A stretch of 64,000 nucleotides of DNA. Source: Methanosarcina vacuolata Z-761. Its GTDB lineage: Archaea; Halobacteriota; Methanosarcinia; Methanosarcinales; Methanosarcinaceae. The stretch lies in contig NZ_CP009520.1 of the NCBI RefSeq assembly GCF_000969905.1, positions 3,968,001 through 4,032,000 of the forward strand, in the 5' to 3' direction. Positions 1-64,000 of the stretch are shown here, piece after piece (within the stretch, counting starts at the first letter, position 1; each line of letters begins with the position of its first letter). Position numbers and translations under genes: made by a program. The notes beneath the pieces were generated by a model, which did not search any database, was not told the DNA's origin, and was given only the letters and a program-made list of their open reading frames with translations.

Positions 1-36
1 CTCTTTATTAAGATTCAATTCTCAAACTTGCGCTGT

Positions 37-474
37 TTAATTGCTCTCCTGAGGTGCAATTTTTTCAGAATCTCTGCGTAAAGCTTTAAGTGCATATTTT
101 TCCAGATCTATTTCCGGTCTCGTACGAAAGCCAAATCTTCTTAGTATAGATACAGGAGGGCACCAGCCCTGCACAGCGTACATGAGCAGGAAGGTTGAAG
201 CCATTGTAGGCAAAATAAGCCATATTTTGCTTCTTTTTAAGCCAAGTATTATTCCAATTAAAGAAACTGTAGATGCGCGAATTTCCATAATGCGTCCTAT
301 ATCCCACTCCTTATCAAGTTCTTCAATCCTTTTGCCTATTTCATAGTCGGTTTTGCTTGCATAAAACCTGACCATTGCAGCTATCTCTGTATCTATTGCC
401 TGGTTAATCTCAGGAGGTGTATTCGCCCGTACCCTATCTCCTCTTATGAGTTCGCTGTAATTGCTCACTTCCAT
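37..474 (-). CDS. DUF2892-type (YgaP-like) small membrane protein
   Basis: This 145-residue protein has a soluble N-terminal part of about 65 residues and then two short hydrophobic segments (roughly 68-80 and 84-104). The segment pair ends in a GWCP...ILRRFG motif, which is the signature of the DUF2892/YgaP transmembrane domain. The family sits in the cytoplasmic membrane and its role is poorly defined; it is sometimes fused to rhodanese domains, but no rhodanese is visible here. The ATG is preceded by a strong purine-rich SD (GAGGGGG). The N-terminal part is not recognised. It is separated from the next gene by about 270 bases and looks monocistronic. Confidence 0.7.
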   Translation of the reverse strand: MEVSNYSELIRGDRVRANTPPEINQAIDTEIAAMVRFYASKTDYEIGKRIEELDKEWDIGRIMEIRASTVSLIGIILGLKRSKIWLILPTMASTFLLMYAVQGWCPPVSILRRFGFRTRPEIDLEKYALKALRRDSEKIAPQESN

Positions 475-741
475 AAAATTCCCCCTCTTAACAATCTTTT
501 TTCAAATAATCAGACCTGAGTTGCTTTATCAGACCTGAGTATTCTTTCCTAAAAGGGGTAGAGGTACACGAATATAAAGTTAATCAGAAAAACTTAGTTT
601 TAAGACTTGATTTTGTAAACGAAAAAGAAGTGAACACACTTTTTCCCCGTTTTTGTTTGTTTTCTAAGCTGTTGCAAGAAAAAATGAATTTTTACATATT
701 AAGAAAGGGTTCTTTTTGGGAATCCTTACTTATCTCCTATT

Positions 742-1602
742 TCATAACTCGATTAGTCCATTGGGGTAATAAATTACCTCTGTTCCTTTAAAATATATGC
801 CTCCAGGATGTCTGTATCCATTTGACCCACTCCAGTCAAAATTCAGCCAGTACTGAAGTTTCCCATCTTTAAGTTCTCTTCCTGAGTACCAGATATTTTC
901 AGCATAGTAATATCTGCCCTGTAAATACCTGAGGATTTCAGACGCAGTTTCCTTGTCGTCTCCGATGTAAAGTTCAGGATAGGCGTGTCCGTAGCTCTCG
1001 TTTGTTGCAGTAACGACTCTTGTATTGAACCCCATATTTTTTAAAAGGGCAGACATGACTATGGAATAGTCGTCACAGTCTCCTTTATAACCTTCTTTTA
1101 TAGTCTGAGAGGCATCAAAGAAAAACTCGCCGTTTTTTTCATAACGATACTCCCAATGCTTGTTCACGTAATCAAAAACATCACAGGCGTCTTTAATATT
1201 GTATCCTGAGGTCTTTCCAGTTATATTGAAAACTTCGGATGCGATTTTCTCATTTTCTGACCCAATACCTCTCTGGAGATTCACGGACAATAGTCTGTAT
1301 TCCCTGGGATATACGACGTTTGTTTTTTCTTCATGATAAGTAGGAACCTCTGGTATTTCAGAAGACGTCGAATCGACCAGGTATACAGTGCTCTCATTCT
1401 TTTCGGTCTTATTCTGGTCTTCCAATCCTGTCTCATCATACAAAGGGTTATTCGTTCCGTTAGGTGTTAAATTCTGTAAATCCTTTGCCAGATCTTCGGA
1501 GTTTAGACCTGCAACAGGAATATTATCGGTAGCGTCAGGATATATACATCCGGAAGCAAATGCAAAAAGAAGAAGTAGACTTAAAAATTTAAAATAGTTC
1601 AT
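742..1602 (-). CDS. Lipoprotein with transglutaminase-like cysteine protease domain
   Basis: The product starts with a short basic end and a hydrophobic stretch closing in FASGC, a lipobox, so it is probably a lipid-anchored surface protein. A Ser/Thr/Asn-rich linker follows. The C-terminal half has transglutaminase-like features in order: Cys in GDCDDYS, His in GHAYPEL and Asp in FDWS, a plausible Cys-His-Asp triad. In archaea such domains are usually taken as proteases or amidases acting at the cell surface; the substrate is unknown. I chose the ATG at 1602 rather than the in-frame GTG at 1611 because GTGATC just upstream is a good SD and the signal peptide is then canonical. A second, unrelated-looking transglutaminase-like protein lies at 58.1-59.2 kb. 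Confidence 0.75.
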   Translation of the reverse strand: MNYFKFLSLLLLFAFASGCIYPDATDNIPVAGLNSEDLAKDLQNLTPNGTNNPLYDETGLEDQNKTEKNESTVYLVDSTSSEIPEVPTYHEEKTNVVYPREYRLLSVNLQRGIGSENEKIASEVFNITGKTSGYNIKDACDVFDYVNKHWEYRYEKNGEFFFDASQTIKEGYKGDCDDYSIVMSALLKNMGFNTRVVTATNESYGHAYPELYIGDDKETASEILRYLQGRYYYAENIWYSGRELKDGKLQYWLNFDWSGSNGYRHPGGIYFKGTEVIYYPNGLIEL

Positions 1603-1842
1603 CCTGATCACTCTGTCGACTTCCTGGATACATATAATTGAAATAAAATACAGTGCAAAGAAGGTATTAATTTATAATGCAGATTTTGTAGCTATAAACC
1701 TGCAAAGTATAAATTTGTAACCTTAATTCCCAAATTTTAAGCGCATACTTTTTGTATCCCTATTTTGCTCATTTAATTCGTGTGCAGATGCATACTAACT
1801 TACTCATTTCCAAACAACAATTCAAAAACTATCTATACTATT

Positions 1843-1865
1843 ATGCGCTTATTATATAAGCGCAT
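1843..1865. promoter_or_regulatory. Palindrome over the transposase start, copy of the IS end sequence
   Basis: ATGCGCTTA and TAAGCGCAT are perfect 9-bp arms spaced by five bases. They repeat the sequence found at both IS ends (TATGCGCTTAAAA). The right arm contains the proposed ATG at 1864. A transposase that binds its ends could bind here and repress its own expression; this is inference. Confidence 0.45.
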
Positions 1866-3715
1866 GAAGTCTATCCTCCGCATCAAGAAAATAAATGGAA
1901 TTGAGTACTGGTACGAAGATATTCCTTATTACGATAAGGAAAAGAAACAAATTCGCCATAAATCCAAATATGTTGGCAGAAACATAAACGGTAAACCTGT
2001 TAGAGTTCGTGACGCATTAAACTCTTCCGATGAAATCGTGCAAGATGAGACTTCTTTCGTTTCCAGCAAACCTGTAAATGCTTATAACTATGGTGAGTTC
2101 CTTCCATTACAGAAAATAGTAGAAGAACTCAAAATTGAAGAGTATCTTGGTGATCTGTTCAATGAAAAAGACAGGAACATGATACTTTCAATGGCACTTA
2201 ATCGTGTAATTCGTCCTACAGCTATGTATAACCTTAAAACCTGGTATGAGAATTCTGTTCTTTCTCTCCAGTGGCCTGAGTTACCCTTGAAAAGTCAAAA
2301 CATCAGTAATCTACTTGCAAAAGTAGGTAATAGCGACATTCCATCCATGTTTATGGGTAAAATGTTTAGAAATCTTGGGACAAAACGCACATTAATGTAC
2401 GATCTTACCAGTTTATCGAGCTACTCACAACTAATTAATCTTCTTGAATACGGATACAATAGAGACAATTGCGATCTTCCTCAAATAAATCTCTCCATGA
2501 TTGTGGATAAGGAAAAAGGAATTCCGGTGATGTATGACATCTATCCTGGAAGTATTGTAGACGTTACAACTCTTAAAAATACTCTAAAAAAGATAGAAGC
2601 TCATGGAATGGAAAACTATACACTGGTAATGGATAGAGGCTTTTTCAGCAAGGGAAACATTGAGGAATTAGTAAAGGAAAAGATTCCTTTTATTATGCCA
2701 GCTACAATGGCACTTAAAAGTGTCAAAGAGCTTATGAGTTCAGTACAAAAAGACATCGAAAGTCCGGATATCTTCATAAGTTTCACAAAAAACCAATATT
2801 TGTAAAGCCAGTGACTCTTGAGGAAAAGGAATTCAAGATCAATGGATACTGTTTCTATGATCCAAAGAGAGAAATGGAAGAAAAAAGCACATTTTACTCC
2901 CGTCTTTATGATATGAAGGAAAAACTGGAAGAAACAGCAATACCAGGATGGAGAAATGCGGCAGAGGTGTTCAAAGAGAGAGCAAGGGAAATGGCAAGTT
3001 TCTATTCGTGGAAAAAGATAGATGACCATTTCAAAATCAATATCAAGAAAAATGCAGTATCGCAGAGAATAAACAGAATGGGGAAGTTTTTCCTTTTTTA
3101 TTATGGAGAACGTGATTGGGTAGAATGTCTCACTTACTACAGAGAAAGAGATATTGTTGAGAAAGGATTCAAAGTAATGAAAAATGATATTCAGTCGCTT
3201 CCACTAAACACAAACAAAGATTCAACAACAAAGGGATTCATTTTTGTCTGCTTTATCGGACTAATTATTAGAATGAAGCTACTGAGTATGATGAAGGAAA
3301 CAAAAATTATTGAGGATTATACAGTAGAGAGTTTACTTTTAGCCTACATTCGGCAGCAAGCACATCCCAACATTGAAATATCTTTAATTGTTATTTTTTG
3401 TAGGTTCAGTTAATAACCAGTATCATACGGACTATGTATATAGCAGGGTTTGTCTTTTATCTCAATTACTATAAATATATATTAATTATATCATGGTTAA
3501 CATTTAGTAATTTTTGATTTAAATGGAAATTCAAAAGTTCTGAAAAAAACGATATCAATAGAAAAATTGAATGGATTTTTATGTCGACCTGCCGAAAGCA
3601 GGTTTTAGAGCTTGAGAAGATCAGAAAAGTAGAACTGCAAAATGGAGAGGTAATAGTTACAGAACTCACAAGAAAGCAAAAAGAAATTATGGAAAAATTG
3701 AATTTATGCGCTTAA
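1864..3715 (+). pseudogene. IS1634-like DDE transposase, frameshifted and interrupted
   Basis: Three pieces join into one transposase of about 585 residues. Piece 1 (1864 to about 2780) holds the N-terminal region and two catalytic motifs: D in LMYDLTS and D in LVMDRGFF. Piece 2 runs in another frame to 3342 and contains the catalytic E region (RDIVEKGFKVMK). Piece 3 (3608-3715) gives the C-terminal tail ELEKIRKVELQNGE...NLCA and the stop. The first break fits a one-base deletion between about 2776 and 2792, just before an A6 run. The second is the MITE at 3343-3602; deleting it with one TTTTAG copy restores SLLLELEKIRK. With two independent lesions the enzyme should be inactive. The start at 1864 matches the family's usual beginning; an in-frame ATG exists upstream. 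Confidence 0.75.
3343..3602. mobile_element. 260-bp MITE inserted in the transposase, 6-bp target duplication
   Basis: The element starts CCTACATTCGGCAG and ends with a sequence whose complement is CCTGCTTTCGGCAG, so 12 of 14 terminal bases match. It is flanked on both sides by TTTTAG (3337-3342 and 3603-3608). Excising the element and one TTTTAG restores the transposase frame, which proves insertion into a once intact gene. No reading frame of note lies inside, so it would need a transposase supplied in trans. Confidence 0.8.
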
Positions 3716-3883
3716 AAAAGCGGAAGTCAGGTTATAAATACACTACATAGGTGCTTTTGCCTGCTGCATAAGAGTCCAATAAACCCGCGTTTAATTAAAA
3801 ACTGAGATAGGAAAAATCATGAGATCTGAAAATTTACTGCAGAAAGTGGGATGATGAATTAAGGTTAGGAAAAAATTAATATT

Positions 3884-6685
3884 TTAATCATCGAGTTGAA
3901 CTGCTCTATATGTTTGTTCAGCACCTCCATATTTTACTATCAAATGTTTGAATAAAGGTCTAGCCTTTTCATTTTTTTCGATATATTTTTTAATATTTAG
4001 GATATTTACTTTTTGTTCAGAAGATAGGTCATCGCGCAGTTTGCCAATATTATTGTAAGCAAAACGTAATAAATGATTACCAAGAATTGGATTGTTTTCA
4101 AATATTGCTTCAAATTCAGGCTGAGTTATCTGAAGGAAATTATCTATTAGTTCTATTTCAATTTCTCTCTTATCTCTATATTTACTTAACAGTTCAACTA
4201 ATTGTAATTTTTCCACCAATGAATATATTTTAAATTCACTATTAGTTCTCAAGTTATGAATTATACTAATATTATTTGAATACAATTCCAAAAATTTCAT
4301 TTGAATTTCTTCTTCTTCATCAACTAGAAGCAACATTGATTTGTCTATGATTTTTGGAGGCAACAAACTAAAGCATTTATCAAGTGAATTTACAAATATT
4401 GCTCTGTGTTTTGGATCTTCTGATGAAATTACAGCCTCCACACAAGAATAAAATAACGGAGATTCTCCAAACACTTCGACTCTTCTTATCATGTGTTCAA
4501 GGGCTATGGCCTTTTCGTCAATGTCTTCACTTTCTGCTGAGATAAGTAGTAACTTATCCAAATCTCTATTTACTGTTCCATAATTCTCAATTATACGTAA
4601 CTGAACAAGATCCAGTTTATTATCTAAGTCATCCAATACATTTGTTAAATTTTCTTTTAATGTTGCCCACCAATGAAGCAATCTTGACTCCTTTTTTATG
4701 GCGTACCAAAAAGCTTCATGGTAAGAAGGGTGAACAAAGTCAAATTTATCTATTTCTGAATTTTTTTCTCTACTTTCCAAAAGTATCATATCAAACTTAT
4801 CTTTGTCAACTGAAAATGAACTAGGAGGAATACTAAATATGTACTTTTTTTTATATAGAAACGCTAAAGTCTCTCTATAGGCGTCTTCAATATTTACTTT
4901 AGATACAGAATCATTTATAAAGAGTATGTTTGAGGTTGATTGGACCTCTACCCACAATAGGAAAATTTGTTCATGGTCAGATAAGCTAGCCATCCATTCT
5001 CCCAATGCCCTTATCATTTCTTTGGATTTCTCTACATGCTGAAGCACTTCTTCTAAAGAAGTAAGTCTTTCTGAAGTTCTTACAAAGAATTCTATGTTGT
5101 GGGGAGCTGGAAGCATTTCAGGTAACTTTTCATCTAGTACCCAAACTACTTTTTCGTCAGTTGACCAAAGAGGTTTGTAAAACTGAGTATACCTATGTAG
5201 TATATCTACAAGAACTTCTGATTTATACGAAGTATGGACTCTCAGATCTTTTTCAAGTTCTTCAATGTCTTGGCAATCTTGTTCAGCCAGAGCTTCTCTA
5301 AAAATATTCAATCTAGTGGTTACAATAATTCTCAAATGCTCATACTGCTTAGATAAAATCAAAAACTCACTTAGTCCTTTGGCAAAATCATTTGTTCTAC
5401 GCTCCATCGTTTCGCCAAAGGGATCATCAAAATGAATGATCACAGGATTTCCCTGTTTAGAAGATATTAAGAATAAAAGAAGCTTTTTAAGGCTTCCTTC
5501 GTTTTCATGAAGCAGTGTTATTAGATTATCGTGTCTTATATGCAGTGTTTCATAATCTTTTTGATAATATTCCCAAAGCAGATGGATTGCAGTAAATGTC
5601 TTACCTAAATGAGGCTCTCCAATTATGAATATTACATGATCTTTTTCTAACTTTGAACATATATCATTATACTCTGTAGGTTTTACATAGAGAGATGTTA
5701 AATTTTTATAACGACTTTGAGGGTTTTCTAATTCCTTTGCAAAACCAATCTTTCTTAAAAATCCTTCTATCGATGGTTCCGAATCTGAAGCGTTGCTTCT
5801 TTTTTCTTCAAGTTCTACATATTTCAATAATTTATCAAAAAAAGTATCAAATTTTCCATCGTTTCCATCTATTGTTTTGCCTTTACCGCGAACTATTAGT
5901 ATCTGGCAAATTCTGCTTTCGGCTTCTGGTTTTGAAGGTTTTACAAAATATATTTCTTTTCCTTCATCTTCAAAAAGCAAATCGATGTCTCGGTCTTGTC
6001 CACTATACCCTACAATAATTAGGTTTTGGTTAATTAATTGAGATAGATTTGGCTTTATTTCCTTTTCAAAATCAAAGATTTCCTCTTGTCTAAAAGCATA
6101 ACTTTTTGGTGATTCTAGAGTACCATGTAACTTAACTATCTTCAGAGGATTACGGGATGAACTAAGTTGATCCACTATTTCTTCATGTCTGTCTCTCCCG
6201 TTTACAACTATGATAAAATCACCTGGTTGATATCCTGAATTGTTTAGGGCTTTTTCCATTAAATTATCCAAATTTGTTGAAAGGACTGTCTTAATAAAGC
6301 CTTTTTTTATCAGTTTAACTAGGCTATCATATCCTTCTGAAGGAATTTTGTCTTCCCATAGATGTTTTCTAAGTATTGAATATTGGTTATCGTGATCTAA
6401 TAAGCTCCATATTTCAAAAAAACGGGTACGTTTCTCTTTGTTTATCTCATTTCTTAAGAGCTCTCCGAATCTTTCCTCTTTTTGGGTGGCGTCTTTAATC
6501 TCTTTTTCCCATATATCAAACTCTGACTTAGCATGTTGTTCCAAAACGTCATCAACAATTTGCACCATTCTTGAGCATCCAGAACTTATTGATGCTCCAG
6601 CACCGAGAAATAATATATACGGATCAGTACCGGAAATTTTTCTTGAAACCATGCTGCTAGCTAAAGCTCTTATAGAGTCTGACAT
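3884..6685 (-). CDS. SIR2-domain STAND NTPase, Avs5-like defence candidate
   Basis: About 930 residues with three parts (numbering from the ATG at 6697). Residues 25-290 are a SIR2 fold: LGAGAS at 31-36, TNLD at 141-144, the catalytic-type KLHG with His191, and GYSGQD at 230-235. Residues 335-600 are a STAND-type P-loop NTPase resembling nSTAND3: LYVKP...LEKDHVIF, Walker A GEPHLGKT at 360-367, Walker B IHFDDP, and IIVTTR. The rest is a long helical, HEAT-like C-terminus, the usual sensor position. In bacteria SIR2-STAND proteins (Avs5/DSR type) degrade NAD+ on sensing phage proteins; a similar role here is inference. The second ATG (6685) is favoured because GGTG precedes it by about seven bases. 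The gene is AT-rich and stands alone between IS debris and toxin-antitoxin remnants, which fits horizontal transfer. Confidence 0.8.
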   Translation of the reverse strand: MSDSIRALASSMVSRKISGTDPYILFLGAGASISSGCSRMVQIVDDVLEQHAKSEFDIWEKEIKDATQKEERFGELLRNEINKEKRTRFFEIWSLLDHDNQYSILRKHLWEDKIPSEGYDSLVKLIKKGFIKTVLSTNLDNLMEKALNNSGYQPGDFIIVVNGRDRHEEIVDQLSSSRNPLKIVKLHGTLESPKSYAFRQEEIFDFEKEIKPNLSQLINQNLIIVGYSGQDRDIDLLFEDEGKEIYFVKPSKPEAESRICQILIVRGKGKTIDGNDGKFDTFFDKLLKYVELEEKRSNASDSEPSIEGFLRKIGFAKELENPQSRYKNLTSLYVKPTEYNDICSKLEKDHVIFIIGEPHLGKTFTAIHLLWEYYQKDYETLHIRHDNLITLLHENEGSLKKLLLFLISSKQGNPVIIHFDDPFGETMERRTNDFAKGLSEFLILSKQYEHLRIIVTTRLNIFREALAEQDCQDIEELEKDLRVHTSYKSEVLVDILHRYTQFYKPLWSTDEKVVWVLDEKLPEMLPAPHNIEFFVRTSERLTSLEEVLQHVEKSKEMIRALGEWMASLSDHEQIFLLWVEVQSTSNILFINDSVSKVNIEDAYRETLAFLYKKKYIFSIPPSSFSVDKDKFDMILLESREKNSEIDKFDFVHPSYHEAFWYAIKKESRLLHWWATLKENLTNVLDDLDNKLDLVQLRIIENYGTVNRDLDKLLLISAESEDIDEKAIALEHMIRRVEVFGESPLFYSCVEAVISSEDPKHRAIFVNSLDKCFSLLPPKIIDKSMLLLVDEEEEIQMKFLELYSNNISIIHNLRTNSEFKIYSLVEKLQLVELLSKYRDKREIEIELIDNFLQITQPEFEAIFENNPILGNHLLRFAYNNIGKLRDDLSSEQKVNILNIKKYIEKNEKARPLFKHLIVKYGGAEQTYRAVQLDD

Positions 6686-6864
6686 ATAGAGCACCATTAT
6701 TTTGTTTACAAATTAATATCAAATGAGAAATACTACTTCTAAAACGTTACGATTTTTCACTGTTTCTTAATATAAACTTCAAAATAGCCACCTAATCGAA
6801 GAATTTGGTAAGTTATATTCGAAATATAATAAAAAAGTGATTTAAAAACAGGTTGCTTTTAAAT

Positions 6865-7127
6865 TTAGAAGTCTCGATACACTCTCTTTCTCGAATCGAC
6901 GCTGACTATAATTATGATAATCTCTTATAGTCAATCCGATAGAGAATCCTGAAATCCCCAACTCTTATTCTAAAAAGCTTTTCGCTGATGCCGTAGATTC
7001 TTTTAGCATCATGAGGAATAGGGTCTTCAGCAAGTTTTTCAATGGCTTTGATGATTCTCTGGCTGTTTTTGGAATCGAGTTTTTTGATGAAATTCTTTGC
7101 AGGCGTGTCCAGAAAAATTTCAAACAT
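6865..7127 (-). pseudogene. RelE/ParE-type toxin, C-terminus frameshifted
   Basis: The first 67 residues are a clear RelE-type toxin (FLDTPAKNFIKKLD..., LFRIRVGDFRILYRIDY). The frame then hits a stop after IDYKRLS at 6912. In the neighbouring frame the missing end is still readable: IIIIVSVDSRKRVYRDF, with a stop at 6865-6867. Restoring one A in the TATAAGAG stretch would rejoin the frames as DYKEIIIIVSVD. The loss removes the last beta strand and basic tail, which usually carry catalytic residues, so the toxin is probably dead or weak. It follows its antitoxin with a one-base gap. Confidence 0.75.
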
Positions 7128-7128
7128 A

Positions 7129-7332
7129 TTAGATTCCCAGTTCTTTCTTGAACTCCGAAAGGGAAATCAGTTTTTCTTTTTTCTGGTGCTCATAGCTTTT
7201 ATCTACGAGCTTTCTTTCCTTATCAGTGAGTATACAGTCTACGTCCACCATATGTTCTCTTATGTCTGTCAGTTGTTTTTTGATAGAATCGAGTTCCTTT
7301 ATTACTTTCTCCTCAAAATCAGCCTCAGCCAT
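7129..7332 (-). CDS. Antitoxin partner of the broken RelE toxin
   Basis: This 67-residue acidic and helical protein (DFEEKVIKELDSIKKQL... ending EFKKELGI) lies one base upstream of the relE pseudogene in the same direction, the standard antitoxin-toxin order. The family looks like the short RelB-like antitoxins common in Methanosarcina, but I recognise no DNA-binding motif with certainty. With its toxin truncated it may persist as a relic or protect against related toxins elsewhere. Confidence 0.65.
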   Translation of the reverse strand: MAEADFEEKVIKELDSIKKQLTDIREHMVDVDCILTDKERKLVDKSYEHQKKEKLISLSEFKKELGI

Positions 7333-7787
7333 AATAAATGGTTAATATGAATCTCATTTATAAGTATGCTTTCTTGGTATACCTGTTTTTCTTTCAAGGT
7401 TTATCTTAATGGTAGAAAATCATACTTCCTAAACTAAACGAACATGAAATTCTTTGAATAACAGGCACAAAGAAATGAAAGTACTTTTATGAAAGTACTT
7501 TTTACCTCAACCTTTTTTGACTGTAGATCCCATCATTATCTTAGGCAGTAAGGTTGTACTTATTTTGGTTCTTCGAAGCCGTAGCTAAACTAACCAGTGA
7601 ATTGCCATCGAAGGCTCAAATGTGACTTTGATCACGTATGCTAAATATGATTACATACACCAAACTTTGGATATTTCTTGAAATATAAATTTTATTTCTT
7701 TGGGTTTAATCGGAAGAGATATACACTATTCAAAAGTTACTCTCCAACATTATAAAACAGTGAGTAGATATTGGAGGCATTAATACG
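7333..7787. other. Intergenic region, no gene seen
   Basis: AT-rich spacer between the divergent antitoxin and lamin-tail genes. It holds a short direct repeat (ATGAAAGTACTTTT twice around 7475-7502) and, at 7773-7777, the GGAGG that serves the downstream gene. I see no conserved reading frame or RNA gene. Confidence 0.4.
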
Positions 7788-8213
7788 ATAAAAAACAAAA
7801 CATTTGTTATCTTTTTGGCTATTTGTTTAATTTTGGGTACCGTTCCTTTTGCTTTGGGTGCCACTGAAAAGGTAAGTGGTTCTACAACCTCGGTTTATAT
7901 AAGTGCTTTATATGTTGGAGCTCGTGGTGAACAGCCGAATCAAGAGTATGTTAAAATTACAAATAAAGGAACAACATCAGTAAATCTGAAAGGTTGGAAA
8001 ATTAAGGACAAGGGTGCAAAGCATACCTACACTTTTTCTTCATACAAATTAAAATCTAAAGCTTCGGTAACTCTCAGAAGCGGAAAGGGTAGAAACTCTG
8101 GAAGCACGTTGTATTGGAATAAGTACTCCTATATTTGGAATAATGACGGAGATACGGCGTATTTGTATAATGCTCAAGGAAAATTGGTTTCTTCGAAAAC
8201 TGTAAAGAAATGA
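7788..8213 (+). CDS. Secreted lamin-tail-domain (LTD) protein, possible ATA start
   Basis: The mature part (about 115 residues) is a single lamin-tail domain: VYISALYVGARGE...EYVKITNKG, NLKGWKIKDKG, HTYTF, and the closing WNNDGDTAYLYNAQGKLVSS. LTD proteins are immunoglobulin-like and often exported or attached to the cell surface. A signal peptide precedes it. In frame, the peptide begins ATA-AAA-AAC-AAA-ACA at 7788, ten bases after a perfect GGAGG, where a Met-Lys-Asn-Lys start would be expected; there is no ATG. The alternatives are a TTG at 7815, which would leave no basic N-terminus and a poorly placed SD, or a start codon lost by mutation. The gene ends in a clear terminator hairpin. Confidence 0.65.
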   Translation: MKNKTFVIFLAICLILGTVPFALGATEKVSGSTTSVYISALYVGARGEQPNQEYVKITNKGTTSVNLKGWKIKDKGAKHTYTFSSYKLKSKASVTLRSGKGRNSGSTLYWNKYSYIWNNDGDTAYLYNAQGKLVSSKTVKK

Positions 8214-8236
8214 GGATTGCCTCATTTCTTCTTTTT
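8205..8236 (+). terminator. Hairpin terminator of the LTD gene
   Basis: AAGAAATGAGG (8205-8215) pairs perfectly with CCTCATTTCTT (8220-8230) around a four-base loop and is followed by CTTTTTT. The stop codon lies inside the left arm. Confidence 0.7.
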
Positions 8237-8310
8237 TATTATATGAGCTAATCCCAGAACTTAAAAATACTTCACTGAAATTCCGGTAAAGATTGGAAGG
8301 CAAGAGCCTG

Positions 8311-8480
8311 AATTATACGTTTCTGATCGAGCAGGACGAAGACGGGATATATTGCAAAAAGTTCCTGACATACCGGGTTGCTATACTCAGGGAAAAACAG
8401 TTGAAAGGGCTATGGAGCATATAAGAGAAACGATACAGGTCTGTCCTTCGCTGAAAAACAGTTCAGACATAATATTGTAA
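8311..8480 (+). pseudogene. HicB-like antitoxin remnant, frameshifted
   Basis: Two frames together spell a HicB protein. The first reads NYTFLIEQDEDGIY (about 8311-8352). The second, from about 8361, reads VPDIPGCYTQGKTVERAM and continues EHIRETIQVCP, with a stop at 8478-8480. The junction (ATATATTGCAAAAAG) looks like small indels in an original IYVAKVPD. I see no start codon and no convincing hicA next to it. Confidence 0.65.
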
Positions 8481-8528
8481 CAAGACCTGTTTTTTATCAG
8501 AACCTAATTTCCTATTCAGTGATTTTAG

Positions 8529-8792
8529 TTAAAATTTTCTGTAAACTGTGCTGAGATATCCAGCTCCGATTACAAAAATAATAAGCTGTGACCGTGTAAT
8601 ATTCAACAGTACTCGATATTCTCCTACTCTCAAAGAATAGATAGGTGAATCAGGAGATGTTTTTAATTTCTTGACATGTGAGTAAGGTTTTTCCTTAATC
8701 TCAGTAATCGCATCAAAAATTCTTTTTCTAGCTTCAGGTGGCAGTTTATTGATATCCTTAATAGCGCGTGAAGTATACTGAACAGTGTACAT
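8529..8792 (-). CDS. RelE/ParE family toxin
   Basis: An 87-residue RelE-superfamily toxin: VQYTSRAIKDINKLP at the start, then YSLRVGEYRVLLNI, and an intact last strand with basic tail (IIFVIGAGYLSTVYRKF). RelE-type proteins cleave mRNA on the ribosome or act as gyrase inhibitors (ParE); the subtype cannot be decided here. The ATG overlaps the antitoxin stop by one base (TAATG), which implies translational coupling. Unlike the copy at 6.9 kb this toxin is full length and probably active. Confidence 0.8.
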   Translation of the reverse strand: MYTVQYTSRAIKDINKLPPEARKRIFDAITEIKEKPYSHVKKLKTSPDSPIYSLRVGEYRVLLNITRSQLIIFVIGAGYLSTVYRKF

Positions 8793-9028
8793 TAGTCTAT
8801 ACCTAACATTTTCTTTGCTTCATCTTCGCTATAGTATCTTCCTGCTTTTATGTCCTTCAGGCTTTCTTCAATTCCTTTAATTTCACTGTCTGTCAAGGGC
8901 TCACTATCATAAGCCATAGTTGCGATCCTTTCGATAACAGAATTATAAGATTCTTCTCGGTGGGTTTTCAAGCCATTAAGCATCTCTTTTACTCTAGGTT
9001 CAAGGCAAACTGTAGTTGTAGCAGCCAT
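8792..9028 (-). CDS. Antitoxin, ribbon-helix-helix/VapB-like
   Basis: A 78-residue protein. Its N-terminus (TTTVCLEPRVKEMLNGLK) has the strand-helix pattern of an RHH-type DNA-binding domain, and the acidic C-terminus (SLKDIKAGRYYSEDEAKKML) is typical of the toxin-wrapping part of such antitoxins. It is the first gene of the pair and is probably the autorepressor; a perfect 14-bp palindrome sits five bases upstream of its ATG. Confidence 0.75.
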   Translation of the reverse strand: MAATTTVCLEPRVKEMLNGLKTHREESYNSVIERIATMAYDSEPLTDSEIKGIEESLKDIKAGRYYSEDEAKKMLGID

Positions 9029-9032
9029 ATAC

Positions 9033-9046
9033 TATCCTATAGGATA
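9033..9046. promoter_or_regulatory. Candidate operator of the relE toxin-antitoxin pair
   Basis: TATCCTATAGGATA is a perfect 14-bp palindrome beginning five bases upstream of the antitoxin ATG (9028). Binding there would block translation start or transcription. Autoregulation by the antitoxin is inferred from position and family. Confidence 0.5.
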
Positions 9047-9203
9047 CTATAGATTATAAACGTTTTTAGCTCAATAGGTTGTGTATCAAAGTTATCTAAA
9101 ATTAAATAGATTCTCTGTCCTTTTAGTGTTACAACAGTTATGATGGAATTATTATAGGCCTTAAAACAGTCACCAAAATTTCCACCACTTTTTTCTCCCC
9201 AGG

Positions 9204-9296
9204 CACTTCAATCTGCTTGACTTCGACGTTTTTGAAGCTGAAGAACTTGAACATAATATGAACGGCGCAATAAGAAGATTTAATGAAGTTGGGTAA
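9204..9296 (+). pseudogene. Unrecognised gene remnant
   Basis: One frame reads HFNLLDFDVFEAEELEHNMN then GAIRRFNEVG and a stop, a coding-like composition without a start. I do not recognise the parent gene. The rest of 9047-9467 shows no gene. Confidence 0.3.
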
Positions 9297-9473
9297 AATC
9301 ATAATAAAAAATATTTAATAGAAGATTATTCCTGATTTATAACTCTCGATATACCCCGCTTTCTCAAAAAGATTTTTCCAGAACTTATATCAGAAAAACA
9401 TAACCATAACATAACTTATAATACCTCTCCTCTAAATCTTTATTGTTACAGATGAACTTTTAAGGGAGTGTAT

Positions 9474-9986
9474 ATGAAAAAATACATCTACATCGCATTG
9501 TTTATTTTGCTAGTTGCACTGTTTGTCGGGGTTTTAGCCGGGTCACAAAACGAAGAAAATGTTTCTCAGGCTCAATCAAACTCACTGAAAAATCCTCTTA
9601 AGTCCGTATCCCAGGATATTGCATGGGCAGCTAATGTCCAGAAGCATTTGAAGATACTTAATGCAGATCTGAACGGTGTATCCAGCGCTGCAAACACTTC
9701 TGATTATACCACACTCGCAGATTACGCCGAAAAAATAGTAAATGATACTCAGAACGCCATGGATGAAAATGATCAATATACCGTATCTTCCAAACTCCAG
9801 GATGCGCAGAAAGAATGGAGAGCGGCTCTTCAGGACTATAACTCTGCAGGCCAGTCATTGTTGCAGGGAGCAAATGAAGCGAAAAACGGTACTATAGGAG
9901 CTGAAAATTTCCAAAAGGCCAGAACATTTCGCGATTCCGGTACAGATCATCTTAAGAAAGCATCTGAGTTAGCAGGAATAACATAA
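9474..9986 (+). CDS. Exported helical protein of unknown function
   Basis: A signal peptide or N-terminal anchor (KKYIYIALFILLVALFVGVL) is followed by about 140 residues of predicted helix: VSQDIAWAANVQKHLKILNA, then repeated short helices with Ala, Gln and Asp. There is no cysteine, so it is not a lipoprotein. It resembles small exported helical-bundle proteins of Methanosarcina, but no named family is recognised. ATG 9474 is chosen over GTG 9468 because AAGGGA lies seven bases upstream of it. Confidence 0.6.
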   Translation: MKKYIYIALFILLVALFVGVLAGSQNEENVSQAQSNSLKNPLKSVSQDIAWAANVQKHLKILNADLNGVSSAANTSDYTTLADYAEKIVNDTQNAMDENDQYTVSSKLQDAQKEWRAALQDYNSAGQSLLQGANEAKNGTIGAENFQKARTFRDSGTDHLKKASELAGIT

Positions 9987-10166
9987 ACATATTTCTTTTT
10001 TGAAGAAAGAACCTGTGAAGAAATATATGAAACAATACAATTTTAAGTTAATTTAATAACACTTTTATAATCTATCACATGTATGGCTGTATGAAATCGG
10101 AATTTCTTAAAATCAACTTTTTGTTGCAAGTGAAGAAAAAAGGTTTTGTACATAGTGGTGTGATTA

Positions 10167-11366
10167 ATGAAAATTAAAGAGATATTAAAACCGGTAATTT
10201 TTGTACTTTTTTCACTTCTGGCAGTTTCAGGGGTTGCTCTTGGTGCATGCCAGAATAATAGCCAGAATAATAGTTTGATAGGAGAACTTTCAACGGTTGA
10301 TGTTTTTCATCCTCCGACAGACAGTAGTATGATGCCCCTATACAATGAGTGGCATTACTTCAATGTAATAGATGAAGAACAGAACCTTTCAATCATCTGT
10401 ACATTTAAATTAAATGGGGTCTTTAATTCCTCTTCTGTTCTTCTTGGTTATGATACTGGCGACGAGAATTCCAATGCCTCTTTTGGATCATATCCAATAG
10501 GTATTGCAGAATACTCTTCTCAAACGCCAAATGTTACGATAGCTAATAGTACGGTCAGGCTGACTCCAGAGGGATATTCTGTGCACGTAGAATCCGATGA
10601 CGGATCTACGGTCTTCGATGCATTATTTAAACCGGAGGTAGAGCCGTCCCCAGAGTTTAATGCTTCTGGTTTCTCTACAGTACCGGGAGAAGTTATCAAC
10701 TGGATAGTAGCTTCATCAAAAATGAAGGTCAACGGAGAACTTTCTGTTAATGGGAAAAAATATATCCTGAAAAACGAAAGAGGTTACCATGATCACAACT
10801 GGGGATACTGGTCTTGGGGAGATGATCTTGGATGGGACTGGGGTCAGGTTACTCAGACCAAGAATGGTTTGAATGGAAATGATGTCGGAAAATATTCAAT
10901 TAACTTTGGGAACATCACCGATGCTGGATATACTCAATCATTAAGATCGGTCTTGAACATATGGAAGAACAGGGAAATCGCTGCTACTTTTAATGATAAG
11001 GAGATCCAAATCATGCATTCGAACTTTATATATGTCAATGAGCCCGTTCCGATGCCATACTTAGGTGCTTATATGCCGGCAGGTTCGTTCCCTCTGCCTC
11101 TTAACACAGATATACTTGTCTCATCCGATTCTGGTGATCGTCTAAATATAGAGTTTACAACCACCTCGGAACATTCTACTCCACTTCCAGTATCTGTACC
11201 AACAATTGATGAAAATGGAAACGTGACACTTAAATATCGTGTAATCTGGGAGATGATTGGAACTTACCACGTCAATGGAGAAATTGACGGGAAACCGGTT
11301 TCATATGTTGCAGATGGATTTATGGAATACGTAACTGGAGATTCCGTTTCACCCGTATCTCAGTAA
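10167..11366 (+). CDS. Secreted CrtC/AttH lipocalin-fold protein
   Basis: A 399-residue protein with a signal peptide ending near ALGAC; the Cys could be a lipobox Cys. The body carries features of the CrtC/AttH (hydroxyneurosporene-synthase-like) double-lipocalin fold: early NEWHYFNVI, then ERGYHDHNWG and DLGWDWGQ in the middle, and a C-terminal Y-H-V-NGE-DG strand region. Bacterial CrtC hydrates carotenoids; methanogens of this kind are not known for carotenoid hydration and the protein is exported, so the substrate is unknown. It may bind or modify a lipid-like compound at the cell surface. It follows the 9.47-kb gene by 180 bases; co-transcription is uncertain. Confidence 0.7.
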   Translation: MKIKEILKPVIFVLFSLLAVSGVALGACQNNSQNNSLIGELSTVDVFHPPTDSSMMPLYNEWHYFNVIDEEQNLSIICTFKLNGVFNSSSVLLGYDTGDENSNASFGSYPIGIAEYSSQTPNVTIANSTVRLTPEGYSVHVESDDGSTVFDALFKPEVEPSPEFNASGFSTVPGEVINWIVASSKMKVNGELSVNGKKYILKNERGYHDHNWGYWSWGDDLGWDWGQVTQTKNGLNGNDVGKYSINFGNITDAGYTQSLRSVLNIWKNREIAATFNDKEIQIMHSNFIYVNEPVPMPYLGAYMPAGSFPLPLNTDILVSSDSGDRLNIEFTTTSEHSTPLPVSVPTIDENGNVTLKYRVIWEMIGTYHVNGEIDGKPVSYVADGFMEYVTGDSVSPVSQ

Positions 11367-11779
11367 TGAATGGAGAAATTCGGATAGGCAATATAATTTG
11401 GTTGATTTACAGCTATAGTTTTCCAACTATAGTTAAAAACGGATTTTTAAACTTTTTTATTTTTTATAGCCAGGTGATTCACATTCGCTCCTTTTTATTC
11501 TTCCAAATATTTCTCTGGGCAGCAGTCAATTTCCTCATAGCTAACGATCTTGTTCTTTACAAATTATTGTAAAAGCAGTGCAGTCAAAGTATCTGAGGTA
11601 TTGTGGAGCCGAAATCTAACAAAAAGGCATTAATACAAACTTATTTTTAATTTCTAAGTCGCAATATATACGCTTTCTCAATTATTTCTCAAAACGATTT
11701 TTTCCATACCTTATTAAAAATGTTATTGGATGACAGGAATAACGAAATCTTGTGCAATTTTTATCCCGACAAAATTAAG
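11367..11779. other. Intergenic region, no gene seen
   Basis: AT-rich spacer between two convergent genes. Around 11393-11425 there is a weak inverted repeat (TTTACAGCTATAG...CTATAGTTAAA) that could end transcription from the left. Otherwise I see nothing. Confidence 0.4.
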
Positions 11780-12823
11780 TTACACCAGAAAATCACTGAA
11801 GTCGATCTCTTTACCCATTCTCAACTGATTTCGGAGAAGAGTAAGTTTGCGATCTATTTTTTCGAGGCTCTTCAGGTACTTTTTCTCATTCAGCGTGGTT
11901 TTTATAAGTTTTGAAATCCCGCCATTTTGAATGACCAGCCGCTGATCTGCCGATAGAGCCAGAAGAGGGTCATGAGTACTGATTAAAACAATCTTATTAT
12001 TACTTACCAGAAGCTTCAGAGATCTGACCTTGTCAACGCCTGCATTCTCAATCTCATCGATCAAAACAACAGATGCCGGACTGAGAAGTGCGGTATCTGC
12101 AATCATCAGAGCGCGTGATTGACCTCCTGAAAGCTCTGTAACAGGAGTTTCCCTGCTGAAAGGTTCTCCTGCCAGGATGTTTGCAGTATCATATATTTTC
12201 TGAACAATACGAGAAACCTCATCAACCATACGGCTCTCCGCATGCATGGTCAGAAACTCCTCGACACTTAGGTCCATAACAAAGTTCATGTTCTGTGAAA
12301 GCTGCGCAATAAAACGCCCCTCGGTTGAAAAACGCTCCTCGTCACCTGGAGCCCGGCCATTAACCAGTATTTTCCGGCCGGTTGGAGTGTCCTCCTGAGC
12401 CAGAGATTCAATATCAGCCAGAAGACGTGACTTGCCTGATCCTGTCGGGCCGACTATTGCTGTAACCTCACCCTTTTTCAGATTTACCGAAAAGGCTTCA
12501 TTTTCACCATTTTTATTACGTCCAGGGAGCACTGTCAGGGATTCAACTGTGGACCCGCTTCCCTGTTGAAGAGCCCTTGCCTGCTCAATAAATAGAAAGA
12601 AACCATCAGTAAAAGCAAGAGAGCTGCTTCCCATCTCGATAAAATAATCTTCGCCAAGTATCGAACCCAGCTCTTCCAGTTTCCTGCTCCCGAACTGTGC
12701 AGGATCAATTGCAAATGCAGAGAAATAGTCCTCTATCCAGGGCATCATCTTCCTGAGTTCATTTATCGTCATTTGGAGCAAATCTGTCCGCAAGCTCTTC
12801 CTTCTCCTCTGAAATTTATTCAT
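11780..12823 (-). CDS. Soluble ABC-type ATPase without a permease
   Basis: A 347-residue single-domain ABC ATPase: Walker A GPTGSGKS at 125-132, Q-loop near 173-178, signature LSGGQ at 231-235, Walker B SVVLIDE at 251-257, and STHD as the switch His. An extra N-terminal region of about 100 residues precedes the ABC core, and a basic helical tail follows. No membrane segment is present. It is the last gene of a three-gene operon with a GTPase and a solute-binding-like protein; no permease is encoded nearby. This points to a chaperone or metallocentre-insertion role rather than transport (inference). The start codon lies inside a five-copy 20-bp tandem repeat, so expression may depend on repeat number. 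Confidence 0.75.
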   Translation of the reverse strand: MNKFQRRRKSLRTDLLQMTINELRKMMPWIEDYFSAFAIDPAQFGSRKLEELGSILGEDYFIEMGSSSLAFTDGFFLFIEQARALQQGSGSTVESLTVLPGRNKNGENEAFSVNLKKGEVTAIVGPTGSGKSRLLADIESLAQEDTPTGRKILVNGRAPGDEERFSTEGRFIAQLSQNMNFVMDLSVEEFLTMHAESRMVDEVSRIVQKIYDTANILAGEPFSRETPVTELSGGQSRALMIADTALLSPASVVLIDEIENAGVDKVRSLKLLVSNNKIVLISTHDPLLALSADQRLVIQNGGISKLIKTTLNEKKYLKSLEKIDRKLTLLRNQLRMGKEIDFSDFLV

Positions 12824-12910
12824 TCCATCTGAAATTTATATTTCTTATCTGAAATTTATTCTTCCCATCTGAAAGTTATTCATCCCATCTGAAAGTTATT
12901 CATCTCCTCT
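12811..12910. repeat. Five 20-bp tandem repeats between the GTPase and ABC ATPase genes
   Basis: Exact 20-bp periods at 12811, 12831, 12851, 12871 and 12891 (consensus GAAAKTTATTCWTYCCATCT). On the coding strand each begins like the ATPase start (ATGAATAA...TTTCAGA). The GTPase stop lies in the last copy and the ATPase start in the first, so the repeats have pushed apart two genes that probably once overlapped. Confidence 0.85.
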
Positions 12911-13591
12911 AAAATTTACCAGCTTTGAAACGCCAATCTGCCTGTCATCCCCGATTTTTCTCTCTCCAAGACAGTATGAACATAGAGCTGCAGGCATAGT
13001 AAATCGAAGTGTAGCTCCCTGAAGGGTTTCAATTGTAGAGGTTTTTTCCACAAGTTTTGCAAGATAGAAACTACCCTGTCCTGTAACGCCATTAATCTGG
13101 ACTATCATTCCCCTGGGATTAACCTGTCTAACCCTGTATGCAAAGACCTCACGCTCTGCCTGGGAGACGATATCCCCTTTAGTAATAACAACGATGTCTG
13201 CAAGTTTTAACATGGGACCGATTTTTTTAGGTGTGTTGACACCGCTCAGGTTATCAATAACACAGATTGCCAGAACATCCTTAATATGGGGAGAACAACG
13301 GTTGCAAAGACCGGCACTCTCAGTAATCAGAAAATCAAACTTCTTCTCTTTGGCCCACCTGAGGGCTTCTTCAATATTGCTCACAAAAAAGTGGTCAGGA
13401 CAGAGCCCTCTGGAGAGGCCGGTCTTGACCGGAATATTGTGAGCGGAATAAAGTTCCTCATCCTGAGCCGAGAGACAGTCGAATTTTACCACACCGATTG
13501 TAAAACCCTTTTGTCTAAGCTCTTCGATGGTCTTGATAATGATACTGGTTTTTCCTGATGAGGGAGGACCTGCCACCGTAACAAGCCTCAC
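12896..13591 (-). CDS. HypB/P47K-like GTPase with two CxxC motifs
   Basis: A 231-residue P-loop GTPase: Walker A GPPSSGKT at 8-15, VVKFDC at 34-39, a G3-like ITESAG at 89-94, and TKGD at 137-140. Two cysteine pairs stand out: CNRC at 96-99 and CSYC at 204-207, suggesting metal or Fe-S binding. The overall pattern resembles HypB and COG0523 metallochaperone GTPases. The start is a GTG overlapping the upstream stop by four bases (GTGA) with GGAGG ten bases upstream. The set of GTPase, ABC ATPase and soluble binding protein suggests maturation of a metalloenzyme, but the client is not shown by the sequence. Confidence 0.75.
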   Translation of the reverse strand: MRLVTVAGPPSSGKTSIIIKTIEELRQKGFTIGVVKFDCLSAQDEELYSAHNIPVKTGLSRGLCPDHFFVSNIEEALRWAKEKKFDFLITESAGLCNRCSPHIKDVLAICVIDNLSGVNTPKKIGPMLKLADIVVITKGDIVSQAEREVFAYRVRQVNPRGMIVQINGVTGQGSFYLAKLVEKTSTIETLQGATLRFTMPAALCSYCLGERKIGDDRQIGVSKLVNFRGDE

Positions 13592-14820
13592 ACCATGCCT
13601 CCGGTCTCATAAAAATGTTCATTGAAAACCACTTCAACCTCTTTTTTAAGTGTTCCTATGTCAGTATTCATCAGGAAGTCCCAACCCAGCCAATAGAGTT
13701 TGATTCCTTTAAGATTATTCTCAACTTCGGGGTTTGTTGTCGGGAAAAAGGCTCGGGCAGAGATTTTACCAAACTCTTTTCCACAGAGGAAATCCGTGAT
13801 CTCCTTAACCCGTTCTACTGCACTTTTTTTAACCAGCATCTGCACAGGGCTTACAATAGCTCCTTCTGAAGGTATATTGATCGTTATCCGGGATTTGTCC
13901 TGAATTTTCCTGGCAAAGAAGAGAGGCATGATATACATTGGGGGTACATCATCTTTTTTGCTGTCTATCATTTTGACCATCTCGGATGGATGGATTCCCG
14001 TATATACTGATGAAGCAAGTTTTTTAATTCCCTCCATGCCGTACAGCCGATAGAACGGGAGCAGTACTCCATTACAGAAAAAGCCGTCCTGTCCCCGCAT
14101 AACAACCCTGTTCCGGTACTCATCTTTCAAGATATCTTCCCAGGATTCCGGTTTGGGGTTATCCTTCATGAGTTCATCTATTGTAACCAGAACAAGAAGG
14201 TTTGCAGAGATCATGGTAAACTGGCCGCGAGGATCCGCAAAACCGATGGATTCAAAATCACGGTTCATCGGGGATGAATTGAGAGTTACAAAATATTCCT
14301 TATTGAGAAAATTCTCCTGGAAGGGTTTATGGTAAAAGCTGTTAATATCAGAACTGACTATTATGTCCGGCAGTTCGTCAATCGATGTAACCAGATCGAT
14401 ATAGGCATAATATGAGAGCTCATGATTGACATTACCTTCTACAAGAGAATGGAGCACATTATTTATTTGCCTGCTGTATTCGGATGAAAAGTCATCAAAT
14501 GCACGGTTAAAGGGCATCTTCATGCCGCATGGCAAAAGGGCAAGAAGGGTCAGCTCTTTTTGTCGTTCCGGAGAATCTGCAAGGGTAAAATCTCCTTTTG
14601 CTTCATTGGACACAACAGCCTGATTCAGGAGCTCAATAAAAGAGTCTTTGTTCACCGATACCATTGATAAAGCTGTTTTCAATTTTAGTAAAGGGCCAAG
14701 TTTTTCGAGAACTTCCTTATTTTCAAATTTCTCCATTCCATGCTGTTTAAATATTTTTAGCAAAAAAGGATATTCACTTAAGATCTGGTATATACTCATT
14801 GTTTCATCAATTGCTTTCAT
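13588..14820 (-). CDS. Cytoplasmic solute-binding-like protein with N-terminal DUF1858-like domain
   Basis: A 410-residue protein with no signal peptide. Residues 1-65 (IDETMSIYQILSEYPFLLKI...HGMEKF) resemble DUF1858/ScdA-type N-terminal domains. From about residue 90 the sequence looks like a periplasmic iron-type solute-binding fold (LPCGMKMPFNRAFDDF..., WEDILKDEYRNRVVMRG, FFPTTNPEV). Solute-binding proteins are normally exported, so a cytoplasmic version beside a permease-free ATPase is unusual. SD AGGTGG precedes the ATG by six bases. It is the first gene of the operon with the GTPase and ABC ATPase. Function unknown; small-molecule or metal-ligand binding in an assembly pathway is inference. 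Confidence 0.7.
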   Translation of the reverse strand: MKAIDETMSIYQILSEYPFLLKIFKQHGMEKFENKEVLEKLGPLLKLKTALSMVSVNKDSFIELLNQAVVSNEAKGDFTLADSPERQKELTLLALLPCGMKMPFNRAFDDFSSEYSRQINNVLHSLVEGNVNHELSYYAYIDLVTSIDELPDIIVSSDINSFYHKPFQENFLNKEYFVTLNSSPMNRDFESIGFADPRGQFTMISANLLVLVTIDELMKDNPKPESWEDILKDEYRNRVVMRGQDGFFCNGVLLPFYRLYGMEGIKKLASSVYTGIHPSEMVKMIDSKKDDVPPMYIMPLFFARKIQDKSRITINIPSEGAIVSPVQMLVKKSAVERVKEITDFLCGKEFGKISARAFFPTTNPEVENNLKGIKLYWLGWDFLMNTDIGTLKKEVEVVFNEHFYETGGMV

Positions 14821-15857
14821 ATCATTCCACCTGATATGTTTTTGAGTAATATCTTATCTCCCTTCATGACATTAAAATTAAAATTTTTAATGATGATGTT
14901 TCTCTTAAGGAAAAACTTATGTTATCAAATATTATCAATTCCACATTTATACCAGTCTTTATTTTTTGTTCTGTTTTGTGGAATATCAATTATTTCAATA
15001 AAGATACAAACATATAAATATTACTATCTCGGAAGTAATATTCCGATAAGATTTACAAATTGGCTCATCGCCTGTTCCATTTTACATTCCGATTTTTGAC
15101 TCTGTTCCAAAATCCAGTGATTTTTGAATTTCTTGATTGAAAATCTGACTTAACAAGAAGAATCCGGCATTCAATAAAATCAATATTCGATATCTTAAGA
15201 CTTCAACAATCCAATACTCCAATACATTTGTGTATATTTCGCCATCTTTTCAGGAGAAGCGGTTTAAGGAGAAGCGGTTTAGTTTCTTACACGAGAATAG
15301 ATTCTTCTGCTAATGATCAGTGTCAGCATTGCTGTCTATAATAGTATTCTAAAAACGTATGCAAGAGATGGGATTTTATGTTAACCAATGACCAATGAAA
15401 ATTAATCTAAATTTTGGTTGTTCCATAATAAATTAAAAAGTATCGCAACTAGACTCAGTACCAAAATCCAGTGATAAACGTGAAATTGAAAATCACTAGA
15501 TTTTGTAATTGGTTATAATCCATTAAATACGTCCTCTCGATGGAAGTCTTTCGATATCAAATATTGAGTTTGATTGAAGAACGAATTCTTCCTGCAAGTT
15601 CATGATTTCAATCGAAAAATACAAAAATCACTAGATTTTGGACCAGAGTCCGCAACTACCCTAACATATGCATCGCTGAATTGTTCCTCTTGCATATTAA
15701 TATCCGCTGTCAACCCTTAAGAAATAAACACTTTCGTTCGCATAACGCAAAGGATTCCATGAATAAATTCATTATTTGATTTCAAAACATATGAAAAACA
15801 CTGATATTTAGACGCCAATCAACGGGGTCAAATTTGATCAGTATACCATCACCCGAA
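14821..15857. other. Intergenic region with a large inverted-repeat element
   Basis: The 1-kb gap between the SBP-like gene and the isomerase contains no intact gene. Most of it is the element at 15098-15650. A short minus-strand copy of the HWSLV transposase-fragment sequence lies near 15384-15400. Confidence 0.5.
15098..15650. repeat. 553-bp MITE-like element with ~105-bp imperfect inverted arms
   Basis: The left arm (15098-15203) starts GACTCTGTTCCAAAATCCAG. The right arm (15543-15650), read backwards, starts GACTCTGGTCCAAAATCTAG, and similarity continues with gaps for about 105 bases. A further copy of the end sequence lies inside at 15452-15475 and a solo end at 51129-51151. No transposase is visible inside. 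Confidence 0.65.
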
Positions 15858-16781
15858 TTATAAATCCCCAAGCTCCCAGCCAAGATGTTCTTTTATAACG
15901 GTATATGCCATTTCAGGCGGGATAATTCCAATATCAGTTACGATCATATCAATGTATTCGGCAGGCGTGAAGTCAAAAGCTGGATTTCTTACCTGCACAT
16001 GAGAAAGCTCTTTCAGGACTATAGGATCGACTACCTCGTCTACAGACCTTTCTTCGATTTCTATGGGGTTTCCTACAATCGTGCTCGGGCTAAACTTGAA
16101 GGTCTCGGCAGCGACCATAAAACTTTTTCTGGCCTCATGGGCTGCAAGCGCAAGCTGTGATGTCCCAATCTTGTTTACCAGTGCGCCATTAGCTGCAATA
16201 GCATCAGCCCCGACAACAACCTTATCCACGTCTTTCATGTAGTAACGCACCGCAGAATCTACAATCAGGGTTGTGGGAATTCCAAAATTGTTAAGGTGGC
16301 GAATTGTCAATAAGCCCTGGCGCCTGGGACGGCTTTCAGTAGCAATTACCGAAATATCCTTTCCATCTTCAAAGGCTGTTGTGATGATCGAAAGAGCAGC
16401 ATGGGAATTGCAGTGGGTCATTATAACATCCCCGTCCCGAATTCTTCTCGACCCAATTTTTCCGATTTTTTCAAGGGCTTTGTCAGCTATCTCAATAAAG
16501 AGGTTTGAATTTTTAATAATTTCCTGCCTTGCTTCCTCCACGTTTGCTGAAGAATACTTTGATGAGAGTTTCACGGCATTCGGGAGGGAAACAGCTGTCG
16601 GGCGGGTACTGATGAGAAGATTAGAGACTTCCTTTATTCTGGCACTGAATTCTTCCATTGAAGCTGCGTCCAGCTCTGTGGCATAATCTCTGATAGCTTC
16701 AGCAGCGGCTTTTGCAATCCTGCCTGCACCCCGGATCTCCATTGTCCGGATTTTTTCTGCGGTTTCCTGAACTTTTTGCAT
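15858..16781 (-). CDS. Ribose-1,5-bisphosphate isomerase
   Basis: A 307-residue member of the eIF2B-alpha-like family. It converts ribose 1,5-bisphosphate to ribulose 1,5-bisphosphate in the archaeal AMP pathway, which feeds form III RuBisCO. Diagnostic stretches are MEIRGAGRIAKAA at the N-terminus, MTHCNSHAAL with the catalytic-type Cys, ATESRPRRQG, VVVGADAIAANGALVNKIGT with the catalytic Asp, and the C-terminal NPAFDFTPAEYID. These separate it from methylthioribose-1-phosphate isomerase. The partner genes (AMP phosphorylase, RuBisCO) are not in the window. SD is weak. It is cytosolic and likely the second gene after the FilR1 regulator, 78 bases away. Confidence 0.85.
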   Translation of the reverse strand: MQKVQETAEKIRTMEIRGAGRIAKAAAEAIRDYATELDAASMEEFSARIKEVSNLLISTRPTAVSLPNAVKLSSKYSSANVEEARQEIIKNSNLFIEIADKALEKIGKIGSRRIRDGDVIMTHCNSHAALSIITTAFEDGKDISVIATESRPRRQGLLTIRHLNNFGIPTTLIVDSAVRYYMKDVDKVVVGADAIAANGALVNKIGTSQLALAAHEARKSFMVAAETFKFSPSTIVGNPIEIEERSVDEVVDPIVLKELSHVQVRNPAFDFTPAEYIDMIVTDIGIIPPEMAYTVIKEHLGWELGDL

Positions 16782-16859
16782 GGTATAAGGGATGGCAAGG
16801 GTCCAATTTATAACTATCTTCCGGCTGTTCCGGGAACTGACCTGAAAGTAATTCAGATT

Positions 16860-17651
16860 TCAGTGAATTTCAGTAAGTTTATCCGAGATCTTCCTGTAAT
16901 AAGCAAAAAGGTCTTCTCCCCACCGTATAGCCTGAGGTTCAAAACACAGGACATCTTCTATATGGTCGTAAGTGCCGTCTGAAAAAGGTAGGGTGAGAGA
17001 AAGGAACCTATCGGTAACTGCATAGGCAAGTTCGATTTTTTTGCTGCAAACGTAGAAACTTGCATTTTCGAATTTAAGAAATTCACTTAATTCAGGACCA
17101 TATTCTTCTTTTATTCTCTCATAAATCGGGCAAGTTACGAGAATAGAAATGTTCACTCCATTTTTTGCGAAAGTAAGAAATAGAGATGGATAAAGAGGGT
17201 GAAAAACCGAGGCAATACCGCTTATTTTTTTTGATTTCATAAGGTTTTCCACAAATTCTTTGTGAGGCTCAAAGAGGCGCGTCCTATCGGGGGGTTCGGA
17301 AAACGTGCAGTTAGCCAGCTCTCCTATTCTTTCCCGCAGAGGGTCGGGTATGGACTCAACTGCATGGTTTGCCCAATATTCATATTTGCTTCCGAAGACA
17401 GTTAAGACATCCATCATTGGCTTCATTTTGCCAACTACTGCTATCCCGAGAGGAGCTAAGCTGTAGATATCACCTGTCTTTGAAATCAAGGAGTTTTCCC
17501 TCAGTTTTTTTAATTGAGGGAGAATTGCCACCAGACCTACATTCAGGTTTTCTTTGATCTCGGAAATCGTTTTGGGCCCATCCTTCAAAAATAAAAGAAG
17601 ATCTTTCCTTTTTTCGGAAAGGAAAATCAATTCTAGAAGCGGGCTGTTCAT
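16860..17651 (-). CDS. Winged-helix regulator with FilR1 (DUF1724) domain
   Basis: A 263-residue protein. The first 80 residues are a winged helix: RKDLLLFLKDGPKTISEIKE, then LNVGLVAILPQLKKLRENSL. The rest is the FilR1/DUF1724 domain typical of methanogens (WANHAVESIPDPLRERIGEL, ending WGEDLFAYYRK). Family members in Methanosarcina control methylotrophic and substrate genes; FilR1 of Methanothrix affects filament formation. The ligand is unknown. It reads toward the ribose-bisphosphate isomerase, which it may or may not regulate. Confidence 0.85.
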   Translation of the reverse strand: MNSPLLELIFLSEKRKDLLLFLKDGPKTISEIKENLNVGLVAILPQLKKLRENSLISKTGDIYSLAPLGIAVVGKMKPMMDVLTVFGSKYEYWANHAVESIPDPLRERIGELANCTFSEPPDRTRLFEPHKEFVENLMKSKKISGIASVFHPLYPSLFLTFAKNGVNISILVTCPIYERIKEEYGPELSEFLKFENASFYVCSKKIELAYAVTDRFLSLTLPFSDGTYDHIEDVLCFEPQAIRWGEDLFAYYRKISDKLTEIH

Positions 17652-18371
17652 GATTTTATTATATATACAGATATTTAATAAATATCTTCCTCATTTTTTA
17701 ACTGTCCTCTATTTTTCAACTGTACTTCTACTGAAAGCCTCAATTGTTAACAGGAACCTGATACTAAAATAAATGTTTATCCATCCTGATATTCCAAGTT
17801 TTTTGAGCAAATTGAAATTACAAAAGAGAGTTTCTGCTATCTTTATTAAAACTTTTATTTTCCAATATTATTCAATAGTAACGCATGTTTTGTAAAATCA
17901 CTTTTTTAAGTAAATATAAAAAATCATTTAATGTAATATTAATTCACTAAATTCGGTTAAACCCGCTTTTGCTCATGTAATTTAGTAGAAAGCCACTATA
18001 TAGTTTTCAACACATAATTTTTATTTATAATAGTGTTTAATATGTAGAAAAAAATTATATTGAATGTTAATTTCTAATATATATATATTATGAATTAGTT
18101 TCTATAACCAGACTTTGTATCTATTTTCACCTGAAAATTGAATTTTATAGACAGTATATATAATTTTTTAGTTAATTAATTCCATCTTGCCTTTTTTTTG
18201 GTTTTAAAGCAATTTCGTCACTTTTTGTAAAACTTTAACATATATAAAATATATTTAATGATTGAAAATTCCATTAAGTCTAACGATTGTGATTTCAAGG
18301 AGACTAAATAATTTAATGCAACGCAAATTTTAAAGTCGTATAGGTTATATACCTCTATAACATAAAGAGAA
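17652..18371. other. Long AT-rich intergenic region, no gene seen
   Basis: This very AT-rich stretch upstream of the FilR1 gene shows many TATA-like strings and no coding frame. Its right end (18342-18354) holds the likely promoter of the candidate small RNA. Confidence 0.4.
18342..18354 (+). promoter_or_regulatory. TATA box inside an AGGT-ACCT dyad, promoter of the candidate sRNA
   Basis: AGGTTATATACCT has 4-bp inverted arms around TATAT, placed about 25-30 bases before the first hairpin at 18377, the expected distance from an archaeal TATA box to the start. The dyad could be an operator. It is close to but not the same as the published NrpR-type GGTA-N6-TACC pattern, so nitrogen control is only a guess. 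Confidence 0.4.
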
Positions 18372-18475
18372 AGTCAACGATTAAGAGTTAAGGGGTTTTT
18401 CTCTTAATCGTAGGGGTTGAATCACATAATTGGGAGCCTATCAGAGGTGGCAAACAAGGCTCCCAATTTTAATAA
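18372..18475 (+). ncRNA. Candidate small RNA with two perfect hairpins
   Basis: Two 11-bp perfect stems lie close together. Stem 1 is ACGATTAAGAG (18377-18387) with CTCTTAATCGT (18401-18411), loop of 13 bases containing AAGGGG. Stem 2 is AATTGGGAGCC (18428-18438) with GGCTCCCAATT (18458-18468), loop of 19 bases containing AGAGGTGG, an SD-like sequence. A U-rich tail follows. No reading frame covers it. A TATA box is correctly spaced upstream. The size and two-hairpin shape resemble published Methanosarcina sRNAs such as sRNA154, but identity was not checked. The gap from 18476 to 18919 shows nothing else. Confidence 0.55.
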
Positions 18476-18919
18476 TTATTCATGGGGTTTTTATATAAAA
18501 AAGAATGTTATCAGACATTTTTCATAATATTCTCGAGATAAGGTTGATTACTCTAAATTTATACTATATAAAGTGAGCGGAGTCCTGTGTATAAATATAA
18601 ATTAGTGATCTCAGACCAGATCTTTATTTTCCTTCAAGATTTTAATAAATAAAACTCTTAAACCAGAGTTCGGCTTTTCTGTTATTCCATGAGTAAAACT
18701 TCAGAAACAGTGCAGAGTGAATATTCTTATTTTTGAAATCTCGAAAGCAGGCCTTCTCTTATTACGAGAAATTTTTTTTGTAATATTAATTAAACAAAAA
18801 ACATATAAATAATACCTAAATAATATGGAACTAGTTCATTAAAGTTAATCATTTCCAACATGACAATCTAACGTGGAAATCAGTAAAACTAAGAGCTAAA
18901 AACATCAGGAGTCAAAAAC

Positions 18920-19504
18920 TTGGATTTCAATACTGCAGTACAGTTTCATGGACATGTCTGCCCCGGACTTTCCATTGGCTACAGAGTAGCAACACTTGCC
19001 GCCAACCACTTCAAAGATCGCAGCAAAGATGAAGAACTGGTCGCAATTGTAGAAAACCGGTCCTGCGCCGTGGATGCCATTCAGGCAATAAACGGGTGCA
19101 CCTGTGGGAAAGGGAATCTAATTTTCAAGGATCATGGGAAACATGTTTACACATACTTCAAAAGAGGCGATAATAAAGCTCTGAGGATTTCCCTGAAACC
19201 CGATGCTCTCCCCACGGACGAAAAGCACACCGAACTCTTCGCAAAATTAAGGGCAGGCACTGCAAGCCCAGAAGAGGCAAAAGAGTTTCGGGCCTCTCAT
19301 GACGCAAAAAGCCAGAGAATACTGGAAATGCCCGAAGAAGAGCTTTTCTGGATTAGGGAAGTTGAAGCCGAGCCACCGGAAAAAGCCATAATTTACCCCA
19401 CCCTGGTCTGCAGTAAATGTGGAGAAGGTTTCATGGAGCCTATGGGCAGGGTTAAAAATGGAAAAATAGTTTGCATTCCATGTTTTGAGGCAAAAGATGA
19501 ATGA
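18920..19504 (+). CDS. FmdE-family protein with C-terminal zinc ribbon
   Basis: A 194-residue protein. The N-terminus has the FmdE signature FHGHVCPGLSIGYR and the Cys pair GCTCGKGN; the C-terminus adds a zinc ribbon (CSKCGEG and CIPCFE). FmdE was named from formylmethanofuran dehydrogenase operons, but it is not a catalytic subunit, and many solitary copies such as this one may handle metals or pterins. The start is TTG, nine bases after AGGAGT. The stop overlaps the trmO start by eight bases. No other fmd/fwd genes are nearby. Confidence 0.85.
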   Translation: MDFNTAVQFHGHVCPGLSIGYRVATLAANHFKDRSKDEELVAIVENRSCAVDAIQAINGCTCGKGNLIFKDHGKHVYTYFKRGDNKALRISLKPDALPTDEKHTELFAKLRAGTASPEEAKEFRASHDAKSQRILEMPEEELFWIREVEAEPPEKAIIYPTLVCSKCGEGFMEPMGRVKNGKIVCIPCFEAKDE

Positions 19505-19931
19505 AATTCCTGAGGCTTCCGAAAGAATTGAAATGGTCCCTGTAGGCTACGTTGAAAACGACTACCTTGAACCGGTATACAATGAAGAGGTATACAATAA
19601 AGTCTCAAAGATAGCCCTCAAGAAAGAGTTTACAGAGGGGCTTTACAGAATCGAAGACTTTGAAAAACTGTACATTCTGTTTTATTTCAGCAAATCGAAA
19701 GGATATAAGCTCATCCACCGCCGCCATTATGATGGGGAAATCTCCGGAGTCTTTGCCAGCCGGAGCCCTTATCGCCCTAACGGGATAGGGCTTACCATTG
19801 TAGAGCTTTTGAAAGTGGAGGGTAATGTGCTCCATGTAAAAGGGCTTGATGCAATTAATGGAACACATGTGCTTGATATTAAACCTTACATAAAAGAGAC
19901 TGAACAAGTTGACAATGAAACAACGGACTGA
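19497..19931 (+). CDS. trmO: tRNA (t6A37)-N6-methyltransferase TrmO family
   Basis: The TrmO/TsaA (UPF0066) family is a small SAM-dependent beta-barrel methyltransferase that adds a methyl group to t6A at tRNA position 37. Visible marks are PVGYVENDY at the start, the central FASRSPYRPNGIGLT motif that binds SAM and tRNA, and VKGLDAINGTHVLDIKPY at the end. ATG 19497 is chosen over an in-frame TTG at 19485 because GAGG sits six bases upstream. It overlaps the FmdE-like gene and is probably co-translated. A weak GC hairpin (20004-20018) downstream may end transcription. Confidence 0.85.
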   Translation: MNEIPEASERIEMVPVGYVENDYLEPVYNEEVYNKVSKIALKKEFTEGLYRIEDFEKLYILFYFSKSKGYKLIHRRHYDGEISGVFASRSPYRPNGIGLTIVELLKVEGNVLHVKGLDAINGTHVLDIKPYIKETEQVDNETTD

Positions 19932-20041
19932 AAAAGAACAGAATTAGTGCTGAAATCAAAATCAAAAATCAAAAAGTAAAAACCCCTCTTTAAGAAAAAG
20001 AAAAAGGGTTTAACCCTTATTGATAATATGTCTAATTTAAT

Positions 20042-20084
20042 GGCTCATTGAAATAGTATTATCTATAAAGAATGACGAAGAACC
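20042..20084. repeat. Short remnant of the GGCTCTTCGT MITE family
   Basis: The right half (ATCTATAAAGAATGACGAAG then AACC) matches the right end of the MITE copies at 41.0, 43.7 and 51.7 kb. The left end GGCTCATTGA is degenerate. Probably an internally deleted copy. Confidence 0.45.
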
Positions 20085-20167
20085 AGTTTTATCTATTACT
20101 TCTTTGTCCTTCTTTTTTGGAATTTTTTTGTGGCTTGTCGTGTGAGATGGATGTGATGCACTTGCTA

Positions 20168-20474
20168 GCTTGATTCAGTAAAAGATTCTCTAACTATTTT
20201 TTGTATTCCTTTATGCCCATCAGAAACAATTAACTTGACACCTCTTAACCCTTTTACTTTAAGGTCTTCGAATAGATCTTGCCAAAATAGAGAGTCTTCA
20301 CTGTCTGCTAATCTTGCTCCAAGAATCTCACGTAAACCGTCATCCCTGATTTCAAAGATGTTGGTTGAATGACGTTCTTGCTTATGAAAGTGTGTAGTAT
20401 CTATAATATGATATTGGAAAATTGGTCCTATTGATTGTGATATGAGATATTCTACATGTTTGGGTGTGTTTTAG
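20168..20474 (-). pseudogene. IS256-family transposase fragment
   Basis: About 100 residues in one frame: HIIDTTHFHKQER (first catalytic-Asp region), EIRDDGLREILGARLADSED, FWQDLFEDLKVKGLRG, and VKLIVSDGHKG (second catalytic Asp). The start, the C-terminal third and both ends of the element are missing. It is a dead remnant next to the MITE relic at 20042. Confidence 0.8.
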
Positions 20475-20687
20475 TCAACAGTTTTAGCCTATTCTTTTAT
20501 CGGTTTTGGAACTTAAATTAATAAGAGTCATGTAAAATCGCAGTTAATAGGACCAGTTTATACATTATGAGTAGTTGCACGGTTGGTTGATATCGTTTTC
20601 GTTCTATCTTTGAAAAGTAAACTTAATATAAATGAGAAAAAACTAAAATAGTAAACTTTTTAAATATTATCAAATATACTTTATAAT

Positions 20688-21482
20688 ATGTCTTCTAAAC
20701 TATTTATACCACCAAATAAAATCAAATTCTGTGATGAAAAATACCACGGATCTTTTTCTTACACTGATTATAATTACTTAAAACCCGGTTTGGCAACAAA
20801 AATAAAAAAAAGACATTTTGAAATCGCATTAAAATTAACTTCAGATTACTTCCATAAAGTTAATGTTATAGATCTAGGATGCGCAGATGGTCCATTTCTT
20901 CCATCATTGGCAAAGCATTTTAATACCGTTGTTGGGATAGAATACAATCAAAAAGCTATAAATTTTGCAAAAATAGCAGTAGATAAACAATGTTTACATA
21001 ACGTTTCATTATTTTGTAATAAAAACCAAAAAATAAGCGATATAAAAAAGGAGCTAAGCACACAAATATTTTCAATTATTTTCTTAATGGAAGTTATGGA
21101 ACATGTTGGAAGCAATTGGAAGACCATGTATCAAGATAAATTAGTATTCCTAAAAGAAGCGAGTACACTAATCGAATCTGACGGTTTTATTGTGATTTCT
21201 GTCCCAAAAATGATCGGGCTGAGTTTTCTAATACAAACCGTCGGACAGATGGTTTTTAACCTGGATAATAAGAAACATATCCTTAATATGCCTCTTAAAG
21301 ATTTCCTTAAATGTGTTTTTTTAAACGATACTGATGACCTCGAATATCTTTGGGTACCTTTTTACACCCATATGGGTTTTAATCATAAAAAATTTGAGTA
21401 CTATATCAAAAAAGATTTTGATATAATAAAATCTAAATCTGACCTATTTCAGCAAATATACATAATAAAAATCAAGTCATAA
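20688..21482 (+). CDS. Class I SAM-dependent methyltransferase
   Basis: A 264-residue protein with the Rossmann methyltransferase motifs: VIDLGCADGPFLPSLA (motif I), VVGIEYNQ (motif II acidic residue), IIFLMEVMEHVG (motif IV region) and DGFIVISVPK. The shape resembles UbiG/Methyltransf_11-type enzymes that act on small molecules or lipids; the substrate cannot be named. The gene is clearly more AT-rich than its neighbours, lies beside IS256 debris and is followed by a 450-base spacer with nothing recognisable (21483-21938), which suggests recent transfer. Confidence 0.75.
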   Translation: MSSKLFIPPNKIKFCDEKYHGSFSYTDYNYLKPGLATKIKKRHFEIALKLTSDYFHKVNVIDLGCADGPFLPSLAKHFNTVVGIEYNQKAINFAKIAVDKQCLHNVSLFCNKNQKISDIKKELSTQIFSIIFLMEVMEHVGSNWKTMYQDKLVFLKEASTLIESDGFIVISVPKMIGLSFLIQTVGQMVFNLDNKKHILNMPLKDFLKCVFLNDTDDLEYLWVPFYTHMGFNHKKFEYYIKKDFDIIKSKSDLFQQIYIIKIKS

Positions 21483-21938
21483 GTTAATTTATATAAGTAT
21501 CGTTTAAGCTCTTTAATTAGTGTTATGTTTCTTTCTCAGTGTACCTCTCTTATACGGCAATGTAATTAAGTTCTGCAAATTATAAATCTCGATACAGGCA
21601 ACTTTTCGTAGATGTTCTCTTAATTTTTATAATTTCCTTGCTATCGTCTTTTTGAAAACCTCCTTGGTTGCTCAAACGTAAGTTTTTAAAATTTTTACTA
21701 AATTTTTGGCTTTTCGCCTTTATTGAGAAACTTCCAGCAGCCATTTTCCTAATTTTCGATTAAGAAATAACTTCAAGTTTTCGAATATGTCTCCAAAAAC
21801 GACAACAAAAAAGATATTCTCTTTTTGAAGACATATACGGAAGTTAGATAAATTCTCAAGCCACTAACGTTTTAAGATTTAGTATTTTTCAGAATGATTT
21901 GCATACTCCTCCTTAGGGATTTCATTCAATTTTTCCGT

Positions 21939-24900
21939 TTATTTCTTCCGGATGCCCAGGTAAATTCCACCGGCGGCTACCACTACAAAGAGAATTCCGA
22001 TAATATCAGAGCCCGAAAACGAGAGACCACTATTATCAGGTTCTTCGGTAGAATCTTTCTGCATCTCGTACCCTTCAACATAATCAGTATCTGAGGATTT
22101 CTGAACTCCAGGGTCAGGTTCGGAAGTATCTGTACCATATCCTCCGTTCGAATCCTGAGACGTCTGGTTGCTGGATGAACTGGCTTTTACGGTAGCATTT
22201 CCAGTATTATGACTGTGATGACTACCGCCGCTACTGTTCTGGGTCTTTTCTGTTGTCTCCAGAGTTTCAGCTTTGGTTGCAGCTTCTATTTGCTCGGAGT
22301 AGCCCGGAACAGATACTTTTCCACTTACAAACTCATGAAGAAGAGGATTTCCACAGGTGTGGTGACAACACGAAGCACCGTTCTCGGCCACAGATTCCTC
22401 ATAATCCTTTGCAAGGCTTTCGATAATATCCTCTGAAGGTGTCCAGTAATCATGCCTGACTGCTTCAAGCATTCTAGCTGTCATAGACTGATAAGCACTG
22501 GGGTTGTTCTGCTTAAACCATTCTTTCATAGAAGGATCATTTACATAGGTTTCATACACATCTTGCCAGACAGTATCATCCACAAGGTCAGGGTCACTTA
22601 CCTCCCATCCAAATAGGTTGTCCACAAATTCGGACATCATGCTGCCGCCTGAGTATCCGGAGGTCTTCATTCCTTCGATCCATTTGTCGTTGAAATATCT
22701 GGCCCGCAAGTCCTTGCTGAGGTACTCCTGCATTCCTACCATCTGAGCTCCGTCCGAGTTACTTGTGTCCGAAATATACATCTTCGGAGTATTGCCGCTA
22801 AGATACCTCGTTGCCAGGTTCATGCCGCCGAAGTACTGGAAAAGGTCATCGTTATCAAGGGAGTCGTACAGGTTTGAAGAGGACGAATGTACTGACGCTT
22901 CAACGCTTTTCAGGTTGCCTTCAAGGAGCTCTCTGCACTGTATTCCCCAGTAATCTTCTCCATAAGCGTATCCCATTTTGTTCAGGTATACGTTTGCAAT
23001 ATCTTCTTCATTATCCCATGACCCGCTTGCACTGATAGCATCTGAGACCCCTATATCATAAGTACCGTCCATTACTGCAAAGCAGCGCATTGTAGAGAGC
23101 TTTGTTGCAGTCTCATTGTCATACCCTTCAGATATCAGGGAATCATAGAGCGTAAGGGAGCTCTGATTTACGTAGTTTGGATAGTTTACGCCAGGAAGAG
23201 AGCTTGCAAGCTTCACAGCACTGTCTATCAGTTTTATCTTATCCGGGAAAGCATCCCTCATACCTGCGGTAGTATAAACAATATCAATACGCGGCCTTCC
23301 AGGCTTTGAAGTATCATAATTTGGCAATAGCTCTTCTTCAGGGATAGCTTCAACTCCGGTTACATACCCGTACTCATCCCAGACAGGTTTTACCCCAAGC
23401 AGGTAAAGCACTTCGGCTTCCAGAGTTCCGTGGTCTGCAATAAACTCCACTCCGAACCTTGAGAATGAAACTTTTTTGGGATATTCTCCATGTTCGTTAT
23501 AGTAGTCCTCAAGCAACTGAATTGCAAGAGTTTTTCCAACTTCCCAGGTTGCTTCTGAAGGATAGAGCTTTGAATTTATGCTGTAATAATTGCGTCCTGT
23601 AGGCACTGCATCCGGATTCATTATAGGGTCCAGCCCTGAGCCTGGTGGGATGAAGCCTCCGTTCAGGGCTGAAAGAATTCTGTCAATCTCCACATCGCAG
23701 TTAAGAAGCCTGTCTTTATAATCCAGCCCCTGTTCAAGATCAAGTGTAACTGTGCTGTTAGTTTTCCCATAAACTGCAGTCTGCGCCTTAGAAACACTCG
23801 TATTATTGGTTACGACTTCCCAGACAAGTCTGGTAACTTTTGTATCATTCAATGGAATTCCGAGAGGATATGAAGATTCAGGGTAGAAGGCAGCAGTGAT
23901 ATTATCCTCAAAACTTCCTCCAAGCATAGCCCTTACCATTCCTGTAAGTTCATCGCTTTCAGGATCTGTCATATTAGTCGCAGGAACATGGCTGAGAATA
24001 TGCATACCGTATGGGATATTTTCATTTCCTACATCTTCCAGGTATTCATGAAGGACATTTTTAACGAAATCTTCAAACTCCGTTTCGTTGTAATCTTGAA
24101 GAACAGTTACGTTATCTATTCCCAGATCAACACTGAGGTTGAGTGCTATTATCTCATTTACTATGGCCTTCTGGTATCCTGCCCTTGTTTGAGAAGAAAT
24201 CCCGGGGTCGTAATACCCCTCCACATCAGTTGAAAGGTTTAGCAAATCTCCATAAAGCCCGCTGCGTTCAAGGGTTGGAGTCAAATGGTCAATAATTAAG
24301 GCATTACCTCTGTATTCCGCAGTTATTCCTTCTCCCACGTTGGCAACGATATAGGGATAGATATTCGGAATATCCTGCAGCAGAAGAGAAGACCAGTCTG
24401 AAGTCCGGTTCATGCCGTAAGTAGAACCCGGGAGCCATTCGTGCGTACCGTGAGTGCCCATATGAATAAGAGCATCAGGCTGGAATTCATGGTTTAGCCA
24501 GAGATAGAAAGCTATGTACTGATGTGTGGGAGGTACAACATTGCTGTGGTAAAGAGTGTCATTATTTTGTCCTGTTCCTCTGGCAGGCTGAGGCATGAGC
24601 CAGACATTTCCGAAACGCACCGTTGGAATTACAATGTATTTTCCGGTTTCATTCTCATAGATCATAACACTCTTATTTTGAGGCAGATCTTCAGACCAGG
24701 GTTCACCCCATTCGGCTGTTACATTGGCTCTCAGATTTTCCGGAATTTCAGACTCAAACCACTCTTTATAGGTATCCATAGGTATGAGTTGAAGTCCCCA
24801 CTCAGTCCTGTTTTCCACCATCCCATCCAGAACTCCGGGAGCCCAGGAACCAACATTGATGCCCTGGGCCTGAAGCATTTCCATGAGCTTACTACTGTTT

Positions 24901-26336
24901 TCCGGGATTCCGGAGACCCCATAACCGCTTTTATTCATTGCATTCAGGAGTTCAAACATGCTCTGGGTGGAATTGAGATAATTTGCTACGATGTTATCCT
25001 TTCCTGAAGGATAGTTGTAATAGATGACAGCTACTTTCTTGTCTTCGTTTTCCTCTAACTTCAGGTTTGCCCAGTTAATCGACCTGTTTGCCATCCAGTC
25101 AATCTGAGAAGGCAGTGGTTCATAGCTGTTTTCACCTGTTGCGGAATCATAATTATCAATTCCTATTACAATGTACTCGAAAATCCCGTCAATGCTCGGG
25201 AGCAGAGTCTTGTATACAACCTCTTCACTGGGGATACCTCTATTACTATCAGCTATGTCGGTAGAATTAGCAGGGTTTGTAACAACCAATCCCGTGAGGA
25301 CAGGCACATCAAGGTCTTCAAGCTCCTGCACACCTTTATCAGGGTCATCATAATTCAAACGGAAGCTCTTAAGAGAAATTACGCACTGGACAAGAGGTTC
25401 TCCATTTTCGTCAAAGTAAAAATTATGAATATCATTGAAAGTATCAAAACCCGCAATCACGTTGCAGCCTTTTCCTTCCAGATCACGGATAAGAGCATCT
25501 ATGACTTTAAGGTTGTCACCTGTATAGTCGGAAGCATGGAACCATATCCCTATAGTGGGTTTACTCTTGTCGTAAATATGTCGTGATTCATTTGAGTTAG
25601 TTGAATTTGAGTTAGTTGAATTTGAGTTAGTTGAATTTGAGTTAGTTGAATTTGAGTTAGTTGAATTTGAGTTAGTTGAATTTGAGTTAGTTGAGTCAGA
25701 GTACCATTCAAGGTAATCAGTAGTATTTTCAAACCAGTCTGGCTGAGATTCGTTAGTTGAAGAACGAGCATCCGGGTGGTAAATTGCTGCTTCAGGGAAT
25801 TCTATGGGATCTTCATAAACCCAGTCTTTCGTAAGCTCGGGTTTATCTCCATAAGTTTTTGCGAGGTATATAAGGAAGTTCTCAGTATTTTCCTTCAGGA
25901 CTCCTCTGGAACCCATATTGTAGAAGAATTTTTCTTCGGTAGAATTATACGGGGTAGTCCCGGAAAAAATCTGATCATAACTTGAGGTGTTGATGTATGC
26001 TGTATCTATTACGGAAGTAATATCTATGAGTGCAGTCCCGTTTTCGTGAGCGCTTTCAAGATCGTCCCCGATATCTTTGAACTGCGACCAGAGCATATAA
26101 GTAAATATTACATCCTGGTTTTCAAAAGTGACATTGCTAAAATCGGAATATCCTGAAATATATGTTACGTTCATACTTGCATTATACGGATTGGACTGTG
26201 CTGCTGCAGAAAGGGCGCTCCCATCGTAACAGATAAAAGTAATATTTACGTGATTTTCATCAGCCGATACGTTCTGTGCTAGTAATAAAAGAACTACCGC
26301 ACATAAAACCAATAATCTACTTTGTGCCGTACGCAT
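21939..26336 (-). CDS. Surface-anchored CobN-like chelatase (HmuS-like)
   Basis: About 1465 residues: a signal peptide (RLLVLCAVVLLLLAQNVSA), a CobN/BchH-type chelatase body, and a C-terminal membrane anchor (DIIGILFVVVAAGGIYLGI) with a KK end. The family motif HMGTHGTHEWLPG lies near residue 622; further marks are YYSINSKLYPSEATWEVGK and FSRFGVEFIADHGT. A CCHHTCGNP motif near residue 1322 may bind metal. Cytosolic CobN inserts cobalt; an exported, anchored version fits the anaerobic haem dechelatase HmuS or a corrinoid/metal scavenging enzyme. The ATG at 26336 gives the best signal peptide and follows a purine run. An NSTNS repeat lies in the N-terminal third. The DUF2162-ExbB-DUF2149 genes lie 1.4 kb upstream in the same orientation. 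Confidence 0.8.
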   Translation of the reverse strand: MRTAQSRLLVLCAVVLLLLAQNVSADENHVNITFICYDGSALSAAAQSNPYNASMNVTYISGYSDFSNVTFENQDVIFTYMLWSQFKDIGDDLESAHENGTALIDITSVIDTAYINTSSYDQIFSGTTPYNSTEEKFFYNMGSRGVLKENTENFLIYLAKTYGDKPELTKDWVYEDPIEFPEAAIYHPDARSSTNESQPDWFENTTDYLEWYSDSTNSNSTNSNSTNSNSTNSNSTNSNSTNSNSTNSNESRHIYDKSKPTIGIWFHASDYTGDNLKVIDALIRDLEGKGCNVIAGFDTFNDIHNFYFDENGEPLVQCVISLKSFRLNYDDPDKGVQELEDLDVPVLTGLVVTNPANSTDIADSNRGIPSEEVVYKTLLPSIDGIFEYIVIGIDNYDSATGENSYEPLPSQIDWMANRSINWANLKLEENEDKKVAVIYYNYPSGKDNIVANYLNSTQSMFELLNAMNKSGYGVSGIPENSSKLMEMLQAQGINVGSWAPGVLDGMVENRTEWGLQLIPMDTYKEWFESEIPENLRANVTAEWGEPWSEDLPQNKSVMIYENETGKYIVIPTVRFGNVWLMPQPARGTGQNNDTLYHSNVVPPTHQYIAFYLWLNHEFQPDALIHMGTHGTHEWLPGSTYGMNRTSDWSSLLLQDIPNIYPYIVANVGEGITAEYRGNALIIDHLTPTLERSGLYGDLLNLSTDVEGYYDPGISSQTRAGYQKAIVNEIIALNLSVDLGIDNVTVLQDYNETEFEDFVKNVLHEYLEDVGNENIPYGMHILSHVPATNMTDPESDELTGMVRAMLGGSFEDNITAAFYPESSYPLGIPLNDTKVTRLVWEVVTNNTSVSKAQTAVYGKTNSTVTLDLEQGLDYKDRLLNCDVEIDRILSALNGGFIPPGSGLDPIMNPDAVPTGRNYYSINSKLYPSEATWEVGKTLAIQLLEDYYNEHGEYPKKVSFSRFGVEFIADHGTLEAEVLYLLGVKPVWDEYGYVTGVEAIPEEELLPNYDTSKPGRPRIDIVYTTAGMRDAFPDKIKLIDSAVKLASSLPGVNYPNYVNQSSLTLYDSLISEGYDNETATKLSTMRCFAVMDGTYDIGVSDAISASGSWDNEEDIANVYLNKMGYAYGEDYWGIQCRELLEGNLKSVEASVHSSSSNLYDSLDNDDLFQYFGGMNLATRYLSGNTPKMYISDTSNSDGAQMVGMQEYLSKDLRARYFNDKWIEGMKTSGYSGGSMMSEFVDNLFGWEVSDPDLVDDTVWQDVYETYVNDPSMKEWFKQNNPSAYQSMTARMLEAVRHDYWTPSEDIIESLAKDYEESVAENGASCCHHTCGNPLLHEFVSGKVSVPGYSEQIEAATKAETLETTEKTQNSSGGSHHSHNTGNATVKASSSSNQTSQDSNGGYGTDTSEPDPGVQKSSDTDYVEGYEMQKDSTEEPDNSGLSFSGSDIIGILFVVVAAGGIYLGIRKK
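25591..25695. repeat. Seven 15-bp coding repeats (NSTNS) in the chelatase
   Basis: TTTGAGTTAGTTGAA is repeated seven times without a gap (last copy with one change). On the coding strand it encodes repeated Asn-Ser-Thr-Asn-Ser, a flexible linker full of N-glycosylation sequons. Such repeats change copy number readily without breaking the frame. Confidence 0.9.
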
Positions 26337-26360
26337 CTTATCCCCAGAACAATATATCAT

Positions 26361-27146
26361 GAACCCTGAAGCACCCGGTTAGAAAAAGAATCAGGATGCT
26401 TGGCCCACAGAATAATTTTATTATGAATTATTATGAATCTTAGAAATAATACAGAAACAGCTATTAAACATCAAAAATGAACTCGGAAGCTCTTGATTCT
26501 AATATGCAGTCCAATCAAAAACTTCCTAAATCCAATGAGTGGCCACTCTGTATGATAGATTCAACATTCGGAGCATTAGGGAATAAGATACATAAAACAC
26601 AGTTTTTGGCTCATAATTGTTAGCTATTTGGGTAAAAACGGGTTAGATGGAGGTTTTACGTAATATATTATGATTCCTCTCTATTTTGTAGGAGTTGAAG
26701 ATGCTTCTTCAGTTAAGAAGTAACTACACAAAACAGATAATCCTCTACATTAAATGTGATTCCCATGAGAATCGTTTCGTATATTATATGTGCAGGTCAA
26801 ATTTAGAATGTAACTGTAAATTACCCACTCAAAATCGCGAAGAGCCAATACTCTTTCGTCCATAAACCAACGAAATTCTTTTAAAATCATTATGATGTGA
26901 TATATTGATAATTTTGCAATAAATGAAATTGCTTATTTATTTTCAAATCATTGTTTTTATTATAATATGCCATTATAATATAGTGTCATATATTATATTA
27001 TTTTTATACAATGTGCATTTTCATTTTAAATTGTGTTGTTCTCCCTATTTTTTACAAACTGCGCCTTACGCATACGAAATATTTATATACATAGATGTAA
27101 TTTTAGTTATAGACAAATCAGATTTACTTGATTTGTCTTATGAGGC
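26361..27146. other. Intergenic region upstream of the chelatase, no gene seen
   Basis: AT-rich, with a small hairpin CAAATCA...TGATTTG at about 27116-27137 just before the tandem repeats. It should contain the promoter of the chelatase, but I cannot point to it with confidence. No riboswitch was recognised. Confidence 0.35.
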
Positions 27147-27321
27147 GCCATTTTAAACCTCCGTAAATCTGTAGTTTTCCAGGAGCAATTTGCCATTTTA
27201 CCTCCTTAAAGCTGCAGTCTTCCGGGAATAATTTGCTATTTTTAGTCTCTCTAAACTGCAGTCTTCCAGGAGTAATTTGCCATTTTATCTCCTTAAAACT
27301 GCAGTCTTCCGGGAGTAATTT
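27147..27321. repeat. Four non-coding tandem repeats of 43-45 bp
   Basis: Copies at 27147-27191, 27192-27234, 27235-27278 and 27279-27321 share GCCATTTTAnnCTCC and CTGCAGTCTTCCGGGAGTAA followed by TTT. The unit length is not a multiple of three and no frame stays open. They lie between the DUF2149 gene and the chelatase gene. Confidence 0.85.
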
Positions 27322-27335
27322 GTCTCTAAATATCT

Positions 27336-27388
27336 ATTCATTGGTTATCGGTTAAGGAACTTTCTTTCCTGAAAGCTATCGATTTTGC
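27336..27388 (+). pseudogene. Transposase-like fragment, copy of the one at 51614-51666
   Basis: 53 bases match 51614-51666 at 46 positions. Both read in one frame as HW..VKE.S.L.AIDFA, so the conserved piece was coding. The copy at 51.6 kb continues upstream into an IS630-like transposase remnant. The rest of 27389-27776 shows no gene. Confidence 0.5.
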
Positions 27389-27776
27389 TTTTCATTTACG
27401 CCCGGTGGGTTCAAATTCCTCAACAAGTTCCTGTGCACTATAATGCATTGGGTGAAATAGATAGCTGGGGAAGTAAATTCAAACCCTTATTCTGCCAACC
27501 ATAAGTATTTTGCTTTATATTTTATTACTGTAGTATTATTTTTACAGAAGGGGAATGTTTCTGTTCAAATAACAGATGAAAACAATCTGGCAGAAGACCA
27601 TATCCTGTTTTTTATTCTAAAAAAGAAAGTTATTCTGAGGGTGTAAAAAGAATAAAATGAAGTGCTTATTATTCGGCGTCACTTTCCAAATACAAATTTA
27701 ATTTTTTCCGAGATTTTAGGTAAATTACATTGACTCAGTTCATAACAAATAAAATTCACCTATTTTATTGAAATTA

Positions 27777-28256
27777 TTACTGTGAAGTGGATACTTTAAT
27801 TGTACGGGATGATGTAGATGTGCCTGATGATGTAGATGTACCTGACGAAGTGGATGTACCTGACGAAGAAGATGTACCATTCCCATTGTCAGGTACGTAA
27901 ATTACCCTGCCGTCGGCGAGCCTGTAAGCTGTTCCAAGAGCCTCTCCCGTCCCCCCTCCTATGTTATCGGTCATGTTCATGACTTCAATGGGTTTGCCTT
28001 CTTCTTTGATGACAATCTTCATATCCTGAGACCCTGGATTTTTGACAATAGTGAAATCCTCATTGGAACTTAGAAGTTCAGGGAGGTGATATGACATAAC
28101 AAGTGCAACCAACAGAGCTACGGAAAAGACCATTGCAACATCAAAAACATTTGCAACGCTGGTCATAGGACTTTGCTCATCTTCATCTTTTAAAAGTCCT
28201 GTCCGCCTGTATCTTCTGGATTTTCGCATGAGTTCTTCCTCATTATTAAGAGACAA
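27777..28256 (-). CDS. DUF2149 membrane protein (HmuV/ExbD-like partner)
   Basis: A 159-residue protein with a charged N-terminus (RKSRRYRRTGLLKDEDEQSP), one membrane segment (VFDVAMVFSVALLVALVMSY) and an exported domain, the topology of ExbD/TolR. The motif after the membrane segment (NPGSQDMKIVIKEEGK...GEALGTAYRL) fits DUF2149. The C-terminus is a low-complexity GTSTSS repeat. It lies six bases after the ExbB-like gene and is the third gene of the operon. The likely job is to form the proton-driven stator with the ExbB-like protein for the surface chelatase system; this is inferred from family pairing. Confidence 0.75.
   Translation of the reverse strand: MSLNNEEELMRKSRRYRRTGLLKDEDEQSPMTSVANVFDVAMVFSVALLVALVMSYHLPELLSSNEDFTIVKNPGSQDMKIVIKEEGKPIEVMNMTDNIGGGTGEALGTAYRLADGRVIYVPDNGNGTSSSSGTSTSSGTSTSSGTSTSSRTIKVSTSQ
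27808..27879. repeat. Four 18-bp coding repeats (GTSTSS) in the DUF2149 gene
   Basis: Units start at 27808, 27826, 27844 and 27862 and encode a Gly/Ser/Thr-rich C-terminal tail. The frame is kept in every unit. Confidence 0.8.
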
Positions 28257-28262
28257 TTAGCT

Positions 28263-28886
28263 TCAGTTCTTTTCCTCAATCGTATCCAGGATATAATCGA
28301 TATCCGACATATCTTCCCAGTACCATCGCCTTCTGACCTGTGTAAGTACGTAGCCTATCCCGGCCGCAAAAAGCCCCACAACCGTTGTCGCAAAGGCAAT
28401 CATCAGGTTTTGCGCAAGGGTCTCAAGGTCTCCTTTCGAAAGCCCTATCAGAGCAGGGCCTAATGGAATAAGCGTTCCCATAAGGCCAAGCATGGGACCG
28501 ATAGTTGAAGTTATCTTTGTATGTTCAAGGCGTTTTGCCATCTTGATTTCATATTCCTGCGAAAGTCTCTCAATTGCAGGAAAATGTCGCTCTTTCAGGT
28601 ATTTTGCAGCATCTCGTGCAAAAGAAGTGACCATGTAATTTTGTTTGATGTTTTCAAGAGCTCTGGATGCTTCCGAAAAATCCGAATTCTGAAGCTCGCA
28701 CTCAATTTTTTTGCAGTTAGTCTCTAGATTAGTCCAGTCCCTATGCCTTTTCGTATATTCGGAAAGAAATTCTCCTAATTGAATCAAGGAAACAAATACC
28801 AGAATAGTGAGAAGAAACATTACAGGAATTAGCAAAGCCGTTGAGAAGACGTTCATCATATTGGATAATAAATTCATAAGGCTCAA
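28263..28886 (-). CDS. MotA/TolQ/ExbB proton channel family protein
   Basis: A 207-residue protein with three membrane segments: 10-35, then about 130-155 (STIGPMLGLMGTLIPLGPAL) and about 165-190 (NLMIAFATTVVGLFAAGIGY). The TIGPMLGLMGTLIPLG and ATTVVGLFAAGIG motifs are those of ExbB/TolQ. Its ATG overlaps the DUF2162 stop by four bases and the DUF2149 gene follows by six, so the three are one operon. It probably uses the proton or sodium gradient to energise the system with DUF2149. Confidence 0.85.
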   Translation of the reverse strand: MSLMNLLSNMMNVFSTALLIPVMFLLTILVFVSLIQLGEFLSEYTKRHRDWTNLETNCKKIECELQNSDFSEASRALENIKQNYMVTSFARDAAKYLKERHFPAIERLSQEYEIKMAKRLEHTKITSTIGPMLGLMGTLIPLGPALIGLSKGDLETLAQNLMIAFATTVVGLFAAGIGYVLTQVRRRWYWEDMSDIDYILDTIEEKN

Positions 28887-29575
28887 AGATCATGCCTCCT
28901 TATACGTTCCAGGAAAAAACCTGCAAGGACAATGACTCCAAAAGCCATAAGAGGAATAATTCCTGTTTCTCCTCCACCGGTTGAAACAAGGTTCATCTTT
29001 TTTGTTTGTATATACGCAGGGATAAGCAGAGCCCCTAACAGATAGTAAATCCCTATCAGCATCATTGCGCTGCCCATAGTTTCAGGGGTTTTTCCAAACC
29101 GGACCTTTCCAAGCCTGAAAAGAAAAGAAGAAGCCACCACTGCTATAAAAAAAGCAACCCCAACAAGAAGTCCTACTTTTATCCCGGAAAGGTTAAGACT
29201 TTCTGAAAGCAGTATGCAGGAGACTGCAAGAGCTGCCAGGCAGACCGGGCAGGGTATGGATATAGCGAGGAAAGTGTGTCTTGAAACATCTTTTCCTGAA
29301 TTCCACTTTTTCTGGGTGTAAATCCCTATCACTATAAGGAGAAAGGAAACAAGTACATGGATTCCCATGCCCATTGAAGAAAACTTCTCAAAAGATTCCA
29401 GGCTTATATGGTCGGCAACGCCTCCGAATAAAAGGGCCAGAAGTAAATAACTGCCTCCAATTGCAAAAATTTCTTTTGTACTTATGTTTGAAAATCCGCA
29501 TCCTATTCCAGATTTAATTCCAAAGACAAGGATACCTATCAAAATCCCAATCACAGTTAATGCCGTAGAGTCCAT
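28883..29575 (-). CDS. DUF2162 membrane protein (putative transporter)
   Basis: A 230-residue protein with six to seven hydrophobic segments. It starts LTVIGILIGILVFGIKSGIG, has CPVCLAALAVSC in the middle and GGGETGIIPLMAFG near the end, all typical of DUF2162. In bacterial hmu clusters a DUF2162 protein occurs with an ExbB-like and a DUF2149 protein beside the CobN-like HmuS. The Cys pair CPVC in a membrane segment could bind a metal. It is the first gene of this three-gene operon. Confidence 0.8.
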   Translation of the reverse strand: MDSTALTVIGILIGILVFGIKSGIGCGFSNISTKEIFAIGGSYLLLALLFGGVADHISLESFEKFSSMGMGIHVLVSFLLIVIGIYTQKKWNSGKDVSRHTFLAISIPCPVCLAALAVSCILLSESLNLSGIKVGLLVGVAFFIAVVASSFLFRLGKVRFGKTPETMGSAMMLIGIYYLLGALLIPAYIQTKKMNLVSTGGGETGIIPLMAFGVIVLAGFFLERIRRHDL

Positions 29576-30205
29576 AATACCTTCTGAGCATCTATAGTAA
29601 AATTAAATAAAAACTGGTTTTTGGGTAATATTCGTTATCTTTTTGGATAACAAGGGCTCATTGAGTGTATATTTTATACTAAAAGTTTGTCTACACCCTT
29701 TTTTCTGCCGGAGAGATAGAAATAATTAAACAAGTTAAAATCAGAACATGTGTAGAAGTTAAGATAATAAGATAGTAAGAGAGTACAAGAATAAAATAGT
29801 TAAATAGTAAAGTTACTATGAATCCCTTATTAGACAGGTCCCTGTAACCAAAATCGAGATTATTTGACTTAGTTATGACACCTGAATCGTAACATAATTA
29901 CATAATACTATAATAAAATAGTAAAATAGTTTCTTTTTTTAAAACGGTATCAATTAACGTTAGTCATACATTAGAATTAAAACTTAACAAATATTATGTG
30001 AAAATTTACTTTGCTTGCCAGGCAGTAATATAGAAAAAAGAAAAGAAAAATCCGTAATTAAAGTAAATTTGCTAAAATTAAATATAAAAAAGACAATGAA
30101 AAGATCTAATAGTTTACTTTACTTGTTCTAATAAAAGCAATAATTATAAGTATTTGAGATAAAATAGAGTTCATCATGGTAGTAAATGTTATGAGGAGTT
30201 CTGGA
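29576..30205. other. Divergent promoter region of the hmu-like operon and the ArsR gene
   Basis: About 600 AT-rich bases between divergent genes. Several A/T-rich near-repeats occur (AAATAGTTAAATAGTAAAGT at 29796 and TAAAATAGTAAAATAG near 29913). GAGGAG at 30193-30198 is the SD of the ArsR gene. An operator is likely here but I cannot define it. Confidence 0.4.
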
Positions 30206-30721
30206 ATGAACGGCGGTAGAGAAAACCTTTTCAAAGCTATTTCTAGCGATACACGCCTCTCAATTCTCGAACACCTGAGTGAAGGAGATATGCATATATC
30301 CGGTCTGGCAAGAGAAATAGGGATTTCTGTGCCTGTGGCTGCCAAACATGTAAAAATATTAGAAAAAGCTGATCTTATAGAACGAAAAAAGTTCGGAAAT
30401 ACTCATATGATAGGCATCAAACTGAACAACATTTATTCTTTCCTGGACCACTTTGCAGAAAACAGGAGACTGGAGGTTGAACAGGGAACGACTCTGCTTG
30501 ATGCCCTAAAAAGCGTGGCTGCCGTGGAAGTTAAGAAAATGGGGAACAGAGTCAAGGTCATCTCTACGGATGGGGAAGAGGGATTTTATATATATGAGGT
30601 GGATGGCAAATTTTCGGATAAGACTGTAGACGAATATGAGTTTTACGACGATGCTGTAGTCGAGTGGAAAAAGTTAGTGCCCGTAACGAAAAAAAGATTA
30701 CTGGTAAGTATCAGAAGGTAA
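30206..30721 (+). CDS. ArsR-type regulator fused to a DUF4430-like domain
   Basis: Residues 1-85 are an ArsR-type winged helix (ENLFKAISSDTRLSILEHLS, HISGLAREIGISVPVAAKHV). The C-terminal 75 residues (GTTLLDALKSVAAVEVKK...GFYIYEVDGKFSDKTVDEYE, DDAVVEWKKLVPV) resemble DUF4430, the fold of the transcobalamin C-terminal domain. A regulator with a cobalamin-binding-like domain, divergent from an hmu-like operon, could sense a corrinoid or tetrapyrrole; this is inference. ATG 30206 is chosen because GAGGAG lies seven bases upstream; an in-frame ATG at 30176 has no SD. Confidence 0.65.
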   Translation: MNGGRENLFKAISSDTRLSILEHLSEGDMHISGLAREIGISVPVAAKHVKILEKADLIERKKFGNTHMIGIKLNNIYSFLDHFAENRRLEVEQGTTLLDALKSVAAVEVKKMGNRVKVISTDGEEGFYIYEVDGKFSDKTVDEYEFYDDAVVEWKKLVPVTKKRLLVSIRR

Positions 30722-30883
30722 ACAGCCCACACCGCTTACCTCCTTAGACGCTCATATCTGTTCACTGAGCTTGCAAAATCTCTACTCATGAAATCTTTAA
30801 AGGGTTTGAAAAGTCCACTGAAATATGATACTTTTCTTATCTTTCTCCTGAAAAAACCCAAAAACTCTTGAAAAACGGGCGTT

Positions 30884-31564
30884 TCACCTCAACTTCGCCA
30901 GAACTCCAAGATGGTCTTCGTGATAGGGCATCAGGTCCTTTGCATTAAGAACCTCAAACCTGGGCTCAAAAGCTTGTTCAAGTTTCTTTACCTCTGCCTT
31001 AAATATCTCTTTTGGTTTTGCTGCGGTGTCTATACTCCGCGCTTTAATGGAAAGCAGGAGATATCCATCCTTTTTTAAAAAACATACTGCATTCCTTGCA
31101 GCAATTTCGGCCTGGTTGGGCTGTGCAACATCCTGAAAAATAAGGTCCACAGGCTCAACGAGATGGGAGTAACTGTCAGGCTTTCCCGCATCAGCCATAA
31201 TCGGGTGGATATTTTTCCTCCTTGATGCAAGCCCTATAAGATCTCGCATGCTCCGTGGGGCAAATTCAACGGCGTAAACTGCACCTTCTGAAACAATATC
31301 CGAAACATGGCTGACCGTTGTACCTGAAGCCGCACCTAAGTAGAGAACCTTCGAATCTTCCTTTAGTGGAATATCGAATTTTTTCAGGACCATGGCTCCA
31401 AGCTTGCTCCTCCGAGGGTCCCAGGTCCGGTATTCAACTCCTTCAACCGTAATCAGTTTTTCTCCATAAACGGTTTTTCCAGGGTCAAGGTTCTTTGTAG
31501 CAAGCTGTCTTTTGTCTTTTATAACTTCAAAGATCCCATCCGATATCTTTTTGACTTCAGGCAT
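30884..31564 (-). CDS. flpA: Fibrillarin-like rRNA/tRNA 2'-O-methyltransferase
   Basis: A 226-residue archaeal fibrillarin, the SAM-dependent catalytic subunit of C/D box sRNPs that 2'-O-methylate rRNA and tRNA. Visible marks are YRTWDPRRSKLGAMVLK, the SAM-binding VLYLGAASGTTVSHVSD, VYAVEFAPRSMRDL, the catalytic-type DLIFQDVAQPNQ and the LSIKARSID loop. Length is normal. It follows the Nop5 gene with no gap, as in most archaea, and the two proteins form the complex together with L7Ae and a guide RNA. Confidence 0.95.
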   Translation of the reverse strand: MPEVKKISDGIFEVIKDKRQLATKNLDPGKTVYGEKLITVEGVEYRTWDPRRSKLGAMVLKKFDIPLKEDSKVLYLGAASGTTVSHVSDIVSEGAVYAVEFAPRSMRDLIGLASRRKNIHPIMADAGKPDSYSHLVEPVDLIFQDVAQPNQAEIAARNAVCFLKKDGYLLLSIKARSIDTAAKPKEIFKAEVKKLEQAFEPRFEVLNAKDLMPYHEDHLGVLAKLR

Positions 31565-32575
31565 TTACTTCCTCCTCCTTCTCTTTGGCTTTTCTCCGCT
31601 TTCCTGCTTTTTTTGAGGAGGCCTGGGGTTCAAAGTCCTGATCTGTAGGACTTTCGCTTCAAGTTTTTCCATAAGAGAGGGATCTTTTTCTCCTGAATAA
31701 AAATCAATGCGCACAGCAAGGGAAAGCTTTGATGCAACAGCTCTTGCTACCTTTCCCCTTACCCACCAGGGCGCAGTATTTATCAGAGGGTGACTGTAGA
31801 TGATCCCGTGCTTTGGAGATGGAGCCCGAGCCCGAAGATGTTTGAAAAGCGCCTTGCTGGCTCCTATAACCTGAATGGTGCTGGAGGGAAACGCAGCAAG
31901 TTTTTCGAGGTTTCCTGCAAGACTTATTAACCTTGCTCCAAGCATTGGGCCTGCAATAAGCTTCAGGTTGGGTGCAACCAGTTCCATGCTGTTCTCAATG
32001 TAAGCCTCGATCTGTCTCCGCTGTTCATAGAGAATGCACACGTTTTCTGCAAAACCTCTAAGGAGTGCTTCATCCGCAGGTTCAAGTTTTGCACCCATTG
32101 AGTTTATGGCTTTCGAATAAAGCGGGTCTTCAGAGCCGACATTTTTACGGGAACCATATTTTACAATAAAAAGTGCAAGGTCTTCTCCACCTAACCCGCT
32201 TTCCGGAAAATAACCTCCGTACCATTCAGAAAGCCTTTCAGACAGGGCATTTGTGGTTTCATTTATATCGTTCAGGGCCTCTACAGCCTGAATAATTCGC
32301 TGGTCAGGAGTAAGAGCACCTGAGACCTGAAGTTTTGCCGCCTCCAGAGTAACTTCATGTAAAAGGGAATAATATTCGGCAGTGGATTCTGCAAACCCGG
32401 ACCTGATAGCTGCAGCTTTGAGGTCAAAGCCTTCAGGAGGAAGATCTGCCCTGCTGTTCCTTAGATCTAGAGAATGAAGGGCAAGCTCCCGGATGTCTTT
32501 TGAAAGAAGTCTGGACCCAAGAATTTCTCCGTCTCTGTCGGTTTCAATAGTTCCAAACCAGGTATTGATTTTCAA
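31565..32575 (-). CDS. Nop5/Nop56-58 C/D box sRNP scaffold protein
   Basis: A 336-residue Nop5. It has an N-terminal fibrillarin-binding region, a helical coiled-coil middle, and the Nop domain LIAGPMLGARLISLAGNLEK, then QVIGASKALFKHLRARAPSP and KHGIIYSHPLINTAPWWVRG, which binds the guide RNA-L7Ae complex. The C-terminus is a basic tail (KPKRRRRK). The start overlaps the beta-RFAP synthase stop by four bases and fibrillarin follows immediately, so translation is coupled. Confidence 0.95.
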   Translation of the reverse strand: MKINTWFGTIETDRDGEILGSRLLSKDIRELALHSLDLRNSRADLPPEGFDLKAAAIRSGFAESTAEYYSLLHEVTLEAAKLQVSGALTPDQRIIQAVEALNDINETTNALSERLSEWYGGYFPESGLGGEDLALFIVKYGSRKNVGSEDPLYSKAINSMGAKLEPADEALLRGFAENVCILYEQRRQIEAYIENSMELVAPNLKLIAGPMLGARLISLAGNLEKLAAFPSSTIQVIGASKALFKHLRARAPSPKHGIIYSHPLINTAPWWVRGKVARAVASKLSLAVRIDFYSGEKDPSLMEKLEAKVLQIRTLNPRPPQKKQESGEKPKRRRRK

Positions 32576-33537
32576 TCCGGACCCCCGGAAATGTCCGCAC
32601 CCCTGTTCCTTCCCTTTGTGAGTAAAACTCTTCCACCAAGGGACTCGTCAAGCATGCGCTGGGTTTCTTGCTGGAGTCTTTTGCCTTCCTCCAAGCTTCC
32701 GACAATGCCGTAAACTACCGGCCCGAAAGAACTGATACCTGATCCACTTGCGCCGTTGTCACGCATGTAATTCATGATATCCAGAACAGGCTGTGACTGA
32801 AGTCCGACTTCCCTTTTCTTAAAACCTACAGTCTGGATGTGGTTAATTGCCTTGCCAAAACTTTCCAGGTCTTCCTCGACAAGTGCAGGAAGCATCTGCA
32901 TGAGGATTACGTGGGAAATTTCCTGAACTTCGGCAAGGGGAACTGGACAATACTTCTTGAAAATATCCACTTCTTCCGCATCGTGAGCCCCTTTACCTTC
33001 AGGAATTGCAAGGACAATAGACCAGTCAGGAAAGTCTCTTCTGAAAAGGACAGGACCAGGCGGTACGTGGCTGGCTGAAGAAGGAGAAAATGCGCCTTTA
33101 TCCTTGAACTTATGTCCCCCATCCAGAATAAAGCCACCATTTTCAAAAGCAGCAACCCCTATCCCGGATGTGCCTCCCCTGCCGACCGCAACTGCAAGTT
33201 CCCTAACGCTTTTTCCCAATCTATAAATTCTGTTTACGGCTACTGCTGCTGACAGTGCGGCCTGGGTCCCGGAACCGAGCCCCACATGATCAGGAAGACT
33301 ATCTTTAATATGCAGCTTTATTCCTTCTCCTGTTGGAAGAAGGGCCTGTACAGCTTTTTGCATTTTACTTGCTAGAAGAGGATTGCCGATGATCTCTATA
33401 TTCTCAGCTTCACTTGCAGAAATTTCCAGGCCGGGATATTCCAGGGTGATTCCCGCTCCCCCATCGACCCTGCCTATCTCTGCATTGAGGTCTATCAGGG
33501 TAAGATGAAGTCGGGATGGAGTCACTACTTTAATCAT
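32572..33537 (-). CDS. Beta-ribofuranosylaminobenzene 5'-phosphate synthase
   Basis: A 321-residue GHMP-fold enzyme. It condenses 4-hydroxybenzoate or p-aminobenzoate with PRPP in methanopterin biosynthesis. Marks include VVTPSRLHLTLIDLN at the start, the GHMP motif PDHVGLGSGTQAALSAAVAV, GRGGTSGIGVAAFENGG and the C-terminal GASGSGISSFGPVVYG. Methanopterin is the one-carbon carrier of methanogenesis, so this is a core gene. It is upstream of and overlaps the Nop5 gene, a linkage without obvious functional reason. Confidence 0.9.
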   Translation of the reverse strand: MIKVVTPSRLHLTLIDLNAEIGRVDGGAGITLEYPGLEISASEAENIEIIGNPLLASKMQKAVQALLPTGEGIKLHIKDSLPDHVGLGSGTQAALSAAVAVNRIYRLGKSVRELAVAVGRGGTSGIGVAAFENGGFILDGGHKFKDKGAFSPSSASHVPPGPVLFRRDFPDWSIVLAIPEGKGAHDAEEVDIFKKYCPVPLAEVQEISHVILMQMLPALVEEDLESFGKAINHIQTVGFKKREVGLQSQPVLDIMNYMRDNGASGSGISSFGPVVYGIVGSLEEGKRLQQETQRMLDESLGGRVLLTKGRNRGADISGGPD

Positions 33538-33593
33538 GTCTATATGTACCTCGTTACCTATTCATAAAGCTTAGGAATTAAACTTCCGTTAGC

Positions 33594-34565
33594 TCAGGAG
33601 CTAAACTTTCGTTTCCCCCAAAGTTTTTCCTTAATAATCGAATAAGTAAAAGATAAAGTTTTCCTGTTAAACATGAATTTAAGCATTGGAAAAATCAGGG
33701 AATATACCCTTACACGGATTTCAACATCCCCCCTGAAATCCATCATCGGATTCATGAACACAGGGTTAATGGAGAAATTGCAGTGCCTGCATCGGCTGTA
33801 GGCCAGTCCCGCAATAGAATGTAAAAGCCCACAGAGCATGCCCGTGTCTGCTGGATCGGAAAGGCCAAATGTCACATTAGATTCCAGACGTTTAATTTTT
33901 ATCCCATTAAGCAAATCGGAAAATAGGCGAAATAGCGGTTTTCTGAGAGATCTGAATGCTTCCAGGCCCCAGTGAAGCATTTCTCTGGGGGTCATTTCTT
34001 CTGGAGCTTCTTCAATCTCGGGCTTCTTCTTCCCTCTTATCTTTGAAATTATACCCCATTTTTCTTTCTTCTCGTTCCTTTCTGTTAGTTTTTCTTTTCT
34101 TTCCCCTACTTCTGTTTGTTTTTCATTTTCCTCCCCTACTTCTGTTCGTTTTTCTTTTTTCTCACTATCTTCTATTCTTTTTTCTTCACCCTCACCCATT
34201 TCTATTCTCTTCTCTTCGACCTCTTTTTCTTCAACCTCCCTTTTTTTCTTCACTTCAGCCTTATCCTGTGGTTCTATAGTGACTCGTACTTTTTCCGTGT
34301 TATTCAGATCGATCTCACTTTGTTTCCCTTTTACTGTTTTGTCTTCATCCGATTTCTTCGGTTCTTCAGGAAAACTTTCGCTTTCTCCAGGTTCCTCTAT
34401 GGAGAAGGTATGGGAAAAGAGCAGCCATTTTACAGTGAATACGCCTCTAAGTTCTTTCTTTTCTTCGAGACTCAGGACCTTAAGCTTGAAAGTGAGACCT
34501 ATTGCTGTAAAAAGTACAAATAAAATCAACAGAAAAACCAGCAGAAGAACAGTGATTACCAGCAT
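33594..34565 (-). CDS. DUF2953 (YtfI-like) membrane protein with Glu/Lys repeat linker
   Basis: A 323-residue protein with one N-terminal membrane segment (VITVLLLVFLLILFVLFTAI), a short beta region (FKLKVLSL...VFTVKWLLFSHTF) and a C-terminal DUF2953 domain (ESNVTFGLSDPADTGMLCGL, NPVFMNPMMDFRGDVEIRVR). Between them is a long Glu/Lys-rich repeat (EVGEENEKQTEVGERKEK and similar), probably a flexible or coiled linker. In Bacillus, ytfI (DUF2953) precedes ytfJ/gerW; here GerW lies directly upstream, so the pair is conserved. Its role in archaea is unknown. Confidence 0.75.
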   Translation of the reverse strand: MLVITVLLLVFLLILFVLFTAIGLTFKLKVLSLEEKKELRGVFTVKWLLFSHTFSIEEPGESESFPEEPKKSDEDKTVKGKQSEIDLNNTEKVRVTIEPQDKAEVKKKREVEEKEVEEKRIEMGEGEEKRIEDSEKKEKRTEVGEENEKQTEVGERKEKLTERNEKKEKWGIISKIRGKKKPEIEEAPEEMTPREMLHWGLEAFRSLRKPLFRLFSDLLNGIKIKRLESNVTFGLSDPADTGMLCGLLHSIAGLAYSRCRHCNFSINPVFMNPMMDFRGDVEIRVRVYSLIFPMLKFMFNRKTLSFTYSIIKEKLWGKRKFSS

Positions 34566-34677
34566 ATTGATAGGTTATGGAGAAGAGGATAGTCCTGACT
34601 ATCCTGAAAAACCATACTTATTCCATTCCCTGGAAGTCCCTGATATAGGTTTTAGTTCCAGAAATTCGATGGAAACT

Positions 34678-35175
34678 TTAGTGGGAACATCCCTCTTCTT
34701 CAATCTTGACTTCGGTTCTTTCTACAGTTTCCTTTTCCGGAGTTTCTGTTCCTTTAACTTCCTGTTCCTGCAATTTTTCGTCTTTTTTGTTCTTGCCTCT
34801 CATGCCTTTGAGCTTGTCCATAATCTCAGGCACAAGATCAGGAATTGAGCTAAGGATTGAACCTGCATCGCTTCGCTCAGAGAGCCGGAAGATTCTGGCT
34901 TCTTCTTCAGAAAGCATAATAAATGCCACAGGTTCTATCTTCGCACCTGCCCCTCCACCTCCGCCATATCCCGACTCAGTGTCTTTCTTGCCTTCTCCTC
35001 CACCGGCTCCAAAACCCATTACAATCCTTGATATTGGAATAATTGTTTTACCAGCAGCAGTAATCGGGTCTCCCACTACGGTTTTTGTAGTCGCAATTCT
35101 CTCAAGTTCACCTGCAATTTCTTTAATAGTGGCTTCTACACCCAATTTTTCATCCCCTTTTGTATATCGTTTCAT
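34678..35175 (-). CDS. GerW/YtfJ family protein
   Basis: A 165-residue protein: an N-terminal helix (GVEATIKEIAGELERIATTK), the GerW core (TVVGDPITAAGKTIIPISRI, VMGFGAGGGEG, GGGGGAGAKIEPVAFIML) and an acidic charged tail. In Bacillus GerW affects spore germination, but relatives occur in many non-sporulating bacteria and archaea. It has no signal peptide. The DUF2953 gene follows 112 bases downstream in the same direction, mirroring ytfJ-ytfI. Confidence 0.85.
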   Translation of the reverse strand: MKRYTKGDEKLGVEATIKEIAGELERIATTKTVVGDPITAAGKTIIPISRIVMGFGAGGGEGKKDTESGYGGGGGAGAKIEPVAFIMLSEEEARIFRLSERSDAGSILSSIPDLVPEIMDKLKGMRGKNKKDEKLQEQEVKGTETPEKETVERTEVKIEEEGCSH

Positions 35176-35714
35176 ATATTGCGATGATAAAGTTTTTCAT
35201 TTTTTATTTTTAATCTAATTTTAGATACATTAAATTTGGGCTTAATCATATTTGAGTAATTCTGCACCTGAGAATTTAAATCCCGTTTTAATTTCAGGGA
35301 CCAACTTATTTTTATCGTTTTCAAAGGCTATTGTTCTTTTACGTGGGCAACTTAAGTTTAATCCTCCCTTTTTTGAATGTAATGAATACTTGATCTTTAT
35401 TTTTTGATTAATGAAAATAAGTCAATATAAAATAAGATATTCTATTAAGTTAAGTGACATGGATTATCCCAATAAATATAAATTACATAGGCAATATTTT
35501 TAAATTTTTGATTTATTCAATTTAACATAAATACAGTATATTTATATTCTATTATTTGAATTCCAGCTCAATTAATGGAATTTACATAAGGAGTCTTATA
35601 AAAGATGAACAAATTCTTTGAATAAGAAAATACTTTTTCATTCGCGCATTTATGTAGGTATTCAGTGTAAACTCCACTTATTTACAATGAAAGTTTCACC
35701 CTAAGCTTCTTTTA
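35176..35714. other. Intergenic promoter region between divergent genes, no gene seen
   Basis: AT-rich, with TATA-like strings near 35480-35550. It should hold the start signals of the GerW operon and of the beta-helix PKD gene. No repeats or RNA genes were recognised. Confidence 0.35.
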
Positions 35715-38312
35715 ATGGACGGAGGAATTAAAATAAAAAAATTAAACACTTTGTTAGTAGCTATTTTCATATTAGCATTAATATCAAGTCTTGGAGCTGC
35801 GACTGAGATTATAGTGCAGCCAGGAGATTCTATTCAAACTGCTGTAAATAGTTCGTCTTCGGGCGATATAATTACTATAAATCCCGGAACCTATATTGAA
35901 AATATCATAGTAACTAAAAATGATCTTACAATCCGGTCAAAATCAGGAAATCCTGATAACACAATAATTAAAGCCAAAAGTTCAGGGGCTAATGTGTTCC
36001 TCCTGCAAGGAGACAACATAAAGATATCTGGACTTAAGGCTGTAGGAGCAACCCGATCCGGCTATTCAGGAATCTGTCTATCTTCATGCAGTAACTGCGT
36101 AATCGAGAATAACAAACTTTTGAGCAATTGTTATGGAATCTATCTCCTGCGTTCCAAAGGGGACAAGCTGTCAAAGAACACGGCTACAAATAATCTACAA
36201 TATGGAATTGTACTTGGGACTGCTACAGACAATACCATTTCAGGAAATATAGCCCTTAATAATGGTCGTGGGATCCATATTGGCAACTCTGACGGTAACA
36301 CACTCTCAGGCAACACCGTTCAAAACAACAATATTTATGGGTTTTATATCTGTGGCAAAAGTGACACAAACAAGATCTACAACAATTATTTCAATGACAC
36401 CAATATGACTATTAAAAACGGAATCGGAAATTCCTATAACACTAAAAAAACCGCAGGTACTAATATTGTGGGCGGCCCTTACATAGGAGGTAACTTCTGG
36501 GGAAAACCCAATGGTACAGGATTTTCCAATACTGCAGTAGATAACGATAGAGACGGAATTTCCGATTCTGCATATAAAAACATAGCAGGCAGCATCTATT
36601 CTGACAATCTTCCTCTAGTTGTCTATAAGCCCAAGTCGACAAAGCCGGTTGCTGCATTTTCTGCATCTCCTACATCCGGAAAAGCACCATTAAACGTTAA
36701 ATTTACTGACAAAAGCACAGGAACACCTGCTTCATGGTACTGGAACTTTGGAGATGGATCAAAATCATACCTCCAGAATCCGGTTCATAAGTATTCGAAG
36801 GCAGGGGCCTATAATGTTAGCTTAATAGTAAAGAATGCTGCAGGACGTAGCACGGTAACAAAAACAGGATATATAAAAGTGATATCAAAACCAGTTGCTG
36901 CATTCTCTGGATCTCCTACATCCGGAAAAGCACCATTAAACGTTAAATTTACTGACAAAAGCACAGGAATACCTGCTTCATGGTACTGGAACTTTGGAGA
37001 TGGATCAAAGTCATACCTACAGAATCCGGTTCATAAGTATTCGAAGGCAGGGACCTATACTGTTAGCTTAATAGCAAAGAATGCTGCAGGACGTAGCACG
37101 GTAACAAAAACAGGATATATAAAAGTGACAGGAACTTCGCAAACTTCGACGGCTGCACTTTTTGCGTCTTCAACTCCTACTGCTGCACTTTCTGCATCTC
37201 CAACTTCAGGAAAAACTCCACTAACCGTTGACTTTACTGATAATAGTACGGGCTCACCAACTTCCTGGAAATGGGATTTTGGAGATGGGACAGATTCAAC
37301 AGAACAGAGTCCGACACATACATATTCAGCTGCAGGAACTTACACGGTTAAACTTACAGCAACAAATGCAGCAGGAAGTAACACTGTAACAAAACCAGAT
37401 TATATTATAGTAACAGCAACGTCACAAACGCTGACAGAAACTTCGCAAACACCTGTTGCAGACTTCTGGGCTTCTTCACTCTCAGGAAAAGCACCACTAA
37501 ATGTAACATTTACGGATACAAGCACAGGATCTCCAACTTCATGGGAATGGGATTTTGGAGATGGGACAGATTCAACAGAACAGAGTCCAGCACATACATA
37601 TTCAGCTGCAGGAACTTATACGGTTAAACTTACAGCAACAAATGCAGCAGGAAATAGTACAAAAACCAAATCAAATTACATTACAGTAACAGGAAATTCA
37701 CAAACGTTAACAGCAACATCACAGACGTTGACCGAAACTTCACAAATGCCCGTTGCAGATTTCTGGGCATCTCAACTTTCAGGAAATGCACCACTAGATG
37801 CAACGTTTACGGATACAAGCACAGGATCTCCAACTTCGTGGGAATGGGATTTTGGAGATGGGACATATTCAACAGAACAGAGTCCAACACACACATATTC
37901 AGCTGCGGGAACTTACACGGTTAAACTTACAGCAACAAATGAAGCAGGAAATAGTACAAAAACCAAATCAAATTACATTACAGTAACAGGAGCTTCACAA
38001 ACGCTGACCGAAACATCGCAAACACTAACCGAAACTTCGCAAACGCTGACCGAAACTTCACAAATGCCTGTTGCAGATTTCTGGGCATCTCCACTCTCAG
38101 GAACAGCACCACTAGATGCAACATTTACGGATACAAGCACAGGATCTCCAACTTCATGGGAATGGGATTTTGGAGATGGGACAGATTCAACAGAACAGAA
38201 TCCAACACACACATATTCAGCTGCAGGAACTTACACGGTTAAACTTACAGCAACAAATGCAGCAGGAAGTGGTACAAAAACTAAATCAAATTATATAAAA
38301 GTAGCAAAGTGA
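35715..38312 (+). CDS. Secreted beta-helix (NosD/CASH-like) protein with six PKD domains
   Basis: An 865-residue surface protein: signal peptide (LNTLLVAIFILALISSLGAA), a right-handed beta-helix of NosD/CASH type (about 30-310; repeated GIYLLRSKGDKLSKNTATNN-like turns), then six PKD domains, each with a WNFGDG or WDFGDG core, joined by Thr/Ser linkers (TSQTLTE). Such proteins are thought to act in the Methanosarcina surface layer, adhesion or polysaccharide binding. The only ATG (35715) lies upstream of the GGAGG (35721-35725), so translation may instead begin at ATA 35733, seven bases after it. PKD 1 and 2 are nearly identical in DNA to those of the GH17-like gene at 39.1 kb. Confidence 0.8.
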   Translation: MDGGIKIKKLNTLLVAIFILALISSLGAATEIIVQPGDSIQTAVNSSSSGDIITINPGTYIENIIVTKNDLTIRSKSGNPDNTIIKAKSSGANVFLLQGDNIKISGLKAVGATRSGYSGICLSSCSNCVIENNKLLSNCYGIYLLRSKGDKLSKNTATNNLQYGIVLGTATDNTISGNIALNNGRGIHIGNSDGNTLSGNTVQNNNIYGFYICGKSDTNKIYNNYFNDTNMTIKNGIGNSYNTKKTAGTNIVGGPYIGGNFWGKPNGTGFSNTAVDNDRDGISDSAYKNIAGSIYSDNLPLVVYKPKSTKPVAAFSASPTSGKAPLNVKFTDKSTGTPASWYWNFGDGSKSYLQNPVHKYSKAGAYNVSLIVKNAAGRSTVTKTGYIKVISKPVAAFSGSPTSGKAPLNVKFTDKSTGIPASWYWNFGDGSKSYLQNPVHKYSKAGTYTVSLIAKNAAGRSTVTKTGYIKVTGTSQTSTAALFASSTPTAALSASPTSGKTPLTVDFTDNSTGSPTSWKWDFGDGTDSTEQSPTHTYSAAGTYTVKLTATNAAGSNTVTKPDYIIVTATSQTLTETSQTPVADFWASSLSGKAPLNVTFTDTSTGSPTSWEWDFGDGTDSTEQSPAHTYSAAGTYTVKLTATNAAGNSTKTKSNYITVTGNSQTLTATSQTLTETSQMPVADFWASQLSGNAPLDATFTDTSTGSPTSWEWDFGDGTYSTEQSPTHTYSAAGTYTVKLTATNEAGNSTKTKSNYITVTGASQTLTETSQTLTETSQTLTETSQMPVADFWASPLSGTAPLDATFTDTSTGSPTSWEWDFGDGTDSTEQNPTHTYSAAGTYTVKLTATNAAGSGTKTKSNYIKVAK

Positions 38313-38521
38313 CCACAACTTTGAAAACGATTGTAAATCTCCTGGGGCTCTTCAGTCTCAGGTAAAGATGCAAAAGGCAGTAGCACAAAAGTCATGTATG
38401 GATGTCAAGTATCTAAAAATGAGCTTGAAATCTAAAAGTAGATAAAAATGCCTGAAGGTAAAGAGGAGTGGGGGCTTATTTATCGAATCTTGAGAGAGGA
38501 TATACTCGTATGGAATATCCT

Positions 38522-38549
38522 AAGGCTTCGATTTCAAAATCGAAGCCTT
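38522..38549. terminator. Perfect 13-bp hairpin, possible terminator
   Basis: AAGGCTTCGATTT (38522-38534) and its exact complement (38537-38549) are separated by two bases. It lies 210 bases after the beta-helix gene and touches the MITE that starts at 38552. It may end transcription or be part of a mobile element; there is no long T-run. Confidence 0.4.
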
Positions 38550-38551
38550 TA

Positions 38552-38666
38552 GGACTTACGCAGTTGAACTGAAAAATCAACCGCAACAGACCGTTAACTG
38601 TTTAAAACGGGACTTTAATCCACAGTCTTTGACGTAATTGATTCTGTTTCTCAAATGCGGAAGTCC
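38552..38666. mobile_element. 115-bp MITE with TA target duplication
   Basis: The left end GGACTTACGCAGTTGA and the complemented right end GGACTTCCGCATTTGA match at 14 of 16 bases. TA flanks both sides, as in IS630/Tc1-type insertions. No coding frame inside. The rest of the gap (38667-39084) shows no gene. Confidence 0.65.
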
Positions 38667-39084
38667 TATCCTTATTTCCTGGAAAATCCATGATCTTCAT
38701 CTCTAATCTTCATCTCTATGCAAAAGTCAAATTTTATGAACCTATCTCGGCATCGCAGCACTAGTGCATCGATTCTCAAATACATATTTTTCACGATTTT
38801 CCAAAAAATTCATTTCTGACATACTTTGGAATAGATACACTATTTCTTAACTCATTTTAGCTAATATGATATTTCCACTGCCTTAGCTTGACGTTTTTGT
38901 GCTGAAATACCTGTGTTTCTACGCTGATTTGCTTCATTCAGACTCTTTCTTAGATCAAGCCGTTCTAATTAAAAAATTATTACGAAGTGATACTCGAAAG
39001 AGAAAATTTTAAAAATTGACAAAGAGTTCAGATTATTAACATAATTTATATGAAAAATAAATGAAAGATGGAGATACAGGATAA

Positions 39085-40593
39085 ATGAAAGCTAACAAAA
39101 AACTGAACTCAGTAGCCTTAGCCTCAGCAATTCTAATTTTAGCATTAATTCTCTTTTCTTCTACGGTATCGGCAGCTGCCGAGAAATTAGAAGAAGAACA
39201 ATTTACTTTTACAGAGGAACAAAGCAACGACACTCAGTCTGAATCTTCAACTCAATTTTTGGGATCAGCACAGAATATCAATAAGGTATATGGAATAAAT
39301 TTTAGCCCCTATATGGATGGACAAAGTCCAGATTATGGGTCTCAGATAGATAAAAATCAAATCACGAATCGTATGAAAATAATAGCACCATATACTAAGT
39401 GGATACGAACTTATGGGACGGAAAACGGTCTGGAGTATTCTGGCCCAGTGGCTCATGAGATGGGGCTCAAGACTGCAATTGGTGCATGGCTTAGTGGAGA
39501 TACTGAGGCCAATGAGAGACAGATAAGTAAACTTATCGATGAAGCTAAGGCCGGTAATGTTGATCTAGCCATAGTGGGCAGTGAAACGCTGCTAAGAAAT
39601 GATCTTTCAGAAGATCAGCTTATTAAATATATCCAGCGTGTTAAACAGTCAGTGCCCGCCGGTATCAATGTTACAACAGCTGATACATATAGCGAACTTC
39701 TGAATCACCCTAAAGTAATGGATGAGTGCGATGTTATCATGTATAATAGTTACCCCTACTGGGAAGGTATCAGCATTGATAAAGCAATGGAAGTTCAGGA
39801 TAGTCGCTATAAGAATTTAGTTAAGAATGCAAAGAATAAACCAGTAATAGTCTCAGAAACCGGATGGCCCAGCGCAGGAAACACGATTGGAGATGCTGTG
39901 CCATCACCTGAAAATTCTGCCAGGTACTTAAATGATTCTGTCTCATGGGCACATAAGAATAACATTCAGTATTTTTACTTTGAAGCATTTGACGAAACAT
40001 GGAAAAGCGTTCATGAAGGCCCCCAGGGTGCTCATTGGGGAGTATGGGACAAAGATGGCAATATGAAGCCTGGAATGGAAAAGGTCTTTCCACCGGAGAC
40101 AGCCCCTAAGGCAAACTTTTCTGCATCTCCTACATCCGGAAAAGCACCATTAAACGTTAAATTTACTGACAAAAGCACAGGAACACCTACTTACTGGTAC
40201 TGGAACTTTGGAGATGGATCAAAGTCATACCTACAGAATCCGACTCATAAGTATTCGAAGGCAGGAGCCTATAATGTTAGCTTAATAGTAAAGAATGCTG
40301 CAGGACGTAGCACGGTAACAAAAACAGGATATATAAAAGCGATATCAAAACCAGTTGCTGCATTCTCTGGATCTCCTACCTCCGGAAAAGCGCCATTAAA
40401 CGTTAAATTTACTGACAAAAGCACAGGAATACCTGCTGGATGGATATGGAACTTTGGAGATGGATCAAAGTCATACATACAGAATCCTACTCATAAGTAT
40501 TCAAAGGCAGGGGTCTATACTGTTAGCTTAACAGTAAAGAATGCTGCAGGACGTAGCACGGTAACAAAAACAGGATACATAAAAATTACATAA
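39085..40593 (+). CDS. Secreted GH17-like glucanase with two PKD domains
   Basis: A 502-residue protein: signal peptide (about 1-33), a GH17-like (beta-1,3-glucanase) barrel (about 65-340) and two C-terminal PKD domains. The barrel starts VYGINFSPYMDGQSPDYG. Candidate catalytic residues are Glu167 (IVGSETLLR) and Glu258 (VSETGWPS), the latter the classic GH17 nucleophile motif; YFYFEAFDE follows. It probably cleaves or remodels a beta-glucan outside the cell. Whether the substrate is the cell's own matrix or food is unknown. The PKD modules are almost identical in DNA to PKD 1-2 of the 35.7-kb gene. Confidence 0.8.
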   Translation: MKANKKLNSVALASAILILALILFSSTVSAAAEKLEEEQFTFTEEQSNDTQSESSTQFLGSAQNINKVYGINFSPYMDGQSPDYGSQIDKNQITNRMKIIAPYTKWIRTYGTENGLEYSGPVAHEMGLKTAIGAWLSGDTEANERQISKLIDEAKAGNVDLAIVGSETLLRNDLSEDQLIKYIQRVKQSVPAGINVTTADTYSELLNHPKVMDECDVIMYNSYPYWEGISIDKAMEVQDSRYKNLVKNAKNKPVIVSETGWPSAGNTIGDAVPSPENSARYLNDSVSWAHKNNIQYFYFEAFDETWKSVHEGPQGAHWGVWDKDGNMKPGMEKVFPPETAPKANFSASPTSGKAPLNVKFTDKSTGTPTYWYWNFGDGSKSYLQNPTHKYSKAGAYNVSLIVKNAAGRSTVTKTGYIKAISKPVAAFSGSPTSGKAPLNVKFTDKSTGIPAGWIWNFGDGSKSYIQNPTHKYSKAGVYTVSLTVKNAAGRSTVTKTGYIKIT

Positions 40594-40678
40594 GAATTAC
40601 ATAAAAATTACATAAAAAGTATATAAAAATTATATAAGAATTATATAAAAAGTGTATAAAAAGTATGTAATAGTTGTA

Positions 40679-40780
40679 ACAAAACCAGTTGCTGAATTCT
40701 CTGCAACTCTAACCTCTGGAAAATCGCTATTAACGGTATAATTTAATGACAAAAATACAGAAATTCCTATTCATGGAAAA
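40679..40780 (+). pseudogene. Decayed third PKD module downstream of the glucanase
   Basis: The frame reads KPVAEFSATLTSGKSLLTV, a stop, then FNDKNTEIPIHGK, clearly a degenerate PKD start. Between it and the glucanase stop is an A/T stretch of near-repeats (TTACATAAAAA-like, 40590-40660). The glucanase probably once had more PKD copies. Confidence 0.65.
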
Positions 40781-41026
40781 TGAGAAATCATTCACCGGCC
40801 TTGACATGTGAAGGATTCGGAGAAGAGTAGTTCATGGAGAAACTTGAGTAGAAGGAATAGGGATTTTTTGAACTCGCGCCCAATTAGCCAGCGCTGCGGT
40901 TTACTACAGATAAGGGCATTACACTCATCATAGCCCGCTAACAAAAAAGGAGAAAATCGAGGTTGAAATCCCCTAGCAAATGATTATCTGCAGAAACTGC
41001 AACCCTTCCAGAGAGAAAAAAATAAT

Positions 41027-41128
41027 GGCTCTTCGTTGTTTTGTGTGGATATTCTCGTAATGTACTCATTAAAAACAATACGGTCTTGAATTGAAAATCA
41101 TCTTATCCATAGAAAATGACTAAGAGCC
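41027..41128. mobile_element. MITE of the GGCTCTTCGT family, copy 1
   Basis: 102 bp, left end GGCTCTTCGTTGTTTTGTGT and a right end complementary to GGCTCTTAGTC. Flanked by AAAATAAT and GAAATAAT (7 of 8 match), an 8-bp duplication as expected for ISL3-type insertion. Confidence 0.75.
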
Positions 41129-41764
41129 GAAATAATCCGGAAAAATGAGAATATTCAAGATGGGGAGCCATTATCATTGGAATTGAAATCATTTTTTCCC
41201 GAACTGCCTAAAACGGCGGCGTAGGTACTAAAATAGGTCCAAAATTCTTAAAGATCGAAACGTACCGAAAATGTTAAAAAGGATGTTACATAAACGTGTT
41301 TTTAATATCATATGAAGGCAAATAGGAGCAACTAAGACGTCACCAATTGAAATACAAACCTCAGTATGTGCATTGTTGTTTATGTCTATCTGTGTAGCAA
41401 CTTTGTTCTTCAGCTGTAAGCTTTTTGCCTGGAGATACTCAAACTATAATAAAGTTAACAAATTTATGAAACTAATAAAGTATAATAAAGTATAAGGAAG
41501 AAATAAACACCGCTTTTAGTTTTTATAGTTAGTTATGTCCATCTTTAATTCTTTCAATTTTTTCATTTTCTTTATTACATTTATGCTTTTAATTTGACAT
41601 TGTTTTCTCCCAAAATTATTTCGCTGTTTAAATCCCTTTGTTTTATCCCAAAATGACTTCGCAGATTCAAAACCATTCGAAAGTCCAGTGAATGATACAA
41701 CAAAAGGCGACGAAATATGCTAAACTTCAGTGGTTTTCCGGGAAAACGACTGTATTTTTCTTGA

Positions 41765-41870
41765 ACCGGTGCTACTCTCCATTTTCAGCATTATTTATAA
41801 TCCTCAAGCTTTCTTGAGGATTGGAAATTGGGGAATTTTAATCCGGCTAAAATGGAGAATTATTCACCGG
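41765..41870. repeat. ~106-bp inverted-repeat element with internal hairpin
   Basis: The outer arms CCGGTGCTACTCTCCATTTT and AAAATGGAGAATTATTCACC(GG) are imperfect complements. Inside is a perfect 10-bp hairpin, AATCCTCAAG-CTTT-CTTGAGGATT (41799-41822). A single related end (AAATGAGAAATCATTCACCG) occurs near 40779. Confidence 0.55.
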
Positions 41871-42512
41871 CTTTGACATTAGTATAATCTCTGTATTTAA
41901 AGCACGGAAGACACGGAAATCAGTAGTAAAGGCGTGTTTCTTCCGTGCTTTCCGTGTTTTCCGTGGTTGTAATACCCAGATCGAACCACTATGTGACCGA
42001 CTGCGTTTTCCGTGTTACAAAATTCCATGTGACTTTAAAATAATATTTGCGCCATAAACTGTGTTTATTTTCTTGTTATGTATATATTTGAGAATCGATA
42101 TACTAGGATAATTCTTTCGTTTTTCCCAATCACAAAAGAAGGCAGGCGAGCATCTAGTCTGTGTGGCACAGGTCCTGGTAGAGGGAAAATTCACTAAGGC
42201 AGGCCAGATAAGCTTGATAAACTACTACTTCTGTACGCAGAACAATCTTGTAGAAAACTAAATCAAGAACTAACAGAGATCAGGCAAGAAAATGAAGTGA
42301 TTTTCCTAAAAACTACCATGTTCTTTCCCTGATCTTGATCGATAGTTCTTAGTAACATTTTTATTACAATATTAATAAAATTCTTTTAAAGAAGGTAGGT
42401 ATACTATCGATTAGAGAAAATGACAAATATATACTATGCATATCCTCTTTAATTGCAAATTCACTGCTTTGCCATTATTTGTGTGTAAAATATTTGGAGG
42501 ACTCAATAGACA

Positions 42513-42821
42513 ATGCTTTCTCAAGAGCTAAGAGATTCAGAGTACTTTATCAAGGTATTAAGGCAACATCTGCCTGAATTAAAAGAAAAGTATAGTGTGA
42601 GTTATCTTGGGATCTTTGGATCTTATATTCGTGGAGAGCAGACCAAAGATAGCGACCTTGATGTACTAGTACAATTTGATAAGAAACCAGGACTTTTAAA
42701 ATACATTGAACTAGAAAACTATCTCAGTGATCTCTTAGGGATAAAAGTTGATTTAGTAATGAAAAGTGCACTTAAACCTAACATAGGAAAGCGAATCCTA
42801 AATGAGGTAAAAACTCTATGA
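42513..42821 (+). CDS. mntA: MntA-type nucleotidyltransferase antitoxin
   Basis: A 102-residue minimal nucleotidyltransferase with the core motif GSYIRGEQTKDSDLDVLVQF (GS-x-DxD), and KVDLV as the third strand. In MntA-HepT systems this protein AMPylates the HEPN toxin and so neutralises it. The ATG follows a GGAGG about 11 bases upstream. The stop overlaps the hepT start by four bases (ATGA). The order antitoxin-toxin and the tight overlap support a working module. Confidence 0.85.
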   Translation: MLSQELRDSEYFIKVLRQHLPELKEKYSVSYLGIFGSYIRGEQTKDSDLDVLVQFDKKPGLLKYIELENYLSDLLGIKVDLVMKSALKPNIGKRILNEVKTL

Positions 42822-43174
42822 AAGCAGAGAAAAGAGATCCTATAGATTTTTTAGTGGACATACTTGAGTCAATTGAAAATATAGAAAATTTTATTGAAGG
42901 ATTTGATTTTGAAGAGTTTTCTAAGGATAAAAAAACAATATATGCAGTGGTACGAGCTCTTGAGATCATTGGGGAAGCAACAAAAAATTTGCCAGATTCA
43001 CTAAAAATTAAGTATCCTCAAGTTCCTTGGAGATATATGGCCGGATTTCGAGACAAAGTAGTACATGGTTATTTTGGTGTTGATCTTGAGGTTGTTTGGG
43101 ATACGGCAATTGAAGACGCTCCTTCTTTGAAGCCTTTAATAACAAAAATTCTAGACGAAACGGAAAAGGATTAA
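42818..43174 (+). CDS. hepT: HepT-type HEPN toxin (DUF86)
   Basis: A 118-residue helical HEPN protein. The RNase-type motif R-x4-H is visible in GFRDKVVHGYFGVD, with the following Tyr that is AMPylated in studied HepT proteins. Family length is normal. HepT cleaves tRNA or mRNA unless modified by MntA, encoded just upstream with a four-base overlap. An intact motif suggests it is functional. Confidence 0.85.
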   Translation: MKAEKRDPIDFLVDILESIENIENFIEGFDFEEFSKDKKTIYAVVRALEIIGEATKNLPDSLKIKYPQVPWRYMAGFRDKVVHGYFGVDLEVVWDTAIEDAPSLKPLITKILDETEKD

Positions 43175-43306
43175 GTTAATTTCTTAATGGGATACAATAG
43201 GACTCTTTTTTAGAATTTACGTTTGTAAAAGCTGTTTATATTTTATTCATCTTACTTCAGAAATAAAAATCGAGGATGTAGCTAAGGTAAATCGAGTCAT
43301 TTTTCC

Positions 43307-43711
43307 TCATGCAGAGATCACTTTTGCTTCTTTTTTAATTCCTTCAATAAGGTATGGGCTTATCGACCCTTCGGTTAGTAAATCGACTTTTACTCCAAGA
43401 AACTCCGATAGCTCTCTCTCAATTCTTACCATAGTGAGCAGACCTTTAGTTTCGGAAAACTCTACAAGAACGTCGATATCACTTTCTGGTCTTTCTTCTC
43501 CTCTTGCATAAGAGCCAAAAATAGCTACCTTTGTTGCTCCTTCTTTCTTGAGGAACGAAGATATTTTTTCGAATAACTCTTTATTTTGGGAAGCACTCTC
43601 CATATCAGCATAATTTCGTTTGTTACAATTTAAACATTCCTGATGAAAGAGAGCCACTTGTTTTGTCTTAGAATATTTTGGCTCTTCGTTGTTTTGTGTG
43701 GATATTCTCAT
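43307..43711 (-). CDS. Orphan MNT nucleotidyltransferase with MITE-derived 5' extension
   Basis: The core, from Met at 43603, is a 98-residue MNT protein: KVAIFGSYARGEERPESDID (GS-x-DxD) and GVKVDLLTEG, ending YLIEGIKKEAKVI. No HEPN toxin gene is next to it. The open frame extends 36 residues upstream to 43711, but the first 10 or so codons (MRISTQNNEE) are inside the MITE at 43680-43781, so the long form is probably a by-product of the insertion, and 43603 is the likelier start. The MITE may have separated the gene from its promoter or former neighbour. Confidence 0.7.
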   Translation of the reverse strand: MRISTQNNEEPKYSKTKQVALFHQECLNCNKRNYADMESASQNKELFEKISSFLKKEGATKVAIFGSYARGEERPESDIDVLVEFSETKGLLTMVRIERELSEFLGVKVDLLTEGSISPYLIEGIKKEAKVISA

Positions 43712-43781
43712 AATATTCTCATAAAAACCAATGCTGCCTTGAATTGAAAACCGTCTTATCCATAAGGAATGACGAAGATCC
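43680..43781. mobile_element. MITE of the GGCTCTTCGT family, copy 2
   Basis: 102 bp, closely similar in length and sequence to copy 1, including GTGTGGATATTCTC near the left end and CTTATCCATAAGGAATGACG near the right. The last bases are GATCC instead of GAGCC. A clear 8-bp duplication is not seen. It overlaps the 5' extension of the MNT gene. Confidence 0.7.
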
Positions 43782-43882
43782 TATGTTTGTGTGTAAAACC
43801 TGTGCATTTTACCCATTTTTGACCCAGTTTTGACCTAAAAATGAGAGGCAAAAAATGGGTATTTTTGCAACGAAACCTAAAA

Positions 43883-46354
43883 TTATAATTCTCGCACAAG
43901 ACGAAAACCAATATCTTCATGCGCAAAATTTTTTGAGCAAGCGGTTCGAGTTGACGACGAGCAACTTTCAGCTGCGACATAGTATCCACCGCCCCGGAGA
44001 ACATGTAAAGAGCTTTTATCATCTAACCAGGCACTGCCGTCAGAAGGAGCGCCTTTATAGTTACCGTGCCAAATATCCTGAACGAATTCTTCTACATTAC
44101 CATACATATCATACAAGCCCCATGGATTCGGTTTTTTCTGACCGACTAGATGATTGTCGTCATGCGAATTTTCGCTATACCATGCATAGTCTCCAAGTTT
44201 GGATTCATCATCACCAAAGAAAAATTTTGTAGTTGTTCCTGCACGACAAGCATATTCCCATTCAGCCTCAGAAGGCAAACGATACTTGTGAGTTTTATCC
44301 ATTTCATTGAGTTCTTTGATAAATATCTGAACAATATTCCATGAAACATGATTAACTGGAAGATTTTCGAATTTGAATAAATAAGAATGAAAAAGACTCC
44401 TGCCCATAACATCAGACCATTGCTTATTAGTAACAGGATATTTACCTAAGAAAAAAGGATTTTTGATCGTTACTTTATGAAGAGGAGTTCCTGTTTTATC
44501 TGTGCCCCTTATATCCTCAGAGGATCCCATCATGAATTCACCTTCAGGAATTAAAATGAATTCCATTTCACTTATTATGTTAGAAGGTGAAGGATTAGAT
44601 ATACTATTATCAATGTTCGTAAAGACAGGTGAAATCTGCAAAAGTTCACTAAAATCAAGGTCTTCAAGAGTGTATTCAACTATATTTTTTGAAATATTCT
44701 CTCCTTCTAAGCAACCATACCTCAATAAGTTAATTAGTCTATCATCCATTTCCCACTTTTCAAGATCTTTATCTATACTTGTCTGCATTAAAGCAAATTC
44801 CTGCAGCTGAGTCAAAATTTTTCTGTTTGAATTTAAAGCGTAAATAATTGAGTTCCATTTTATGCTTATTGCAATGAATTTTGCAAGTTTTTTGCAATTC
44901 CAGATATTTTTAGGAACGTTTTCTTCCATCTGGGAAAAAAGACCAGTTCTTTTTCCTATAGTTAGCTGGAAACGAAATTGATTAATAAACTGCTTTATCC
45001 TGCGAGGGTTATAATCCAAAGCCGGAGCAACCATTTCTAAAATAAGTTTTGAGGTCTTAAAATTTTCCACACAATCTCTACTGTACTGAATTTCCTGCTC
45101 ATCTGGATCATCCTCTATTTTATTTGATTTAGTAACTTCAGTTTCTTGCTCTTCGGATTGATTTTGCACAGATAAACTATTTTCTTTGAGAGATTCATCA
45201 GGATGAAAGTCTTTTGATGCACTTGATTTGTTCATAGGTTTAAATGGACTTAAAGAAGTTTCAGTTTCATCTGTTGACATTAAAAATTTTAAAAAATCAT
45301 CGCTTTTTGGTTTGGGCACTTTAAAAGGAAGTTGAATGAATTTTTCAATAAAATCATAGCCATACTCAAGCCCTTCGATCTTCAGGTAGTCAATTACTTT
45401 CTCATTTTTAGCAGCAATTCCTGCTGAGATAACTTTCCGATCGATACCTAACACAAAATAAATTTTGGAATCGTCTGAAATCATAAGGTTAATGGATTGC
45501 ATGAGTTCTGCTGCTTTTGGAACTTCACAACGATCAAGGTCATCAATAAAAACATAGACTTTTGAATCTCCGACATAGGACTTAACTATTTCATTGAAAT
45601 CGGAATAAAATTTCTCTCTAAAAGAAATGCGATCCTTATAATTCGTGTTTGATTCTATTTTTTTAAAACCAAAAGGATCTCTAAGCACACCTATGAACCA
45701 TTGCTCAGTAGAAAAATATTTTATAAGACCGATGAGTGGAGCTGAAATCAGAATAAAACTTGAAAATTTCTTGAAAATTGTATCATCTATAAGAAACGGT
45801 AACGTTATTCCCATGTAATTTAAAATATAGGTCACAACTAAAAATAAGAATAAAAATATAAGTATAAACGAAAAAATAGTCCACAAAACATGAACCAGAA
45901 CGAGGAAATTGTTTTTGAATTTAAGTTTATATCTAAGAAATAATAATTTAACTCTTGATTTTTGTCGGCGCATCCAAGAAAGTTGTGTCGACAATTCATC
46001 CATAAAATTAAGTGCAAAAGATGCCCATAGTTCCTCTTCTTTGTCGTACTTCCAGGCATTGAACCATACTGTAAAATATTCCATTTCTTCTTTTGCGTCA
46101 TTTTTTTTGTTAGCTTCATTTTTTTTATTTACTAGTTCTTTTAATTGTTTCATGAAAGAAGATTTACCGCATCCCCACTGTCCTTCTATGGAAAGAGTAA
46201 TAGGAGGTAATGTGTCTTTGTCGGTAAGAAATTCTACAATAGCCTCAACGTAAGGTTTGAATCCAAGTGAATCTTTTGCTGTTGCATTATCATTTTTCAG
46301 ATTTGGCAAAGAATTTTTCCCTTCACTTATTTGATATAGGAATTTAACATTCAA
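43883..46354 (-). CDS. KAP P-loop NTPase fused to an FGE-sulfatase-fold domain
   Basis: An 823-residue fusion. Residues 30-580 are a KAP NTPase: Walker A GQWGCGKS at 58-65, FTVWFNAWKYDKEEELW, two membrane segments inserted at about 150-180 and 197-214 as is usual for KAP, Walker B VFIDDLDRCE at 268-277, and GIDRKVISAGI. Residues 597-823 are a formylglycine-generating-enzyme/SUMF1 fold: FILIPEGEFMMGS, PVTNKQW, YRLPSEAEWEYACRAG, PWGLYDMYGNVEEFV, LRGGGY and DIGFRLV. The real FGE active-site Cys arrangement is not evident, so it may serve as a binding module. KAP NTPases appear in phage defence and membrane signalling. It stands alone in a mobile-element-rich region, AT-rich. Confidence 0.8.
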   Translation of the reverse strand: MNVKFLYQISEGKNSLPNLKNDNATAKDSLGFKPYVEAIVEFLTDKDTLPPITLSIEGQWGCGKSSFMKQLKELVNKKNEANKKNDAKEEMEYFTVWFNAWKYDKEEELWASFALNFMDELSTQLSWMRRQKSRVKLLFLRYKLKFKNNFLVLVHVLWTIFSFILIFLFLFLVVTYILNYMGITLPFLIDDTIFKKFSSFILISAPLIGLIKYFSTEQWFIGVLRDPFGFKKIESNTNYKDRISFREKFYSDFNEIVKSYVGDSKVYVFIDDLDRCEVPKAAELMQSINLMISDDSKIYFVLGIDRKVISAGIAAKNEKVIDYLKIEGLEYGYDFIEKFIQLPFKVPKPKSDDFLKFLMSTDETETSLSPFKPMNKSSASKDFHPDESLKENSLSVQNQSEEQETEVTKSNKIEDDPDEQEIQYSRDCVENFKTSKLILEMVAPALDYNPRRIKQFINQFRFQLTIGKRTGLFSQMEENVPKNIWNCKKLAKFIAISIKWNSIIYALNSNRKILTQLQEFALMQTSIDKDLEKWEMDDRLINLLRYGCLEGENISKNIVEYTLEDLDFSELLQISPVFTNIDNSISNPSPSNIISEMEFILIPEGEFMMGSSEDIRGTDKTGTPLHKVTIKNPFFLGKYPVTNKQWSDVMGRSLFHSYLFKFENLPVNHVSWNIVQIFIKELNEMDKTHKYRLPSEAEWEYACRAGTTTKFFFGDDESKLGDYAWYSENSHDDNHLVGQKKPNPWGLYDMYGNVEEFVQDIWHGNYKGAPSDGSAWLDDKSSLHVLRGGGYYVAAESCSSSTRTACSKNFAHEDIGFRLVREL

Positions 46355-46464
46355 AAACTATATTAATTTTTATTTTTAAGCAGTTTGTGTTCTTCTCAAC
46401 CATAATATATCTTGAAAATATTTCGCATTTAAGGAATTAGGTATATTTCTGCTTAATTGGAAAA

Positions 46465-46713
46465 ATGCATAGATTTAGGGTAGAAAGAAATCAGATTATC
46501 CTTTCTAAAGAGACACAGAGGAAAGTAAAACAAAAACTTGTAAAGAGAACAATTGATAAGTTACCGGTTACATTTCCATATATCTTCAAGGCATTCCTAA
46601 AGTGTAAGAAACCACCAGCACGTAATAATTGGTTTGAAAACCTTGAAAAATGGAGCTACAAAGCCAGTGTTACTCCAAATTTTGATAGTAAAAAAGACCA
46701 CAAAATCAATTAA
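46465..46713 (+). CDS. Small basic ORF, not recognised
   Basis: An 82-residue basic open frame (MHRFRVERNQIILSKETQRK..., NNWFENLEKWSYKASVTPNF). It lies between the KAP gene and frhB with no clear SD. I do not recognise it; the composition is coding-like and it could be the remnant of a mobile-element or phage gene. Confidence 0.3.
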   Translation: MHRFRVERNQIILSKETQRKVKQKLVKRTIDKLPVTFPYIFKAFLKCKKPPARNNWFENLEKWSYKASVTPNFDSKKDHKIN

Positions 46714-46831
46714 ATTTTGAAAAAAATTTCGTCACACTTTCATTGAAATCATAATTTGGGGATGAGAACCAATCCCATCCCCATATTCAGCGTAGCTAAC
46801 GCAATAGCTTCGCTGACAAAAAAAAGGAGTT

Positions 46832-47707
46832 TTAGGCGTAAGGGTTACGTAGCCCCTTGTTGACGCCGAAAGTCTTGCGCTCCTCAACTGTCTTCTGGTT
46901 CTTGTCGATCTTCTCCTTCGCGAGCTTCCTGAGTAGATCGAGACCGGGTTTGACTTCCTCAATGGGTTTCGTCTCGAACAGACCCGCAGCAACCGCTTTG
47001 GACCAGATCTCGTTTCCTACCTTGGTGCGGATGAAAACCGTAGACCAGCCGTCTGGGCTTCCGACCGAGCCGGTTGAAATATCGGCGAGGTTAGAAACAT
47101 AGTCAAGACAAACGTGGCAGCCTGGCTGCTCGTACTTGTGGGTTGCCTTGAGTGGAACAGTGGCAACGTTCCCACGCTCGGTATAGACCCAGAACTTGCC
47201 CTTCGTGATCTCCATCTTCTTCACGGAGCCGAGGCTCTGAGCTGCGTGGTCCTCGACAATGCTCTGCAATGACTTGTACGGGAAGTTCTCCATGCAGAAA
47301 AGCCCCACTGTAAAGGCAACCTTGCCTGGGACATCCCGCATATTGATAGGATAAAGCTGAGCCTTCCTCACTGCCTGCATCTGGCAGCAAACGCCGGTGA
47401 CCCCGACCTTATCGAGGCCAAAAGACCTGGTTGCTTCCTTGAGCCAGGAGATCTGGGGGCTGATGCTGTATCTAGTTCCTCGTGCCTTGAGGATGTCCTC
47501 GCGGGTCATCGCAACTTCCGGCTTTGGCTGCCAGGGTTTGTCACCCTCGCCTGCAACAATAGTTCCGTCGATGAACCCTTCTTCGAGGGCATAGACCATG
47601 AGAGAGGTGGCGATTCCGCCGTCCTGAGCTTTCTTGAGGATCTCTTTGTCCGTGCTCCGTGCCGAAACGCATGTCACGTATTTGCCGAGATATGGATCTT
47701 CAATCAT
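46832..47707 (-). CDS. frhB: F420-reducing hydrogenase beta subunit FrhB
   Basis: FrhB is the FAD- and [4Fe-4S]-containing subunit that passes electrons to coenzyme F420. Marks are CVSARSTDKEILKKAQDGGI, ATSLMVYALEEGFIDGTIV, KVGVTGVCCQMQAVRKAQLY, GLFCMENFPYKSL and HVCLDYVSNLADISTGSVGS. The ATG at 47707 gives the usual start MIEDPYLGKYV and overlaps the frhG stop by eight bases; an upstream in-frame ATG (47737) would add ten atypical residues. Last gene of the frhADGB operon. About 290 residues, normal. Confidence 0.95.
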   Translation of the reverse strand: MIEDPYLGKYVTCVSARSTDKEILKKAQDGGIATSLMVYALEEGFIDGTIVAGEGDKPWQPKPEVAMTREDILKARGTRYSISPQISWLKEATRSFGLDKVGVTGVCCQMQAVRKAQLYPINMRDVPGKVAFTVGLFCMENFPYKSLQSIVEDHAAQSLGSVKKMEITKGKFWVYTERGNVATVPLKATHKYEQPGCHVCLDYVSNLADISTGSVGSPDGWSTVFIRTKVGNEIWSKAVAAGLFETKPIEEVKPGLDLLRKLAKEKIDKNQKTVEERKTFGVNKGLRNPYA

Positions 47708-48581
47708 CACTCTCACCATCCTTAAGCGCTTTAGCAATTATCTCGCTGATGTTCTCAAATTCAGGAATCACGTCCAAGTTGAAGAACGACCTCGGGCAGG
47801 CGCCATAGCAGGAACCGCACTTGATACAGAGGTCACGTTCGCCCTGAGGTTTCCCGAACTCAAGAGTAATCGCATGCACTGGACAGGATGCAGCGCAAGT
47901 GCCACAGCCCATGCAGAGGCCCTGGTTGATCACGTCGTACATAAGGTCGCAGAAACATCCGGAAGTGCCGCGCTTCGCAAGGTCCATAAGGGGCTTCAAG
48001 TACTTGCCTGCAAGAGCCTTCTGTTCCTCGTTTCCTTCAAGGAGCAGGTACGCCATGACAGCGACGTTCCTTATAAGCTCCGGGCTCGGGGGACATCCAG
48101 GGATGTAGACATCCACATCAATAAGGTCTCCTATTGGGAGGAAAGACTCGTGCTGTGGCTGGTTGTGCTGCCCGCCGCGGCTGAACCGGGTGATATTCCC
48201 GTAGCATGCGCAGGAACCGAGGGCTACCACGATCTTGGACTTCTCCCGAGTCTCCTTTATGTCCTCCACGGATTCATGGTCCTGGAGGCAGACCGATCCC
48301 TCAACGAGCGCCACGTCCATCTCTGGTATATGCCGAACGTCAGCAAGAGTGAGGCAGTATACGAGGTCGGCATAGTCGTCCAGGATCTTGATGAGTCCCA
48401 AGTTGTTGTCGGCCAGGGACACCAGGCAGCCGGTACAGCCGCTCATGTGTACATGACCGATCTTGATCTTATTTGTCACTGGTTTTTTCTCCTTTGTAGC
48501 TTCCGCCTTCTTCTCCATCGCAACCTGAGCAGGCTTTGCTTCGCCGCCCATGGCTTTCGTGACGGAGTTAAGCAGTCCCAT
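47700..48581 (-). CDS. frhG: F420-reducing hydrogenase gamma (small) subunit FrhG
   Basis: The electron-transfer subunit of the [NiFe] hydrogenase. The N-terminal half has the proximal cluster motif HMSGCTGC, GSCACYGN and PGCPPSPELIRN. The C-terminal third adds two ferredoxin-type clusters, CMGCGTCAASCP and CIKCGSCYGACP. A charged 40-residue N-terminal extension (EKKAEATKEKKPV) is present, as in other Methanosarcina FrhG. It overlaps frhD by 14 bases and frhB by eight. Confidence 0.95.
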   Translation of the reverse strand: MGLLNSVTKAMGGEAKPAQVAMEKKAEATKEKKPVTNKIKIGHVHMSGCTGCLVSLADNNLGLIKILDDYADLVYCLTLADVRHIPEMDVALVEGSVCLQDHESVEDIKETREKSKIVVALGSCACYGNITRFSRGGQHNQPQHESFLPIGDLIDVDVYIPGCPPSPELIRNVAVMAYLLLEGNEEQKALAGKYLKPLMDLAKRGTSGCFCDLMYDVINQGLCMGCGTCAASCPVHAITLEFGKPQGERDLCIKCGSCYGACPRSFFNLDVIPEFENISEIIAKALKDGESDD

Positions 48582-49047
48582 AGTTCATTCCGATTTCCTT
48601 CAGTATCTCGGATACAGCGTCTGGAATGGATCTTTTTACCTCGTCTGTAATCCCGATGACCATTTCAGGGGCAGAAACGTATTTCTTCTGGCATGCAAGG
48701 ACACGGACCCGAATATCATCCTTAATGTACTGGAGCGGCTCGGTCAGGTCCCATGAGTGGGCGTCCCGGTAGCTCCCCACAGGAAGCTCGTCAACAGAGA
48801 GCCACCTGAGCTCACCGGGTTCCCCTCCAAAGTCCGCAATGTCCACAATGATAAGAGTCTTTGTGGACTCAGGGTTGAGAAGAGTAAAAACAAAATGTGG
48901 ACCCCCTAGCCCTGCGTCAACAACCGTGATATTCTCTGGAAGTTTGAGGTCCTTGAGTTTCTCCACAACTGCAGGTCCGAACCCATCGTCCGCAAAGAGC
49001 GGGTTCCCACAGCCTGCCACCACGATCTCGGAGTACAGCGTTTCCAT
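48568..49047 (-). CDS. frhD: F420 hydrogenase maturation protease FrhD
   Basis: A 159-residue HyaD/HycI-type endopeptidase that trims the C-terminus of FrhA after nickel insertion. Marks: VAGCGNPLFADDGFGPAVVE with the metal-binding Asp, VVDAGLGGPHFVF and LIIVDIADFGGEPGELR. It sits between frhA and frhG as in other methanogens, five bases after the frhA stop. Confidence 0.95.
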   Translation of the reverse strand: METLYSEIVVAGCGNPLFADDGFGPAVVEKLKDLKLPENITVVDAGLGGPHFVFTLLNPESTKTLIIVDIADFGGEPGELRWLSVDELPVGSYRDAHSWDLTEPLQYIKDDIRVRVLACQKKYVSAPEMVIGITDEVKRSIPDAVSEILKEIGMNYGTA

Positions 49048-49052
49048 TCACT

Positions 49053-50423
49053 TCACCACTGCATGAGCTTCTGGGCGACTATCTTTTCCTCCTCGTTCAC
49101 CACAATCATGTGGGTTGCGCACGAAACGCACGGGTCATAGGCCCGGACGACCATCTCGGCAATCTGCCAGGGAGCTCCAGTCAGAGCACGGCTACAGGTA
49201 GGGAAGTTCCAGGTTGTGGGCACAAGCATATCGTACCATAACACTTTCCCGTCCTTCACCCGTGCGAGATGGATATTGGTTCCACGCGGAGCCTCGTTCG
49301 CGGCCCAGCCCATGGACCCGTCTCCCTGAGGAATATGATCGGCAAGGACCTTACCCGAGGTGTTCAGGTTGTCAAGACATTTGAGGATGGTGTAGCAGCA
49401 GTCTGGGTATTCCATCTGCCTGGCAATATGCTGGGCGAAGGTGCCTTTCTCATCGAAGTTCTTGAATGTGGAAAGCCTTGCCCTCGGACCGACTTCAACA
49501 GGCTGCCCGTCGTAGGTTGGGACACCTGTGCAGGCCTCCATCTGGGGGTTGGCTTTGGTGCCGACTTTCGTGGTGCCTCCGACCGGGTAGCTCGGGTCCT
49601 CAAGATCGATTGTTACCTCACCCATGTACCAGTCCCATGGCCGGGTTTCTTTCCAGCGAGTGAAATCCCATGTGGGATTCTCGTCCAGACTGGATGACCC
49701 GTACATGGAGGATGTGGCCATAACCCCCTGGTTGTGGTACCCGAGTGTCTTGGGAAGTGGGATCTGCTTGCCTGCGACTTCGACAAACTCCCGGTTCTGC
49801 ATGTTCCTGATGACATCAAGCATGAATTCCATCTGCTCGTGAGCAAGGACAAGGCCTTCTTTTGCCAGGTCAGCCATTTTCTGCTTTGCCCTGGGACTCA
49901 CATTATGGTACATCCCACCGATCCTCGGGTTGGATGGGTGGATCGCCTCGCCGCCTGCGATGGCTCCAATAGTCTGTCCGATCTCACGGATGCGGACGAT
50001 CCTTGCCATAACACTCCTGTCAGGCTGTTCGTTGGCGAACAGGTTAAACTTCTTTTCCGTCCCCGGTATGTAAAAGTCCGGGAGGATCAGGATGTTGTGC
50101 AGGGCGATGCTATGGATACGGTTCGCGGCATGAAGAATGGTCCGCAGGAGTTTTGCGTCCGTGGGGATCTCGCAGCCAATCGAAGCCTCCATGGCCTCGG
50201 TACTTGCCAGGGTATGAGCAATGGGACAGATACCGCAGACCCGAGAAGCAATCTTCGGGACCTGTTCCATTGTCTTACCTATGGCTAGCTTCTCAATACC
50301 CCTTACCGGGGTGATAGAAAGCCAGTCTCCTCGCTCAACAATACCCTGATCATCTACCTTCAGGGTAAGCTTGGAGTGGCCTTCAAGTCTTGTGGTTGGA
50401 GAGATTTCTACAACTTTCGTCAA
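49053..50423 (-). CDS. frhA: F420-reducing hydrogenase alpha (large) subunit FrhA
   Basis: The nickel-iron catalytic subunit, 456 residues. The four Ni ligands are Cys63/Cys66 in RVCGICPIAHT and Cys432/Cys435 in DPCVSCATH. The FrhD cleavage site should lie after His438, removing 18 residues. The N-terminal ISPTTRLEGH motif is also present. The start codon is TTG, with GAGG about nine bases upstream. It is the first gene of frhADGB and allows H2-dependent F420 reduction, needed for growth on H2/CO2 or hydrogen cycling. Confidence 0.95.
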   Translation of the reverse strand: MTKVVEISPTTRLEGHSKLTLKVDDQGIVERGDWLSITPVRGIEKLAIGKTMEQVPKIASRVCGICPIAHTLASTEAMEASIGCEIPTDAKLLRTILHAANRIHSIALHNILILPDFYIPGTEKKFNLFANEQPDRSVMARIVRIREIGQTIGAIAGGEAIHPSNPRIGGMYHNVSPRAKQKMADLAKEGLVLAHEQMEFMLDVIRNMQNREFVEVAGKQIPLPKTLGYHNQGVMATSSMYGSSSLDENPTWDFTRWKETRPWDWYMGEVTIDLEDPSYPVGGTTKVGTKANPQMEACTGVPTYDGQPVEVGPRARLSTFKNFDEKGTFAQHIARQMEYPDCCYTILKCLDNLNTSGKVLADHIPQGDGSMGWAANEAPRGTNIHLARVKDGKVLWYDMLVPTTWNFPTCSRALTGAPWQIAEMVVRAYDPCVSCATHMIVVNEEEKIVAQKLMQW

Positions 50424-51128
50424 TGGTATGCCTCTTTTTCGATTCGGTGTTATTTAGGCTGTACCGTGGTTAGGCACTCTCTGTGCGATTATTCTAAGAT
50501 AGTTACTCGTACATGAAGTACGTTAACCTCTTAATTTCTCCAGCGCGTAGTACCTCAGTGTATTAAATATTTGATTTATAACGATAAATGGTTGAAAACG
50601 CGATATTACATAAATCCTTCTATCAATATAAAGAAGGATAATAAAATAATATGTATATTTTTTTCAGATTATAACTCGGATTTTATATTGAAGATAGTAC
50701 TTTTTATGACAACGAAAATATTGAAATTAGGAGAATATTAAATTCATAAATGGTACAAAGATTGCTTATTAAAGAGTATACTTTGACCAATTATAAGGTC
50801 ATTAAAGCGCTAGAAATAAAAAGCGGTATAAATTTTAGGATTTGTGTCTTTATATACGTGAGAAATCTCCACCACCTTTTAGCCTTGATCTTTGTACCAT
50901 TTTTTCAATTTAAATGTTTATTTTCTTTCAGAGTATATATCTGTTCTTGTATCAATCGTCAGCTTTATGTAGTTTGTTTTAGTGCAGCCCCACTGCCGAC
51001 ATTATTTAAGATATTTGACCTGGTAGTATAAATTCCGGATTTGGAATGTTTGCGTTGGATTCCTGGTTGTAGAAGTATTTCCGTCTCCAAAAGTTCATTT
51101 CCATATTAGAGGTGCCTGGAGAAAAAAA

Positions 51129-51151
51129 GACTCAGTTCCAAAATCCAGTAC
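51129..51151. repeat. Solo end of the GACTC..CCAAAATCCAG element family
   Basis: GACTCAGTTCCAAAATCCAG matches the ends of the 15098-15650 element. No second end was found nearby. Confidence 0.5.
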
Positions 51152-51305
51152 TTAGATTCAGACGCGAACATGTTAATAATTATCAGACTGTTGCAGACAT
51201 AGCCTTATATTTTGTATAAGCCGTCACCCCAAATTATCAATCACTCAAAAAGATTCAGGCTATCTTATCAAGCTCATCCGAGCTATAAATTAAGCAGCAA
51301 GCATT

Positions 51306-51690
51306 GTCGAAAGATCTAAAATCATACTTTTAAGCTATCAGGGGAAAAATGATACTGAAATGTCCAGAGAGTTGAAAGTAGATAATAAGAGAGACCTCAA
51401 GACATTAGCACCAAATCACGGGCTTTTATAATTACTTGCATGCATGAAGCCAAAAAATCCTGGTTATCTTCATGAAATCTGAACTTAGAGACTTCTTGCG
51501 AAATATATTAAGAGAATTGTATCAAAGAAGGAAAACCTGATTTATCTTCGAGAAATCAGGAAACAATTTCAAAGATTCTCAATGCGAGCAATATAAAAAC
51601 ACATAAGATCAGAATTCATTGGTCATTGGTTAAGGAATTTTCTTGCCTGCAGGCTATCGATTTTGCATTAAAAACCGGCCTTAAATTTTT
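51306..51690 (+). pseudogene. IS630-like transposase remnant
   Basis: Pieces in several frames read RRSKIILLSYQGKNDTEMSR and ELKVDN (an IS630-type helix-turn-helix), then KPDLSSRNQETISKILNASN, KTHKIRIHWSLVKEFSCLQA and IDFALKTGLKF. The last part (51614-51666) is repeated at 27336-27388. It is directly followed by a MITE insertion at 51691. Confidence 0.6.
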
Positions 51691-51784
51691 GGCTCTTCGT
51701 TGTTTTGTGTGGATATACTCGTAACATAAAAACCAATGCGACCTCGAATTGAAAATCGCCTTATCCACAGGATGACGAAGAGCC
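51691..51784. mobile_element. MITE of the GGCTCTTCGT family, copy 3
   Basis: 94 bp, ends GGCTCTTCGTTG and (complement) GGCTCTTCGTCATCC. Flanks AAATTTTT and AAATTTTG match at 7 of 8 positions, an 8-bp duplication. Eight bases shorter than copies 1 and 2 in the middle. Confidence 0.75.
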
Positions 51785-52407
51785 AAATTTTGGACTATTT
51801 AAATGAAATATTTAAATGAAATTTATACCCTGTTTCTTCTCACAGTTTAGTAAAATATTTGACTGGTGTTGTGGAAATGGAGGCAATTTGTCACGATTCC
51901 TCGCTTAACCGAAGACGCATGAGTATCTCTCGATCTCATCAATAAACAAGGTTTAGCTCTCCTGTTTAGCTTCCAGAATAAGTTCATCAAGCATTTATCT
52001 ATGAATTCACAAAATGCTTTTATAGCTTGAAAGTAATTACGCTGGATGTTCGTACTTGCGTCAATTGACAAAAGTTAACTCAATACAATTAGATCGTTTT
52101 TTAGTTTGAAATTATTCATACTACACATCACCAGATCGATTGTATATGAATACCTGAACACAGTAATTGATAAATATATCAACCTCCTTCCAGTTAAAAC
52201 TAAAAATCACAATTACCGGCTTATCGGGCATGAAAGCCCAAACCATAAGAGTCCATAAATCCAGCTATAAAGATCGGATAGGACCTCTCGAAAGAGAATG
52301 AGTTACCTCGTTTCGGGAAAAAATAGATTTCTGGCAGCCAGGGGAGAAGAATCGGCACTATCTCTCAGGATCTGCAAAGACAACCTAATTTAGAAAAGGT
52401 GGCATGC

Positions 52408-52857
52408 ATGACAACAGTGTTTGATGTCCCTGCAATGGAACTCATCGAGAAGGTTGCAGGCATACTTAAAGAAAATGAAAAAGTCGTTCCCCCTGAGTGG
52501 GCAAAGAACGTAAAGACCGGGGTTCACAAAGACCTCCCTCCGAACAACGATGACTGGTGGTATATCAGAACCGCAGCAATCCTGAGGAAAATCTATACTG
52601 ACGGGCCTGTAGGAATTGAAAGGCTCAGATCAATATACGGTGGAAAGAAGGACAACGGATCACAGCCGTACCACAAAGCAAAAGGCAGTGGTTCGATTGC
52701 CAGAAAGGCAGTACAGCAGCTTGAAGCTGCAGGTTACCTGCAAAAAGTAAAGGACGGAAGAACGGTATCTGCAAAGGGACGTTCTATGCTTGATAATGCA
52801 GCCAATGAGCTCAGGCAGGAACTTATTGAGAAGATCCCTGGACTTGCAAAATACTGA
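52408..52857 (+). CDS. rps19e: Ribosomal protein S19e
   Basis: A 149-residue archaeal/eukaryotic S19e of the small ribosomal subunit. Marks: [48 protein letters not shown] and [23 protein letters not shown] 52408 (MTTVFDVP) is chosen; an upstream GTG at 52399 is part of the SD AAAAGGTGG. First gene of a translation-related operon running to ftsY. Confidence 0.95.
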
Positions 52858-52907
52858 GAAAAATTCCATCCGAAGGGGACCTGAAAAATTCATAGGATTC
52901 CCTTTCA

Positions 52908-52950
52908 AATATTATTAATCTTAACCCAGATATTATTAATCTTAATCCAG
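52908..52950. repeat. Two 21-bp tandem copies in the rps19e-PDCD5 spacer
   Basis: ATTATTAATCTTAACCCAGAT and the same with one change follow each other directly. Non-coding. Confidence 0.6.
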
Positions 52951-52976
52951 ATTGCTCCGGAAAACCGGTTTTTTAG

Positions 52977-53345
52977 ATGATTGCCATGTCTACAATGGAT
53001 GACGAACTTGACGAAATCCGAAAGAGACGGCTTGCAGAAATTCAGAGACAGCAGGCGCAGAACCAGCAGCCGGACATCCAGGCGGCTTACCAGCAGGAAC
53101 AGGCAAAAGCTGAGATGGAAGCTCAGAAGCAGGCCATTCTGAGGCAGATCCTGACCCCTGAAGCTAGAGAGCGCCTTACAACCTTAAAGATGTCAAGACC
53201 GGCTCTTGGGGAACAGCTCGAAATGCAGCTGATCTCGCTTGCTCAGAGTGGAAGGCTCCCGTCTCAAATCAGTGATGAACAGCTTAAAAAACTCCTTATG
53301 AAGATGCAGCCAAAAAAGCGTAAGACATCTATAACCAGAGTTTAA
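52977..53345 (+). CDS. PDCD5-family (TFAR19) DNA-binding protein
   Basis: A 122-residue helical protein. It has a charged N-terminal helix ([20 protein letters not shown]), a Gln-rich stretch and the PDCD5 core ([40 protein letters not shown]) with a basic C-terminus. Archaeal members bind nucleic acid and regularly follow S19e. Of the possible starts (52977, 52986, 52995) I kept the first. The next gene begins five bases after its stop. Confidence 0.9.
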
Positions 53346-53350
53346 AAACA

Positions 53351-53968
53351 ATGAGAATTTCGGTCCTGTTTAGCGGAGGCAAGGATAGTTCGCTCTCTGC
53401 CCTTTTGATGGAACCGTTTTTTGAAATAGAACTCGTAACCTGCAGCTTCGGCTTGCTCCCAAATGGTGAGCTGGCAGCAAAAACCGCAAAAAGGTTAGGG
53501 TTCCCACACAGGGTTCTTTCCCTGGAATGGGAAATCCTTGAAAAGGCTTACGAAGAAATAATAAAGAACGGTTTCCCGAAAAGTGCTATAAATTATATCC
53601 ACGAAAAAGCCGTAGAAACTCTTGCTTCGGACCCGGAAGTTAAACTCATTGCTGATGGAACCAGAAGGGATGATAGAGTTCCTGTACTCTCAATATCACA
53701 GGTACGAAGTATCGAAGATCGATTGGGGGTTCAGTATATCTGCCCTTTAAAGGGGTATGGCAAAAAAACCGTGAGTATTCTTGTAGAGCGTTATCTGAGA
53801 ATTGAAGAAGGGCCGAGTGAGAATACTCAGAAAGCTGATTACGAAACCGAGCTCAGGGAGTTAATCAGGCAAAGAGACGGTGAGGAGAAAATAAAGGAAC
53901 TATTTCCTTCCCATATTCAGTCCCATGTGCTTTCCAGGAAAAACTGCCCTGAAGAGAGCATGCCTTAA
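53351..53968 (+). CDS. PP-loop ATPase / adenine nucleotide alpha-hydrolase family protein
   Basis: A 205-residue protein with the PP-loop SGGKDSSLSAL near the N-terminus, plus TCSFGLLPNGELAAKTAKRLG and ADGTRRDDRVPVLS. The fold activates a substrate by adenylation, as in tRNA thiolases or asparagine-synthase-like enzymes. The small size and lack of visible Cys clusters do not match TtcA or TtuA; the role is unknown, RNA modification being a fair guess from the ribosomal context. It starts five bases after the PDCD5 gene. Confidence 0.75.
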   Translation: MRISVLFSGGKDSSLSALLMEPFFEIELVTCSFGLLPNGELAAKTAKRLGFPHRVLSLEWEILEKAYEEIIKNGFPKSAINYIHEKAVETLASDPEVKLIADGTRRDDRVPVLSISQVRSIEDRLGVQYICPLKGYGKKTVSILVERYLRIEEGPSENTQKADYETELRELIRQRDGEEKIKELFPSHIQSHVLSRKNCPEESMP

Positions 53969-54070
53969 AATCAGGAAGTCTTCCGGAAGGGGAAAAATTC
54001 TGGAATAAAGATTTATACAATAATCGAGTTATATTCAACCCTTATACTGCTGCAGATTAACCAGGACCCT

Positions 54071-54120
54071 CATAGAATTTACCGGATATGATTTTCATAG
54101 AATTTGCCGGATATGGTTTT
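54071..54120. repeat. Two 25-bp tandem copies upstream of L39e
   Basis: CATAGAATTTACCGGATATG plus ATTTT is repeated once with two changes. The region 53969-54251 otherwise shows only an AT-rich likely promoter for the L39e group. Confidence 0.6.
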
Positions 54121-54221
54121 AAAAACTGCCTCCTAACTGGCAGAAAAAAAACCTCGATTATGCAAGGGTTAAAATCACAATCAGATAATCATTGGATATA
54201 ACCGGAAATTAACGAAATTAA

Positions 54222-54695
<474 letters not shown>

Positions 54696-54727
54696 AATAT
54701 ATCAGAAGACGCGAAGCTTCAAAGAAT

Positions 54728-55387
54728 ATGATTCGAACAGTGGATATTTACGACACCCCAATGATCGGTGTCTTTGCAACCTGCACAGAAGATGTCGTTC
54801 TTGTTCCTACAGGAACAAAGCCCGAAACCTGTGCCATACTTGAGGATTCCCTGGATGCAAGGGTCGTTGAGACTCTTGTAAACGGAAGTGTTGTTATCGG
54901 AGCCCTTTCCAGAGGAAACTCAAACGGTTTCCTTTTTTCATATGGAACCGATGCCAGGGAGATGAAAGAACTGACCGGAGTTGAGGCTGAGATCCTCCCG
55001 GGCAAGCTGAATGCAGTTGGAAACATCGTGCTTGCAAACGATTCCGCAGCCCTTGTCCACCCAGAACTGCCAGACAGGGCTATTGAGACAATTGCCAGTA
55101 CCCTCAAAGTAGAAGTTTACAGGGGAACAATTGCCGGAATAAAGAATGTAGGGATGGCTGGGGTTGTCACCAACAAAGGGCTTCTGGTGCACCCGAAAGT
55201 GACATCTTCGGAAATAGAAACTCTGGAAAAGCTCTTCGAGCTTCCGGTAAATATAGGGACTACGAACTTTGGGACTCAGATGCTCGGTTCAGGCCTGCTT
55301 GCGAACTCAAAGAATTATCTGGCAGGTTCAGACACTACAGGCCCCGAACTTGGGAGAATCGAGGAAGCCCTCGGGTTCTTAGAGTGA
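54728..55387 (+). CDS. eif6: Translation initiation factor aIF6
   Basis: A 219-residue anti-association factor that binds the large ribosomal subunit. The protein shows the fivefold pseudo-repeat of aIF6 (for example [89 protein letters not shown]). Length is normal. It is 32 bases after L31e and is followed by LX, the usual archaeal order. Confidence 0.95.
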
Positions 55388-55436
55388 TATTAATCCACCT
55401 GTTTCGTAAAAAGTTACAGCGAGAGTGGTGACCAAG

Positions 55437-55613
55437 ATGAAGAGTTTTATTGTTAAAGGCAAATTTAAAGCAGGAAATTCCTGGGAAAAATTCACAAAGC
55501 AAGTCGAAAGTCAGAATGAAAAGAACGCGGTTGATAAGGTCTATTCTGTCTTCGGAAGCAAGCATGGTATTAAAAGAAGCCAGATCCAGATCGAAAGCAT
55601 TGCTGAGGAGTGA
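55437..55613 (+). CDS. Ribosomal protein L18a/LX
   Basis: A 58-residue LX (L20a/L18Ae) protein: [20 protein letters not shown] and [20 protein letters not shown]. It belongs to the large subunit. ATG 55437 is chosen; the upstream GTG belongs to the SD GAGTGGTGA. Its stop is six bases before the prefoldin start. Confidence 0.9.
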
Positions 55614-55618
55614 AGGAT

Positions 55619-56053
55619 ATGGTAGATGTCAGTGAAGAAGATTTCAGGAATCTGGCAGCCAGGCATCAGGAGTTCCAGAGGCAGGCCGAAGGTTTAAGGC
55701 AGCAGATGAACATGGTCCAGACTTCTATCACAAGCTGCGACCAGGCAGTCATAACCATCAACGAGCTTAAAACCGCTTCAGCTGAGGGCAGGACTGCCGA
55801 AACGATGGTACCGATTGGATTTGGCTCGTTTGTTCACGCCGAAATAAAAAATGCAGAGAAGGTTATTGTGGACCTTGGAGCCGGCTTTAGTGCGGAAGAA
55901 AACGCTGATGAGGCCATTGAGACCCTGAACCGCCGCAAAGAGCAGCTTACGAAAATTCTCGAACAGATGAGTGCTTCACTGACTAAATATATACAGGGTA
56001 TGCAGGCCCTGGAGTCTGAAGCTGCAAAGCTTCAAGAATCCGGCCAGGCCTAA
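55619..56053 (+). CDS. pfdA: Prefoldin alpha subunit
   Basis: A 144-residue alpha subunit of the hexameric jellyfish-shaped chaperone. Two coiled-coil helices (about 1-50 and 95-140) flank a beta-hairpin region (MVPIGFGSFVHAEIKNAEKV, VDLGAGFSAEENADEAIETL). GAGGAGTGA, overlapping the LX stop, is the SD. It captures unfolded proteins and delivers them to the thermosome. Confidence 0.95.
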   Translation: MVDVSEEDFRNLAARHQEFQRQAEGLRQQMNMVQTSITSCDQAVITINELKTASAEGRTAETMVPIGFGSFVHAEIKNAEKVIVDLGAGFSAEENADEAIETLNRRKEQLTKILEQMSASLTKYIQGMQALESEAAKLQESGQA

Positions 56054-56162
56054 AAACCTGGCTTAGAAACAAAAGGATTTAACTCAAATCCTGCATTTGA
56101 TAAAGAACTTTTTATTTTGACTTAACTACTATTTTTTATTAGTTTTCCTGGGATGGGATCCT

Positions 56163-57416
56163 GTGTTCAACAAATTCAAAGAGAAACTAGGAAATTTTAA
56201 AAAGGCACTCAGCAGAACTATTGACGATAAAGCAGTAGATATCGAACCTGTGGTTGAGCCTGTACCTGAGGCCGAAGAAGGCTTTGAAGAGGACATTGAG
56301 CCCATTCCAGAGGAAGAAGCTCTTGAAACGCTGATCGAAGAAGAAAGTTACGAAGCCGAACCTGTAACAGTTGCCACTACACCTGTCAGGATAGAAGACA
56401 GAAAAAAGGCTGAGTACAGGAAAAAACTGGAAAACCGAAAAAAGGCGATCGAGAGCAAAACTGAAGAAGAAAACTTACCTGAAAACGTACCTGAAGAAAA
56501 AAAGGGCTTTTTCAAAAAATTCTCAAATATAGGCTTTACAAAGAAAGCAAAAGCCCTGGTCCTTAATAGAGAAGTCTATCTGGATAGTAAAGACCTGGAA
56601 GAGCCCCTGTGGGAACTTGAAATGGGGCTTCTTGAAAGTGACCTTGCCCTCTCGGTTTCCGAGGCAATTGTGGAATCAGTGAAAAAGCAACTCACAGGCA
56701 CAACAAAACGCATTGGCAGCAATACCGGAGAAATTGTAGAGGAAGCCCTGAAAAAAGCCATCATTGAGGTAGTGTCTGCGAATACTTTTGATTTTGATGA
56801 GTACGTAAGAGACAAGGAAAGGCCTGTCCATATTGTCTTTGTAGGAATTAACGGGACAGGAAAAACGACATCCATTGCAAAGATGACGCACAGGCTGCTC
56901 AAATCGGATTATTCGGTAGTCCTTGCTGCAGGAGATACTTTCAGGGCAGGTGCTATCGACCAGCTTGGAATCCATGCAGACCGGCTTGGAGTAAAGATGA
57001 TAAAGCATCAACCTGGTGCCGATCCTGCTGCAGTTATTTACGATGCCGTGCAGTACGCAAGAGGCCATAAAATTGATTTTGTGCTTTCCGATACCGCAGG
57101 CCGAATGCATACCAACCTTAACCTGATGTCACAGATGGAAAAGATCTGCAGGGTAAGCACTCCTGACCTTATAATTTTTGTAGATGAAGCCGTCGCAGGA
57201 AACGATGCCGTTGAAAGGGCTGCACAATTTAACGATGCCGTGCCAATCGATGGGTCCATCCTGACAAAAATCGACGCGGATGCAAAAGGAGGAGCTGCAA
57301 TATCCATTGCCTATATTACAGGCAAGCCCATTCTATTTTTCGGGATAGGGCAGGGCTATGAAGATTTACAAAAGTTCGACCCCGAATGGTTTATAGACCA
57401 GCTTTTTAACCAGTAA
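56163..57416 (+). CDS. ftsY: Signal recognition particle receptor FtsY
   Basis: A 417-residue SRP GTPase that docks ribosome-SRP complexes at the membrane. It has an acidic A domain of about 100 residues, the N domain (LEEPLWELEMGLLESDLALS), and the G domain: GINGTGKTTSIAKMTHRL (G1), GDTFRAGAIDQL, DTAGRMHTNLNLM (G3), TKIDADAKGGAAIS (G4) and IGQGYEDLQKFDPEWF. The start is GTG with GGGATGGGATC upstream. Usual neighbour of prefoldin in archaea. A hairpin terminator follows. Confidence 0.95.
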   Translation: MFNKFKEKLGNFKKALSRTIDDKAVDIEPVVEPVPEAEEGFEEDIEPIPEEEALETLIEEESYEAEPVTVATTPVRIEDRKKAEYRKKLENRKKAIESKTEEENLPENVPEEKKGFFKKFSNIGFTKKAKALVLNREVYLDSKDLEEPLWELEMGLLESDLALSVSEAIVESVKKQLTGTTKRIGSNTGEIVEEALKKAIIEVVSANTFDFDEYVRDKERPVHIVFVGINGTGKTTSIAKMTHRLLKSDYSVVLAAGDTFRAGAIDQLGIHADRLGVKMIKHQPGADPAAVIYDAVQYARGHKIDFVLSDTAGRMHTNLNLMSQMEKICRVSTPDLIIFVDEAVAGNDAVERAAQFNDAVPIDGSILTKIDADAKGGAAISIAYITGKPILFFGIGQGYEDLQKFDPEWFIDQLFNQ

Positions 57417-57453
57417 ACCGAGCTTAAGCTTTAAGCTAACAGAAAAATCGTGT

Positions 57454-57480
57454 TCCCGAAGTATTTCGGGAGCATTCTTT
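57454..57480 (+). terminator. Terminator after ftsY
   Basis: TCCCGAA (57454-57460) pairs with TTCGGGA (57465-57471) and is followed by GCATTCTTTTC. It closes the rps19e-ftsY run. Confidence 0.6.
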
Positions 57481-57573
57481 TCACAAACTCTTCTGGAATT
57501 ATGTGGAAGAACATTTTAATTTTGTTCAATGATTTTGAGCTTCCATAGTAAGTTTTGGATTTTGCCTGGAAGT

Positions 57574-57759
57574 TCAGGGCTCTTCAGGAATTATAATCCA
57601 TGCTATTATATAAGCAACTATACCGCTTCCCGCGCCCACTATAGAAATGAGCAACCATAAAAGCCGTATAAGCGTAGGATCAACTTTAAAGTATTCACCT
57701 AGCCCACCACATACCCCTGCAAGAATCCTGTATTTCTTTGACCGATACAATTTATTCAT
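57574..57759 (-). CDS. PspC-domain membrane protein
   Basis: A 61-residue PspC domain: MNKLYRSKKYRILAGVCGGL, GEYFKVDPTLIRLLWLLISI, then a membrane helix ending IIAWIIIPEEP. PspC proteins take part in envelope stress responses in bacteria; archaeal single-domain copies are uncharacterised. Full length for the stand-alone form. GGGGGCGAT upstream is the SD. Confidence 0.9.
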   Translation of the reverse strand: MNKLYRSKKYRILAGVCGGLGEYFKVDPTLIRLLWLLISIVGAGSGIVAYIIAWIIIPEEP

Positions 57760-57818
57760 TTAATCGCCCCCTAACTTCAAAATGCTTAACATGCTACTAC
57801 ACTATTCGAGTTATAAGT

Positions 57819-57893
57819 GCAATTATATTCGATTTGTAAGTACAGTTATATTCGATTTGTAAGTGCAGTTATATTTGATTTGTGAGCACAGTT
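57819..57893. repeat. Three 23-bp tandem repeats upstream of pspC
   Basis: Copies at 57819, 57842 and 57865 share GCAGTTATATTCGATTTGTA followed by AGT; a partial copy follows and a related piece lies near 57941. Non-coding, within the spacer 57760-58088, which shows no other feature. Confidence 0.75.
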
Positions 57894-58088
57894 TTAGACC
57901 AATCTTTTTAAAAAAAAGATTGTAATTAATAGATTACTTATATTCGATTTATAAGTAACTCCTTGGACTAAGAAAGTATATATGAAATTTCCATATGTTT
58001 ACAAGTAAAAGTTAATTTTTCAGGTTTCGCTTTTTTACACACAATTCCTTTTCATATGGGCCTGCCAGAAATTCAGATCCTCAGATTC

Positions 58089-59180
58089 TCATATCATAGC
58101 CCAGGCACTGGTTATGTTTTCAGGTACCAGATCCTCTCCAGATACCTGCACATATACCCTGAATTTATTTCCTGCAGGAACCGTAAGACCTTTTGCAGTG
58201 TAATTGAAAACTTCTTCCGGCTCAATTGTAATTGAAGAACTTTCAATTTCATCCCAAAAAGAAAGCTTATCTTCAGCCTGGAGAGCAACGTAAACGGTTG
58301 CATTTTCAGCTCTCTCCGAACCCACGTTTCTTACTGTGACATTAATATCTACAACCCCTTCTTTTTTTGAGTATGCACATTGTGCTTTGAAATCAAGCTT
58401 AATCATGGGTCTTCTATAGACAGGGACAACATATACAGGCTGGTCTGCATATTCTTCCGGGACTTCACCTATCTGCCAATCACTCCCTGTTGTTTCCAGA
58501 TAGTAGTAATTGCTTCCTTCGTACTCGAAGCTCCTGCCCCTGTACCCATTGTTACATTTCACCCCGAGAGCCATATGTTCAGGGAGCTCCAGAAGGACAG
58601 CATCATAACCCATCTCCTGAAGAATTGCCACGGAGAGAATTGAAGTGTCTTCACAATCCCCGCCGTTCTCATAAAGAGTTTCGTAAGGAAAACGGGGGTA
58701 CTGCTCATAACCTGAGCTTTCAAGGTCAGAGGTATAGTTAAGGGATTGGACAAAAGAAATACAAAGCCCTGGAATTTGACTTTTTTCAAGCCCGTGAGCT
58801 TTCGAGAGAGAAAGTAAAGCCTCTGCAATGTCCTTAATTAACCAGTCATCATATGGATCTGAAGCAAACAGGTCATAGTCTCGGTTTCTAGTCCTGGATT
58901 TATATTTTTCATACAACTCATTGTCAAGAGGCAGAGTAAGCTGCCAGTTGCAGCCTTCATAGTCCCAGGAGTAAGTTCGGGAAAACGTTCCAGGAGTAGT
59001 TGACTCCTCTGTTATCGAGGCGCTGTAAGGCTCAGAATTTACAGTATCTTCTCCTATCAGACTCTCCCCAGAATCGCCTATATAACAATCTATGGAAGTT
59101 TCAGAGTTGAACCAGGTTAAGAGAAATCCGACCAGATAAAGGAATAAAAAGAAATAAAACAAAGCGTTTGAGCTTTTCAT
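58089..59180 (-). CDS. Exported transglutaminase-like protein with C-terminal CARDB-like domain
   Basis: About 363 residues: an N-terminal signal anchor (ALFYFFLFLYLVGFLLTW), a region rich in Ser/Thr, a transglutaminase-like domain with Cys in NGGDCEDTSI, His in PEHMALGVK and Glu in YYLETTG, and a C-terminal beta domain (DINVTVRNVGSERAENATVY) typical of CARDB. It probably hydrolyses peptides or cross-links outside the cell; the substrate is unknown. ATG 59180 (MKSSNALF) gives the better signal peptide than 59198. Confidence 0.75.
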   Translation of the reverse strand: MKSSNALFYFFLFLYLVGFLLTWFNSETSIDCYIGDSGESLIGEDTVNSEPYSASITEESTTPGTFSRTYSWDYEGCNWQLTLPLDNELYEKYKSRTRNRDYDLFASDPYDDWLIKDIAEALLSLSKAHGLEKSQIPGLCISFVQSLNYTSDLESSGYEQYPRFPYETLYENGGDCEDTSILSVAILQEMGYDAVLLELPEHMALGVKCNNGYRGRSFEYEGSNYYYLETTGSDWQIGEVPEEYADQPVYVVPVYRRPMIKLDFKAQCAYSKKEGVVDINVTVRNVGSERAENATVYVALQAEDKLSFWDEIESSSITIEPEEVFNYTAKGLTVPAGNKFRVYVQVSGEDLVPENITSAWAMI

Positions 59181-59217
59181 AAAATTATCCCCGCCCATAA
59201 TTTCATAGTTTACGAGT

Positions 59218-60201
59218 TCATTTCCAGAGATCGTTCCTGAGGTGGGAGTTTACCGGATCCACTTCCATCAGGCCTTCTGGATAGGGTTCAAAAAAGGTCT
59301 GATTCGTAAGATACTGGTCTTCAAAGCGCACGGCCCACGACCTGATGATGCTAATTGCGGGGCAAAGAGAGACTTTTCCGTTCCTGTACTTCTGGATCCA
59401 GCTAAAAAATAGCGCCTTTTCCTGGTTTGAGAGCCGCTCTGAAAAATGTCCGAAGGCATGCATGAGTACATTAATACTTGAAGTATACCTGGGAGGCCTG
59501 GAGAGGGAGCTGTAAAGATGCTTCTCGTACTCAGAAACCAGTTCTTGAAAGGTTTCCTGTTCTTTATTTGCAACAATAGATCCCAGTTTCTTAAGTTCTT
59601 CCTGGCTATATACCATGAGCAGATACTTATTTTCGGTATGGAACGCGACAAGATCTTTCATACGGCCTTCGGATTTTACTTTTCGGAAAGCGGCAAGCAT
59701 AAAAATCCTGGTCATGAAATGTTCTTTTATGCGAGCGTTCCTTAGCCTTCCTTCATCCTCAACAGGAAGATAGGAAAACTCTTTCAGGACTGCCCTCCCG
59801 AAATATCCTGAAGTTTTCCCAATTACTGCTGATTTAAGCGATGTAGTCGGGTAAACTTTTACGTCCTTAATGCCGCAAGAAGGAGACCTGTATTTAAGAA
59901 TAAAACCATCAATCTCTCCTGCAGAACCGAGAAAATCAGTGCAAAATGCCTCCATAGCTTCAGTTACATCCCTGCCACTTGCGGACTGGACAAGCCGCTG
60001 TTCCCCATTATCAAGAATAATTCTTAACGAGTCTCTTGGGACACCGAGCCCTATCTCCACTTCAGGGCAGACAGGCAGGAAATCAACATACTCCATGAGG
60101 TTTGCCACTATCGAACTGTTTATAATATTCCCGTTGTATCGACAGTGGTCAAACCCAAGGCATCTACTAACTACAACCTTTGGCCGAAAAAACTCCCTCA
60201 T
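59218..60201 (-). CDS. DUF523-DUF1722 (YbgA-like) fusion protein
   Basis: A 327-residue fusion. The N-terminal half is DUF523: VVVSRCLGFDHCRYNG, VCPEVEIGLGVPRD and KYRSPSCGIKDVKVY with conserved Cys residues. The C-terminal half is DUF1722/YbgA: ENKYLLMVYSQEELKKLG and NVLMHAFGHFSERLSNQEKA. The pair is widespread and linked by some to thiol or DNA-repair functions, but the activity is not established. It is upstream of the transglutaminase-like gene in the same direction. Confidence 0.85.
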   Translation of the reverse strand: MREFFRPKVVVSRCLGFDHCRYNGNIINSSIVANLMEYVDFLPVCPEVEIGLGVPRDSLRIILDNGEQRLVQSASGRDVTEAMEAFCTDFLGSAGEIDGFILKYRSPSCGIKDVKVYPTTSLKSAVIGKTSGYFGRAVLKEFSYLPVEDEGRLRNARIKEHFMTRIFMLAAFRKVKSEGRMKDLVAFHTENKYLLMVYSQEELKKLGSIVANKEQETFQELVSEYEKHLYSSLSRPPRYTSSINVLMHAFGHFSERLSNQEKALFFSWIQKYRNGKVSLCPAISIIRSWAVRFEDQYLTNQTFFEPYPEGLMEVDPVNSHLRNDLWK

Positions 60202-60669
60202 TTAACTCCCCATATAACAAAGGATTTCCAGCATAAATTATTTTCCAAAAGAAAGTCTTAAAAGACTTATTTCCTAAAAATAAAACGTTAGAAAGTAAGG
60301 ATCTTCCAAAAAAGACTTTAAAATACTTAATACATAAAAACTAAAAGTGTTGACTGAAAAATGAATTAAAAATAGGTTCACAGGACTTATTTTGGGAAAA
60401 AAATAAAAGCCAAAAGAAAATAAGGTTTTAAAAAAAGTATTTTTAACAAAGTAAATTTTTTGTCCGTATTTCGGAACAAATATATAAGAACAAAAATAAC
60501 TATAGATAGTTAGGGGACGATTGAGGGAAAAAAGGGCTTTTAAGGGGTAAGACTCCAAACTCTTTTAAGGGGTAGCAAGACTTCTAACTCTTTTGAGGGA
60601 AAGCCTCTGTACTTGAACTCAGTTTCCGGTCCCGAAAGAAAAAGCATGAGCTTAAAATAGGTGAAAAAT
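60202..60669. other. Intergenic region between divergent genes
   Basis: AT-rich and full of AAAGACTT/AAGTCTTT-like near-repeats (60250-60330), then two copies of a CTCTTTTAAGGGGTA-like unit (60530-60590). The peroxiredoxin promoter should lie here. No gene seen. Confidence 0.4.
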
Positions 60670-61359
60670 ATGGTAGAAGCTGAGTATGAACAGATACACA
60701 TGCCTCTGATCGGAGATGATGCACCGTCATTTAAAGCAGTGACAACTCAGGGACAAATAAATTTCCCTGATGATTACAAGGGTAAGTGGGTTATTCTTTT
60801 CAGTCATCCTGCAGATTTCACACCCGTATGTACTACCGAATTCATGACTTTTGCCAGTATGCAGGAGGAATTTAGAGAGATGAACACTGAGCTGATAGGG
60901 CTCTCTATAGATAGCGTGTTCTCTCATATTGCATGGCTTAAGAGGATCGAGGAAAAAATCGAGTATAAAGGAATGAAAAATGTAGAGGTAAAGTTTCCGG
61001 TAATAGCTGACCTGACAATGGAAGTCGCAAAGAAATATGGAATGATTCAGCCAAAAACTTCAACCACGCAGGCTGTGAGAGCCGTATTTATCATAGATCC
61101 TGAGGCAAAGATAAGAGCAATTCTTTACTACCCGCAATCAGCGGGAAGAAATATGCAGGAAATAAAAAGGCTTGTAACCTCCTTGCAGAAAAATGAAACT
61201 GAGAAAGTAGCAACGCCTGCAAACTGGCAGCCTGGAGAGGATGTTATTGTTCCAGCCCCCAGTTCGATGGAAGCCGTAAAAGAAAGAACTGGTAAGCTCG
61301 AAGAAAACATGTACTGTCTTGACTGGTTTTTGTGCTTTAAAAAAGATAGTAAGAAATAA
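60670..61359 (+). CDS. Peroxiredoxin, Prx6 subfamily
   Basis: A 229-residue archaeal Prx6-type peroxiredoxin that reduces H2O2 and alkyl peroxides. The peroxidatic Cys is in HPADFTPVCTTEF; Arg and Pro of the family follow (TTQAVRAVFIIDP, ILYYPQSAGRNMQEIKR). Near the C-terminus two more Cys occur (MYCLDWFLCFKK), likely resolving residues as in archaeal members. ATG 60670 is preferred; TAGGTG upstream is the SD and contains the GTG at 60661. Monocistronic. Confidence 0.9.
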   Translation: MVEAEYEQIHMPLIGDDAPSFKAVTTQGQINFPDDYKGKWVILFSHPADFTPVCTTEFMTFASMQEEFREMNTELIGLSIDSVFSHIAWLKRIEEKIEYKGMKNVEVKFPVIADLTMEVAKKYGMIQPKTSTTQAVRAVFIIDPEAKIRAILYYPQSAGRNMQEIKRLVTSLQKNETEKVATPANWQPGEDVIVPAPSSMEAVKERTGKLEENMYCLDWFLCFKKDSKK

Positions 61360-61395
61360 TTAAGAAAATAAAAATTTTCGTGCCTACTAAACCTG

Positions 61396-61463
61396 GGAAA
61401 ATACTCAGATTGAGCAAATACTCAGATTGGGAAAATACCCAGATTGGGAAAATACTCAACTTA
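61396..61463. repeat. Four 17-bp tandem repeats after the peroxiredoxin gene
   Basis: GGAAAATACTCAGATTG at 61396 and three variants at 61413, 61430 and 61447. Non-coding. The remainder of 61360-61678 shows no gene. Confidence 0.75.
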
Positions 61464-61678
61464 GGCAAAGCATGATCAATGACCATCTTTTGTATAATTC
61501 ATGAGCAAATTCTTCTAAGTTTATTTTTTAAATTACTGGTTGTTGATCATGTTTTTTCGGATTTTACTGATTTTTATTTGCACTGCTCAATCACATTGGA
61601 ATTAATATCAATAGACCTATTTTGTAGGGGTTGAACAGCTACCAAATAAAAAAATGAAATAATATGGAAAAGAGAAAT

Positions 61679-62497
61679 TTACTTCTTTCCAAGTTCTCTT
61701 GAGCGTTCGGTTGCCCTTATAACTGCATTCATAAACGCAGCCCTGACTCCAGCCTCTTCAAGGGCATGGACACCCTGAATGGTAGTTCCGGCAGGAGAAG
61801 TAACCATATCCTTGAGTTCTCCGGGGTGCAGGCCTGTTTCAAGCATCATTTTTGCAGCCCCAAGTACGGTCTGGGCTGAGAGAGTGAGGGCACTTTTCCT
61901 GTCCATTCCTTCAAGGACAGCCCCATCGGCCATTGCCTCAATTATAGGAAAGATAAATGCAGGTCCACTGCCTGAAAGACCTGTAACTGCATCCATTATG
62001 GACTCAGACACCTGGACTGCAGTGCCAACTGCAGAAAAGATCTCAAGGGCAGTTTTCACGTCTTCGGGAGTGGCATTTTTACCTGGAGCAATGCCTGAAG
62101 CAGCTTCGGAAACTGTGGCCGCAATGTTTGGCATTACACGTATGACTCTTGTGCCAGCAGGAAGCGCATTTTCGTAAGTGGAAAGAGGCACACCGGCTGC
62201 AATTGAGATTATAAGTTTATCAGAAGTTATGTCAGCTTTAAGATTTTCGAGTACCGAACCCAGGGTCTGAGGCTTTACTGCCAGGATAAGAATATCAGAT
62301 GCACTGGCGATAACAGAGTTGTCAGTAGATATATTAATGCCAAGCTTTGCCTTCAGATCGTTCAAGAAAGGCTCGTACACGTCGGCTGCGCCAAGATTTT
62401 CAGGCTTTACAATTTCCGCCTTTATAATTCCCTGCATAAGTGCAGAGCCCATTTTTCCTGCTCCGATAAATCCTATCTTTCGGTTCTGATCTACCAT
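61679..62497 (-). CDS. proC: Pyrroline-5-carboxylate reductase
   Basis: A 272-residue ProC, the last enzyme of proline synthesis, reducing pyrroline-5-carboxylate with NAD(P)H. Marks: Rossmann motif IGFIGAGKMGSALMQG, ILAVKPQTLGSVLENL, RVMPNIAATVSEAASGIAPG and the ProC signature region GLSGSGPAFIFPIIEAMADG with MVTSPAGTTIQGVHALEEAG. GGAGAAATT precedes the ATG. proB lies 235 bases upstream in the same direction. Confidence 0.95.
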   Translation of the reverse strand: MVDQNRKIGFIGAGKMGSALMQGIIKAEIVKPENLGAADVYEPFLNDLKAKLGINISTDNSVIASASDILILAVKPQTLGSVLENLKADITSDKLIISIAAGVPLSTYENALPAGTRVIRVMPNIAATVSEAASGIAPGKNATPEDVKTALEIFSAVGTAVQVSESIMDAVTGLSGSGPAFIFPIIEAMADGAVLEGMDRKSALTLSAQTVLGAAKMMLETGLHPGELKDMVTSPAGTTIQGVHALEEAGVRAAFMNAVIRATERSRELGKK

Positions 62498-62731
62498 ATA
62501 ATTTCTCCTATTTTCAAAATAAGTGTAAATATTTAGGTAATTGCTTCAAAACGTATTTTAAATAAGTATTGAGTAATTTAAAGGGACTTTATAGCCCAAA
62601 TAAATTTATAAGAAATCAGTAGATTGATAAAACTTCCAAACTACAAGAAATTAATTGGATTCTTCAGAAATCCCAAATTCAGAAATTCCAAAAAACCCAG
62701 TTTAATTCTTCGAGTATGCTGGAAATTCCAT

Positions 62732-63883
62732 TCAGTTCTCTATTATGCCGATGTTTTCTTTTTTTATTACATTGCTGTAATTGCTATAGCCCAGAATACC
62801 TTCAATTTCGTCGGTGTGGGCTCCTTTGATTTTCATAAGTTCTTCAGAAGTGTAGTCTGTAATTCCTTTTGCAAAGACCCTGCCTTCACACTCTAATCTA
62901 ACCACATCTCCCCTATCAAAATTTCCCTCAACTTTCACAACTCCTGCAGGAAGAAGGCTGTTTTTTCCGAGGACTGCGGCTTTTGCTCCTGCATCTACAC
63001 GAATAGTGCCTGAAGCCCTTGCAAGAATGATCCAGCGGGCGCGGTTCTTCTGAATATGCCTTTCAGCCAGGAAGAGAGTGCCTATCTCTTCTCCAGACAA
63101 AACCCTTAGAAGAACATCCTTGATTTTGCTGTTTGCAATCAAGACATAGCAACCTGCCATGCTACAGATCTTTGCAGCTTTTATCTTGGTCCTCATTCCC
63201 CCTACACCTTTGAAGCTTGTAGGGTCACCCCCATAACTTTCGATTTCAGGTGTGATTTTTTCCACGAGAGAGAGAAGTCTGGCATCATCGTGTATCTTTG
63301 GGTTTTTGTCAAAAAGGCCATTGATATCCGAAAGAATAATCAGGAGATCAGCATCGATTTTGCTTGCAACCATTGCAGAAAGTTTGTCATTATCTCCAAA
63401 GATTGCTTCAATCTCGTTTGTACAGGTGCAATCGTTTTCATTTATTATGGGAACTACCCCATATTCCAGAAGGGTAGATATGCTATTTCTGAGGTTAAGA
63501 TAAGATACCCGGTCAGAATAGAATTCATAAGTAAGAAGGATCTGAGCAACTTTTATCCCGTGTTTCGAAAAAGCTTCGCTCCAGTACTGCATAAGGATGC
63601 TCTGTCCTACCGCTGCCGCTGCCTGCCTGATAGGAATTTCACGAGGTTTTGGGGCAATGCCCAGCTCATAGAGTCCTACACCTATTGCCCCCGAACTTAC
63701 CACAATTACCTCTTTTCCGAGCTTTCGAAGTTCGGAGACCTGAGCTGCAATACTTTCCATAAAGGTAGGATCAATACTGCAATTTTCTTTTGTACTGTCA
63801 CAGTTCTGTTTTGTAAGTGAGGAAGTACCTATCTTGATAACGATTTTATTAACATCATCGAGAAATTGATTTCTATCTGTCAA
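62732..63883 (-). CDS. proB: Glutamate 5-kinase with PUA domain
   Basis: A 383-residue ProB, the first enzyme of proline synthesis (ATP-dependent glutamate phosphorylation). The amino-acid-kinase domain shows NKIVIKIGTSSLT, EVIVVSSGAIGVGLYELGI, PIINENDCTCTNEIEAIFGD, NDKLSAMVASKIDADLLIIL, SDINGLFDKNP and GVGGMRTKIKAAKICSMAGC. A C-terminal PUA domain follows (RIDAGAKAAVLGKNSLLPAG-like, GDVVRLECEG). The start is TTG with GTGAT upstream. proA may lie beyond the window. Confidence 0.95.
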   Translation of the reverse strand: MTDRNQFLDDVNKIVIKIGTSSLTKQNCDSTKENCSIDPTFMESIAAQVSELRKLGKEVIVVSSGAIGVGLYELGIAPKPREIPIRQAAAAVGQSILMQYWSEAFSKHGIKVAQILLTYEFYSDRVSYLNLRNSISTLLEYGVVPIINENDCTCTNEIEAIFGDNDKLSAMVASKIDADLLIILSDINGLFDKNPKIHDDARLLSLVEKITPEIESYGGDPTSFKGVGGMRTKIKAAKICSMAGCYVLIANSKIKDVLLRVLSGEEIGTLFLAERHIQKNRARWIILARASGTIRVDAGAKAAVLGKNSLLPAGVVKVEGNFDRGDVVRLECEGRVFAKGITDYTSEELMKIKGAHTDEIEGILGYSNYSNVIKKENIGIIEN

Positions 63884-64000
63884 TCACAAGGCCTCGTAAA
63901 ATGTTTTGGGAATACAACTGAAATAAGTAACAGCTGCAATCCGAATTTCCATCGCTTGCACTCAATTTGAGCTGGTATTCCAATTCAGATATATAAACAT

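Follow-up and report, generated by a model that had tools for sequence, protein, structure and literature searches.

The SIR2-nSTAND3 gene and its surroundings

We analyzed a 64,000-nucleotide stretch (hereafter the window) of the 4.56-Mb genome of the archaeon Methanosarcina vacuolata Z-761 and identified on its reverse strand a gene in which a SIR2 domain is fused to an nSTAND3 NTPase (Table 1). The reading frame ran unbroken from the ATG at position 6685 to the stop and encoded 933 residues. An alternative ATG at position 6697 would give a product of 937 residues; the start at 6685 fell inside a block that was kept across five related genes. A Pfam scan placed SIR2_2 (PF13289) at residues 133-240 with an E-value of 1.8e-12 (48 bits, cut-off 24.5) and nSTAND3 (PF20720) at residues 333-500 with an E-value of 8.9e-18 (64.9 bits, cut-off 27.2), and no non-defence family scored above its own cut-off. 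The SIR2 motifs GAGAS (residues 28-32), STNLD (136-140), KLHG (185-188, with the HG at 187-188) and GYSGQD (from 226) were all located, and the residues N138, D140 and H187 were intact. No cysteine was found between HG and GYSGQD, so that the classical sirtuin zinc module was not seen in that interval. The NTPase carried Walker A (GEPHLGKT, 356-363), Walker B (VIIHFDD, 415-421) and a TTR motif with the conserved arginine (456-458).

We compared the gene with its only full-length orthologue in the genus, found in genome G009, and obtained dN/dS values of 0.14 for residues 1-300, 0.08 for residues 301-520 and 0.12 for residues 521-740. These values indicated a maintained gene under purifying selection and not a chance reading frame. 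An earlier sequence-only reading had described an intact archaeal SIR2-STAND protein with complete SIR2 and Walker A/B motifs, and the open frame, the full set of NAD-site and Walker residues and the selection on the core bore this description out.

The same reading had placed the gene in an island with IS elements and toxin-antitoxin genes, which agreed with the split transposase, the two ParE-like toxin genes and the HicB-like remnant that we found nearby. The remnant is a repeated 166-bp element that resembled an RNA gene, a candidate rejected since the element reads as a HicB remnant. An RNA or tRNA gene was looked for as the anchor of the island, and none was found. The gene had also been called solitary. 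No partner gene was seen among its neighbours, so the term stands for the gene itself; it does not stand across the genus, where the gene is part of a modular STAND set with several members in one hotspot. Other genes in the window included one flanked by the two toxin-antitoxin pairs (7815-8213, plus strand), whose small product looks secreted and has a lamin tail domain. Further along, a KAP NTPase with a fused FGE-sulfatase domain (43883-46354, minus strand) adjoined an MNT-type nucleotidyltransferase (43307-43711, minus strand), and the two resembled a conflict-system pair.

Table 1. Features at and around the SIR2-nSTAND3 gene (positions in the window)
Feature	Position	Strand	Residues	Basis or remark
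SIR2-nSTAND3 gene	3884..6685	-	933 aa	Complete; open reading frame and Pfam
SIR2_2 (NADase-type) effector domain	5771..6685	-	1-305	Pfam and motifs
nSTAND3 NTPase domain	5186..5689	-	333-500	Pfam and Walker motifs
Remaining STAND module	4466..5185	-	501-740	Conserved FVHPSYHEAF at 650-659
All-helical C-terminal stretch, putative sensor, hypervariable	3887..4465	-	741-933	Model and identity profile
Upstream leader	6686..6806	-		Conserved along with the SIR2 block; the five genes concerned differ in their downstream halves
Transposase split over two frames (1780-2805, 2811-3413)	1780..3413	+		First half DDE_Tnp_1
ParE-like toxin (6912-7127) and partner gene	6912..7332	-		Neighbourhood scan
HicB-like remnant	8280-8445			Read by eye from sequence and matches
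Second ParE-like toxin gene	8529-8792			Neighbourhood scan

Relationship to Avs5 and other SIR2 proteins

We modeled the protein with AlphaFold2. The whole-protein model, built from 18 sequences, had a mean pLDDT of 69 and a pTM of 0.43; the NTPase core was mostly at about 75-94, and the SIR2 part was modeled poorly. The C-terminus was helical from about residue 653 to 930, in keeping with the long helical, sensor-like end noted earlier, although its role as a sensor is putative. Pfam named no repeat family (TPR, Sel1 or PPR type) in this part. When the whole model was searched against the PDB with Foldseek, the AVAST5 filament (9nc9) ranked first with an E-value of 5.1e-8, followed by DSR2 structures with nearly equal scores and, at lower ranks, by Avs4, plant RPP1 and the Dark apoptosome. 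We also modeled residues 300-933 without SIR2 (pLDDT 73, pTM 0.51); this second model matched EfAvs5 (9jap) best with an E-value of 1e-6 and then human SAMD9, and DSR2 was missing from the listed matches. PaAvs5 too resembles SAMD9, the likeness that its authors reported outside prokaryotes (PMC12931631). The TM-score of the whole protein against Avs5 was low (0.19) because the domains were poorly placed in the model, and with such low scores the fold matches point to a common fold class and domain order, not to a precise superposition.

Avs5 proteins consist of SIR2 (PF13289), nSTAND3 (PF20720) and C-terminal repeats, and PaAvs5 requires the Asn, Asp and Glu of SIR2, the Gly and Lys of Walker A and a conserved Arg (PMC12931631). 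The Methanosarcina protein had the same two domains in the same order ahead of a helical C-terminus, with the same NAD-site and Walker motifs, and its Walker A lay at residue 356 as compared to 357 in PaAvs5-1. On the other hand, the spacing from GAGxS to TNxD was about 24 residues longer than in PaAvs5-1, the canonical HG was present where PaAvs5-1 has NG, and the protein differed from known Avs5 in being archaeal and in having putative C-terminal repeats of an unnamed type. The solved Avs5 chains in the PDB gave no sequence match even at E=10. Since the three tested Avs5 homologues are only 18-21% identical to each other (PMC12931631), the absence of a sequence match does not exclude membership of Avs5. 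No Avs5-named profile matched in PADLOC, in a search run without a positive control, and a limited literature search found no published description of an archaeal Avs5. The earlier designation of the protein as Avs5-like is supported by both Pfam domains, by the catalytic motifs and by Avs5 being the top PDB fold match whether or not SIR2 was included; the protein may or may not fall within Avs5 proper, for which four clades have been published.

By sequence, the nearest solved relatives of the SIR2 domain were 8in8 (deposited as 'Sir2 superfamily protein'), which we take to be the SIR2 protein of SPARSA, the KomC NADase and the ThsA NAD+ hydrolase; all of these SIR2 domains belong to defence NADases. 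The Methanosarcina protein differs from them in having no pAgo/APAZ, Kongming or SLOG part, and its activation would come from the fused STAND module instead. SIR2-pAgo (SPARSA) was rejected as an assignment, as the pAgo-SIR2 models among the PADLOC matches reached only SIR2 residues up to 241 and no Argonaute was present among the scanned neighbours. Thoeris ThsA was likewise rejected, with no SLOG in the Pfam scan and with toxin-antitoxin genes and a transposase, not a TIR partner, as neighbours. DSR2 shares the SIR2 NADase and the long helical C-terminus and stood high in the whole-model fold search, but it has no STAND NTPase. DSR1/DSR2 membership was rejected on architecture because nSTAND3 is present, and no Dsr profile matched in PADLOC. 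Proteins of the SIR2_2 type occur in bacteria, archaea and eukaryotes (PMC12700824).

Distribution, variation and exchange of modules

We searched 31 Methanosarcina genomes, the window's own included, and the orthologue in G009 (79% identical) was the only one of full length. No further full-length match was obtained among 393 genomes sampled from the phylum when a full-length alignment was used as the query. A first contig scan with the window protein alone gave no matches. Scanning genome-wide with the STAND half identified one full-length SIR2-nSTAND3 homologue (L061), in the Acidobacteriota MAG contig JAFAVK010000087.1, although this assignment may reflect an error of binning. The homologue is bacterial, has 1064 residues and was about 50% identical to the Methanosarcina protein over residues 1-795; its C-terminus is longer and unrelated beyond about residue 750. 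No full-length SIR2-nSTAND3 match was found in the viral contigs scanned, and tblastn against plasmids and phages with the window protein and L061 as queries detected SIR2 or nSTAND3 pieces only. That the family is rare and yet occurs in both prokaryotic domains suggests horizontal transfer. A fragment at a contig end (L024, G091:C62:7397-8182) was 48% identical to residues 560-821; it had no nSTAND3 or SIR2 upstream and may be what is left of a family member in another genus.

The last ~180 residues were the hypervariable part of the protein. Identity to the G009 orthologue was 80-96% across residues 301-750 and mostly 24-64% past residue 750, and identity to L061 fell from 42-70% to about 16-21% past the same point. 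Relative to the orthologue, dN of the C-terminus was ~5 times the core value with dS near 1.5, a pattern that fits fast change as well as exchange with a diverged copy. The search for ligand binding should centre on this hypervariable end.

The first ~305 residues were ~60% identical to the N-termini of SIR2 proteins in three other Methanosarcina genomes (G001, G004 and G026). Outside this part, these three proteins, with lengths of 1534, 1536 and 1446 residues, had no BLAST similarity to the window protein. In DNA alignments the common block starts ahead of the ATG, at about 6767-6806, and ends near 5774-5802; a leader of about 80 bases is conserved along with the SIR2 block. The STAND half was mostly 22-34% identical to that of proteins which have the same type of NTPase and differ in their N-terminal effector, namely a 'DILGFE ... 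DDW' domain, an Mrr nuclease, a nucleosidase (PNP_UDP_1) or a CN-hydrolase.

The G009 orthologue and an lhr-type helicase lie in convergent orientation. At the site of this helicase G026 carries its SIR2-STAND protein, and G001, G003 and G008 carry a STAND-plus-sensor part 70-82% identical to that of G026 in which a ~140-residue N-terminus replaces SIR2. As judged from these alignments, the lhr locus is the site of an effector swap at one place. In the window genome the lhr-type helicase is about 75 kb from the SIR2-nSTAND3 gene. The ABC-GTPase-binding-protein genes at 11780-14820 of the window also accompany the helicase in G003, G004, G005 and G029, which suggests that the gene probably occupies the same hotspot, since rearranged. 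In the SIR2 tree a grouping of the window protein with those of G009 and L061 was not rejected (p-AU 0.10), and the direction of the swap was not settled by the tree.

The lhr-hotspot STAND proteins in which the ~140-residue domain was seen (L093:8792-12679, L100:320-4177 and L107:350-4249) have 1285-1299 residues. The unnamed domain recurs at ~30% identity in L019 and may be a new effector or adaptor domain. The 'DILGFE ... DDW' family of nSTAND3 proteins was found at L020:8056-10797 and L021:6950-9436 (both minus strand) and at L018, L025, L027, L034, L062, L063, L066, L067, L072 and L073. Its N-terminal domain has two invariant Asp and resembles class III nucleotidyl cyclases by motif, a likeness for which PDB profiles gave no support. 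In two Methanosarcina genomes genes of this family adjoin type III CRISPR-like RAMP genes, in one case also Cas1.

Proposed function and competing explanations

The SIR2-nSTAND3 gene is very probably a functional defence gene, and it is likely that the protein acts on its own as an archaeal STAND immune receptor of Avs5-like type, which senses viruses and depletes NAD+. Ligand sensing, oligomerisation, NAD+ hydrolysis and an antiviral role are inferred from the literature on Avs5, in which the phage protein JADA triggers NAD+ hydrolysis (PMC12931631) and the activated protein forms filaments (PMC12700824). By this analogy, the helical C-terminal sensor would hold the nSTAND3 NTPase closed in the resting state until the sensor is bound by a protein of viral or otherwise foreign origin. 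The NTPase would then exchange or bind ATP and the protein would oligomerise, perhaps into a filament like that of Avs5, bringing the SIR2 domains together to hydrolyse NAD+, and the loss of NAD+ would stop growth or virus replication. Should this function hold, an Avs5-like form of NAD+-depleting pattern-recognition immunity would exist in methanogenic archaea as well, and the trigger would be the first archaeal-virus signal for such receptors.

The gene stands out because effectors and sensors are exchanged in nature and because its putative sensor end is hypervariable. We tentatively propose that Methanosarcina keeps recombining a set of STAND receptors by exchange of leader-SIR2 cassettes and of STAND-sensor backbones, in part at the lhr hotspot, and that the fast-changing sensors would recognise proteins of archaeal viruses; if so, these proteins would be a trigger class not yet described for such receptors. 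Ready-made chimeras for testing the modular independence of sensor and effector exist in two forms: three unrelated STAND backbones that bear the same SIR2 and, at a single locus, one backbone combined with either of two effectors.

A less probable explanation is that the same NADase switch is directed against plasmids or other mobile elements instead of viruses, as in some SIR2-pAgo systems. The closeness of the SIR2 domain to 8in8 and KomC, the pAgo-SIR2 models among the PADLOC matches and a neighbourhood of toxin-antitoxin genes and IS elements, not of a prophage, are consistent with it. We consider it unlikely, since neither an Argonaute nor another guide-binding partner was found among the neighbouring genes and since the STAND half best matches Avs5, whose known triggers are phage proteins. 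It is quite improbable that the SIR2 domain, controlled by the STAND module, modifies proteins as a sirtuin or acts as an ADP-ribosyltransferase instead of hydrolysing NAD+: some sirtuin branches (SirTM) are reported to be ADP-ribosyltransferases, but the domain matched SIR2_2, the branch that includes ThsA, DSR1 and DSR2 (PMC12700824), and both the cysteine-free interval and the intact NAD-site residues argue against it. Finally, the broken transposase, the HicB remnant and the rarity of the gene in the genus would fit a decaying or neutral gene riding on the island, an explanation that is most improbable and largely refuted by the selection on the core, the intact frame with all its motifs and the conserved leader. 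In addition to this presumed virus-sensing receptor, the same genome encodes a second, short SIR2 protein of 279 residues (L002, G000:C2:3881857-3882480), with a 312-residue partner reading frame and a transposase nearby.

Follow-up and report, generated by a model that had tools for sequence, protein, structure and literature searches.

Gene content of the locus

In the window, a stretch of 64,000 nucleotides from Methanosarcina vacuolata Z-761, an earlier note had placed an hmuSTUV-like set of four genes at 21939-29575, and all four, here termed T, U, V and S, were found there on the minus strand with Pfam scores far above the curated cut-offs (Table 1). T and U overlap by 4 bp, V starts 6 bp past U, and a gap of 1.4 kb follows between V and S. 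Given this gap and the operator copy that S carries of its own, S is possibly transcribed separately from T-U-V here. FmdE, TrmO and a methyltransferase are encoded on one side of the locus and the regulator R on the other. Inspection of the neighbour genes revealed no HmuY or HmuR around S, so the locus does not constitute an hmu operon. An Rfam search over 18-32 kb yielded no riboswitch and no other RNA family, and scans for sigma-70 promoters and terminators gave no clear excess over shuffled sequences.

Table 1. Genes and features of the T-U-V-S locus, in positions of the window
Feature	Position	Strand	Description
S	21939..26360	-	Secreted, C-terminally anchored CobN-like protein of 1473 aa; PF02514 CobN-Mg_chel 1021.8 bits (cut-off 24.5)
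S, C-terminal membrane helix	21951..22007	-	aa 1452-1470; hydropathy
S, VEGYEM	22062..22079	-	Juxtamembrane motif, proposed V docking site (D-box-like)
S, CCHHTC	22353..22370	-	In C-terminal extension
S, DNDDLFQYFGG	22824..22856	-	At the place of the HmuS His-1209/Glu-1212 motif; Asp/Gln as in CobN
S, HMGTHG	24447..24464	-	aa 633-638; second His = HmuS His-538
S, N-terminal segment	26259..26315	-	Hydrophobic signal/anchor, aa 16-34; hydropathy
Operator-like repeat before S	26608..26636	-	Same pattern as before T, 2 mismatches
V	27777..28256	-	DUF2149; PF09919 115.1 bits (cut-off 27.1)
U	28263..28886	-	ExbB/MotA/TolQ-like proton-channel subunit, 207 aa; PF01618 MotA_ExbB 43.6 bits (cut-off 22.9)
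T	28883..29575	-	DUF2162 'predicted transporter', 230 aa; PF09930 233.7 bits (cut-off 34.4)
Operator-like repeat before T	29623..29651	-	GTTANC-N6-GNTAAC-N4-RTTANCC, 0 mismatches
R	30176..30721	+	Divergent from T; ArsR-type winged helix and C-terminal DUF4430-like domain

Among the 80 named DUF2149 loci, 56 carried enough sequence on both sides to be counted. Both T and S were present in 39 of these, all in the order T-U-V-S, while eight had T only, nine had neither, and none had a downstream S without T, which indicates that the gene set did not arise by chance. Many Methanosarcinaceae share this order, and so does Trichlorobacter lovleyi.

Simple hydropathy gave about seven hydrophobic segments for T, three for U and one for V. 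The motifs GxGCG and PCPxC were invariant in 22 T sequences; a structure model of T (pLDDT 76.5) found no PDB match at E 0.001 in a fold search, and no DUF2162 was found in viral contigs. The suggestion that T is the counterpart of Bacteroidota HmuT was not borne out, as HmuT gave neither a DUF2162 match nor a profile match. Homology of T with the weakly NicO-like protein that occupies the T slot in Runella was likewise dismissed for want of a match. U matched ExbB chains in the PDB at E 0.007-0.009. For V, sequence comparison detected no homology with ExbD, and the sole hint is an Asp in its membrane segment (NxFDxA) that is invariant in 18 of 18 sequences; on account of this residue, V is proposed as an ExbD analogue.

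Kinship and active site of S

Hydrophobic segments at both ends of S, the second forming a C-terminal anchor, uphold the surface location claimed in the earlier note and set S apart from cytosolic CobN; the protein also contains 43 N-glycosylation sequons. PF02514 spans nearly its full length, with the six-domain organisation of the CobN/ChlH type. The best PDB match of S was HmuS (9d26, 475.8 bits), followed by CobN (7c6o, 418.8 bits), and S scored below the NCBI cut-offs for CobN (NF004645, 1184.9 of 1619; TIGR02257, 574.2 of 822). In the tree, S groups with motor-linked proteins including HmuS (SH-aLRT 99), and the cytosolic CobN of the same genome groups with biosynthetic CobN. The phylogeny that had been proposed as a check thus favours the motor-linked group over biosynthetic CobN/ChlH and did not yield the grouping with cytosolic CobN that the earlier note had named as its refutation, although an AU test did not reject S on the biosynthetic CobN side (p 0.09). 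As defined in this analysis, the motor-linked family is marked by a Cys extension and a juxtamembrane V-x-G-x-x-[ML] motif with a helix; S possesses both, and has U and V as neighbours.

The proposed kinship with hmu holds in that S, U and V belong to the families of HmuS, HmuU and HmuV, respectively. As described in the available accounts of the Bacteroidota hmuYRSTUV system (PMC12583661, PMC10434189), both sets combine a CobN-like, membrane-anchored S with an ExbB-like U, a DUF2149 V and some membrane protein at the position of T, and both S proteins carry His-538 and a C-terminal Cys extension (C-x4-C-x-N in HmuS), which is common to other motor-linked proteins as well. The archaeal set differs in its order T-U-V-S, in a DUF2162 protein in place of a detectable HmuT, in its regulator, and in lacking HmuY/HmuR and an outer membrane.

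The HmuS catalytic motif HFG(T/A)HG with His-538 has its equivalent in S (HMGTHG). The motif LSLDHxxEFMGG with the second axial residues His-1209/Glu-1212 is not found in S, where Asp and Gln stand instead, and the Met-79/His-254 haem site is replaced by Leu/Ser in a 40-protein alignment whose head region aligns poorly. Assignment of S as HmuS proper was rejected on these two features. The second active-site motif reads DDxxQ in S and in CobN, which metallates corrins, and DHxxE/D in HmuS and BchH. Fold and HxGxHG are shared by S with both CobN (of CobNST) and ChlH/BchH, whereas these proteins are cytosolic and lack the helix at the tail, the Cys extension and the motor genes.

Of 94 S-type proteins, eight have lost the catalytic HxGxHG motif, suggesting that some of them act without chelatase chemistry. 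S might be a non-enzymatic receptor, limited to surface binding of corrinoids or other tetrapyrroles, with T-U-V importing the whole ligand, and the motif-less proteins are still linked to T-U-V, as in Methanoculleus (L134, L137), Methanocalculus (L143) and Methanofollis (L153). We regard this as distinctly unlikely, since the motif is kept in the other 86 proteins, S and its secreted paralog S2 among them, and some genomes with a degenerate S encode a second CobN-family protein.

Tail motif and shared operator

From 89 complete S-type ORFs, 75 remained after removal of near-duplicates and 66 of these had a rule-defined helix; of the nine without one, four were bacterial S that fail the helix rule and one was a broken ORF, the others being cytosolic or biosynthetic proteins. 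V-x-G-x-x-[ML] occurred in 61 of the 66, against a shuffle expectation of 2.46, at 21-27 residues ahead of the membrane helix. Four related surface proteins that are not CobN-like and whose genes adjoin U also had the motif, and in the genome under study it is confined to S and S2. It is not universal, being absent from an 865-886 aa surface protein beside U-V in Methanolobus-type loci without T.

This arrangement is reminiscent of the ExbD-binding D-box of TonB, which is described as lying close to the TonB membrane anchor (PMC10907165). Both are short motifs near the membrane helix of a motor client, a putative one in the case of S; the helix of S is C-terminal and the motif sequence is different. 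With the tail motif beside the S helix, U and V may act directly on S itself, which would answer the puzzle of an ExbB-like protein in a single-membrane cell. The proton-driven surface complex suggested in the earlier note is therefore plausible, its coupling being deduced.

The N-terminal half of R matched ArsR/SmtB proteins in a fold search, which gave no assignment for the DUF4430-like half. DUF4430 fell below the Pfam cut-off in R (20.5 against 23.8) and was recognised in 10 of 18 R homologs. Transcobalamins are reported to carry DUF4430 at the C terminus as well (PMC4350170). The domain is not specific to B12 proteins. A PF14478 search of the genome returned no match at E 0.001.

The operator before T lies directly upstream of a TATA-like box and is conserved, and the copies before S and S2 are conserved in other genomes. 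Three of the five matches in the genome stand before T, S and S2, and the operator was found at 14 of 32 S starts where 0.25 were expected. The argument rests on these places, since the number of matches in the genome does not exceed that of the reversed-pattern control (five versus eight). We infer that R binds the operator and thereby controls T-U-V, S and S2. U-V might conceivably serve another client, with S adjacent by accident, and S-less U-V pairs beside other surface proteins do exist; a T-S linkage of 39:0, the shared operator and the shared tail motif make this very improbable.

Candidate substrates and mechanism

The DDxxQ active site of S as in CobN, the B12 context of the T. lovleyi set, the position of S2 beside cbiM and DUF4430 in R homologs all count for a corrinoid substrate. 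On the T. lovleyi plasmid, the cluster is given as TBDT-DUF2162-ExbB-DUF2149-CobN-exbB-exbD-tonB-TBDT, with the four genes in the archaeal order between cobT/bzaF and cobalt transporter genes and a separate ExbB-ExbD-TonB set adjoining (available text of PMC3403914). Its S resembles the archaeal protein in the DDxxQ site, the V-E-G-F-E-M tail and the Cys extension; unlike the archaeon, T. lovleyi is Gram-negative, and its set, which lies inside B12 genes, is joined by TonB receptors and a further Ton motor of the canonical kind. Adjacency of S2 to cbiM, as in the genome under study, was seen in two of six loci with S2 apart from T-U-V and is missing in L232, L233, L234 and L237. Removal of cobalt from corrinoids is chemically hard, which counts against a corrinoid-stripping reading. 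Our tentative preference is for a motor-linked surface chelatase that takes corrinoids or their cobalt under the shared R operator.

Haem iron is the main rival. S would then take Fe(II) from external haem like HmuS, assisted by T-U-V, with the iron entering via FeoB. HmuS as the best PDB match and the retained His-538 agree with this, as do proteomics of M. barkeri, where two CobN-like 'BtuS' proteins shift with the iron/sulfur source, changes that the authors read as haem-iron salvage (available text of PMC10846266). Against it stand the CobN-type active site with Asp/Gln for His-1209/Glu-1212, the missing Met-79/His-254, the B12 or nickel contexts of relatives, and haem synthesis of their own in most Methanosarcinales, as far as reported in PMC8351635. 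We thus consider haem unlikely; of the substrates named in the earlier note, haem has lost ground, and corrinoids, its second suggestion, fit better.

On the preferred corrinoid reading, S would be a cell-surface member of a wide CobN-like family, including HmuS, that works with an ExbB-like/DUF2149 proton motor. An external tetrapyrrole, in Methanosarcina most likely a corrinoid or a source of corrinoid cobalt, would be captured in the chelatase cavity. The motor, in which, on the ExbBD analogy, U would surround V, would grip S at V-x-G-x-x-M beside the C-terminal helix, so that the ion gradient drives opening, closing or reset of S, and the reaction would run towards release of metal or ligand. 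T, with its conserved Cys and His, may be a chelatase-specific membrane protein that passes on the released metal, ligand or electrons, and T-U-V, S and S2 would answer to R through one operator. The broader proposition, that an ExbBD-type motor pulls surface proteins with D-box-like C-terminal tails in single-membrane archaea and that a corrinoid or cobalt stripper is its Methanosarcina client, is possible and held more loosely still.

In the accessible parts of the respective papers, the role of many archaeal HmuS/CobN homologs is called unclear in species without complete hmu operons (PMC12583661), and the entire operon is said to be lacking in M. barkeri (PMC10846266). The archaeal S is in fact accompanied by its partners of the inner membrane as well as by a regulator and an operator, which opens its function to testing in a genetically tractable genus. 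A surface relative of HmuS with motor-like genes under a shared switch suggests a powered scavenger of metal-containing ring molecules, more likely of the vitamin B12 type than haem. ExbB-like proteins would thereby gain a function where no outer membrane exists, with the tail motif as a concrete candidate contact; if true, TonB-type force transduction would be one branch of a wider, outer-membrane-independent system.

Modules in other lineages point in several directions. The P. aeruginosa S-U-V genes belong to the Zur regulon and are induced 45- to 147-fold according to the available portions of PMC4542158 and PMC9431628; by the annotation in these papers, PA1922-PA1925 resemble the archaeal set as one operon with CobN-like, ExbB/ExbD-like and DUF2149 products, and differ in zinc regulation, a TonB receptor and the absence of a named DUF2162. 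The Bacteroidota hmu module is described as iron-regulated (PMC10434189). S-U-V is neighboured by hyp genes in Runella and by nikR in Azospirillum. Such contexts would suit an S that strips metal from other complexes, namely chelates of Fe, Ni or Zn, with the metal varying by lineage and no restriction to corrinoids; for the archaeal protein we find this quite improbable, as its active site is of the CobN type and the gene order closest to its own is found in a B12 context. A like tail contact may exist in the zinc, nickel and haem modules of bacteria, too.

The gene set in the window and its paralogs

The gene set of Methanosarcina vacuolata Z-761 that the earlier note had described as hmuSTUV-like was recovered with all four members far above Pfam cut-offs, transcribed on the minus strand in the order T (DUF2162), U (ExbB-like), V (DUF2149) and S (CobN-like). 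T and U overlap by 4 bp, U and V are separated by 6 bp, and S follows V at a distance of 1.4 kb. S, which carries 43 glycosylation sequons, looks from its sequence to be exported and C-terminally anchored. The 4.56 Mb genome (G000) has two more CobN-family genes, one of them cytosolic-looking and adjoining a CbiQ-like gene and ABC-type genes (L166), the other encoding a secreted protein (S2, L167) and flanked by mtaCB-like genes and cbiM/cbiQ; cbiM and cbiQ were named by Pfam, the mta and ABC names were read from translations. Twelve CobN-family matches, several in tandem, occur in Methanosarcina genome G125.

In passages of previous reports, archaeal HmuS/CobN homologs are described as occurring without a complete hmu operon (PMC12583661), M. 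barkeri is said to be without the entire operon (PMC10846266), and DUF2149 is listed among the conserved families of Methanosarcinales, with a link to TolQ (PMC9425974). The four other papers with DUF2149 in the literature searched concern Porphyromonas/Bacteroidota or Pseudomonas, by title or passage. No mention of DUF2162 was found in this literature, and the system was not described among the matches listed for archaeal ExbB/TolQ-type motors and archaeal CobN/DUF2162 sets, subscription papers and preprints lying outside both searches.

Coordinates of features in the window and in compared loci (L-numbers)
Feature	Location	Description
R, regulator gene	window 30176-30721	divergent, beside T
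15-bp repeat	window 25590-25694	inside S; 7 perfect copies; encodes SNSTN stretch rich in glycosylation sequons
43-bp repeat	window 27147-27322	between V and S; 4 copies
18-bp repeat	window 27814-27878	C-terminal end of V; 3.6 copies
T-U-V module adjoining CbiX/FmdE protein	L067:11426-15918	ANME-type genome; three CbiX matches and FmdE domain
S with large N-terminal additions	L105:10479-17933; L218:8088-13781	PKD and carboxypeptidase-regulatory domains, or PQQ-type beta-propeller
Secreted tail-bearing proteins	L216:5437-6459; L217:6281-7282	two genomes, one family; tails VNGYIL / VDGYIL

Partners of the module and the C-terminal tail

Within the order, DUF2149 is present in 70 of 119 genomes; of 259 contig stretches encoding a relative, 80 were kept for comparison. 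U was found in 72 and T in 63 of the 73 kept loci with upstream room, S within 4 kb downstream in 43 of the 61 with 4.5 kb of downstream sequence, and a divergent regulator in 16 of the 62 with 3 kb of upstream sequence. Among the 56 kept loci with room on both sides, T and S occurred together in 39, T without S in 8, neither in 9 and S without T in none; L096, L151 and L153, scored as T without downstream S, nevertheless carry S elsewhere in the locus. T therefore goes with the chelatase, while U-V pairs also go with other surface proteins. U-V partners in ANME-type genomes include CARDB/beta-propeller proteins, and the CbiX/FmdE protein of L067 is a class II chelatase relative substituting for the CobN-like one. 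In a planctomycete MAG (L147), S lies upstream of U-V and T is absent. In the Methanolobus-type loci L095, L125, L126, L127, L131 and L046, a U-V pair occurs without T; its surroundings are conserved and include a surface protein of ~870 aa and carbohydrate-like genes.

The motif [VIA]-x-G-x-x-[ML] lies 21-27 residues before the helix in 61 of 66 non-redundant S proteins with a predicted C-terminal helix, compared with 2.46 for shuffled tails; the five exceptions are three HmuS proteins, Methanimicrococcus and one ANME-type protein. The tail profile matched only S and S2 in their own genome (next match E 0.6). Its matches in ten further genomes were mostly of CobN length; two others were surface proteins of 333-340 aa (L216, L217) that lack both a CobN domain and neighbouring U-V genes. 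The motif (VEGYPM, AKGYPM, VKGYQM) also ends an unrelated CARDB/beta-propeller family encoded directly before U in L056, L061, L063 and L072, its domains being named by Pfam on two of the four loci. The TonB D-box, as described in part of one study, is located just past the membrane anchor, and the ExbD dimer is bound by strand addition (PMC10907165). Both D-box and S tail motif are short segments close to a membrane helix, and V may grip S through this tail segment. The motor would then act on S, and an outer membrane would not be required.

The upstream repeat and the divergent regulator

R adjoins T in each of the six first-set loci from the same genus (L034-L039) and also in L049 and L057. 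An ArsR-type domain was detected in 18/18 R homologs and a DUF4430-like domain in 10/18 (E 0.01), above the cut-off in L057. The transcobalamin C terminus is likewise DUF4430, according to an excerpt (PMC4350170), yet the domain in R is no proof of corrinoid sensing.

A conserved repeat, GTTANC-N6-GNTAAC-N4-RTTANCC, precedes T directly upstream of a TATA-like box. At no more than 2 mismatches the own genome contains five matches, three of them in the upstream regions of T (0), S2 (1) and S (2); since a reversed control pattern gave eight, only the repeat positions are informative, not the count. In Methanosarcina loci, the repeat was found within 550 bp of 14 of 32 distinct S starts, where random stretches drawn from these loci would be expected to give 0.25, and S genes directly after V mostly have no repeat of their own. 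This placement of the repeat makes a single regulon of T-U-V, S and S2 likely. Judged from gene positions, the two CobN-like proteins reported for M. barkeri may be S and S2. In the relevant passages of the M. barkeri report, this pair was jointly up on FeS2 and Fe(II)/Cys versus Fe(II)/sulfide; sulfide likewise went with lower levels of several proteins of porphyrin and cobalamin synthesis (PMC10846266). An excerpt on M. mazei records cobN, the paralog not named, as down under nitrogen limitation (PMC11456600).

Lineage, active site and candidate substrates

A tree made by a quick method from 40 chosen proteins over 1291 columns separates the bacterial and archaeal motor-linked proteins, those going with U-V, from BchH, aerobic/haloarchaeal CobN and methanogen cytosolic CobN (SH-aLRT 99). 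The proposed likeness to HmuS is partly borne out in that S falls with motor-linked proteins including HmuS, but joining archaeal S to the biosynthetic group gave p 0.09 in the AU test, so the tree by itself is not decisive; HmuS forms a long branch of its own. A discrete character agreeing with the tree is an extension at the C terminus in which two Cys residues are followed by N or D/H (CCHHTCGN in the window S, CCDHTCNN in Trichlorobacter, CGHTTCDH in Runella, C-x4-C-D-N in HmuS); it is absent from the biosynthetic proteins and is reduced to its later part in Pseudoalteromonas and Diaphorobacter.

We tentatively regard S as a surface chelatase relative that would take corrinoids, or the cobalt in them, with an ExbB-like/DUF2149 motor as its power source and a switch shared between the genes. 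Cobalt contexts speak for corrinoids. The Trichlorobacter lovleyi module, ordered TBDT-T-U-V-S and followed by a separate exbB-exbD-tonB-TBDT, is surrounded by cobT, bzaF and cobalt ECF genes, and passages by its authors had already suggested a role connected with corrinoids or siderophores (PMC3403914). S2 lies beside cbiM in its own genome and in L236, but cbiM is not adjacent in four other genomes where S2 lies apart from T-U-V.

Haem at the surface is an unlikely substrate of S. The HmuS residue opposite His-538, His-1209 with Glu-1212, is Asp with Gln in S, S2 and Trichlorobacter and in actinobacterial and Deinococcus CobN; HmuS, BchH and the nikR-linked Azospirillum protein have His there, followed by Glu or Asp. 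Where the substrate is known, which holds for few enzymes, His accompanies porphyrins and Asp corrins; the sample is small, and Nitratireductor CobN (Ala) is an exception. Halorubrum, Runella and some archaeal proteins combine Asp with Ala, Gly or Ser, and the Azospirillum S protein (L159) has a DHxxE site, as in porphyrin enzymes.

HmuS catalytic His-538 is retained in S and S2, and it appears rather improbable that S is a pure receptor. The His-538 motif HxGxHG is absent in 8 of 94 S-type proteins, biosynthetic ones included in the 94; it is missing in T-U-V-linked Methanoculleus, Methanocalculus and Methanofollis (L134, L137, L143, L153) and in one L133 paralog (a third S). Some members of the family could therefore bind without chelating, and these proteins look as if they were pseudo-enzymes retained for binding.

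Metal acquisition is the common theme of the bacterial modules, with the metal varying. Bacteroides, Prevotella and Aureibacter have sets of HmuY/TBDT/S/T-slot/U/V; S-U-V lies within hyp (hydrogenase maturation) genes in Runella (L157) and beside nikR in Azospirillum (L159), contexts that hint at nickel. In P. aeruginosa, passages of two papers place a TBDT/CobN/'ExbD'/PA1925 operon under Zur control (PMC4542158) and call PA1925 a DUF2149 protein (PMC9431628). For S itself, metal complexes other than corrinoids and haem are a doubtful substrate, distinctly less probable than the corrinoids that we favour. A DUF2149 search of a plasmid collection returned 11 records, ten of which were examined (Pseudoalteromonas piscicida was left out); L162 and L163 have no annotated module genes, and profiles identified S, U and V in L163.
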